This document shows, piece after piece, positions 1 through 32,883 of a DNA stretch of 32,883 nt. Numbering within the stretch: the first letter of the stretch is position 1; every line of letters begins with the position of its first letter. This stretch comes from Candidatus Methanomethylophilaceae archaeon (GTDB taxonomy: Archaea; Thermoplasmatota; Thermoplasmata; Methanomassiliicoccales; Methanomethylophilaceae). The notes below the pieces were generated by a model. The model worked only from the letters and a program-made list of their open reading frames with translations. It searched no databases and was not told the DNA's origin. The stretch is from assembly GCA_017540825.1 (NCBI GenBank), contig JAFYAH010000006.1:1-32883 (forward strand), read 5' to 3'. The position numbers were made by a program, and so were the translations under genes.

Positions 1-1071
1 GAGCCCTTCGAGAAGATGACCCACTACTCCGAGCCCGTCATCACCAAGGCCATCGAGGCCAAGAACATGGCAGACCTGCCCAAGCTGGTCGAGGTCCTGA
101 GGGTCATCGCCAAGGCGGACCCCTCGCTGAGCATCGAGATCAACAACGAGACCGGGGAGCACCTCATGTCCGGAATGGGAGAGCTGCACCTGGAGATCAC
201 CGAGTACAGGATCATCCACGAGCAGGGGGTGGACATCGTCTCCTCGCCTCCTATCGTCGTGTACCAGGAGTCCGTCAAGGGACCCAACGCCAACCCCTTC
301 GAGGGGAAGTCGCCCAACAAGCACAACAAGTTCTACTTCATAGTGGAGCCGCTGGAGGAGTCCGTCAAGGAGGCCATCCACAAGGGCGACATCGACGTGG
401 ACTCGAAGATCAAGGACCCCAAGGCCCTGGCCAAGCAGCTGATGGACCTCGGAATGTCCGACATCGAGGCCAAGGGAGTGGTCGGATTCAAGAACAACAA
501 CGTCCTGATCGACTGCACCAAGGGTATCCAGTACCTGCACGAGACCATGGAGCTCATCAAGCAGTCCTTCGAGGAGGCCATGATGAGGGGCCCCCTCGCC
601 AACGAGAAGGTCGCCGGAATCAAGGTCAAGCTCATGGACGCCAAGCTCCACGAGGACACCATCCACAGGGGTCCCGCCCAGATCATCCCCGCAGTCAGGG
701 ACGGTATCTACGGAGCCATGTGCCAGGGCGGCAGGATCCTGCTGGAGCCCATGCAGAAGGTCTTCATCAGCGTGCCTCCGGACTACATGGGAGGCGCCGT
801 CAACCTGATCAACCAGCGCCGCGGAACCATCCTCGAGATGGGACAGGACGGAGCCGACTCCACCGTCACCGCGCTGTGCCCCGTCGCCGACATGTTCGGA
901 TTCTCTTCCGACATACGCGGATCCACCCAGGGACGCGCCATCTGGTCCATAGAGAACGCAGGGTTCGAGAAGCTCCTCCCCGACCTCCAGAAGAAGGTGG
1001 TCACCGAGATCAGGACCCGCAAGGGACTCAACCCCGAGCCCTACGACGACCGCTACTACTCCGGTCTGTAA
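1..1071 (+). CDS. fusA: Translation elongation factor EF-2, C-terminal half (5' end outside window)
   Basis: Archaeal EF-2 is the GTPase that translocates tRNA and mRNA on the ribosome. Only the last 356 codons are present: the frame is open from base 1, so the GTP-binding domain lies upstream of the window. The visible part covers domains III-V. A domain III stretch contains MGELHLEI, and the domain IV loop reads LHEDTIHRGPAQIIPA. The His of IHRGPAQ occupies the position modified to diphthamide in archaeal and eukaryotic EF-2 (family knowledge). The protein ends in DDRYYSGL. EF-1A starts 56 bases downstream and rpsJ follows, the usual archaeal order. Identity is essentially certain; the true start cannot be seen. 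Confidence 0.97.
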   Translation, partial: EPFEKMTHYSEPVITKAIEAKNMADLPKLVEVLRVIAKADPSLSIEINNETGEHLMSGMGELHLEITEYRIIHEQGVDIVSSPPIVVYQESVKGPNANPFEGKSPNKHNKFYFIVEPLEESVKEAIHKGDIDVDSKIKDPKALAKQLMDLGMSDIEAKGVVGFKNNNVLIDCTKGIQYLHETMELIKQSFEEAMMRGPLANEKVAGIKVKLMDAKLHEDTIHRGPAQIIPAVRDGIYGAMCQGGRILLEPMQKVFISVPPDYMGGAVNLINQRRGTILEMGQDGADSTVTALCPVADMFGFSSDIRGSTQGRAIWSIENAGFEKLLPDLQKKVVTEIRTRKGLNPEPYDDRYYSGL

Positions 1072-1073
1072 AC

Positions 1074-1081
1074 CTTAAATA
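1074..1081 (+). promoter_or_regulatory. TATA-like box upstream of EF-1A
   Basis: CTTAAATA lies in the 56-base gap between EF-2 and EF-1A, about 50 bases before the start codon. A transcript starting about 25 bases downstream would carry the GGAGG at 1116-1120. This suggests EF-1A can be transcribed separately from EF-2. Sequence resemblance only. Confidence 0.4.
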
Positions 1082-1127
1082 TCAAACCCCTTATCGCAGA
1101 CTATAACATTCCTATGGAGGAACGAAA

Positions 1128-2384
1128 ATGGCAGAGAAAGAGCACATGAATCTGGTCATCATCGGACACGTCGACCACGGGAAATCCACCCTTACCGGAA
1201 GGATCCTGCTCGAGACCGGTGCCATCGACCCCCACATCGTCGAGAAATACAAGAAGGAAGCAGAGGAGAAGGGAAAGGGATCCTTCTACTTCGCCTGGGT
1301 CATGGACGGACTCAAGGAGGAGAGGGAGAGGGGAGTCACCATCGACGTCGCCCACAAGAAGTTCTACACCGACAAGTACTACTTCACCGTCATCGACGCT
1401 CCCGGACACCGTGACTTCGTCAAGAACATGATCACCGGAACCTCCCAGGCCGACGCCGCCATCATCACCTGCTCCGCCATCGAGGGACCCCAGGCTCAGA
1501 CCAAGGAGCACGTCTTCCTCGCCACCACCCTCGGAGTCAAGCAGATCATCGTCGCCATCAACAAGATGGATGCCGTCAAGTACGACCAGGCCAAGTACGA
1601 CGAGGCCGTCGCCGCAATGAAGAAGCTGTTCGCCATGATCGGGAACAAGGCCGAGAACATGCCCTTCATCCCCGTCTCCGCCTACATGGGCGACAACATC
1701 AAGACGCTCTCCCAGAACACCCCCTGGTACAAGGGACCCACCCTCATCCAGGCTCTGGACCAGCTCGTCGTCCCCAAGAAGGAGACCGACAAGGCCCTCA
1801 GGCTGCCCGTTCAGGACGTCTACACCATCACCGGTATCGGAACCGTCCCTGTCGGACGTGTCGAGACCGGAATCCTCAAGCCCAAGACCAAGGTCATCTT
1901 CGAGCCTTCCCACGTCACCGGAGAGGTCAAGTCCATCGAGATGCACCACGAGCAGATCCCCCAGGCCGTTCCTGGAGACAACGTCGGATTCAACGTCGGC
2001 GGAGTCGCCAAGAACCAGATCAAGAGGGGAGACGTCGCCGGTCCCGTGGACGCTCCTCCGTCCGTCGCCAAGACCTTCACCGCTCAGATCATCGTTCTGA
2101 ACCACCCCTCGGTCATGACCGTCGGATACACCCCCGTGTTCCACGTCCACACCGCCCAGGTGGCCTGCCAGCTCGTCGAGATCGTCTCCGCCCAGCGCGC
2201 AGGAAAGAAGCTCGAGGACCTCAGCTTCCTCAAGAACGGCGACAACGCGATCGTCAAGTTCAAGCCCACCAAGCCCCTCGTCATCGAGGCTGCCAAGGAG
2301 TTCGGACCCCTTGGAAGGTTCGCCATCCGTGACATGGGACAGACCGTCGCTGCAGGTGTCTGCATCGAGGTCGAGAAAGCCTGA
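1128..2384 (+). CDS. tuf: Translation elongation factor EF-1A (aEF-1 alpha)
   Basis: GTPase that brings aminoacyl-tRNA to the ribosomal A site. The 418-residue length is normal for archaea. The G1 P-loop reads GHVDHGKST near residues 13-21, G3 reads DAPGH and G4 reads NKMD. The beta-barrel domains II and III follow, with [11 protein letters not shown] and a FHVHTAQV-type stretch. The ATG is chosen because GGAGG sits at 1116-1120, eight bases upstream. It follows EF-2 by 56 bases and precedes rpsJ by 11 bases, so tuf and rpsJ are almost certainly co-transcribed. Codon use is very GC-rich and regular, as expected for a highly expressed gene. A long open frame on the opposite strand is a by-product of this bias. 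Confidence 0.98.
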
Positions 2385-2395
2385 AAGTGGTTCAA

Positions 2396-2710
2396 ATGTC
2401 GCAGCGTGCAAGAATCTCTCTAAGCGGGACCGACCCCGCGATGGTCGACAGCGTCTGTGCCCAGATCAAAGGGATATCCCAGAGGACCGGCGTCGACATC
2501 CGCGGACCCGTCCCCCTTCCCACCAAGAAGCTCAAAGTCCCTTGCAGGAAGAGCCCTGACGGAGAGGGGAGCGAGACCTGGGACCGCTGGGAGATGCGCA
2601 TACACAAGAGGCTCATAGACCTCGATGCCGACGAGCGCGCCCTCAGGCAGCTCATGAGGATCAACGTCCCTGACGGCGTTAACATCGAGATCGTCCTCCG
2701 CAGCGCATAA
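2396..2710 (+). CDS. rpsJ: 30S ribosomal protein uS10 (S10p)
   Basis: Small-subunit head protein of 104 residues, close to the archaeal norm of about 102. Recognisable stretches are [10 protein letters not shown] at the N terminus, [13 protein letters not shown] in the middle and [14 protein letters not shown] in the C-terminal half. The frame is also open from a GTG at 2387. The ATG at 2396 is preferred because [11 protein letters not shown] matches the usual start and the purine-rich AAAGTGG just before it can act as a weak ribosome-binding site. It lies 11 bases after EF-1A, the conserved archaeal tuf-rpsJ arrangement. A hairpin terminator starts 14 bases after its stop, ending the operon. 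Confidence 0.96.
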
Positions 2711-2723
2711 ACCTGAAAATAAC

Positions 2724-2750
2724 GGGTGGGGTTTCCCACCCTGCATTTTC
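2724..2750 (+). terminator. Hairpin terminator after the EF-2/EF-1A/S10 operon
   Basis: GGGTGGG (2724-2730), loop GTTT, CCCACCC (2735-2741): a perfect 7-bp stem followed by TGCATTTTC. It sits just after the rpsJ stop and before an independent TATA box for ilvD. Confidence 0.7.
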
Positions 2751-2786
2751 CAACCCCTTTACCGTTCTAGCATCACGTTTTGAAAA

Positions 2787-2795
2787 GCGATATAT
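2787..2795 (+). promoter_or_regulatory. TATA box for ilvD
   Basis: AGCGATATATCG places a TATA element about 35 bases before the ATG at 2827. The predicted transcription start near 2815-2820 leaves almost no leader, in keeping with the lack of a clear Shine-Dalgarno sequence before ilvD. Confidence 0.45.
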
Positions 2796-2826
2796 CGTCG
2801 TTCCGCATGGCGTGTACTCCGATAAC

Positions 2827-4473
2827 ATGAGGAGCGACGCCGTCAAGAAAGGGATAGACAAAGCGCCGGCCCGCAGCCTGCTCAGGGCGGACGGTCTGGA
2901 CGACGCGGATTTCGACAAGCCGTTCATCGGGATAGCCAACTCCTGGAACGACATCGTCCCCGGTCACATCCATCTGAACGAGATCGTCGAGGCGGTCCGC
3001 GAGGGGATCATCGAGGCCGGCGGCAGGCCGTTCGTCTTCGGGGTCCCGGCCGTGTGCGACGGCATCGCCATGGGCCACAAGGGGATGAGGTACTCCCTGA
3101 TCTCCAGGGAGGTCATATCCGACTGCTGCGAGGTCATGGTCGAGGGCCACGCCCTGGACGGATGGGTGGGGGTCAGCAACTGCGACAAGGTCACCCCCGG
3201 CATGCTGATGGCCATGGGGAGGATGAACGTCCCCGGCCTGATCGTCACCGGAGGCGCCATGGAGGTCGGCATGGACGGAGGCAAGCCTCTGGACCTCCAG
3301 TCGGTCTTCGAAGCCATCGGAGCCTACAGCGCAGGAAAGGTGGACGAGTCCGAGGTCAGGATGATAGAGTGCTCCGCCTGCCCCGGGAGGGGAAGCTGCT
3401 CCGGGCTGTTCACCGCCAACACCATGGCCTGCCTCACGGAGGCCCTCGGCATGAGCCTAGTCGGGTGCGCCACCTGCCTCGCGGACGACGTGAGGAAGCT
3501 CGCCATAGCCAGGGCAACCGGGCGGAGGATAGTGGAGCTCGCGAAGGCCGACGTCAAGCCCCGCGACATCGTCTCGAGGGAGTCGTTCCGCAACGCCATC
3601 CGCGTGGACATGGCCATAGGTGGGTCCACCAACACCGCCCTGCACCTCCCCGCGATATCGAAGGACTTCGGCTGCCCGGTCACCTTGGACGACTTCGACG
3701 AGATCTCCAGGGTCACCCCGCACATAACCAGCCTCAGGCCGGGCGGGCCGTACAGCATAAAGGACCTCGACGACGCCGGAGGCATCCCTGCGGTCCTGCA
3801 CATCCTCAGGGACTCCCTCTCCGACGTCCCTACAGGCAGCGGGAGGAGCATCGCGGAGATCGCCGCCGACGGGAAGGTCCTGGACAGCGAGGTGCTCAGG
3901 GACGCTTCCTCCGCGTTCCATCAGCAGGGAGGGATAGCCGTCCTCAAGGGCAACATCGCTCCTGACGGGTCCGTGGTGAAGCAGTCCGCGGTCAGCCCCG
4001 CCATGATGAGGTTCAGCGGCAAGGCCAGGGTATTCGATAGCGAGAAGGACGCCGCCGAGGCGATAACGTCCGGGTCAATAGTCCCCGGGGATGTGGTCGT
4101 CATAAGGTACGAGGGCCCCAAGGGCGCCCCCGGGATGCCCGAGATGCTCTCTCCCACAAGCCTCATCGTAGGGCGCGGCCTGGGGGACTCGGTCGCCCTC
4201 ATCACCGACGGCAGGTTCTCCGGCGCTTCCAGGGGAGGGGCAATAGGCCACGTGTCCCCGGAGGCATATGCGGGGGGCCCCATAGCCGCCCTCAGGGACG
4301 GCGACGTCATCGATATAGACATCCCCGCCAGGAAGCTCGACGCGAGGCTCTCCGACGAGGAGATATCCAAGCGCCTGTCGGAGTGCAAGAAGGTGGAGAG
4401 GCCCGTCGCAGGCGTCCAGAAGAAGTACCGCAGGCTCGTGTCCAGCGGCGCCGACGGCGCATATCTCGGATGA
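2827..4473 (+). CDS. ilvD: Dihydroxy-acid dehydratase
   Basis: Fe-S enzyme that dehydrates 2,3-dihydroxy-isovalerate and -methylvalerate to the 2-keto acids, the third common step of valine and isoleucine synthesis. The 548-residue length fits the family. Visible motifs are [14 protein letters not shown] near residue 37, [19 protein letters not shown] and [18 protein letters not shown] (cluster-binding cysteines), plus the C-terminal ITDGRFSG. The frame opens at a GTG at 2812, but the ATG at 2827 gives [10 protein letters not shown], which matches the family start. The stop overlaps the start of the MATE gene by four bases (ATGA), so the two are co-transcribed. No other ilv gene is in the window. 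Confidence 0.96.
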
Positions 4474-5861
4474 AGGTTCAGATGTCCGTATTCGCGAAGT
4501 CCGACCCAGAGCGGGACACCGCGGTGATGCTGGGAGACCCCAGGAAGGCGGTGCTGGTCACCGTCGTCCCCTTCCTCATCTCGACGCTGGTCGGCCAGGT
4601 CAACATGCTGGCGGACGTGGCGTGGTGCTCCGTCCTGGGCTCGGAGATCGTGAGCGCGGTCCAGTCGGTGACCCCTCTGTACTGGGTCGTCTTCGACGTA
4701 GGGCTCGGCATAGGGCTCGGCTGCAACGTGATCATAGCCCATCGGATAGGGTTCGGGGACCGCGAGGGCGCCAAGAGGATCATCTCCCAAGGCGTCGTCC
4801 TCTCGGTCCTGATCGCTTTCGCAATCGCTCCGATGCTCTACTTCCTCATAGCCCCCATGCTTTCCTTCATGGGAGCGCCGGGGCTCATAGCCCTGAGCAC
4901 CAGCTACCTCACGCCGGTCCTGATGTTCAACGTGTTCCAGGTGCTCTCCCCTACCCTCTCGGGATTCCTGAGGGGGGAGGGGGCCTCCAACAAGTCCAAC
5001 TACGCCCTGGTGACGGGGACCTTGGTCAACATCGTCCTGGACCCGATACTCATGTTCGGCCTGGGCATGGGTGTGGCCGGCGCGGGCCTGGCGACGGCCG
5101 CCTCGAGCATCGTCTCCGTCCTGGTGATGCTGAGCTTCTATCTTTCCGGGAGGACCACCATACCGCTTTCGTTCAAAGGATACCGCTTCGACCGCAAGGA
5201 CGCCGCCGAGATCCTCTACCTCGGGATCCCTAAGATGGCCGAGATGTTTCTGATGGACACCCTCGACGCCTTCAACCGCGTGTTCCTGATCGCCTGCGGG
5301 GGCGTGGACGCGGTCACGCTGTTCTCCGTGCCTTTCCGCCTGGTCGTCCTCATAGCCATGGTGCCTAACGCGTTCGCGATGGCCATGACGCCGGTGGCTT
5401 CCGCCAACCTCGGCGCCGGGAAGCCCGAGAACGCATCGTATGTCTTCCGTCTTTGCCTGAAGTACGCTCTCGCCATATCCGGGACGCTCGTCGTGGTCTG
5501 CCTGCTGTTCGCGCCGGTAATGCTCATGCCCTTCACGACGTCAGAGTCGATGGAGGCCCTCAAGCCCGAGCTGGTGACGATACTTCGCATATCGGTGTTC
5601 ATGGCGCCCATGATCTGCATATCGATGGTCTGCAACTCGATGCTCCAGTCCATGAAGAAGCCTATGGTGTCCCTGGCGACCACCACGCTCCGCACAGGCC
5701 TGACCACGGCCTTGTTCGCGGTGCTCTGCGGGACCTCTGTGGCCGCGATGTGCGGAGGCATGGTCCTGGCCGGAGCGGTCGCTTCGATCATCGGCCTGTA
5801 CCTCACCCGCAAGCACATCAGGAAGCTCCTCTCTGTCAAATCCAAGGGCGCGCCATCATAA
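4470..5861 (+). CDS. MATE-family efflux transporter
   Basis: Predicted 12-helix membrane antiporter of 463 residues, the usual MATE length, likely exporting drugs or metabolites in exchange for Na+ or H+. The protein is a series of hydrophobic segments with MATE-like features: an N-terminal [18 protein letters not shown] helix, [13 protein letters not shown] after the fourth or fifth helix, [20 protein letters not shown] around residues 185-205 and [11 protein letters not shown] in the second half. The start overlaps the ilvD stop as ATGA; a second ATG four codons on (4482) is possible. Its substrate cannot be read from the sequence. Pairing with ilvD may be only transcriptional. No hairpin terminator is evident before the tRNA promoter. 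Confidence 0.9.
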
Positions 5862-5923
5862 TCACGTCCAAGGCGCCATCCGTCATGCGGGAATGGTGCG
5901 CCCTAAGCGTTCGAGAAAACCAA

Positions 5924-5936
5924 TGTATAAATATAA
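5924..5936 (+). promoter_or_regulatory. TATA box for tRNA-Ala
   Basis: TGTATAAATATAA lies about 25-35 bases before the mature tRNA 5' end at 5960, in a short AT-rich island within GC-rich sequence. A second TTATAAAG follows at 5938-5945. Confidence 0.6.
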
Positions 5937-5959
5937 CTTATAAAGTAGGGCGGTCCAGT

Positions 5960-6035
5960 GGGCTGGTAGATCAGCTGGAAGATCGCTTGCTTTGCAAGCA
6001 AGAAGTCGCGCGTTCAAATCGCGCCCAGTCCACCA
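5960..6035 (+). tRNA. tRNA-Ala (anticodon UGC), 3' CCA encoded
   Basis: A complete cloverleaf can be folded by eye. The acceptor stem is GGGCTGG/CCAGTCC, the D-stem GATC/GATC, the anticodon stem CTTGC/GCAAG with loop TTTGCAA (anticodon TGC), and the T-stem GCGCG/CGCGC with loop TTCAAAT. The acceptor contains the G3:U70 wobble pair, the universal alanine identity element. The discriminator is A and the CCA tail (6033-6035) is encoded in the DNA. There is no intron. It lies about 3 kb from the alaS gene that should charge it. Confidence 0.96.
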
Positions 6036-6089
6036 CTTGTTCCACTGAATTGATTATAAGGAACCTTGACCATACAGCGTCCGGTTTCG

Positions 6090-7367
6090 ATGGCAATCCT
6101 ATCGTTCAGATGTCCCAACTGCTCCGAGGAGACGTACATAGACGGCTCGGAGGAATACGGGTACTGCCGCAGCTGCGGCTTCAAGATCTCAGTCAAGGAC
6201 GCTATCGAGCTATTCGATGCGGAGGCGCCGGAGGAGGACGCCGAGGAGAGCCTCAAGGACTTCATGTTCGCCTGCTACGATTCGGGCGACTACCCCAAAG
6301 CTCGCGAGGTCGCGGAGCAGATATTGTCCAGGAACCGCGAGGATGCCGACGCTTGGTATATAGACGGCGTCTGTACGTTGGACGAGAGCGACTATCCCAT
6401 GGATTCCGATGCGGTGAAAGATGCGATGGGTTCCTTCGAGGCCTTCACCAAGCTGACCGGTTTGGAAGTGGACATAGACGCCGAATCCTTCAAGAGGTAC
6501 CTGAAGCTGGCAGAGGGCGGCGACGTCCGCGCCCAGCACAGGGTAGGCACCATGTACAGCCGCGGCATGGGCGTCGCGCAGTCGCAGGAAAAGGCGATGG
6601 CCTGGTTCAAGAAGGCCTACGAGCGCGGATGCAAGGAGGCTCGTCCCGAGATCTCCAACGCCATCAGGTGGACGGAGGGGGACTCGTACACCGTCCCTTC
6701 GTTCATAGACGAGATCTGGGACGGCATGTTCGAGGGCACGTCCTTCAAGTCTGTGACGATCCCGGAGCCGATCAGCCGCATCGGCAACAGGGCCTTCGCC
6801 AACTGCAGCAGGCTCGAGTCGGTAAAGCTCCCGAGGACACTCAAGTCCATCGGGGACGAGGCGTTCTACCGCTGCAAGGCGCTCAGGCCGCTGGACATAC
6901 CGGCTTCGGTCAAGATCGGCGTCAGCGCCTTCTACGGATCCGGCACCGAGGCGCGTCCCTCGCCCGCAACGGCGCCGTCGCGCACGGGAACCAGCCCTGC
7001 GAAGCCCTCCTACGAGCCGCCGCCTCGCGTCCCGTACTCCTCTTTGAACAAAGTCAGCGGCCAGATCTTCGTTCTGGAGACCGTGATCTTCTCGATAGCC
7101 CTTCTGTACGTCATATGGTCGAATTTAGATCCGATTGTTGCTCTGGTGGTAACCGTGGCGCCTGTTATCGTCTTCTGGGTCCGCGGGATCGCAATCAAGG
7201 ACGACATCGAGATGCTGGCCATGCCTCTTGCTATGGAGGTGCTCCTGATAATCGCCGGCCTGTTCTTCGGATTCTTCAACTCGGCGTACCACCTGCTGTC
7301 GGTGATATGCCTCGTCGACGTCATACTGACGGTGCTCTTCATCATCTGGATGGAGAGCGAGAAATGA
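6090..7367 (+). CDS. Zinc-ribbon / Sel1 / LRR_5 repeat membrane protein, function unknown
   Basis: A mosaic protein of 425 residues. A zinc ribbon has paired cysteines (C8, C11, C26, C29). A helical region follows, then one Sel1-like repeat near 143-187 (AQHRVGTMYSRGMGV then AMAWFKKA). A BspA-type LRR_5 stretch lies near 215-290 (ISRIGNRAFANCSRLESV, IGDEAFYRC). A Pro/Ser/Thr-rich linker leads to about four hydrophobic helices at the C terminus. The repeats are probably cytoplasmic, since no signal peptide precedes the zinc ribbon. The start is uncertain: a TTG at 6066 has AAGGA just upstream, while the ATG at 6090 sits at leaderless distance from TTATAAGG at 6053-6060. It converges on alaS across a shared hairpin. 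No specific function can be assigned. Confidence 0.8.
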   Translation: MAILSFRCPNCSEETYIDGSEEYGYCRSCGFKISVKDAIELFDAEAPEEDAEESLKDFMFACYDSGDYPKAREVAEQILSRNREDADAWYIDGVCTLDESDYPMDSDAVKDAMGSFEAFTKLTGLEVDIDAESFKRYLKLAEGGDVRAQHRVGTMYSRGMGVAQSQEKAMAWFKKAYERGCKEARPEISNAIRWTEGDSYTVPSFIDEIWDGMFEGTSFKSVTIPEPISRIGNRAFANCSRLESVKLPRTLKSIGDEAFYRCKALRPLDIPASVKIGVSAFYGSGTEARPSPATAPSRTGTSPAKPSYEPPPRVPYSSLNKVSGQIFVLETVIFSIALLYVIWSNLDPIVALVVTVAPVIVFWVRGIAIKDDIEMLAMPLAMEVLLIIAGLFFGFFNSAYHLLSVICLVDVILTVLFIIWMESEK

Positions 7368-7374
7368 GAAGGCT

Positions 7375-7400
7375 CTCCCGTCGCTGCGACGGGAGTAAAA
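7375..7400. terminator. Bidirectional hairpin between convergent genes
   Basis: CTCCCGTCG (7375-7383), loop CTG, CGACGGGAG (7387-7395): a perfect 9-bp stem in the 38-base gap between the repeat membrane protein (+) and alaS (-), followed by TAAAA on the plus strand. It can serve both genes. Confidence 0.7.
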
Positions 7401-7405
7401 GGGTT

Positions 7406-9184
7406 TCAATCGAACTTTCCGACGACGGCCTTTATGCGCCTGACGCCCGCCGCCGAGCTCTCCTCCTTCTTTATCTTGAAGCCCTGGAGCTCGGAGGTGT
7501 TCTTGACGTGGGGCCCTCCGCAGATCTCGCAGGAGACGTCGCCCATGGTGTAGACCTTGACCATCTCGCCGTACTTGTCCGTGAAGACCCCGATGGCGCC
7601 GCGCTTCTTGGCCTCCTCGTAGGTCATCTCCTCGCATACCACCGGGATGGCGGCCTTTATAGCGTCGTTGACGTACTTCTCGACGGACGCGAGCTCCTCC
7701 GGCGTGCACTTCCTGTCGAGGTTGAAGTCGAACCTGAGCCTCTCTGCGGTTATGTTGGACCCTTTCTGCTGGATGTCGGGGCTGACGAACTTCCTCAGGG
7801 CGGCGTTGAGGAGATGGGTGGCGGTGTGCAGCTTGGTGGTCTCCTCGCTGTGGTCGGCCAGCCCTCCCTTGAACTGCTGCTCGGCTCCGGAGCGGGAGGT
7901 GTCCTGGTGGGTCTTGAACCTGCTGTTGAAGTCGTCCATGTCCACCTTGAGGCCTTTCTCTGCCGCCAGCTCCACGGTCATCTCTATCGGGAACCCGTAG
8001 GTGTCGTAAAGCCTGAAGACGGTCTCGCCGTTCAGGACAGGGCTGTCCCCGTTCTCGGCTACCATCTGGTCGAATCTCCTGAGGCCTTTCATGACGGCCT
8101 TGTGGAACTTGAGCTCCTCGTTGTTGATGTTGGTGACGATGAACTCCCTGTTCCTCTCCAGCTCGGGGTAGGCCTTGCCGTACTCGGCGATGATGCCTTC
8201 CGCGATCTTCTGCATGAAGGGCTGCTCGTATCCGAGCTTGGACATGTATCTGCTGGACCTTCTGATGAGCCTTCTGAGTATGTAGCCCTGCCCGACCTTC
8301 GCGGGGACGACTCCGTCTCCGAGGATGAAAGTGGCTGCCCTCATGTGGTCTGCGATGATCCTGAACGCCTTGGTGTCGTCGGGGTTCTCCCCGTACTTCC
8401 TGCCGGAGATCTCCTCTATGTTCGAGATTATACCCTGGAACAGGGGGGTGTCGTAGACCGTCTCCTTCCCGTTCAGGATCCTCAGTATCCTCTCGAGGCC
8501 CATTCCGGTGTCGACGTTCTTCTGCTTCAGGGGGGTGAACTTCCCTTCGGCGTCCTTGAAGTACTGCATGAAGACGTTGTTCCATATCTCGGTGTACTTC
8601 CCGCAGTGGCAGGACGGCCCGCAGCCAGGCCCGCACTTCGGCCTCCCGTCGTCGTAGAATATCTCCGTGTCTGGGCCGCAGGGCCCGGTCTGCCCGGCAG
8701 GGCCCCACCAGTTGTCCTCCTTGCCGTAGAAGAAGATCTGGTCGTCCCTCATCCCGTGGCTCTTCCAGATCTCGGCGGTCTCGTCGTCGCGAGGGATGTC
8801 CCCCTCTCCTGCGAACGCCGTGACCGCGAGGCTGTTTCTGTCCATCTTGAGCACGTCGGTGAGGAACTCGTAGCTGAACCCGATGGACTCCTTCTTGAAG
8901 TAGTCGCCCAGGGACCAGTTGCCGAGCATCTCGAAGAACGTAAGGTGGCTGGCGTCCCCGACCTCGTCGATGTCGCCGGTCCTCACGCATTTCTGGTAGT
9001 CGGTGAGCCTCTTCCCGGCGGGGTGCTTCTCGCCGAGCAGGTAGGGGACCAGAGGGTGCATCCCTGCGGTGGTGAAGAGGACCGTGGGGTCGTTTTCGGG
9101 GATCAGGGGAGCCGAACTTATGAAGCTGTGTCCCTTCGATTTGAAGAAATCGATGTATTTGTCTCTCATTTCTTGAGCGTCCAT
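7406..9184 (-). CDS. alaS: Alanyl-tRNA synthetase, short bacterial-type form
   Basis: Charges tRNA-Ala with alanine; class II synthetase. The 592-residue protein starts directly with the catalytic core (DKYIDFFKSKGHSF, FTTAGMHPLVPYLLG, HLTFFEMLGNWSLGDYF, GMGLERI). A cysteine cluster, CGPGCGPSCHCG, lies near residues 185-196. The tRNA-binding helices follow, then the editing domain with zinc ligands HTATH and CEICGGPH. It stops right after the editing domain at GVRRIKAVVG. Full-length AlaRS of both bacteria and archaea (about 870-900 residues) continues into a C-terminal DHHA1/C-Ala domain, absent here. The core resembles short bacterial AlaRS rather than the archaeal type, suggesting acquisition from bacteria (inference). 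The ATG at 9184 is chosen because GGAG lies eight bases upstream; a GTG at 9193 is in frame. Confidence 0.94.
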   Translation of the reverse strand: MDAQEMRDKYIDFFKSKGHSFISSAPLIPENDPTVLFTTAGMHPLVPYLLGEKHPAGKRLTDYQKCVRTGDIDEVGDASHLTFFEMLGNWSLGDYFKKESIGFSYEFLTDVLKMDRNSLAVTAFAGEGDIPRDDETAEIWKSHGMRDDQIFFYGKEDNWWGPAGQTGPCGPDTEIFYDDGRPKCGPGCGPSCHCGKYTEIWNNVFMQYFKDAEGKFTPLKQKNVDTGMGLERILRILNGKETVYDTPLFQGIISNIEEISGRKYGENPDDTKAFRIIADHMRAATFILGDGVVPAKVGQGYILRRLIRRSSRYMSKLGYEQPFMQKIAEGIIAEYGKAYPELERNREFIVTNINNEELKFHKAVMKGLRRFDQMVAENGDSPVLNGETVFRLYDTYGFPIEMTVELAAEKGLKVDMDDFNSRFKTHQDTSRSGAEQQFKGGLADHSEETTKLHTATHLLNAALRKFVSPDIQQKGSNITAERLRFDFNLDRKCTPEELASVEKYVNDAIKAAIPVVCEEMTYEEAKKRGAIGVFTDKYGEMVKVYTMGDVSCEICGGPHVKNTSELQGFKIKKEESSAAGVRRIKAVVGKFD

Positions 9185-9225
9185 CTCGTACACTCCGTTC
9201 GATTGGTTCGGCCTATACAGAACGT

Positions 9226-9238
9226 TTAGATAAAACTC
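9226..9238 (-). promoter_or_regulatory. Probable TATA box for alaS
   Basis: On the minus strand AGTTTTATCTAAA lies about 45-55 bases before the alaS ATG, in the 112-base gap after nifB. alaS therefore probably has its own promoter, though read-through from nifB is possible. Confidence 0.4.
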
Positions 9239-9296
9239 CCCTTGGCGATAGGCTATCCATGCCTGTCCGAGCCGATAGGGGCGAGACGACGGGCCG

Positions 9297-10586
9297 TCAG
9301 GCGGGCGGCCGCTCTTCCACGCATTTGCGGAGGGCCTCGTCGATCGTTCCGGATGACACTACGACCTTCACCCCCAGGTTCCTGAGGACCTTGGCCGGCA
9401 TCGGGCCTATCTCGCTCACCACGACGCACCCGCAGTCGCTGAGGGAGGACACTATAGATTCGATGTGCCTGCGGTGGCTCTCGCCCGAGACGTCGGATCC
9501 CTTGTCCACAGCGGTTTCCCCCAGCAGCCTTGCGGATTCCCCTCTGGCCTCGTATATCAGGAACCTCTTCGCGTTGCCGAACCCCGAATCCACGAGCTCC
9601 CCGTCCGCAGAGGCCACTGCGCACTTGCGCGGATCCCTCGTACCTTCTAGATTGATGAGCTGGGGGCCGGGCCCGCATCCGCTGGCGCATCCCCCTATGT
9701 TCACGAACTCCTGGGACCTGTCCTCCCCCAGGAGCCCTATCGCGTCCGCTCTGCAGTGCCTGCAGTGGCGCATCATCTTGACGTCCAGCTCGCACTGGTC
9801 CATGAGCGCCTTCCTCTCTTCGGGGGTGGGCGCCCTCAGGCCGGCGAAGGCGGTCCCCTCGACCGGGATGAGCGGGAGTATGTTGACGATGTAGGCCCCC
9901 AGCGACTTGACCTTCTTCACGAGGTCGGGGATGTGGCTGTCGTTGATCCCGGGGACCATGACGATGTTGACCTTCACCACCATCCCCAGCTCCGCGCATC
10001 TCCTGATGCCTTCGATCTGCTTCTCCATGAGGATGCTGGCGCCTTCTACCCCTGAACGCCTTTCCCCGTCGACCGTGACGAAGCCGTATATCCTGGCCCC
10101 TATCTCTGGGTCGCAGGCGTTCATGGTGACCGTGACGAACCTGACCCCCAGCGAGCGGAGCCTTTCCGCGTTCTCCGGCAGGGCGAGCCCGTTGGTCGAG
10201 ATGCACAGCGTGAGGTCTGGGAACTCCTCCTTCACGAGCTCCAGGGTGCGGAAGGTGCTCTCGTTGGCCAGAGGGTCTCCAGGGCCCGCTATGCCTATGA
10301 CCTTGAGCTCGGGGATCCTCTCCTTCACGAGGCGTATCTTCTCGACCGCCGCTTCTGGCGACAGGACCTCGCTCGTGACGCCGGGGCGGGACTCGTTGGA
10401 GCAGTCGTACTTCCTGTTGCAGTAGTTGCACTGGATGTTGCATCTGGGAGCCACCGGGACGTGCATCCTTGCGAACTTGCGGTGGGCGTCCTCGTTGAAG
10501 CAGGGGTGCTCCGAGAGCGCCTTCATCGCATCGGCCTCGAGAGTCATGCCTGGACCTATGTCCAGCGCGCTTAAATTAGTGTCCAT
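9297..10586 (-). CDS. nifB: NifB, FeMo-cofactor precursor (NifB-co) synthase, radical SAM
   Basis: NifB joins two 4Fe-4S clusters and inserts carbide to make the core of nitrogenase cofactor. The 429-residue protein has a typical N terminus (HPCFNEDAHRKFARMHVPV), the radical-SAM motif CNIQCNYC, then RKYDCSNESRPGVTS. Further NifB motifs are GPGDPLAN, NILPLIPVEGTAF and CRHCRADAIGLLGED. A C-terminal NifX/NafY-like cofactor-binding domain follows (CGCVVVSEIGPMPAKVLRNLGVK). The ATG at 10586 is preferred; the frame is open further upstream into the divergent gene. No nifH, D, K, E or N gene is in the window. Homologues occur in methanogens with and without nitrogenase, so its product here is uncertain. 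It lies upstream of alaS on the same strand. Confidence 0.93.
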   Translation of the reverse strand: MDTNLSALDIGPGMTLEADAMKALSEHPCFNEDAHRKFARMHVPVAPRCNIQCNYCNRKYDCSNESRPGVTSEVLSPEAAVEKIRLVKERIPELKVIGIAGPGDPLANESTFRTLELVKEEFPDLTLCISTNGLALPENAERLRSLGVRFVTVTMNACDPEIGARIYGFVTVDGERRSGVEGASILMEKQIEGIRRCAELGMVVKVNIVMVPGINDSHIPDLVKKVKSLGAYIVNILPLIPVEGTAFAGLRAPTPEERKALMDQCELDVKMMRHCRHCRADAIGLLGEDRSQEFVNIGGCASGCGPGPQLINLEGTRDPRKCAVASADGELVDSGFGNAKRFLIYEARGESARLLGETAVDKGSDVSGESHRRHIESIVSSLSDCGCVVVSEIGPMPAKVLRNLGVKVVVSSGTIDEALRKCVEERPPA

Positions 10587-10623
10587 GGAATCATTGCTTA
10601 TACGCCTCCTGCCTTGTATCCTC

Positions 10624-11013
10624 ATGGACTTCGTGAAATCCATAATGTCCGACCTGAACAGGAACCTCGCGGTCAGCAAGCCCTCTCTGTTCGAGATGGA
10701 GCAGTCTGGGGACTACACGTACCGCACCAGGGACGGCTCCGTCATAGACGTAGGGAAGGAGCAGTTCGAGGTCCTCTGGAACATCTGCGACGACTCGGAG
10801 AGGCTGCGCCTCCGCATCCCGATATACGTATCAACGGACGTGTCGGGGGAGGTCAGCGCATGGAAGGTCGAGGGGAAGGTCGAGGCGGCCGTCGTCGCTA
10901 GGCTTCTCGGAAAGCCTGTGTTCCGGGACGACAGGGTCCGCCTGTACAACCCGGACCTCAGGAAGCTCAAGAAGCTCGTCCCGGACGCATATATGATCGT
11001 GTTCACCCCATGA
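10624..11013 (+). CDS. DUF61 (UPF0216) family protein, function unknown
   Basis: A small soluble protein of 129 residues from an archaeal conserved family with no established function. Family-like features are LNRNLAVSKPSL near the N terminus, a YRTRDGSVIDVGKEQFE segment, LRLRIPIYVSTD, and GKVEAAVVARLLGKP leading to LYNPDLRKLKKLVPDAY. The ATG at 10624 is chosen because CTTATAC near 10597 lies about 25 bases upstream, the spacing of a leaderless transcript; an ATG at 10645 is also possible. It diverges from nifB with only 37 bases between start codons, so both promoters overlap. No terminator with a T-run is seen after it, only a weak CCCG-AATC-CGGG hairpin. Confidence 0.85.
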   Translation: MDFVKSIMSDLNRNLAVSKPSLFEMEQSGDYTYRTRDGSVIDVGKEQFEVLWNICDDSERLRLRIPIYVSTDVSGEVSAWKVEGKVEAAVVARLLGKPVFRDDRVRLYNPDLRKLKKLVPDAYMIVFTP

Positions 11014-11231
11014 GGCTGCGATGCGATCTCGGCTCAAGCACTGTCCCTGTCGAGGTGCCGTCGGGTATGTCAGGGGAAGGCGGCCCGAATCCGGGACGGC
11101 CATGCATCCATGCGAGGGTGCGGATTTCGTTATTCGATTCTCTTGTTTTTGTCGAACAGGTTGCTCATTTGATCCCAGATGCCCATTATTATGCTTGATA
11201 TCTTCTATTTGCTCAATTAATCTGCCCAAAT

Positions 11232-11290
11232 ATACATCCAACAATGATTAAATGTTTATTATTATTTTCAAAAAATAATCTTGGATGTAT
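11232..11290. promoter_or_regulatory. Inverted repeat, candidate operator of the uptake locus
   Basis: ATACATCCAA (11232-11241) and its exact reverse complement TTGGATGTAT (11281-11290) are separated by 39 AT-rich bases. The second arm ends about seven bases before the TATA box. The core TGGATG/CATCCA recurs as a tight inverted repeat at the promoter of the ABC ATPase (16714-16728), suggesting a shared regulator. The repeat is plain in the sequence; the role is inference. Confidence 0.5.
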
Positions 11291-11296
11291 AGCATA

Positions 11297-11305
11297 TCTT
11301 TATAC
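11297..11305 (+). promoter_or_regulatory. TATA box for the tandem binding protein
   Basis: TCTTTATAC lies about 55 bases upstream of the ATG. Transcription would start near 11328, giving a short leader that holds AAGGTGGG (11340-11346) as the ribosome-binding site. Confidence 0.5.
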
Positions 11306-11355
11306 GGAATGGCTGGAATATACGGTTAACCCTTACTGTAAGGTGGGTGTATTAA

Positions 11356-14300
11356 ATGGAAAAGAACAAGATGATAGCGATCATCGTCGTTGCTATCGCG
11401 ATTATTGCTGCGATAGCCGCTGCGGTGGTCCTCACATCGGGGAACGGCAACGACAGCAAGGACGTCAAAGTGAATGGCGTTGTGCTGAACCCTGCCACCC
11501 TGTCCCTCGAGGAAGGCGGCCAGGGAAAGCTTACCGTGACCGTCTCCCCCTCCAACGCGACTAACAAGAACGTCACCTGGTCCACCAGCAACGCCTCCGT
11601 GGCGACCGTCTCCAACGGGGTCGTCACCGCCAAGTCTCAAGGGACGGCGACCATCACGGTGACCACCGTCGACGGCAAGCTGGCCACCACATGCGACGTT
11701 ACCGTGGTCGGATCGTCCGTGGTCCCCGTGACCGGGATCGCGCTCGACAAGAGGACCATGGACCTCGAGAAGGGCCAGACCGGCACCATCGTCGCCACCG
11801 TCATGCCCGACAACGCGACCAACAAGACCATCAACTGGTCCACCAAGGACTCTTCCGTAGCGACCGTCTCCAACGGTGTCGTCACCGCGGTCGGAGCCGG
11901 GACCACCGACATCGCGGCCACGTCCGCGGACGGGAAGGTCACCACCCTGTGCCATGTCACCGTCACCAGCCCGGTCGAAGTCTCTACCATGGACGAGGCC
12001 ATCCTCAAGGTCTACGGGAACGTCAACGGGGACAAGGTCATCGACGCGAAGGACGTAGCCATCATCCAGTCCCTCATAGCCGCCGGCGCCAAGGCCACCG
12101 ACGCAAACAAGATGGCCGACGCCAACAACGACGGCGCCATCGACGCCAAGGACGTGGCGGCCGTCAACAAGATCATCGCCCGCGAGCCCACCACCATCTG
12201 GCACATCAACTACCACGACCAGGACAGCAACGGGACCATGGACGAGATCCTCGTGGAGACCCAGTTCCCGATCAGCTCCGTCATCATGACGGGCTCGTCC
12301 AACTCATTCCTGCTCATGTGGATGCTCGGGATAGTCGACGAGGTCAAGGGGGCCTGCTACAGCACCACCGTCGACACCTACTTCAGCGACACCTATCTGA
12401 ACACCGACAAGGTGAAGAAGCTGGGGTCCAAGTCCTACGAGATCCCCTTGGAGGACGGCAAGGCCGGGTCGTCCAACATAATCGCGGAGGAGAACGTCAC
12501 CGCAGTGATAACCGACTGGAACAGGACGTACATCTCCAACTGGCAGAGCTACGAGGCCATGGGCGTCGACGTCGTCAGGGTGGCCGCGGCCTCCGTGGAG
12601 ACGGACGTGTTCTCGCACGGGGCGCTCCTGCTCGGGCTCCTGTTCGGCAAGGTCGACAGGGCTGTCGAGCTCGTAGACTTCTACAACAACATCTATGCGC
12701 AGATCGACGCGAAGCTCTACAACGTCGCCGAGGCGGACAAGCCCGGGTTCGTCGCTTCCAGCACCACCGGCAGCCTCTCGGTCGGGAGCTCCGACTACAA
12801 CAAGGTCGGAACGATGGCGGGCGGAAGGTACGCGCTCGATGGCCTCGACTCCCAGGGCAGCTCGAGCGTCAAGATAGCGGACTATCCCCAGATCTACAAC
12901 ACCCAGCTGTACAACTTCGACTACATCCTGCACCTCAGGACAGGGAACTTCTATGCCGGCACCGTGGATGCCGACAAGCTCTGGAACGACTACACCTCGC
13001 CGTTCTCCGACTGGGAGAAGGGGACCGAGGGGCAGTACATCATCTGCGGAGGTATGCCCGTCCCGCTGAGGGCCGCATATGCGCTGACCGTCCTTCACCC
13101 CGAGCTCGCCAGCGTCGAATGGGCCAACGGACTGCACCAGCAGCTCGTGGACAAGTTCTTCAACGGAGACAAGCTCGACATCGCATCCATGGACTTCATC
13201 ATCCACAAGGGCGAGGGAGACTCCAGCACCGCTCAGCTGATGATCCTCGGCAATGCCAACGACGACGACACCATTGACAGCAAGGACCTCAAGATCGTCA
13301 ACGACATCATCGCCGGCTCCAAGAAGCTCTCCGACTTCCCCATGGCAGACGTCAACAACGACGGGAAGGTCGACTCCGCCGACGTCGACCTCCTGAACAA
13401 GATCATCAAGAGGGAGTCCACGACTCTGTACGTGGCCTGCCTCGGCGTCGACGGAAAGGAGACCGTCGTGGAGGTCAAGTATCCCCTGAGGAACGTCGTC
13501 ACCTACGCCACCAACATGCAGATGCCCGCCCTCTTCGCCAACGGCGGCCAGTACATCGCCGGATACTTCGCGTCCTCCTACGACGTCGCGGAGTCCTCCA
13601 TAAGCGCGTCCGCCGTCGACCTTAAGGGCAACCAGAGGCAGATCACCGACGAGGCCTGGGCTAACTTCACCGCCCTTGACGCCAAGCTCGCCTCCCAGGG
13701 AGGCATTGGAGCCGTCCTCGTCGACCACAGCGGAATCGCCCAGTTCACCGAGTCCCGCATGGCCGACCTCAAGGCATCCGGCATTCCGATGATCGACTAC
13801 ACGTCCGCCGACGCCGTCGACGAGCTGCAGACCGTCCTCACCCTAGGGTTCCTCTTCGGAGGCGACTGCGAGAAGGTCGGGCGCGACTACGCCAAGCTCG
13901 GATGGGACGTCAAGGAGAAGGTCCAGAGCGAGGTGTCCAAGATGTCATCCAGCGACCTGGTCTCCTACATTTGCGGGACCATGTACATCTACGTCTGCGG
14001 GCCCGACTCTTCTTTCAACACCACCGCGGCCACCGCGGGAGGGGTGCCCTACTCCACCCTGAACGCCGACTTCGCCTCGAAGTACACCAAGAACTCCACC
14101 AAGATGTCCTCCACCGAGGCGCTCTCCAACTACACCGACGCGGGAATCTTCATCAACAACCGCTCGATGGACTGGGGCCTCACCGCGGCCGAGAAGGCCG
14201 ACTTGATAAAGGACACCTGGGACCACAGCAACAGCGGCGTCTCTTCGAGGGAGTACTTCAAGGACTTCGAGGACAAGCTGGTCTACGTCGACAACCTGCT

Positions 14301-14484
14301 CCCCGGAGGGGTCAAGATCGCCTACATGGCCCACGCCATGTACGGGGACACCTTCACCAGGGAGTGGGCCGACGGCGTGCTCCAGAGCTACATAGACTGC
14401 GGCACCCTGCCTCTGGCCGGCCAGACCCTGGACACTGTCCTCGCCTACATAACCTTCGACGACTTCAAGGCCGTCTCAAACTGA
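11356..14484 (+). CDS. Exported tandem substrate-binding protein with BIG2 and dockerin-like domains
   Basis: A 1042-residue surface protein, likely the ligand-capture subunit of the ABC importer encoded next. In order: one N-terminal hydrophobic helix (about 6-26, no lipobox Cys), two BIG2 Ig-like domains (about 37-118 and 123-205; NVTWSTSNASVATVSNGVVTA in the first), and a dockerin-like pair of EF-hand loops (216-276, GNVNGDKVIDAKD and ADANNDGAIDAKD). Next come a first metal-chelate-type binding module (278-620), a second EF-hand pair (628-688, GNANDDDTIDSKD and ADVNNDGKVDSAD) and a second binding module (690-1042). Binding modules are called from weak family resemblance (ISSVIMTGSSNSFLL, RNVVTYATNMQM) and from context with FecCD permeases. 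The ligand is unknown; a metal chelate, siderophore or corrinoid is likely. Many NxS/T sites fit an external location. Start supported by AAGGTGGG upstream. Confidence 0.85.
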   Translation: MEKNKMIAIIVVAIAIIAAIAAAVVLTSGNGNDSKDVKVNGVVLNPATLSLEEGGQGKLTVTVSPSNATNKNVTWSTSNASVATVSNGVVTAKSQGTATITVTTVDGKLATTCDVTVVGSSVVPVTGIALDKRTMDLEKGQTGTIVATVMPDNATNKTINWSTKDSSVATVSNGVVTAVGAGTTDIAATSADGKVTTLCHVTVTSPVEVSTMDEAILKVYGNVNGDKVIDAKDVAIIQSLIAAGAKATDANKMADANNDGAIDAKDVAAVNKIIAREPTTIWHINYHDQDSNGTMDEILVETQFPISSVIMTGSSNSFLLMWMLGIVDEVKGACYSTTVDTYFSDTYLNTDKVKKLGSKSYEIPLEDGKAGSSNIIAEENVTAVITDWNRTYISNWQSYEAMGVDVVRVAAASVETDVFSHGALLLGLLFGKVDRAVELVDFYNNIYAQIDAKLYNVAEADKPGFVASSTTGSLSVGSSDYNKVGTMAGGRYALDGLDSQGSSSVKIADYPQIYNTQLYNFDYILHLRTGNFYAGTVDADKLWNDYTSPFSDWEKGTEGQYIICGGMPVPLRAAYALTVLHPELASVEWANGLHQQLVDKFFNGDKLDIASMDFIIHKGEGDSSTAQLMILGNANDDDTIDSKDLKIVNDIIAGSKKLSDFPMADVNNDGKVDSADVDLLNKIIKRESTTLYVACLGVDGKETVVEVKYPLRNVVTYATNMQMPALFANGGQYIAGYFASSYDVAESSISASAVDLKGNQRQITDEAWANFTALDAKLASQGGIGAVLVDHSGIAQFTESRMADLKASGIPMIDYTSADAVDELQTVLTLGFLFGGDCEKVGRDYAKLGWDVKEKVQSEVSKMSSSDLVSYICGTMYIYVCGPDSSFNTTAATAGGVPYSTLNADFASKYTKNSTKMSSTEALSNYTDAGIFINNRSMDWGLTAAEKADLIKDTWDHSNSGVSSREYFKDFEDKLVYVDNLLPGGVKIAYMAHAMYGDTFTREWADGVLQSYIDCGTLPLAGQTLDTVLAYITFDDFKAVSN

Positions 14485-14493
14485 TTCCAAACA

Positions 14494-14510
14494 GGGGGGC
14501 GAGTCCCCCC
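14494..14510 (+). terminator. Intra-operon GC hairpin between binding protein and permease
   Basis: GGGGGG (14494-14499), loop CGAGT, CCCCCC (14505-14510) in the 42-base gap after the binding-protein stop. No T-run follows: CATCCAAGGATG leads straight into the permease ribosome-binding site. It may act as a partial terminator or 3' stabiliser giving more binding protein than permease, a common arrangement in ABC importer operons. Confidence 0.55.
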
Positions 14511-14526
14511 ATCCAAGGATGATGCC

Positions 14527-15615
14527 ATGAACTACAACGGGAATACCGACAAGGAGTCCGTGATAAGCGAGTATCATCGCCAGATCGCCAGGAAGCTCCT
14601 GGTGCTGGCGCTCTGCGTGATCGGGATCGTCCTCTTCGTCGGCCTGCTCTCGCTGTGCGTCTATGACAACATGACCCTGGCCGAGGCCTACGAGGTCATA
14701 TGGAACCACATCACTGGGCAGCCATACGAGCCTCGCAGCAGGTTCTGGTGGGCGGACCGCTACATCTGGAACACCGCCATGCCCCATGCGATCGTCGCCA
14801 TACTCGCAGGCGCGTCCCTCGCGGTCTGCGGGACACTGATGCAGGCCATCATGGGCAACCCTCTCGCGGACCCCTACAGCACCGGCATATCGTCCGGGGC
14901 GTGCTTCGGCGCCGTCGCCGCCATAGTCGTCGGGATATCGTTCGCAAGCGTGGCCAGCGAGGTCGGGCTGGTGACCAACGCGTTCATCGGGGCCCTGGTG
15001 CCTGCGGGCCTGATAATCCTGATCTCGTCCAAGATACGCATGACCCCCGCCACTCTCATCCTGCTGGGGACCGCGATATCCTACTTCTTCAACTCTATGA
15101 TCACCTACCTCATGGTCACCACCGACGCCGACACCCTGAAGAGCGCCTACATGTGGCAGATAGGCAGCCTGGACGGCATGTCCTGGAGCTACATCCCCCT
15201 CATGCTGGCGGTCACCGTCCTGGGCTCCGCGTTCGTGATGCTGATGTCGAGGAAGCTCAACGTGATGTCCCTCGGCGAGAACAGCGCGACCAGCCTGGGG
15301 ATAGACGTCCAGCGCTTCCGCACGATCTGCCTGGTCATAATGGCCTTTATGACAGCCTCCATCGTCGCCTTCACCGGCATCATAGGTTTCGTCGGGCTGG
15401 TGGCCCCGCATCTCGTGAGGCTTCTCGTAGGGTCCGACAACAGGTTCGTCATGCCCATCTCGATGGCGGTCGGCGCTCTGTTGCTTCTCATAGCGGACTA
15501 CCTGGCCTACCAGCTGTCTAACATCCCTGTAGGGGTCGTGATGAGCATCATCGGAAGCCCCGTGTTCCTGCTGCTGATAATGTACCATACAAGAAAGGCG
15601 GGTGCGCTGTATTGA
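14527..15615 (+). CDS. FecCD/BtuC-type ABC importer permease, first copy
   Basis: Membrane subunit for uptake of a metal chelate, siderophore or cobalamin-type ligand. The 362-residue protein has about nine to ten hydrophobic helices and the family stretches GASLAVCGTLMQAIMGNPLADPYSTGISSGA (split here at residues 98-128), LNVMSLGENSATSLGID (the ATPase-contact region) and GFVGLVAPHLVR. An extra hydrophilic N-terminal tail of about 25 residues precedes the first helix. Start ATG is preceded by AAGGATG. Its stop overlaps the start of the second permease (TTGA at 15612-15615), so the two are translationally coupled. It differs clearly from the second copy, suggesting a heterodimeric pore, since BtuC-type importers need two permease subunits. 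Confidence 0.93.
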   Translation: MNYNGNTDKESVISEYHRQIARKLLVLALCVIGIVLFVGLLSLCVYDNMTLAEAYEVIWNHITGQPYEPRSRFWWADRYIWNTAMPHAIVAILAGASLAVCGTLMQAIMGNPLADPYSTGISSGACFGAVAAIVVGISFASVASEVGLVTNAFIGALVPAGLIILISSKIRMTPATLILLGTAISYFFNSMITYLMVTTDADTLKSAYMWQIGSLDGMSWSYIPLMLAVTVLGSAFVMLMSRKLNVMSLGENSATSLGIDVQRFRTICLVIMAFMTASIVAFTGIIGFVGLVAPHLVRLLVGSDNRFVMPISMAVGALLLLIADYLAYQLSNIPVGVVMSIIGSPVFLLLIMYHTRKAGALY

Positions 15616-16676
15616 TCGTCGATTCCGTAGCCGTCAAAGGCGAGTACGTATCCGGCAACAGGAGGAGGGTCCTCTGGACGCTGTCGTTCGTCGTGCTGGC
15701 GCTGGCGCTGTTCTTCGTGACCCTCGGTTTCGGGGTGTTCAAGATATCCGTGGTCGACGCGATAGCCGTGTTCTTCGACCATATCCTCGGGAACTACGTC
15801 GACCCGAGGGCGGACGTCTACGTATGGGACACCCGCGTGCCTCGCGCGCTGGGCGCCGTCATAGCCGGCTCGGGCCTCGCCGTGGCCGGAGTCGTTATGC
15901 AGAACGACTTCAAGAACCCCCTTGCGGAGCCCTACACGATGGGGATATCGTCAGGAGCTTTCCTCGGGGCGACGCTGGGGATAATAATGAACATATCGGT
16001 GGTGCCGTTCGTCCCCGCCGGCAGCCAGGTGGTCGCCAACGCCTACGTGTTCTCGCTGATACCCGTAGCTATAATTGCGCTGTTCTCCAAGTTCAGGAAG
16101 CTGACCCCGATGAGCATGATCCTCACGGGGATAGCCGTGATGTTCCTGTTCAGCTCCATCAGCCAGATCCTCATGGTGACCGCGCCCTCCGAAAGCCTCG
16201 CGGACGCGTATGCATGGAGGGTGGGGTCCCTGGACAGGGTGCGCTGGGACGCGGTCCCGATGATGGCAGGATCCACGATCCTGCTGGGCGTCCTGCTCTA
16301 CATGTTCGCAGGAAGGCTCAACGTGATGTACGTCGGCGACAGGAGCGTCAAGACCCTGGGTGAGAGCCCGATGTTCATTCGCCTGGCCACGATGATCCTG
16401 GCGTCCCTCCTCACCGCAGGGATAGTCTCGTACACCGGGACCATAGGCTTCATCGGCCTGGTGGGACCGCACGTGGCCCGCATCTTCATAGGCTCCAACA
16501 ACCGCTATCTGATTCCCGCTTCCGCGGCTTTCGGAGCGGCCTTCATCCTGTTCGCGGACACCGTGGCCAAGGTCTCGGGCATAAACGGACTTCCTGTGGG
16601 CGTCATAAGCTCCATGGTGGGCGGCCCGCTGTTCATCTGGATACTGATCAAGCAGAGGAAGAACGTATGGGCCTGA
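15612..16676 (+). CDS. FecCD/BtuC-type ABC importer permease, second copy
   Basis: Second membrane subunit of the same importer, 354 residues with about nine to ten helices. Family motifs are GSGLAVAGVVMQNDFKNPLA, LNVMYVGDRSVKTLGE (coupling region) and TGTIGFIGLVGPHVAR. The start is a TTG inside the previous stop (TTGA), with AAGGCGGGTG just upstream; no ATG occurs near enough to give a full-length protein, so TTG initiation is well supported. The ATPase gene follows after 64 bases and has its own TATA box. Sequence similarity to the first permease is family-level, not that of a recent duplication. Confidence 0.92.
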   Translation: MIVDSVAVKGEYVSGNRRRVLWTLSFVVLALALFFVTLGFGVFKISVVDAIAVFFDHILGNYVDPRADVYVWDTRVPRALGAVIAGSGLAVAGVVMQNDFKNPLAEPYTMGISSGAFLGATLGIIMNISVVPFVPAGSQVVANAYVFSLIPVAIIALFSKFRKLTPMSMILTGIAVMFLFSSISQILMVTAPSESLADAYAWRVGSLDRVRWDAVPMMAGSTILLGVLLYMFAGRLNVMYVGDRSVKTLGESPMFIRLATMILASLLTAGIVSYTGTIGFIGLVGPHVARIFIGSNNRYLIPASAAFGAAFILFADTVAKVSGINGLPVGVISSMVGGPLFIWILIKQRKNVWA

Positions 16677-16693
16677 CCGCTTCGAACGGATTG

Positions 16694-16702
16694 TTTTATA
16701 TC
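16694..16702 (+). promoter_or_regulatory. TATA box for the ABC ATPase
   Basis: GTTTTATATC lies in the 64-base gap after the second permease, about 40 bases before the ATG at 16741. It implies the ATPase can be transcribed independently of the permeases. Confidence 0.5.
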
Positions 16703-16713
16703 TCGCATTCATA

Positions 16714-16728
16714 TGGATGTTGCATCCA
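16714..16728. promoter_or_regulatory. TGGATG-TTG-CATCCA inverted repeat, candidate operator
   Basis: Perfect 6-bp arms around three bases, lying about 15-25 bases after the TATA box and so over the expected transcription start. Binding here would block the ATPase transcript. The same hexamer forms the core of the inverted repeat before the binding protein (11232-11290). Confidence 0.5.
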
Positions 16729-16740
16729 GAAGGTGATCTC

Positions 16741-17583
16741 ATGGAGCTGAGGATAAAGGACGTGTGCTTCTCGTACTCCAGCGTGCCTGTGCTGAAGGAC
16801 GTCTCTTTCGATCTGGGCGGGAACGAGCTGGTGTCCATACTCGGCCCCAACGGGGTGGGGAAGTCCACTCTCATCCATTGTATCAACAAGATACTCGCTC
16901 CGACTTCCGGGACGGTGCTCATAGACGGGAAGGACGTGTCGGAGATAAAGCTCAAGGAGCTCGCCAAGCAGATCGGGTACGTGCCGTATTCGGCCAACGA
17001 CTCCTTCCCGCTCTCGGTCATAGACACGGTGATGATAGGGAGGCATCCGCATAGCAGGTGGGGGACCCTGGACAAGGACCTGGACATCGTGTACGATACG
17101 TTAAGGATGCTCGGCATATCGCATCTGGCCATGAGGGCGTTCAACGAGCTCTCGGCGGGGCAGCACCAGAAGGTCATGCTCGCCCGCGGTCTGGTTCAAG
17201 AGCCCGAGATACTCCTTCTCGACGAGCCGACCTCCAACCTGGACGTGAGGCATCAGCTGGACGTCACCAAGATGCTGAGGAGGCTTTCGAGGGAGAAGGG
17301 CATCCTAATCGTCATGATAAGCCACGACATCAACATCGCCGCGAAATACTCGGACAAGATCATCCTGATGCACGAAGGTTCCGTCTACGACATAGGGACG
17401 CCGAACGAGGTGATCACCGCGGACAATCTGCGCACGGTGTACGGCGTCACCGCGGAGATAACGAAGGACGACGACGCGCCGCATGTGATCCTCAAGGACG
17501 CGCTGCCGATGGACGAGGATTGCGAGGAGGCCTCGGAGAAAGCGGTCCCCTCGGTCGAAGGGAAGACGGACGCAGCGGTATGA
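16741..17583 (+). CDS. ABC transporter ATPase of the FecE/BtuD type
   Basis: Energy-coupling subunit for the two FecCD permeases, 280 residues. Walker A is GPNGVGKST (35-43), the signature is LSAGQ, Walker B is ILLLDEPTS, and the switch His is in ISHD. The Q-loop region (GYVPYS) departs slightly from the common form. A C-terminal acidic tail of about 30 residues follows the conserved domain. The ATG at 16741 is chosen because GAAGGTGA sits six bases upstream and MELRIKDVCFSY is the usual start; the frame is also open from 16717. It converges on the winged-helix gene with only 17 bases between stops. Confidence 0.95.
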   Translation: MELRIKDVCFSYSSVPVLKDVSFDLGGNELVSILGPNGVGKSTLIHCINKILAPTSGTVLIDGKDVSEIKLKELAKQIGYVPYSANDSFPLSVIDTVMIGRHPHSRWGTLDKDLDIVYDTLRMLGISHLAMRAFNELSAGQHQKVMLARGLVQEPEILLLDEPTSNLDVRHQLDVTKMLRRLSREKGILIVMISHDINIAAKYSDKIILMHEGSVYDIGTPNEVITADNLRTVYGVTAEITKDDDAPHVILKDALPMDEDCEEASEKAVPSVEGKTDAAV

Positions 17584-17600
17584 CTCGGATGCGATGTTTT

Positions 17601-17909
17601 TCAGCGCTCTTTGGAGTCCTTGTTGCGGAGGCACGATTCTATCGCCCTGAGCATGTTCGCGACGTTCTCCCCTTCCGGAGTCAGGTCGACGAATATCTTG
17701 AACGGCTTCACGTTCTCGCGAGTCTCGACCACGAGCCCCGCTTCGACGAGCTCCTCCACTCTCGCCTGCACCGTCGATGTCCCTTTGGCTATGCTTCTGG
17801 CCAGGTCGCCCTTCATCATGGGCCCGTTCTCGTTCAGAATCATCAGGATCTTCACCGTATGGGTGTTCTCCAGTATGCTCGCTTTGTATTCCGCTCCCAT
17901 GTTGTGCAT
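17601..17909 (-). CDS. Winged-helix transcriptional regulator (ArsR/MarR-like)
   Basis: A 102-residue DNA-binding protein made of one winged helix-turn-helix domain. HTVKILMILNENGPMMKGDLAR (split: helices 1-2 near residues 17-38) leads to the recognition helix KGTSTVQARVEELVEAGLV and a beta-wing ending FVDLTPEGENVANML. No ligand-binding domain or metal-site cysteines are visible. The ATG at 17909 lies about 20 bases after CTATAATT on the minus strand, so the transcript is probably leaderless; an ATG three codons on is possible. Convergent with the importer ATPase, it is a natural candidate for local control of the uptake genes, but this is inference from position. Confidence 0.85.
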   Translation of the reverse strand: MHNMGAEYKASILENTHTVKILMILNENGPMMKGDLARSIAKGTSTVQARVEELVEAGLVVETRENVKPFKIFVDLTPEGENVANMLRAIESCLRNKDSKER

Positions 17910-18513
17910 TACTACTTACTGATGAATTATAGTTATCTCTATAGAAAACAGTATACATGAGTAAGACTTCTTTGTTCGTTTTGGATGGAGTATGGGGAAA
18001 TAATCGATAATATCAATACATGAGTCGCAATTTCATATTTATTAGCTAATCGCTGTGCTTCTACAACATACCATATAGTATCAATCCTGAAAACCAAAAC
18101 TGATAACGATGTCTGCAGATACTCACTTCGGATCCCGATTCTTCCAGCAAGCATGCAGTCGGAACCACCCGATGAAAGGACACAGGGGGCATTTCGGCAA
18201 CCGGCCGTATGCATTAGCAATCTGGAACCAGCGACGGAGGGAATGCTGAAGGATTCGAACGTCAGCAGCGCACGAGAAGAGTCATGAATACTTGATTGCT
18301 GTTTTTTGAATAAACGATGAATCCATGAGATCTATGATGGTCCGAATAAAGCCGAATAATCAACAATTGCCTCATGTTTAATATGTTATGCTACGATACA
18401 TATCAAGGCAGTTTCGTTTTCGGCGTGTTAGAATCCAGAGATCGAAGCTTTATGAGTAAATTCTTGATTATTGAAAAGAAGAAATCAATACAGACAAGGA
18501 AACAAGTGGTAAT
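17910..18513. other. Long AT-rich intergenic region without a recognisable gene
   Basis: About 600 bases separate the regulator from the BspA-like gene. The DNA is markedly AT-rich compared with all flanking genes. A 93-codon minus-strand frame (17939-18220) has no ribosome-binding site, no recognisable protein features and AT-driven composition, so I do not call it. The segment holds the regulator promoter (minus-strand CTATAATT at 17925-17932), a TATACAT/TTGGATG pair (17952-17987), and presumably the promoter of the downstream gene. No tRNA or clear repeat was found. Confidence 0.6.
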
Positions 18514-19059
18514 ATGAGCATGAATGAAACAGTCGATCTGCGCACAGGTTCGAAGATCGTGGAGACAGTCGCTTTCGCAGTGCTTCTCTTGGCGCTGATC
18601 TCTGCGATATCGCTTTCCGCTAGCGACAGCGAGGCGGCAGGAGAGACTTCTGGGACCTGCGGAGACACTCTTGTATGGTCTATAGAGCCAGCCACAGGCC
18701 ATCTCACCATCGTAGGAAGCGGCGATATGTATGAATACGGGTCGGGGTCAGGGTCTACTAACTGGAATTACACCGTCAGGTCCGTGTCTCTTCCAGAAGG
18801 GCTGACGTCCATAGGAAAATATGCGTTCAAGTATTGTACAGAATTGGTCTCCATCTCCATACCGTCAAGCGTCTCCATAATCGATAACGGGGCGTTCATC
18901 GGATGCTCGAGTCTGGGCTCTGTCACCATATCTGACTCGGTGACGAGCATAGGCAAAGACGCCTTCCGCAAGTGCTCTTCCCTGACCTCTGTCTCCATAG
19001 GGAGGAACGCCGCACTAGGCTATGGCGCCTTCGCGGAATGCCCGAAAGCCACCAGCCTG

Positions 19060-19338
19060 TACTACAACTCCAGCGCCATGACAGGGTTCGGCAACGCCAG
19101 CACGATGACGTTCGCCGGCTTCGGGACCCAGGGGAACGGCGTGGCCGTCACCTTCGGCGAAAACGTGACCCTGGTGCCCAAGTGGATGTTCAGGGGCGCC
19201 GGATACGTGACCTCCGTGGAGTTCTCCGACTCCGTGGAAACGATAGGCGTCGGCGCTTTCAAGGACCAGACCGGGCTCACCTCGGTGTCGTTCCCCAGCA
19301 GCGTCGAGACGATCAGCTCCGACGCGTTCAGAGGATGC
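19060..19338 (+). repeat. Internal direct repeat, copy 1
   Basis: A 279-base unit of the BspA-like gene, beginning TACTACAACTCCAGCGCCAT and ending at GGATGC, nearly identical to 19491-19766. Differences are a few substitutions and one codon. Confidence 0.85.
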
Positions 19339-19490
19339 TCGGGGCTCAGGTCGATAACCATCCCGGACACCGTGAAGACCGTCGACAGCTTCGCGTTCTC
19401 CGAATGCTCTTCCCTCACCAGCGTTTCGGTGGGAAAGGCCGCCTATCTGGATACGGGGCCCTGTCCAAGTGCTACAATGCCACTACCCTC

Positions 19491-19766
19491 TACTACAACT
19501 CCAGCGCCATGGCAGGGTTCGGCAACGTCGGCACGATGACGTTCGCCGGCTTCGGGACCCAGAGCGGAGTAGCCGTCACCTTCGGCGACAACGTGACCCT
19601 GGTGCCCAAGTGGATGTTCAGGGGCGTCGGATACGTGACCTCCGTGGAGTTCTCCGACTCCGTGGAAACGATAGGCGTCGGCGCTTTCAAGGACCAGACC
19701 GGGCTCACCTCGGTGTCGTTCCCCAGCAGCGTCGAGACGATCAGCTCCGACGCGTTCAGCGGATGC
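19491..19766 (+). repeat. Internal direct repeat, copy 2
   Basis: A 276-base near-copy of 19060-19338, one codon shorter. It lies just after the first frameshift, so the two copies are in different reading frames of the given sequence. Recent duplication is likely. Confidence 0.85.
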
Positions 19767-21208
19767 ACAGGGATGGAGTTTATGGAATTCCCCTCAAGCC
19801 TCTCTTCTTTAGGCAGCTATGCCTTCAGGGGCATAGAGTTCTACGACGGCGAAACTCCTCTAAGCCATACAGTCTCCAATCTGGCTGGTCGCACATTCGT
19901 CATGATCGACGGCAAGCTGAGCGTGCGCACAGTGCCCGCTGTCGATACGATCTTCAACGACGGCACTTTGAAATACTCGGTGACGTCCAGCAGCCCCCTC
20001 GCTGTTTCTGTCATAGGGTTCGAGAACGCGACTAAGAACTTGGTCATACCGGACGAGGTCTACTACAGGGGCTTCGATATTCCAGTGAAGTCCATATCCA
20101 AGCAGGCGTTCTATGGATCCGACACAATAGTGACTGCGGACCTGGGCAGCGTCACGTCCGTGGGAGTCAAGGCCTTCGCCAACTGCACCAAGCTCAAGTC
20201 CGTATCGGTCGGAGATTCTCTTAAGACCATCAGCGCATACGGGTTCTACAGGTGCGTCAGGTTAGTTGACATAGACCTCGAGAGCTCTGCCAAGACCATG
20301 AACGCGATAGGGTCGTTCGCATTCTACAAGTGCGAGAAGCTCGCCGCCATCGCGATACCCTCCTATGTGAAGACCATCGGCGACGACCATCCGTTCAGCC
20401 AGGCTTTCGCAGATACCAAGGGCAACGCTCTGGATGTCCTGCCGGAATCCCTGAGGGGTTACGTATACAGGAACGTGGACGGGGTGTTCGTCCGCCAGGC
20501 AGGGCCCGAGGTCGGCCATCCGTTTTCGTGCGGAAATCTCCACTACGAAGTGATCGCCTCCCTTCCCGCCGAGGCGATGATCACAGGGTACACCGGCACC
20601 GTGAAGGCACTCGTCGTTCCGGACAGCGTTGAAGACGAAGGATACGTCTACGATGTCGTGGCCATAGGGGACTATGCCTTCAACGGAAACAAGAGCCTCA
20701 GATCCGCGGACCTCTCAGGCATCGAGAGGATAGGCAAGCAGGCGTTCTACTCCTGCACCGCCCTCAAGACCGTGAAGATGGAGGACGTCAGGAGCATAGG
20801 GGTGAAGGCCTTCGCCTACTGCTCCGCCATGACCGAGGCGGATGTGGGGGAAGGCCTGAAGACGATCAGCGCCTACGCGTTCACCAAGTGCAGGTCTCTC
20901 CAGAGCTTCGAGTTCCCCGACTCCGTCAAGACCATCGGATCCTACGCCTTCTACAAGTGCTCCGCGCTTCAAGGCGCCGACCTAGGGCCCATGGTGAAGA
21001 CGATCGGGTCCTACGCCTTCGCGTCCTGCCCCTCGATCTCCGAGGTCTCCTTGCCGTCGGCGCTGAAGAAGCTAGGATCGACCTCCTTTAGTGGCCTGGT
21101 CTTCCAAGACGCCGACGGGAACGTCTTGAAGCAACCGCCAAGACCCTCCGCGGCCACAGCTACTCCGGAACAGGCGGGATACTCGTCATGGACTCCTGAG
21201 CTAAACAC

Positions 21209-21226
21209 GGGGCTTCGGCCCCTTTC
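21209..21226 (+). terminator. UUCG-loop terminator after the BspA-like gene
   Basis: GGGGC (21209-21213), loop TTCG, GCCCC (21218-21222), then TTTCC. It lies ten bases after the TGA at 21197-21199, supporting that TGA as the original stop. Confidence 0.65.
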
Positions 21227-21352
21227 CTATTGTGATCTCTATCGAATTACGAATCGCAGACTACAGGTTCGTTCTTCAGATTGTGCGAAGGCATCTCTCG
21301 TCCTTCATCTACGCATCGTTTCCAGCGATGTCTCGTGCTTGCACACGGCTTC

Positions 21353-21360
21353 TGTATAAA
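21353..21360 (+). promoter_or_regulatory. TATA box for the AAA-ATPase/nuclease-like gene
   Basis: TGTATAAA lies 24 bases before the ATG at 21384, the spacing of a leaderless archaeal transcript. Confidence 0.5.
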
Positions 21361-21383
21361 GAATTCCTAGCGTAAGTGCTATC

Positions 21384-23135
21384 ATGAGGCATTTTGATTA
21401 TGAGCTCATGAGAGGCATTCCGATAGGAGTCAGCGATTTCATGGAGGTCCGCAATCTGAACGGGCTGTATGTGGACAAGACGGAGCTGATCATCGAGATA
21501 CTCGATCAGCCTCTCAAGAAGGTGTTCCTGTTCACGAGGCCCAGGAGATTCGGGAAGACCATGAACATGTCCATGCTGGAGGCGTTCTTCGATCTGAAAT
21601 ACAAAGGGAACCCATGGTTCGAAGGTCTGAGGATCGACGGCCGCGAGGACCTGTCCGAGCACAAGAACGTCTATCCCGTGATCTATCTGAGCATGAAGGA
21701 TTTGGAAGCTGATAATTTAGAGTCATTCATAAGAAAGATGTCGTCGAAGATGATGTATGTGTTCTTAGGATTCAGATATGTGCTGGATTCTGAAATCGAT
21801 CCTATGGTTGCAAAGAAATATGGAAGGATCCTTTCCGAAGAGGCGGACCAGGAAGAGCTGGTGGAGTCGTTGCATCTTCTCAGCATGGTTCTCCATGAGC
21901 ATCATGGCATCCAGCCTATAATCCTGATAGACGAGTATGACAATCCTGTGAACTGTGCTTTCGATAAAGGGTCCATGGGGGGCATTATCGATTTTCTGCG
22001 CGGGTTCTATTCGAGGGCCCTCAAGGACAACAGGCATCTCAGATTCGCAGTGCTCACCGGAGTAATGCAGATAGCCAAGGAGAGCATATTCTCCGGATTG
22101 AACAACATCCACGTCAACAACATATTCTCCGAAGACTTCGACGAGTGCTTCGGCTTCACCGAGGCGGAGGTCAGGGCGATCCTCGAGGAGGTGGAGCATC
22201 CGGAGAAGTTCGAGGAATGCAGGGAATGGTACGACGGGTACAGGTTCGGGAAAGCTGACGTGTACAACCCGTGGAGCGTGAACAGCTACGTGGACAGCGG
22301 CTTCAAGCCCAAGGAGTACTGGGGCGGCACCAGCGGGAACGACATCATCGGGACCTTGTTGGATTTCGCTGATGCCGAGACCTTCGAGGAGCTGACGGCC
22401 CTGGGCGGCGGAGGGACGGTGGAGAAGCAGCTGTCGCCCGCCGTTCCGATCAGGGGCCTCTACCGCAGCAAGGATGCGGTGTACTCTGTCATGGCCATGG
22501 CCGGATATCTGAACGCTGTGCCCAGCGAAGAGGGATATGTACTGTCGATCCCGAACAAGGAGGTCCGCAGGGTGTTCTTCGACGTCATGATGGAACGTTC
22601 CGGCACCAGCGCGGGCCTGCAGCTCAGGAACCTGTTCCGCGCTCTCGAGAAGGGCGACGTCGAAGGGGTCGAGAAGAACGCGTTCTCGGTGCTCGCGGAG
22701 AACTTCAAATCCATCCAGCTCAAGGACGAGGGGGACTATCAGCTCCTGATCGCAGGTGCCGCCTTGGCACTGCTAGGCAATTACAAGGTCCGCATCGAGG
22801 AGGAGGCCGGGAACGGCAGGGCGGACCTGATCATGGAGAGGACCACGCCCGAGCGTCCGAACATCGTGGTCGAATTCAAGAGGTCCAGGTCCGACGATCC
22901 CGAGGACTGGGCCCGGGAGGCCGAGGAAGGGGTCGCCCAGATCAAGGAGAAGGATTATCATCTATCGCTCAGGGGCAGGACGCTGCTGTACGGCGTGTGC
23001 TTCAGGAACAAGAAGGCGAAGGCCGCGGTCGAAGAGCTCCCTCTGCCGGCGGCGCGAGGAAGGGGAGCAGAGCAGGCCCCGTGCGGCAGGGCCGTATCGA
23101 TCAGGCAATTTATATTGTATAAAAATATACATTAA
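21384..23135 (+). CDS. AAA-ATPase-like / PD-(D/E)XK nuclease-like protein
   Basis: A 583-residue member of the family with an N-terminal AAA-ATPase-like domain and a C-terminal PD-(D/E)XK-like domain, often multi-copy in gut anaerobes and methanogens. The N terminus (IPIGVSDFMEVRNLNGLYVDKT) is typical. Walker A reads RPRRFGKT near residues 53-60 and Walker B reads IILIDEYD near 180-187. The nuclease-like site reads GRADLIM then IVVEFKRSRS near 478-500. The last 35 residues are unlike the family and include a GC-rich hairpin sequence, so the natural end may be slightly earlier. Part of the gene (about 21690-21990) is more AT-rich than its neighbours, which may indicate transfer. Cellular role is unproven; defence or mobile-element functions have been suggested for relatives. 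Confidence 0.88.
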   Translation: MRHFDYELMRGIPIGVSDFMEVRNLNGLYVDKTELIIEILDQPLKKVFLFTRPRRFGKTMNMSMLEAFFDLKYKGNPWFEGLRIDGREDLSEHKNVYPVIYLSMKDLEADNLESFIRKMSSKMMYVFLGFRYVLDSEIDPMVAKKYGRILSEEADQEELVESLHLLSMVLHEHHGIQPIILIDEYDNPVNCAFDKGSMGGIIDFLRGFYSRALKDNRHLRFAVLTGVMQIAKESIFSGLNNIHVNNIFSEDFDECFGFTEAEVRAILEEVEHPEKFEECREWYDGYRFGKADVYNPWSVNSYVDSGFKPKEYWGGTSGNDIIGTLLDFADAETFEELTALGGGGTVEKQLSPAVPIRGLYRSKDAVYSVMAMAGYLNAVPSEEGYVLSIPNKEVRRVFFDVMMERSGTSAGLQLRNLFRALEKGDVEGVEKNAFSVLAENFKSIQLKDEGDYQLLIAGAALALLGNYKVRIEEEAGNGRADLIMERTTPERPNIVVEFKRSRSDDPEDWAREAEEGVAQIKEKDYHLSLRGRTLLYGVCFRNKKAKAAVEELPLPAARGRGAEQAPCGRAVSIRQFILYKNIH

Positions 23136-23148
23136 TGAACAATATTAT

Positions 23149-23156
23149 TTTATATC
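23149..23156 (+). promoter_or_regulatory. TATA box for trpB2
   Basis: TTTATATC lies about 25 bases before the ATG at 23178 in an AT-rich gap; the transcript is probably leaderless, as no Shine-Dalgarno sequence precedes the gene. Confidence 0.5.
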
Positions 23157-23177
23157 TAACGACGATTCCTTCGAGCC

Positions 23178-24509
23178 ATGGCAATACCTAAAGACGCAAG
23201 GATCAACCTGTCGCCAGAGGACATACCCAAGAGATGGTACAACCTGGCGTCCGACCTCCCCGGGCTCAAGCCCCCGCTCAACCCCGGGACCAAAGAGCCT
23301 GCGAAGCCCGAGGACTTCGAGCCCATCTTCTGCAAGGAGATCATAAGGCAGGAGGGGACCACCGAGAGGTACGTGGACATACCCGAGGAGGTCCGCGACA
23401 ACCTCATCTACCTCAACAGGCCCGCCCCGCTGCAGAGGGCGTACAGGCTGGAGAAGGCCCTGAAGACCCCTGCGAAGATCTACTTCAAGAGGGAGGACAT
23501 GAGCCCTCTCGGAAGCCACAAGGGCAACACCGCGCTCGCCCAGGCCTACTACAACGCCGAGGCAGGGGTCCACACGCTCACCACCGAGACCGGAGCTGGC
23601 CAGTGGGGGACCGCCCTCGCCATGGTGTCCAACCTCTATGACCTGGACACCACCGTGTTCATGGTCAAGGGCAGCTTCATGGCCAAGCCGCTGAGGAAGA
23701 CCATCATCAACACGTACGGCGCCAAGATCTACGCCTCTCCCAGCGAGTACACCGAGTTCGGGAGGAAGGTCCTCAAGGAGCACCCAGAGACCTCCGGGTC
23801 CCTGGGGATCGCCATATCCGAGGCGTGCGAGATGGCCGCCAAGGACCCACAGATATGCTACTCTCTGGGGAGCGTCCTCAACCACGTCATGCTCCACCAG
23901 ACGGTCATCGGGCAGGAGACCATGCAGCAGATGGAGATCGGCGAGATCGTTCCCGACTACGTCGTCGCATGCACCGGCGGAGGCTCAAACTTCGCAGGGA
24001 TGACGTTCCCCATGCTGGGCAAGAAGATAAGGGGAGAGGGCTTCAAGGACACCCAGTTCGTGGCTGTAGAGCCCAAGGCCGCACCCAGCCTGACGGAAGG
24101 CGAGTTCAAGTACGACTTCGGCGACACCGCCGGGTTCACGCCCCTGCTGATGATGTACACCCTCGGGAGCGAGTTCATACCCTCCTCCATCCACGCCGGA
24201 GGCCTCAGGTACCACGGAATGTCCCCGCTGGTCTCCGCCGCGTACGACACCGGGCTGATCTCGGCCAGGTCGTACGACCAGACCCAGACCTTCGAGGCCG
24301 GCCTGCTGATGGCGAGGACCGAGGGGATCATCCCCGCGCCCGAGTCCTGCCACGCCCTCAAGGGCGCCATAGACCTCGCCCTGGACGCCAAGGCGAAGAA
24401 CGAGGAGAAGACCATAGTGTTCTGCCTGTCCGGCCACGGCCTCCTGGACCTGTACGGCTACGAGCAGTACCTGGACGGCACCCTGCCCTCTTCGGACATC
24501 CACAGCTGA
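23178..24509 (+). CDS. trpB: Tryptophan synthase beta chain, TrpB2 type
   Basis: PLP enzyme that condenses indole with serine (or phosphoserine in some TrpB2 studies) to give tryptophan. The 443-residue length and long N-terminal extension (about 75 residues) are those of TrpB2, not TrpB1 (about 400). The PLP lysine lies in [15 protein letters not shown]; the usual residue after K is I or V, here [10 protein letters not shown] and CTGGGSNF (phosphate binding) follow, then HAGGLRYHG. No trpA or other trp gene is adjacent, consistent with a TrpA-independent role. It is a single-gene unit between its own TATA box and a hairpin terminator, just upstream of the tyrA-aro block. Confidence 0.95.
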
Positions 24510-24517
24510 GATCCAAT

Positions 24518-24546
24518 GGGGGCTCTCCCGGGGCCCCCGCCCTTTT
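24518..24546 (+). terminator. Hairpin terminator after trpB2
   Basis: GGGGGC (24518-24523) and GCCCCC (24533-24538) enclose a nine-base loop; GCCCTTTTC follows. It starts nine bases after the stop. Confidence 0.7.
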
Positions 24547-24554
24547 CAGTTAAC

Positions 24555-24580
24555 GATATATATTGTGCCGTGTTAACACG
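24555..24580 (+). promoter_or_regulatory. tyrA promoter with a perfect palindrome
   Basis: GATATATA (24555-24562) is the TATA element. Seven bases on lies the 12-bp perfect palindrome CGTGTTAACACG (24569-24580), in the region where the transcription start is expected. A second GTTAAC occurs at 24549-24554 on the other side of the TATA box. The layout suggests repressor control of the aromatic block. Confidence 0.5.
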
Positions 24581-24624
24581 TAGCACGGTGAAGGCATCAG
24601 CGCGTCCTTCGCAGGGGTGTGTAA

Positions 24625-25677
24625 ATGGGACTCGAAGAGCTCAGAGAGGAGATCCGGAAGAAGGACGAGGAGATAGTCAGGCTCATAGCGGAGCGCACCG
24701 CGGTGGCGGTGAGGATCGGCGAGGAGAAGAAGCGCGCCGGGCTCCAGGTGAGGGACGTCAAGGTGGAGGAGCGCGTAAAGGCCAGGTATGCCGCCATGGG
24801 CTCCGAGAAGGGCCTCAGCGCCGAGGTCATGGACAGGGTCTCGTCGGCCCTGATCAAGGAGGCCGTCGACGCCGAGTCCATGGTCCCCGTCGCGCGGAGG
24901 TCCGGGAAGGCCGTCGTCATAGGGGGCGCCGGCAAGATGGGAGCATGGACGGCCAAGTTCCTGGAAGGCTCCGGGTTCGAGGTCTCCGTCGTGGACCCGA
25001 GGTCGGGCAGCGGGCTCTCGATAGACGACTGCGCCGGCAGCGACGTGGTCGTCGTGTCCGTCCCCATACATTCCACCGGAGAGGTCCTAAAAGGGCTGGA
25101 GCGCGTCTGCTCCCCCGAAACGCTGATATTCGACCTCACCTCGCTGAAGAGCCCCATAGAGGCCAGGCTCAGGAGGATGGCCAGCTCCATGAAGGTCTGC
25201 TCCGTACATCCGATGTTCGGCCCCTCGGCGACGTCCCTGTACGGGAGGAACGTCATAGTGTGCGACTGCGGGAACCGCCAGGCGGTGGACGAGGCGGTAG
25301 GCATCTTCGACGACAGGGGCGGAAGCATCCGCGTCATGGGCCTGTCCGAGCACGACTCGTACATGTCCTATGTCCTCGGCCTGACCCATGCCGTCAACAT
25401 CGCCCTTTTCACGGTCCTGGAGAGGAGCGGGTTCAGCTTCGAGGACCTCAGGACGGTGTCGTCCACCACGTTCAACAAGGGCCTGGACACCAACATGTCG
25501 GTGGCCTCCGAGGACCCGATGCTGTACTACGAGATCCAGCACCTCAACTCCCACAGGGACGAGATGTGGGACCTCTTCTCAGAGGCGGTCGCCGAGCTCA
25601 GGGAGAAGTCTCTGAGCGACGACCCGGAAGGGTTCATAGCCCTCATGGATGCCGGAAGGGAGTATTTCAAACATTAA
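24625..25677 (+). CDS. tyrA: Chorismate mutase / prephenate dehydrogenase
   Basis: Bifunctional enzyme of tyrosine synthesis: chorismate to prephenate, then NAD(P)-dependent oxidation to 4-hydroxyphenylpyruvate. Of 350 residues, about 1-90 form an AroQ-type chorismate mutase (LREEIRKKDEEIVRLIAER, then VAVRIGEEKKRAGL). From about 97 a Rossmann-fold dehydrogenase starts with VVIGGAGKMGAW and continues with VVSVPIHST, FDLTSLKS, HPMFGPSA and a helical C-terminal domain (THAVNIALF). The ATG has AGGGGTG (24613-24619) upstream. It is the first gene of the aro block; ADH synthase follows after 40 bases. No ACT domain is present, so feedback control, if any, is not through ACT. Confidence 0.95.
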   Translation: MGLEELREEIRKKDEEIVRLIAERTAVAVRIGEEKKRAGLQVRDVKVEERVKARYAAMGSEKGLSAEVMDRVSSALIKEAVDAESMVPVARRSGKAVVIGGAGKMGAWTAKFLEGSGFEVSVVDPRSGSGLSIDDCAGSDVVVVSVPIHSTGEVLKGLERVCSPETLIFDLTSLKSPIEARLRRMASSMKVCSVHPMFGPSATSLYGRNVIVCDCGNRQAVDEAVGIFDDRGGSIRVMGLSEHDSYMSYVLGLTHAVNIALFTVLERSGFSFEDLRTVSSTTFNKGLDTNMSVASEDPMLYYEIQHLNSHRDEMWDLFSEAVAELREKSLSDDPEGFIALMDAGREYFKH

Positions 25678-25717
25678 ACACATAATAACTAAAACTATTG
25701 CAGGGGAGGAATCTAGC

Positions 25718-26506
25718 ATGTTCGGCAAAAGCATACGCATGGAGAGGATAACTGACAGGAAGACCGGCAACGCGGTAATAGTCCCGATGGACCACGGAGT
25801 CTCTATCGGGCCTCTCGACGGACTCATCGACATGAGGAAGACCGTCGACGAGGTCTCCAACGGAGGAGCCACGGCGGTCCTGATGCACAAAGGACTCATA
25901 AGGTACTCGTACCGCCAGTCCGGAAGGGACGTGGGGCTTATAATGCACCTGTCGGCGTCCACAGACCTCGGTCCAAACAGGAACAGCAAGGTGCAGATCA
26001 CGACCATCGAGGAGGCCATCAAATACGGGGCCGACGCCGTCTCCATCCACATCAACTTCGGATCGGAGGACGAGCCGTCAATGCTGGAGCAGGCCGGGAA
26101 GATCTCCGAGCAGTGCACCGAGTGGGGTATGCCTCTCATCATCATGGCCTATCCGCGCGGACCGGAGATCAAGGACCCCTACGACCCGGAAGCCATAGCG
26201 CACTGCGCCAGAGCAGCTTCCGAGATAGGGGCCGACCTGGTGAAGGTGAGCTACACCGGGGACGTGGACACGTTCAGGGACGTCTGCAGGGGCGCCCTCG
26301 CTCCGGTCCTCATAGCGGGCGGGCCCAAGATGGGCTCCGACATGGAGATCCTCAACATGGTCCATGACTCCATGGAGGCCGGCGGGCGCGGAGTGTCCAT
26401 AGGGCGCAACGTGTTCCAGAACAGGAACGTCCGCGGCATAACCAAGGCGATCTCGAGCATCGTCCTCGACGGGTTCTCCGTGAGCGAGGCGTCCCAGTTC
26501 CTGTGA
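25718..26506 (+). CDS. aroA': 2-amino-3,7-dideoxy-D-threo-hept-6-ulosonate (ADH) synthase
   Basis: First enzyme of the archaeal 3-dehydroquinate route, an aldolase that makes ADH from a 6-deoxy-5-ketofructose phosphate donor and aspartate semialdehyde. The 262-residue TIM barrel shows VIVPMDHGVSIGP near the N terminus, VLMHKG, VSIHINFGS, LVKVSYTGD (lysine expected to form the Schiff base) and IAGGPKMGSD (phosphate site). The ATG at 25718 is chosen because GGGGAGGA lies seven bases upstream; the frame is open from 25649. DHQ synthase II begins nine bases after its stop. These two enzymes replace DAHP synthase and AroB, which is a strongly archaeal trait. Confidence 0.95.
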   Translation: MFGKSIRMERITDRKTGNAVIVPMDHGVSIGPLDGLIDMRKTVDEVSNGGATAVLMHKGLIRYSYRQSGRDVGLIMHLSASTDLGPNRNSKVQITTIEEAIKYGADAVSIHINFGSEDEPSMLEQAGKISEQCTEWGMPLIIMAYPRGPEIKDPYDPEAIAHCARAASEIGADLVKVSYTGDVDTFRDVCRGALAPVLIAGGPKMGSDMEILNMVHDSMEAGGRGVSIGRNVFQNRNVRGITKAISSIVLDGFSVSEASQFL

Positions 26507-26515
26507 GGCGATGGC

Positions 26516-27526
26516 ATGGGGAGGCTGATCGTCAGGGCGGACAGGCCGGAGGACGCCGGCGTCAGGAAGAGCATGGTCACCAACGGGCTGGAGACCGGCA
26601 TAGGCAGGTTCATCCTCCGCAAGGGGGACGAGGGCTTCGAGAGCCTAGGCAAGTTCGAGGCGATCTACGTCGAGGACGGCCGCTTCACGGACGACTCGTA
26701 CGCGTTCGTCGACATCGCCACCCCCGAGGCCCAGGCCGAGGCCATGTCCCTGGCCGGGAAGAAGAAGGCGGTCGTCGTGACCACATCCGACTGGACCGTC
26801 ATCCCGCTGGAGAACCTGATCGCCAGGTTCGGCGGCTCCGGGACCGAGGTCTACGCCTGCGCATCCTCCGAGAAGGAGGCCAAGCTGTTCCTCACCACCA
26901 TGGAGAAGGGCGTCGACGGCGTGGTCGTGGACGTGGAGGACCCGCTGAGCCTCCGCAGGTTCGGGGAGGTCGCGAGCGGAGGCTCCGAGCCCCTCTCCGA
27001 GGTGAAGGTAGTCTCCGTGAGGCCGGTCGAGCTCGGGGACAGGGTCTGCATAGACACCTGCAGCATGATGGTCCCCGGCGAGGGGATGCTGATAGGGTCG
27101 TACTCGTCCTGCCTGTTCCTGGTCCAGTCGGAGAGCGAGGAGAACGGGTACGTGGCCAGCAGGCCGTTCCGCGTGAACGCCGGCGCCGTGCATTGCTACA
27201 TAGAGGTCCCCGGAGGGGGAACCAGGTACCTGTCCGAGCTGTCGAGCGGGGACAGCGTGCTCATATGCGGCAGGGACGGGAAGACCAGGACCGCGTCCAT
27301 CGGCAGATGCAAGGTCGAGAGGAGGCCGCTGCTGATGGTGGAGGCCACCGACGGGGAGAAGAGCTACTCCGTCATGCTCCAGAACGCCGAGACGATAAAG
27401 ATGGTCACCAGGGAAGGCTCCAAGCCCGTCACCGCCATAGAGCCGGGGGACGTCCTCCTGGCCAAGCTCGGGAGCGGAGGAAGGCACTTCGGGATGGCCA
27501 TAGACGAATCCATCACGGAGAAGTAA
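26516..27526 (+). CDS. aroB': 3-dehydroquinate synthase II
   Basis: Second enzyme of the archaeal route, oxidative deamination and cyclisation of ADH to 3-dehydroquinate using NAD+. The 336 residues cover the family length. Typical stretches are VVVTTSDWTVIPLENLIA, VDGVVVDVEDP, the MVPGEGMLIGSYSSCLFLVQ region (split at residues 184-203) and AGAVHCYIEVPGGGTRYLSEL. The start ATG follows the ADH synthase stop by nine bases, with GAGGCG as a plausible ribosome-binding site. The next gene begins directly at the base after its TAA, so the three genes are one transcription unit. Confidence 0.95.
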   Translation: MGRLIVRADRPEDAGVRKSMVTNGLETGIGRFILRKGDEGFESLGKFEAIYVEDGRFTDDSYAFVDIATPEAQAEAMSLAGKKKAVVVTTSDWTVIPLENLIARFGGSGTEVYACASSEKEAKLFLTTMEKGVDGVVVDVEDPLSLRRFGEVASGGSEPLSEVKVVSVRPVELGDRVCIDTCSMMVPGEGMLIGSYSSCLFLVQSESEENGYVASRPFRVNAGAVHCYIEVPGGGTRYLSELSSGDSVLICGRDGKTRTASIGRCKVERRPLLMVEATDGEKSYSVMLQNAETIKMVTREGSKPVTAIEPGDVLLAKLGSGGRHFGMAIDESITEK

Positions 27527-28807
27527 ATGAGGGTCTGCACGACGTACGGCTCCCCGGTCCCGCTCAGGAAGGGCGCGGAGATGCACGAGATCCGCCTGGA
27601 CGTCTTCGACCGGATCCCGGAGGGGGTCGGCGAGGAGTCCGTGGTGACGCTGTGCGGGAGGGACCCTTCCGTCGTCCCCGGCTCTTTCGCGGGCCTCGTC
27701 GACGTAGGGGAGAGGGACGTGAGCATCCCGCACAGGAAGATCAGGTCGTTCCACGACTTCGAGCGGACCCCCGACCGCGACGGCATCCTGGCGATGCTCG
27801 GGAGCGGAGACCAGGAGATATCCAAGGGAGCCTTCAAGGCCTCGTCGTTCGTCGACCTCTGCTCCATATTGGACGCGTCCAAGGCCCTGGGGAGGAAGCA
27901 CGTCCTCCTGGGGATGGGGCCTCTCGGAGAGGTCACCCGCATAAGGCAGTCCGTCCTGGGCAACGAGTTCACCTTCGGATACCAGGGGGAGCCCACCGCT
28001 CCGGGGCAGTTCAGCGCGGACGAGATGGAGGCGATGGGCGACGGCTGCGTGCTGGTCGGGATAACGGGTCATCCGCTCTCCCACACGCTGTCGCCTCCGA
28101 TGCAGAACGCCGCCATCAGGAAGGCGGGCATCAATGGCAGGTACCTCGTGTTCGACTCGCCCTCTTTGGACCGCATCGAGGACGCGATCAGGGGATACGG
28201 CATCAGAGGGATGAACGTGACCATCCCCTACAAGCAGAAGGTCATGGAGCATCTGGACAGGATCTCCGGAGCCGCCGGGGAGGTCGGAGCGGTCAACACC
28301 ATAGTCAACGACGACGGGGTCCTCTCCGGCGAGAACACGGATGTGGCCGGCGTCCTCCATGCGCTTTCCGGAGTAGAGCTGAAAGGGTCCAAGGCTCTCG
28401 TCATGGGCTCGGGAGGAGCGTCAAGGGCCGCCGTTTACGCTCTGGCCAGAGCCGGCGCGGACGTGAGCGTGTCCGGCAGGAACGGGAGGACCGTGGCCGA
28501 GGTGTGCGCCGCGTTCGGCGCGGAGGCGTTCTCAGGAGGGGCGGAAGGCTTCGACGTGGTGGTCAACTGCACCCCGATAGGCCTGGTCGAAGGCGAGTAT
28601 CCCTCGGACCTGTCCGGCCTGCGTCCCGGCCAAGCCGTGCTGGACATGGTCTACGGCAGGAGGACGCCCCTGATCGCCAGGGCCGAGGCCGCCGGCTGCC
28701 GCCTCGCGGACGGAGCTGACATGCTGGCGGGCCAGGGCGCCGAGTCGTTCAAGATGTGGTTCGGCAGGGACGCCGACATGGAAGCCATGAGGGAGGCGCT
28801 GAGATGA
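27527..28807 (+). CDS. aroDE: AroD-AroE fusion: 3-dehydroquinate dehydratase / shikimate dehydrogenase
   Basis: One 426-residue protein for two consecutive steps, 3-dehydroquinate to 3-dehydroshikimate to shikimate. Residues 1-170 are a compact type I dehydratase. Expected catalytic residues are visible: E21 in EIRLD, H76 in SFHDFERTP, the Schiff-base lysine probably K100 in ISKGAF, and R138 in VTRI. Residues 175-426 are an NADP shikimate dehydrogenase: GHPLSHTLSP, MNVTIPYK (catalytic K236), GENTD (D272), the nucleotide loop GSGGAS (294-299), and VVNCTPIG. The dehydratase part is shorter than free-standing AroD (about 220-250). It abuts the DHQ synthase stop and its own TGA overlaps the shikimate kinase ATG. 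Confidence 0.93.
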   Translation: MRVCTTYGSPVPLRKGAEMHEIRLDVFDRIPEGVGEESVVTLCGRDPSVVPGSFAGLVDVGERDVSIPHRKIRSFHDFERTPDRDGILAMLGSGDQEISKGAFKASSFVDLCSILDASKALGRKHVLLGMGPLGEVTRIRQSVLGNEFTFGYQGEPTAPGQFSADEMEAMGDGCVLVGITGHPLSHTLSPPMQNAAIRKAGINGRYLVFDSPSLDRIEDAIRGYGIRGMNVTIPYKQKVMEHLDRISGAAGEVGAVNTIVNDDGVLSGENTDVAGVLHALSGVELKGSKALVMGSGGASRAAVYALARAGADVSVSGRNGRTVAEVCAAFGAEAFSGGAEGFDVVVNCTPIGLVEGEYPSDLSGLRPGQAVLDMVYGRRTPLIARAEAAGCRLADGADMLAGQGAESFKMWFGRDADMEAMREALR

Positions 28808-29625
28808 CCGGCACAGGCCGCTCGCACGGGGCGGTGTCGGTCATGAACGCGATCCCGTGCGGGATAGGGTCCACCATCGGCATAGGGCTGAGGACAGAGG
28901 CCAGGTTCGAGCCCGCCGAGGGGACGACGGTGACGCTGGAAGGCCGTCCCGGGATGGACGACGCCCTCGTCAGGACTTGCGTCTCCAGGGCATCGGAGGC
29001 GGCTGGTGAGCCCGAGGAGGGATACAGGCTGACCGTCTCCACCCAGATACCGCCGTCCATGGGCCTCAAGAGCTCCAGCTCGGTATGCAACGCGGTCATA
29101 GCTTCCGTTCTAGATTATTATAAAATAGACATGGACCCGCTGGACGCCATAAGGCTGGGGGTGGAGTGCGCCAAGGCATGCGGGGTCACGATAACCGGGG
29201 CGTTCGACGACGCCTGCGGCTGCGGCCTCGGAGGGCTCGTGGTCACCGACAACACTGAGAACGAGCTCCTCTGCAGGCTGGAGGTCCCTGAGTACGACGT
29301 GGTGATATGCCTTCCGGACAGGACTATACCCAAGAGCAAGGTCCCGGTCGACAGGTACAGGGCCCTCAGGGAGCAGTACGAAGCCATGGTCCCCCGGATC
29401 GAGAAGGATTATCTCGGCATCCTCACGGCCAACGGGGCCTTCGTGGAAGGCATCGTCGGATCCATGGGAGTGGCCGAGAGGGCGCTGAGAATAGGCGCTC
29501 TCGCGGCAGGCATAACCGGCACCGGCCCAGCCACAGCTGTGATAGCCGATCCCGGTGACGGAAAGAGGATAGCTGACGAGCTGGGGCTTCCGGCCCTCAT
29601 CACGAGGACGTTACGATGGACATAG
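28804..29625 (+). CDS. aroK: Shikimate kinase, archaeal GHMP type
   Basis: ATP-dependent phosphorylation of shikimate at O3. The 273-residue protein belongs to the GHMP kinase superfamily, as in other archaea, not the bacterial AroK fold. The ATP motif is PPSMGLKSSSSVCNAV near residues 80-96. An N-terminal AVSVMNAIPCGIGSTIGI and a C-terminal AAGITGTGPATAVIA (GHMP motif 3) complete the family pattern. Its ATG overlaps the fusion gene stop (ATGA at 28804-28807), and its own stop overlaps the aroA start by ten bases. Translational coupling is therefore likely along the whole operon. Confidence 0.94.
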   Translation: MTGTGRSHGAVSVMNAIPCGIGSTIGIGLRTEARFEPAEGTTVTLEGRPGMDDALVRTCVSRASEAAGEPEEGYRLTVSTQIPPSMGLKSSSSVCNAVIASVLDYYKIDMDPLDAIRLGVECAKACGVTITGAFDDACGCGLGGLVVTDNTENELLCRLEVPEYDVVICLPDRTIPKSKVPVDRYRALREQYEAMVPRIEKDYLGILTANGAFVEGIVGSMGVAERALRIGALAAGITGTGPATAVIADPGDGKRIADELGLPALITRTLRWT

Positions 29626-31409
29626 TTTTCAACGGAGGAAGGGCGGAAGGGACCGTGTCGGTCCCCGCGTCCAAGAGCTACACCCACAGAGCGATAATGA
29701 TGGCCGCGCTGTCCGAAGGCAGATGCTCGGTCAGGAACCCCCTGGAATCCTTCGACACGAAGGCCACCGCCGAGGCGATGAGGTCCATGGGGGCAGTCAT
29801 CGAGCCGATCGAAGGCGGGCTCTCCGTGGAGACCTCCAGGCTCCACGCCCCTGACAGGACGATAGACGTCCTGAACTCGGGGACCACCATGAGGCTCATG
29901 ACCGGGCTGGCCGCCCTTTTCGACTCGGAGACCACGATTACCGGGGACGAATCCATCAGGAGGAGGCCGATGGGCCCGCTGCTGAAGGCGCTGGAAGGGT
30001 GCGGCGCGAGGTGCGCTTCCGACGGCGGCAGGGCGCCCATAACGATCAGAGGCCCCGTGAAGGGGGACAGGATAGTCATCGACGGCAGCATGAGCTCCCA
30101 GTTCGTGTCGTCCATGCTGATGATGTCACCGCTGGTCGGGAGGCCGATGGACGTCGTCATAGAGGGGAAGCAGGTGTCGCGCCCGTACATCGACGTCACC
30201 ATATCCGTAATGGAGAGCTTCGGGGTGAAGGTCGAGAAGACGGAGGAGGGGTACCATGTCGAGCCTCAGAGGTACGTCCCGTGCGACTACGCCGTCCCCG
30301 CGGACTTCTCTTCGGCCGCCTTCCCCCTGGTCGTAGGAGGCCTGTCCGGGAAGGTGTCCGTGGAAGGCCTGGACCTGAAGGACCCGCAGGGGGACAAGGC
30401 CATACTGGACATATTGGGGAGGGCCGGATGCGAGGTGTCCGCCGTCGGCGGCAAGGTCTCGTGCGCCAAGGCCGAGAGGCTGGTCGCCGCGGACGTGGAC
30501 CTCTCCGACATACCGGACCTGTTCCCCATAGTGGCGGTCCTCCTCAGCACAGCCGAGGGCACCAGCAGGCTGTACGGCGCCCCCCAGCTCAGGTTCAAGG
30601 AGAGCGACAGGATAGCCTCCGTGGAGAGGATGCTCTCCGCGCTCGGGGCGGACATACGCGGGACGGACGACGGATGCGTGATAAGGGGCGTTCCCCGGCT
30701 CCGCGGCGGGAGGATTGAGCACGGCGGGGACCATCGCCTCATGATGGCGGCCGCCGTGGCCTCCCTCGTCTCGGACGGGCCCGTCTCCATGGAGGACGAC
30801 GGGTGCTGGAACGTCTCGTATCCGGGCTTCGTGGAGCAGATGCGCTCGATAGGGATGAGGTGCCGAGATGTATACGGTGGGCAACACGCTCAGGATAGGC
30901 CTATTCGGGAAGAGCCACGACGACTTCATAGGATGCTACGTGGACGGCCTTCCCGAGGGGATGGAGATCGACACGGGAAGGATCGCGAGGGCGATGGAGC
31001 TCCGCAAGCCGAGGGACGGCATAGGCACCCCTCGCAAGGAGCCGGACGAGGTGATCCTGGAGGAAGGCGTCGAGGACGGCAGGGTCGTCGGTCGCGTCCT
31101 AATAAAGATAATGAACACCAACAGGAGGTCCTCGTCCTACAGCGGGTTCAACGTCACTCCCAGGCCGGGGCATGCGGACCTGCCCGCCCTGATGAAGTTC
31201 AAGGATTTCGACGTCAGCGGCGGAGCCCAGTTCTCGGGAAGGATGACCGCTCCACTCGTCGCCGCCGGAGCAATAGCGTCGCAGTATCTCGAGGCCAAAG
31301 GCATCAGGGTCGCCGCCTACACCAAGAGCATCGGAAACGTCGCAGACCCTCAAGAGCGCTCCTTCGAGGAGATCGACGGCTCCAAGAAGTTCAAGACCCG
31401 TGCGGCTGA
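29616..31409 (+). CDS. aroA: EPSP synthase; open frame runs on past the domain end near 30860
   Basis: Transfers enolpyruvyl from PEP to shikimate-3-phosphate. The first about 415 residues are a complete enzyme: VPASKSYTHRA, LNSGTTMRLMTG, RRRPMGPL, GSMSSQFVSSMLMM, LRFKESDRIAS and HGGDHRLMMAAAVAS, ending SYPGFVEQMRSIG as expected. No stop follows there: the frame continues to 31409 through out-of-frame aroC codons, giving an Arg-rich tail with no protein character. A 542-base same-strand overlap is implausible. One missing base near the end would give a TAG at 30896-30898; one extra base would give TAG at 30850. Coordinates are those of the open frame as read; the functional gene ends near 30850-30900. 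Confidence 0.88.
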   Translation: MDIVFNGGRAEGTVSVPASKSYTHRAIMMAALSEGRCSVRNPLESFDTKATAEAMRSMGAVIEPIEGGLSVETSRLHAPDRTIDVLNSGTTMRLMTGLAALFDSETTITGDESIRRRPMGPLLKALEGCGARCASDGGRAPITIRGPVKGDRIVIDGSMSSQFVSSMLMMSPLVGRPMDVVIEGKQVSRPYIDVTISVMESFGVKVEKTEEGYHVEPQRYVPCDYAVPADFSSAAFPLVVGGLSGKVSVEGLDLKDPQGDKAILDILGRAGCEVSAVGGKVSCAKAERLVAADVDLSDIPDLFPIVAVLLSTAEGTSRLYGAPQLRFKESDRIASVERMLSALGADIRGTDDGCVIRGVPRLRGGRIEHGGDHRLMMAAAVASLVSDGPVSMEDDGCWNVSYPGFVEQMRSIGMRCRDVYGGQHAQDRPIREEPRRLHRMLRGRPSRGDGDRHGKDREGDGAPQAEGRHRHPSQGAGRGDPGGRRRGRQGRRSRPNKDNEHQQEVLVLQRVQRHSQAGACGPARPDEVQGFRRQRRSPVLGKDDRSTRRRRSNSVAVSRGQRHQGRRLHQEHRKRRRPSRALLRGDRRLQEVQDPCG

Positions 31410-32640
31410 CACGGCCCTCGACGAGAGGATGACCGAGGCGATACTCGCTGCTTCCGGGGACGGGGACAGCGTCGGAGGGGTGGTCGGGTGCATGGCGATA
31501 GGCCTTCCGATAGGGTTCGGAGGCATATGGTTCGATGCGCTGGACGTCTCGGTTGCCAGGATGATGTTCTCGATACCTGCCGTCAAAGGCGTGGAGTTCG
31601 GAAAAGGGTTCGGGATCTCCTCGATGAGGGGTTCCGAGAGCAACGACCAGTACGCCGTCAGGGACGGCAGGATAGTGGCTCTGACCAACAACATGGGAGG
31701 AGTGTGCGGCGGGATGAGCGACGGCATGCCGCTGACGTTCGACGTCGCTTTCAAGCCTACCCCCTCGATATCCAAGAGGCAGCGCACCGTCAACCTCGAG
31801 AGGATGTGCGACGACCAGATAGAGATCAAAGGCAGGCACGACCCATGCGTGGTCCCTCGCGCTGTGAGCGTCGTGGAAGCGATGGCCGCCATCACGATAA
31901 TGGACCAGGACCTGTCATTCCAGCTTGACGAGCGAGAACCTTGTCATGTTGTCGGGGTTGTCCTCGACGTTCTCGTTCGCCAGGAAGAGGCCGTAGTGCT
32001 CTCCGGCGTCCTTTCTGCACACGGCAGCAGACCCTTCCGGGAGCTTCCCCATGGCCAGCATCTCCGCAGCATAAGCCGTGTCCTCGCACTCGACCATCTT
32101 CGCTCCAGGGTAGAGCCTCTCGAGATTCCTTTTGGATTGAGCAAGGGCCTGAACATGCGAGACCAAGCTGTTGACGGGGTCGTCGGCGTTCTTCTTGAAC
32201 ACGCAATGGTGGATCGGCGACCACATGAGGTCGAGCTCCCTGAGGTTTCTGACGCCTTTCTTAGCCTCTTCGGATTCAAGGACGACCCCAGCGAACTTGT
32301 TCTCTACGGCCAGGACGCCGTAGTCGATCTCACCTGCGACAAGCGCGTCCATAACGTTCCTGGCCGACATGAGGGGAACCAGCACAGTATCCTTCAGATC
32401 GAATTTCTTCGAGAATACCATCGCCATCTCTTCGCTGTTGGAAAAGGGTATGCCCATATAGCCCACTCTTATGGTATCCTTCATCGTAAATTCTCCGTAG
32501 GGCCTGCAGCAGGCCAGTACCCTTTAATCCGGTCAGTGATAAATCATTTGTTGAGGCATCTGCATGGAAGATGCGCCCGGAAATGCAGGGGCCAGGCTAA
32601 TTGGCAGCCATGGCAGCGTGCTCGGCCAGTTTTCTGGTGA
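30868..32640 (+). CDS. aroC: Chorismate synthase; open frame runs on past the domain end near 31914
   Basis: Converts EPSP to chorismate using reduced flavin. About 348 residues form the whole enzyme: NTLRIGLFGKSHDDFIG (active-site His), SGGAQFSGRMTAPLVAAGAIA, GGVCGGMSDGMPLTF, FKPTPSISKRQRTV and GRHDPCVVPRAVSVVEAMAA. AGGTG lies before the ATG. After AITIMD there is no stop: the frame continues through the antisense of the prephenate dehydratase gene to 32640, with no family resemblance. One missing base near 31905 would bring in the TGA at 31926-31928, a normal family length overlapping the convergent gene by 14 bases. The natural end is probably there. It is the last step of the operon. Confidence 0.88.
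   Translation: MYTVGNTLRIGLFGKSHDDFIGCYVDGLPEGMEIDTGRIARAMELRKPRDGIGTPRKEPDEVILEEGVEDGRVVGRVLIKIMNTNRRSSSYSGFNVTPRPGHADLPALMKFKDFDVSGGAQFSGRMTAPLVAAGAIASQYLEAKGIRVAAYTKSIGNVADPQERSFEEIDGSKKFKTRAADTALDERMTEAILAASGDGDSVGGVVGCMAIGLPIGFGGIWFDALDVSVARMMFSIPAVKGVEFGKGFGISSMRGSESNDQYAVRDGRIVALTNNMGGVCGGMSDGMPLTFDVAFKPTPSISKRQRTVNLERMCDDQIEIKGRHDPCVVPRAVSVVEAMAAITIMDQDLSFQLDEREPCHVVGVVLDVLVRQEEAVVLSGVLSAHGSRPFRELPHGQHLRSISRVLALDHLRSRVEPLEIPFGLSKGLNMRDQAVDGVVGVLLEHAMVDRRPHEVELPEVSDAFLSLFGFKDDPSELVLYGQDAVVDLTCDKRVHNVPGRHEGNQHSILQIEFLREYHRHLFAVGKGYAHIAHSYGILHRKFSVGPAAGQYPLIRSVINHLLRHLHGRCARKCRGQANWQPWQRARPVFW
31915..32484 (-). CDS. pheA: Prephenate dehydratase (catalytic domain only)
   Basis: Decarboxylates and dehydrates prephenate to phenylpyruvate, the phenylalanine branch. 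The 189-residue protein has the periplasmic-binding-like fold of the family: VGYMGIPFSNSEEMA, IDYGVLAVENKFAGVV, SHVQALAQSKRNLE and the C-terminal NMTRFSL with the catalytic-type Thr of TRF. The common SHPQAL has V for P. It ends before the ACT domain that gives phenylalanine feedback inhibition in most PheA proteins, so regulation may be transcriptional. GGAG lies about ten bases before the ATG. It is convergent with aroC and completes the Tyr/Phe set with tyrA. Confidence 0.88.
   Translation of the reverse strand: MKDTIRVGYMGIPFSNSEEMAMVFSKKFDLKDTVLVPLMSARNVMDALVAGEIDYGVLAVENKFAGVVLESEEAKKGVRNLRELDLMWSPIHHCVFKKNADDPVNSLVSHVQALAQSKRNLERLYPGAKMVECEDTAYAAEMLAMGKLPEGSAAVCRKDAGEHYGLFLANENVEDNPDNMTRFSLVKLE
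32501..32515. promoter_or_regulatory. 15-bp palindrome in the pheA leader
   Basis: GGCCTGC-A-GCAGGCC is a perfect inverted repeat 17-31 bases upstream of the pheA start codon, just before the ribosome-binding site. Minus-strand TATA-like GATTTATC (32538-32545) would place transcription start close to it. It could be an operator or a leader hairpin. Confidence 0.45.
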
Positions 32641-32670
32641 TTCGGACGGCTTGAAATTTTAATGAAGAAA

Positions 32671-32682
32671 ACTATAAATAGG
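32671..32682 (+). promoter_or_regulatory. Strong TATA box near the right edge
   Basis: ACTATAAATAGG, in an AT-rich stretch from 32651, is among the best TATA boxes of the window. The predicted start is near 32700-32705, at the left edge of a GC-rich segment able to fold. Confidence 0.55.
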
Positions 32683-32699
32683 ATGTCGTAGTGCAGGGG

Positions 32700-32883
32700 A
32701 TTACGCGATGATTTCGCGGATACGATTCATAGAATCAGATCATGCACCCGGACAGAGGTCCTGTCCCGGGGAAGAGGCGTAGGGCCCCCGCATTGGAGGA
32801 TGAGGGCGGGGCAAGCCCGATGATCGCCGGACATACGAAACCTGGACGTGTGCTAGATCATACGCCAGCGGCGATGCTACGCC
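32700..32883 (+). ncRNA. Candidate structured RNA, truncated by the window end
   Basis: No convincing protein is encoded; the only ATG frame (32708) has 24 codons. Many self-complementary parts are present: CGCGA/TCGCG (32705-32718), GATTC/GAATC (32724-32736), and GATCAT with ATGATC (32738-32743 with 32820-32825). CCCGGACAG pairs with CTGTCCCGGG (32747-32770), GCCCCCGC with GCGGGGC (32784-32791 with 32806-32812), and GGCGTAG with CTACGCC (32776-32782 with 32877-32883, the very end). Not all can form at once. I looked for RNase P RNA, SRP RNA, rRNA and tRNA hallmarks and did not find them. The class is unknown. Confidence 0.4.

Follow-up and report, generated by a model that had tools for sequence, protein, structure and literature searches.

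The closest described systems are importers that combine class III binding proteins of the FecB/BtuF type (Peripla_BP_2, PF01497) with FecCD permeases (PF01032), and the receptor described here shares with them the common fold and a FecCD-FecCD-ATPase operon. It differs from them in that two unlike modules are present on one chain, each placed on a dockerin, behind a membrane anchor and two Big_2 domains, and in that one of the modules appears to belong by descent to another importer. Dockerins joined to extracellular ABC binding proteins have likewise been reported for ANME archaea, but those binding proteins are of other types, NikA/OppA and TroA, and the accessible part of that report describes no two-headed fusion (PMC9012536). 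GlnPQ likewise carries two unlike binding domains on a single polypeptide. However, both domains of GlnPQ are attached to the same transmembrane domain and work for a single importer, and they belong to a different binding-protein class and are devoid of dockerins (PMC8025302).

The window, i.e., the whole stretch of 32,883 nucleotides that was analysed, is contig C51 of an archaeal MAG of 2.37 Mb that is 95.6% complete. Its named relatives are MAGs of Candidatus Methanomethylophilaceae, Methanomassiliicoccaceae and Thermoplasmata, two of which are labelled rumen or omasum. The receptor gene heads a FecCD-FecCD-ATPase operon, with the permease and ATPase genes at 14527-17583 and 42 bases between the receptor gene and the first permease gene; this supports the predicted role as an importer receptor. 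In contrast to GlnPQ, the permeases are encoded by genes apart from the receptor, and the binding domains have no fused transmembrane domain. The features of the locus are:

11356..14484, +, two-headed receptor gene, 1042 aa, ATG start (ORF and Pfam)
11368..11436, +, predicted N-terminal hydrophobic membrane anchor, residues ~5-27 (sequence reading; anchoring inferred)
11470..11697, +, Big_2 domain 1, residues 39-114 (Pfam PF02368)
11719..11967, +, Big_2 domain 2, residues ~122-204 (second PF02368 stretch; limits by eye)
12013..12177, +, dockerin 1 (PF00404; ligand positions conserved across 83 units)
12214..13215, +, class III binding module 1, M1-type receptor, residues ~287-620 (profile, Foldseek, tree)
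13258..13407, +, dockerin 2 (PF00404; ligand positions conserved across 83 units)
13444..14481, +, class III binding module 2, M2-type receptor, residues ~697-1042 (profile, Foldseek, tree)
14527..15615, +, FecCD permease 1 of the M2 importer (PF01032, E 8e-81; permease tree)
15612..16676, +, FecCD permease 2 of the M2 importer (PF01032, E 4e-77)
16717..17583, +, ABC ATPase of the M2 importer (PF00005, E 4e-32)

The order of anchor, Big_2, Big_2, dockerin, class III (FecB-type) module, dockerin and class III module, which the original prediction had read from the translation, was borne out by the open reading frame and Pfam. The residues ~5-27 are hydrophobic and lack a lipobox Cys, Big_2 was matched twice (E 3.7e-26), and Dockerin_1 was also matched twice, above the Pfam cut-off (E 5.1e-13 for the whole protein). 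Dockerin 1 consists of two 12-residue EF-hand loops, N-V-N-G-D...D and D-A-N-N-D...D. The predicted dockerin-like nature of the EF-hand pairs agrees with the loops of 83 family dockerins, in which position 1 is invariably N in loop 1 and D in loop 2, and position 12 is invariably D in both. Two-unit genes were also found in the independent MAGs SIG7, RGIG6046 and RGIG8197, and because of this recurrence an assembly artefact is an unlikely source of the gene.

Neither of the two modules of about 340 residues yielded a significant match of its own in the Pfam search of the receptor, and a family profile built from 38 aligned dockerin-module units was needed to link them to the class III fold. 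Twelve of these 38 units match Peripla_BP_2 individually. Among solved structures, the profile matches class III binding proteins over positions ~86-385 (4mo9, E 1.7e-15; 4hn9, E 1e-13) and dockerins over positions ~5-55. Structure predictions were run for each unit separately and led to class III proteins in both cases. The AlphaFold models reached a pLDDT of 70 and a pTM of 0.78 for unit 1, and a pLDDT of 59 and a pTM of 0.66 for unit 2, values that stand for moderate confidence; both models were built from only nine sequences, and the best-predicted part of both is the dockerin. With Foldseek, 4hn9 was the best match for both units (E 2.3e-10 for unit 1, 2.5e-7 for unit 2), with moderate TM-scores of 0.4-0.5 by query length, and the first PDB matches were FecB, YiuA and CeuE-like structures. 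Profile, AlphaFold and Foldseek thus uphold the predicted FecB/BtuF-type fold of both modules.

The unit of dockerin and FecB-type module is widespread in this lineage. A search of 60 relatives with the unit profile yielded up to 31 matches per genome, and the strong matches listed start at profile positions 1-4, i.e., with the dockerin; a dockerin on a FecB receptor is therefore the rule here and no peculiarity of the window gene. In 295 sampled genomes of the phylum, module-covering matches outside the order begin at positions 57-89 and are therefore without dockerin. In methane-producing gut archaea, the dockerin-FecB family has undergone a large expansion that is specific to the lineage. 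The window genome contains 29 FecCD genes and also many dockerin-FecB receptors, and for the isolate ISO4-G1 15 Fe3+/siderophore importers have been reported (PMC4824259). Literature searches outside subscription papers retrieved no description of dockerin-FecB receptors in this order. It had been predicted that two ligand-capture domains on EF-hand pairs form a distinctive importer architecture. Concerning the dockerins the architecture is less distinctive than predicted, as the dockerin-FecB unit recurs throughout the archaeal family and ANME archaea are reported to carry dockerins on ABC binding proteins of other kinds (PMC9012536, as far as accessible). The combination of the heads of two importers on one chain was not found described. 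The window genome also encodes further long proteins with three FecB-type modules (L036:6641-9976 on C11; C42:5763-8114), and the units of the former have no dockerin. In another genome a dockerin-FecB gene is interrupted by stop codons (L173:15385-16644, G043 C22), which might be a pseudogene or a case of recoding; the order to which it belongs is known for pyrrolysine.

In a maximum-likelihood tree, module 1 is placed in a clade of 17 rows and module 2 in a clade of 15 rows, with the split supported at 100/100. Single-unit genes of the module 2 type adjoin permeases that are orthologous to those of the window (M2; 58-73% identity), and single-unit genes of the module 1 type adjoin a different permease set, M1. 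The permease tree contains clades matching M1 and M2. Receptor and permease distances are correlated (rho 0.73 for M1 and 0.90 for M2), with species phylogeny as a contributing and confounding factor. The two modules are, on the evidence of trees and gene neighbourhoods, deep paralogues, each with single-gene relatives beside its own permeases. The first matches of the window dockerins, its own protein and close two-unit orthologues set aside, are mostly dockerins of their own module type, and dockerin and module distances show a weak correlation (rho 0.31). Both observations fit units that travel as wholes, without being proof.

An intact M1 set is encoded elsewhere in the window genome (C8:16662-19658). 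No binding protein is present beside M1 in the stretch of C8 covered by the analysis, and C8 is absent from the matches of the Peripla_BP_2 search and from the unit-profile matches listed. All three genomes of the genus in which the fusion of modules 1 and 2 was found contain such a receptor-less M1 permease (G000, G018 and G001). At this GAPDH-linked place, G026 and G029 carry module 1 directly upstream of the M1 ATPase. With a threshold of at least 50% identity and counting by eye among the matches listed, an M1 permease was found in 17 genomes of the genus, 16 of which have a receptor of the module-1 clade; the remaining one, G024, has a receptor of a sister type of this clade. In the other 14 genomes of the genus no receptor of the module-1 clade was seen, again by eye among the matches listed.

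The search of archaeal genomes revealed the fusion of modules 1 and 2 not only in G018 and G001, but also in G148, which belongs to another genus of the same family. There, the M1 FecCD pair, the fused gene and the M2 FecCD pair follow one another on one strand. Module 1 of G148 falls together with single-unit genes from G121 and G013, apart from module 1 of the window (AU p 1e-73), and for module 2 a single fused clade was not rejected (AU p 0.13); these and the other AU values are only indicative, because the groups were defined once the first tree was known. The fusion in G148 is apparently independent, and two fusions would be the simplest reading of the trees. A single old fusion with several later splits is possible, because a single fused clade of module 2 was not rejected. 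Other joins also exist, with a different unit before module 2 in G002 and another unit type before a module-1-type unit in G006.

Taken together, the phylogenies and gene neighbourhoods show, as far as descent can be read from sequences, that the gene joins, in a heterotypic fusion, dockerin-FecB receptor units from two different FecCD-type ABC importers. Unit 2 represents the receptor type of the adjacent M2 permease, and unit 1 that of the M1 permease on C8 in the same genome, which has no adjoining binding protein. The anchored chain, spaced by the Big_2 domains, would expose both heads on the cell surface, each of them delivering its ligand to its own permease, so that a single protein would serve two importers. 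The EF-hand pairs would bind calcium and form a close base for the heads, without plugging into cohesins, and the ligands may be metallo-tetrapyrroles, the last step being a weaker inference. A fused two-headed receptor that probably serves two importers, perhaps for tetrapyrroles, is the best explanation as a whole, and we consider the chances that it is correct to be about even. That the anchored receptor serves two ABC importers, one of which has its receptor-less permease encoded elsewhere, and that gut methanogens evolved this arrangement two or more times, is a tentative claim to which we give slightly less than even chances. M1 could be served by an unlinked receptor, the genome being 95.6% complete, and the ATPase and permease of M1 might no longer be functional in spite of their open reading frames. 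If the heads do serve two importers, the receptors of two ABC importers have been united on a single chain by gene fusion, in a design that recurs in nature.

The original prediction was that the gene arose by duplication of the unit of EF-hand pair and module. Homotypic arrays that would make a tandem duplication of a single unit within the gene conceivable exist nearby: the window genome encodes a true recent array, a 1315-residue receptor whose three dockerin-FecB units are closely related (L028:6775-10722 on C15), and two triple genes of G018 are similar to it. However, modules 1 and 2 have an identity of only ~20%, their comparison by BLAST yielded no extended alignment, and constraining the two window modules together cost 507 log-likelihood units (AU p 3.7e-27). 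An in-gene duplication is therefore rejected on the basis of the separate, fully supported clades and the rejection of sisterhood, and we attach next to no probability to it. A more serious alternative is that both heads feed the adjacent M2 permease only and widen its ligand range, with the C8 permease idle or using another receptor. The single operon with one permease pair adjoining the receptor would be in line with this, and GlnPQ is a precedent for two domains of different specificity on one importer (PMC8025302). Nevertheless, we regard it as rather unlikely, since it leaves aside the intact receptor-less M1 permeases in each of the three genomes of the genus that carry the fusion, the association of module 1 with M1 permeases in relatives, and the fused gene of G148 that is flanked by both permease pairs.

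A further alternative concerns the dockerins, which might plug the receptor into a cohesin-bearing surface scaffold that holds the heads. The window genome indeed encodes two cohesin proteins (C50:70344-70877 and C23:20164-21429; L038 and L039), one with a cohesin and a dockerin, the other combining a cohesin with Big_2 repeats and a hydrophobic segment at its C-terminus, and more cohesins are present in the nearest relatives. However, the receptor has its own predicted membrane anchor, loop positions 10 and 11 differ among units, and dockerin-FecB units are abundant in near-complete genomes without detected cohesin. Cohesins were not detected in most near-complete receptor-carrying relatives, also not with a lineage-specific cohesin profile, although divergent cohesins could escape detection. 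Cohesin-dockerin anchoring is therefore disfavoured as a general role, and we consider a scaffold-bound receptor to be improbable. In contrast to the variable positions 10 and 11, the predicted calcium-ligand positions are almost invariant over the 83 units, far beyond chance. In most units, 29-41 residues separate the last predicted calcium ligand from the first proline that is conserved in the head, which argues for the dockerin as a close base instead of a long tether. The calcium-dependent tethering of the heads that had been predicted is plausible, and because so many near-complete genomes with dockerin-FecB genes lack a detected cohesin, the EF-hand pair is more likely to be a calcium-stabilised base than a cohesin plug.

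The ligand clues come from subfamily models and from neighbouring genes. None of the NCBIfam subfamily models reached its cut-off on the window permeases and ATPase; the nearest models, below cut-off, were BtuC, F420-0, and heme or corrinoid types. In at least nine genomes, CobN-type chelatases are encoded in the surroundings retrieved for single-unit M1 or M2 loci, and ChlI/ChlD-type and nitrogenase-like genes lie near some of these loci. Because chelatase and nitrogenase-like genes adjoin many single-unit loci, a tetrapyrrole ligand is a reasonable guess. G148 contains cbiF- and cbiH-type genes 12-15 kb from the fused gene. In gut bacteria the CobN homologue HmuS acts as a heme de-chelatase, and the archaeal members of the CobN/HmuS superfamily have been called functionally unclear (PMC12583661). 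In comparison with that link to heme uptake, CobN homologues adjoin single-unit M1/M2 loci of relatives, but no CobN gene is present beside the window operon. The association of M1/M2-type importers with CobN-type chelatases offers a testable setting for the archaeal CobN/HmuS homologues.

The window genome contains five CobN-type chelatase genes at other places (C40:4633-11619, C24:2081-9180 and C36:41045-44014). At four of its loci (L024, L030, L031 and L035), nitrogenase-like genes adjoin FecB-type importers, and at the first three of these a CfbC/NifH-like reductase shares one long open reading frame with a NifD-like sequence. In the window itself, a NifB-type radical SAM protein, above the NCBIfam cut-off and with a C-terminal Nitro_FeMo-Co domain, is encoded on the minus strand at 9297-10679.

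Follow-up and report, generated by a model that had tools for sequence, protein, structure and literature searches.

We propose that the palindrome TGGATG-TTG-CATCCA, which lies in front of the ATPase gene of an importer operon in a Candidatus Methanomethylophilaceae archaeon, serves as operator for a transcription factor governing a cobalamin/corrinoid regulon in the Methanomassiliicoccales, and that a DUF4443-DUF2111 protein is the best candidate for this factor. We put the probability of this reading at roughly two in three. In what follows, the window is the whole stretch of DNA that was analysed, 32,883 nucleotides in length. The relatives compared with it belong to the Methanomassiliicoccales and Candidatus Methanomethylophilaceae, and most of them are rumen or gut metagenome assemblies.

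The Palindrome and Its Locus

The operon encodes an ABC importer of the FecCD type, whose presumed binding protein is large and has Big_2 and dockerin domains (Table 1). Since this protein has no match to Peripla_BP_2 at E 0.001, its role is assigned by gene order and by likeness to other loci. The protein has two dockerin stretches besides Big_2, and similar dockerin-bearing binding proteins are present in many related loci. The best NCBIfam model for the ATPase is that of a heme ABC ATPase, at a score under the model's cut-off. Elsewhere in the window, positions 18514-21359 encode a leucine-rich-repeat-like surface protein; its frame appears to shift near 19455, a point flanked by two repeat blocks that resemble each other.

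Table 1. Coordinates of the features discussed, given as positions of the window.
Feature	Position	Strand	Basis or remark
Large secreted protein, presumed binding protein	11356..14484	+	Big_2 + Dockerin_1
First FecCD permease gene	14527..15615	+	FecCD 7.9e-81; BtuC models under cut-offs
Second FecCD permease gene	15612..16676	+	FecCD 3.7e-77
TATA-like TTTATA, presumed ATPase promoter	16695..16700	+	read from sequence
Palindromic operator (putative) TGGATG-TTG-CATCCA	16714..16728	.	exact match, genome count against control, inexact orthologous counterparts
FecCD-type ABC ATPase gene	16741..17583	+	ABC_tran 3.6e-32
Small winged-helix gene, earlier candidate regulator	17601..17909	-	HTH_24 2e-05, HxlR 0.0002
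Half-site ATACATCCAA upstream of the binding-protein gene	11232..11241	-	G018 also has CATCCA upstream, at a different distance
Half-site TTGGATGTAT directly upstream of TTTATA 11299-11304	11281..11290	+	present in G018, absent from G001

The palindrome described in the earlier note is indeed there: TGGATGTTGCATCCA is the sole exact match within the window, where base composition predicts 0.0015. When up to two mismatches are allowed, two matches are found against 1.63 expected, so that within the window only the exact palindrome is unusual. The single hexamer TGGATG is frequent (33 in the window against 21.5 expected). In the window's genome (2.37 Mb), TGGATGN3CATCCA occurs exactly twice, compared with none for the reversed control and 0.11 expected. 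The second site (contig C35) has a phosphoglucomutase-like gene on one side and a small gene with no known function on the other, an arrangement that recurs in genome G018.

Given the TTTATA upstream and the predicted ATPase start codon downstream, the palindrome covers the expected transcription start of the ATPase gene, as had been claimed. The ATG stands 12 nt downstream of the palindrome, with the ribosome-binding-like AGGTGATC between them. It had also been claimed that two promoters of the locus share the palindromic hexamer. This holds for the half-sites, of which two lie upstream of the binding-protein gene; 41 nt separate their hexamers, and a tight palindrome does not occur there.

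In the three closest relatives, the gap between the second permease gene and the ATPase gene contains TGGATGCGATATCCA (G002), TGGACGCGACATCCA (G001), and AGGATAGGAAATCCA (G018), inexact palindromes that all lie 12 nt upstream of the ATPase ATG. When the four orthologues are aligned, the right half ATCCA is identical in all and the left TGGA in three; the exact palindrome is found in none of the three orthologous loci, and the upstream flanks are poorly conserved. At many of the more distant paralogous loci, the ATPase gene comes directly after the permease gene, so the separate ATPase promoter looks like a feature of the window's clade.

Recurrence of the Motif

Among the 31 genus genomes, TGGATGN3CATCCA is found at 62 sites, against one for the reversed control; 24 genomes have it and seven do not. 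The commonest centre is ATA/TAT, present at 25 of these sites. The longer form TTGGATGN3CATCCAA occurs 139 times in the 120 order genomes (control 0, expected 0.35) and is carried by 62 of them, and a strict 19-base form occurs 35 times in the order genomes, against none for the control. The window's genome has no copy of the longer form, which makes the 16714 site a weaker member of the set. In the 69 sites of seven fully listed genomes, the spacings N3 (17), N7 (12), and N1 (10) lead, all others having at most 7. A scan of the phylum found the exact motif to be sparse outside the order, with a match in 104 of 295 genomes and the order genomes richest. Over-representation against the control and partial conservation at orthologous promoters are thus both found for the palindrome, and we regard it, with considerable confidence, as a putative regulatory operator.

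Genes beside the Sites

The genes looked for beside the sites were those for FecCD transport, chelatases (CobN, CbiX, CbiK), corrinoid proteins, nitrogenase-like proteins, CbiZ, and class II RNR. By blast, such a gene starts within -15 to +200 nt of 34 of the 62 genus sites and of none of the 11 control-spacing sites, a comparison that is partly circular because some reference proteins were taken from the same loci, and in which the 62 include orthologous sites common to related genomes. With that reservation, genes of B12 uptake, synthesis, salvage, and use are found at the sites, which in most cases stand a short distance upstream of a start codon. Two of the 34 are generic exporter-type ABC genes (L091, L092) and one is ambiguous (L114); the remaining 28 sites have no listed gene alongside. 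Since nine of the 11 control sites were flagged within a reading frame, they are a control for the link between motif and gene, not for intergenic position. At N6/N7 sites, a listed gene is present at three of ten (two corrinoid proteins and one DUF4443).

The Pfam families beside the genus sites include fusions of NifH with nitrogenase component 1 (Oxidored_nitro), CbiZ, CobN, CbiX, CbiK, and B12-binding; a hydantoinase-type protein adjoins one of the B12-binding corrinoid proteins. A ribonucleotide reductase (RNR barrel), whose gene is cut by the contig end, has the adenosylcobalamin-dependent NrdJ as its best model. In other families of the order, the neighbours include CbiA/GATase_3, CobB/CobQ-like, and periplasmic binding proteins and also CbiT-like and CobD-like genes, the last two recognised by sequence and weak Pfam matches only. 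We also examined 13 sites of the window's genome that have one or two mismatches to TGGATGTNACATCCA. For four of them, a relevant gene starts no more than 200 nt away, namely cbiK, a nitrogenase-like gene, and two genes for binding proteins; three others have binding-protein or FecCD/ATPase genes within 3-kb loci; and six have no such link, one of them having only a distant aminotransferase match. We therefore consider it likely that the regulon serves the corrinoid and cobalt economy.

These results bear on two further claims. Random placement, unconnected with transport or metal genes, had been named as the outcome that would speak against regulation; the genome scan gave the opposite, sites linked to just such genes. 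The idea of a common local regulator survives in part: the regulatory site is shared and tied to FecCD-type uptake, but a local regulator is not supported.

Several recurring arrangements at the sites deserve mention. Fused NifH and nitrogenase-component-1-like proteins are repeatedly found (L077, L089, L104, L111, L120, and L012 in the window's genome) beside FecCD transporters or CbiZ, and perhaps they act in tetrapyrrole reduction. In G018 (L087) and G001 (L122), a conserved small protein of about 95-107 aa begins right at the palindrome; the L122 copy has no Pfam match. A palindrome variant with a GCG/CGC centre precedes a circularly permuted ATP-grasp gene in G014 (L081), and G015 (L102) has the same variant in an apparently similar place. 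In G353 and G364 (L198, L199), the palindrome is followed by a multi-zinc-ribbon gene and then by a short DUF4443-type gene.

In family f6 (L163, L184), the palindrome lies between a Fur-family gene and a divergent CobB/CobQ-like gene; this arrangement is present at the site in G049, and a similar one in G323. The Fur family was considered as the general regulator and rejected, the G049 protein as query matching in none of the 31 genus genomes at E 1e-5.

A Candidate Regulator

A winged helix-turn-helix profile search through the site loci gave weak matches that led to the DUF4443 family, and five site loci in other families carry DUF4443 members with a PH0730-like winged helix. The family is present in 119 of the 120 order genomes and has two forms, a short one (194 aa) and a long one of about 320 aa, which includes DUF2111. 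The window's genome has six DUF4443 matches, with an HTH together with DUF4443 in the L252 and L291 proteins and the DUF4443-DUF2111 protein at C57:10962-11252. Of the seven genus genomes without the exact site, all five that were sampled have DUF4443. Being near-universal, and present also where the exact site is absent, the family is not singled out as the binder by its distribution alone.

The promoters of the two forms differ. Of 39 long-gene promoters, 29 have TGGAT-N5..9-ATCCA, mostly with N9, where resampling gives a mean of 0.05; the palindrome is found in none of 31 short-gene promoters. In 80 named loci, which overlap the 39 genomes, the long-gene promoter has TGGAT-N9 (or N5)-ATCCA in 54. 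Two of the 39 long proteins, which have no stop, were left out of the protein set, as were three proteins of less than 300 aa from the alignment of the 80 loci. The site begins 3-7 nt past the TATA centre in 25 of the 29 promoters, and in all 29 its end is 1-7 nt upstream of the ATG; judged by its position in the sequence, this placement is that of a repressor site. At the target sites the placement is loose, with the TATA 4-23 nt upstream in 16 of 27 (26 hand-chosen target loci plus the window, oriented). The spacing between TGGAT and ATCCA also differs, being mostly N9 at the autoregulatory sites and mostly N5 at the targets; two genomes of f6 have the 15-base form at the long gene itself. 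At least seven of the 35 strict 19-base sites coincide with located long DUF4443 genes. The promoter of the long gene in the window's genome (L252) has no palindrome, and the same is true of five loci of genus g23, which are most of g23, and of a few others.

The neighbourhood of the long gene is well conserved. In 76 of the 80 loci (L403, L322-L401; C57 in the window's genome), it is divergent to an AtwA-like gene (methyl-CoM reductase component A2), and in 50 of the 80 it is followed by a DUF6951 gene. The AtwA-like protein scores 461.6 bits with TIGR03269 against a cut-off of 517.1, a shortfall attributed to its frame being cut by the locus end.

The DNA-binding domain of the long protein matches Pfam CggR_N at 1.5e-10 and, by phmmer, CggR-type proteins (PDB 7oyk, 8r3g) at 9e-05. 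The long protein was modelled with AlphaFold2 as its SIG7 orthologue (pLDDT 84.8, pTM 0.62), and the model resembles PH0730 (2p8t; Z 19.6, rmsd 2.9, 176 residues), which by sequence is the only solved homologue with the matching domain pair, and also MarR/CggR winged helices. Its middle part is similar to one of the domains of AspRS from bacteria (1efw; Z 11.6, rmsd 3.1, 115 residues). The fold of DUF2111 alone is like that of GAF, PAS, and Cache sensor domains (Z about 8; the best match has Z 8.3, rmsd 3.1, 96 residues). This suggests ligand sensing, although a fold match of this middling quality may reflect only a common arrangement. That the DUF4443 family binds the operator seems to us a little better than an even guess, and TGGATGATACATCCA and the 16714 site would be the predicted targets of the DUF4443-DUF2111 protein.

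Alternative Explanations

Could the palindrome be something other than an operator? The hexamer TGGATG is itself common, so a chance palindrome is easily imagined, but the enrichment in the genome, the genus, and the order and the orthologous positions contradict this, and we find chance hardly credible. The sequence is also able to form a 6-bp hairpin in the RNA leader. This is the least probable reading of all, for the leader folds no better than shuffled sequence (z -0.09), the hairpin arms show no compensatory conservation in the four orthologues, and at the autoregulatory promoters the site lies between the TATA box and the start codon, a stretch unlikely to be transcribed. A cobalamin riboswitch was likewise rejected: the window and nine loci (10 sources, 85,891 bases) contain no Rfam cobalamin match at the gathering score. 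The earlier note had pointed to the protein encoded at 17601-17909 as the regulator. Its gene is adjacent and convergent, and G018 has an 88% identical orthologue at the same locus; yet there the palindrome is degenerate, whereas G001 has a better palindrome and no winged-helix gene at the locus, its nearest homologue (57% identical) being on another contig. The contig of G002 ends before the gene's place and thus says nothing on presence. Of 60 genomes searched, only four yielded homologues with 57% identity or more, so the motif is present in many genomes without a close homologue. Because the gene does not travel with the motif, its product is unlikely to be the regulator, and even a role confined to the window's locus is very improbable. 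The partial sites TATACAT (17952-17958) and TTGGATG (17981-17987), cited as a sign of its autoregulation, are present and form no palindrome.

If an operator for corrinoid genes is accepted, the same operator and regulon may still have another binder, such as the short DUF4443 paralogue of 194 aa or some other factor. The short class is equally widespread and, in G037 and G048, is found next to 15-base sites; in G353 and G364, the second gene behind the site encodes a related short protein; and the target and autoregulatory sites prefer different spacings. On the other side are the short-gene promoters, all without the palindrome, the fact that in G037 and G048 the site lies 3' of the short gene, and the 15-base form at the long gene itself in the two f6 genomes; we consider this alternative unlikely. 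Another possibility is that the regulon concerns nickel/F430, iron, or redox and that the transporters carry other metal chelates. CbiX and the NifHD-like proteins have F430 models among their matches, though with scores under the cut-off, the best ATPase model is heme, and one site has a Fur-family gene. As proteins of both kinds also serve nickel-F430, and as the long DUF4443 gene has an AtwA-like neighbour, nickel, F430, or redox could be the signal. But CbiZ, CobN, the B12-binding corrinoid proteins, the RNR of the B12-dependent class, and the CobB/CobQ-like proteins are corrinoid-specific or corrinoid-using, and a regulon for another metal or for redox thus appears distinctly unlikely.

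A Proposed Model of Corrinoid Control

It is tempting to sketch how the proposed corrinoid regulon may work. From the position of the sites, control at the putative operator is probably repressive. The acting regulator would be the DUF4443-DUF2111 protein, with its CggR/PH0730-like winged helix and GAF/PAS-like C-terminal domain. A dimer would bind the two TGGATG half-sites and, once bound, block RNA polymerase or TFB at the start. Plentiful corrinoid would keep the genes off and a shortage would turn them on, and the 16714 operator would set the ATPase separately from the permeases. In most relatives, the protein would also regulate itself through the same half-sites at its own promoter. A response to the imported ligand, as proposed in the earlier note, is plausible, with corrinoids as the predicted ligand. 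A bolder form of the model, which we put forward tentatively, is that one autoregulated DUF4443-DUF2111 repressor, using TGGATG half-sites in two spacings, controls the whole corrinoid economy of the Methanomassiliicoccales, by which we mean uptake, ring building, salvage, and the corrinoid methyltransferase proteins.

Relation to Known Systems

The bacterial cobalamin riboswitch regulons likewise co-regulate genes for B12 uptake, synthesis, salvage, and use; unlike them, the element here is a DNA palindrome at the promoter. In 2003, a comparative study by Rodionov et al. reportedly put forward a CBL-box as the site of a hypothetical regulator of B12 genes in certain archaea. The likeness lies in a promoter-level site, in archaeal B12 genes, and in a regulator without a name, and the CBL-box may be the same motif or another. 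PH0730 of Pyrococcus horikoshii also combines a winged helix with a DUF4443 domain; it differs in having no DUF2111 and is listed as a hypothetical protein. The DNA-binding domain is like that of CggR-type proteins, but by Pfam the rest of the DUF4443-DUF2111 protein is not the SorC sugar-binding domain.

According to the accessible part of one study, the Methanomassiliicoccales are rich in BtuFCD/FecCD importers (BtuC-type) and make methane from methyl compounds via corrinoid enzymes (PMC10804542). The window's operon belongs to this importer family, and its putative binding protein, with dockerin and Big_2 domains, sets it apart from the importers as they are presented in that part, which does not treat their regulation. 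Within the accessible text of the literature on archaeal B12 regulators, the CBL-box, and DUF4443 (including PMC10804542, PMC8123684, PMC8305020, and PMC3403918), we found no description of the motif or the protein, nor, for archaea without B12 riboswitches, of corrinoid sensing by a named protein. To our knowledge, the DUF4443-DUF2111 family is uncharacterised.

Since there is a defined operator, a list of targets, and one candidate family, the corrinoid-regulon reading is directly testable. If it is true, the DUF4443-DUF2111 repressor would fill the place of the B12 regulator that has been missing for archaea, and its AtwA-like neighbour may tie B12 supply to the activation of methyl-coenzyme M reductase. 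For DUF4443 and DUF2111, it would be the first functional hint.
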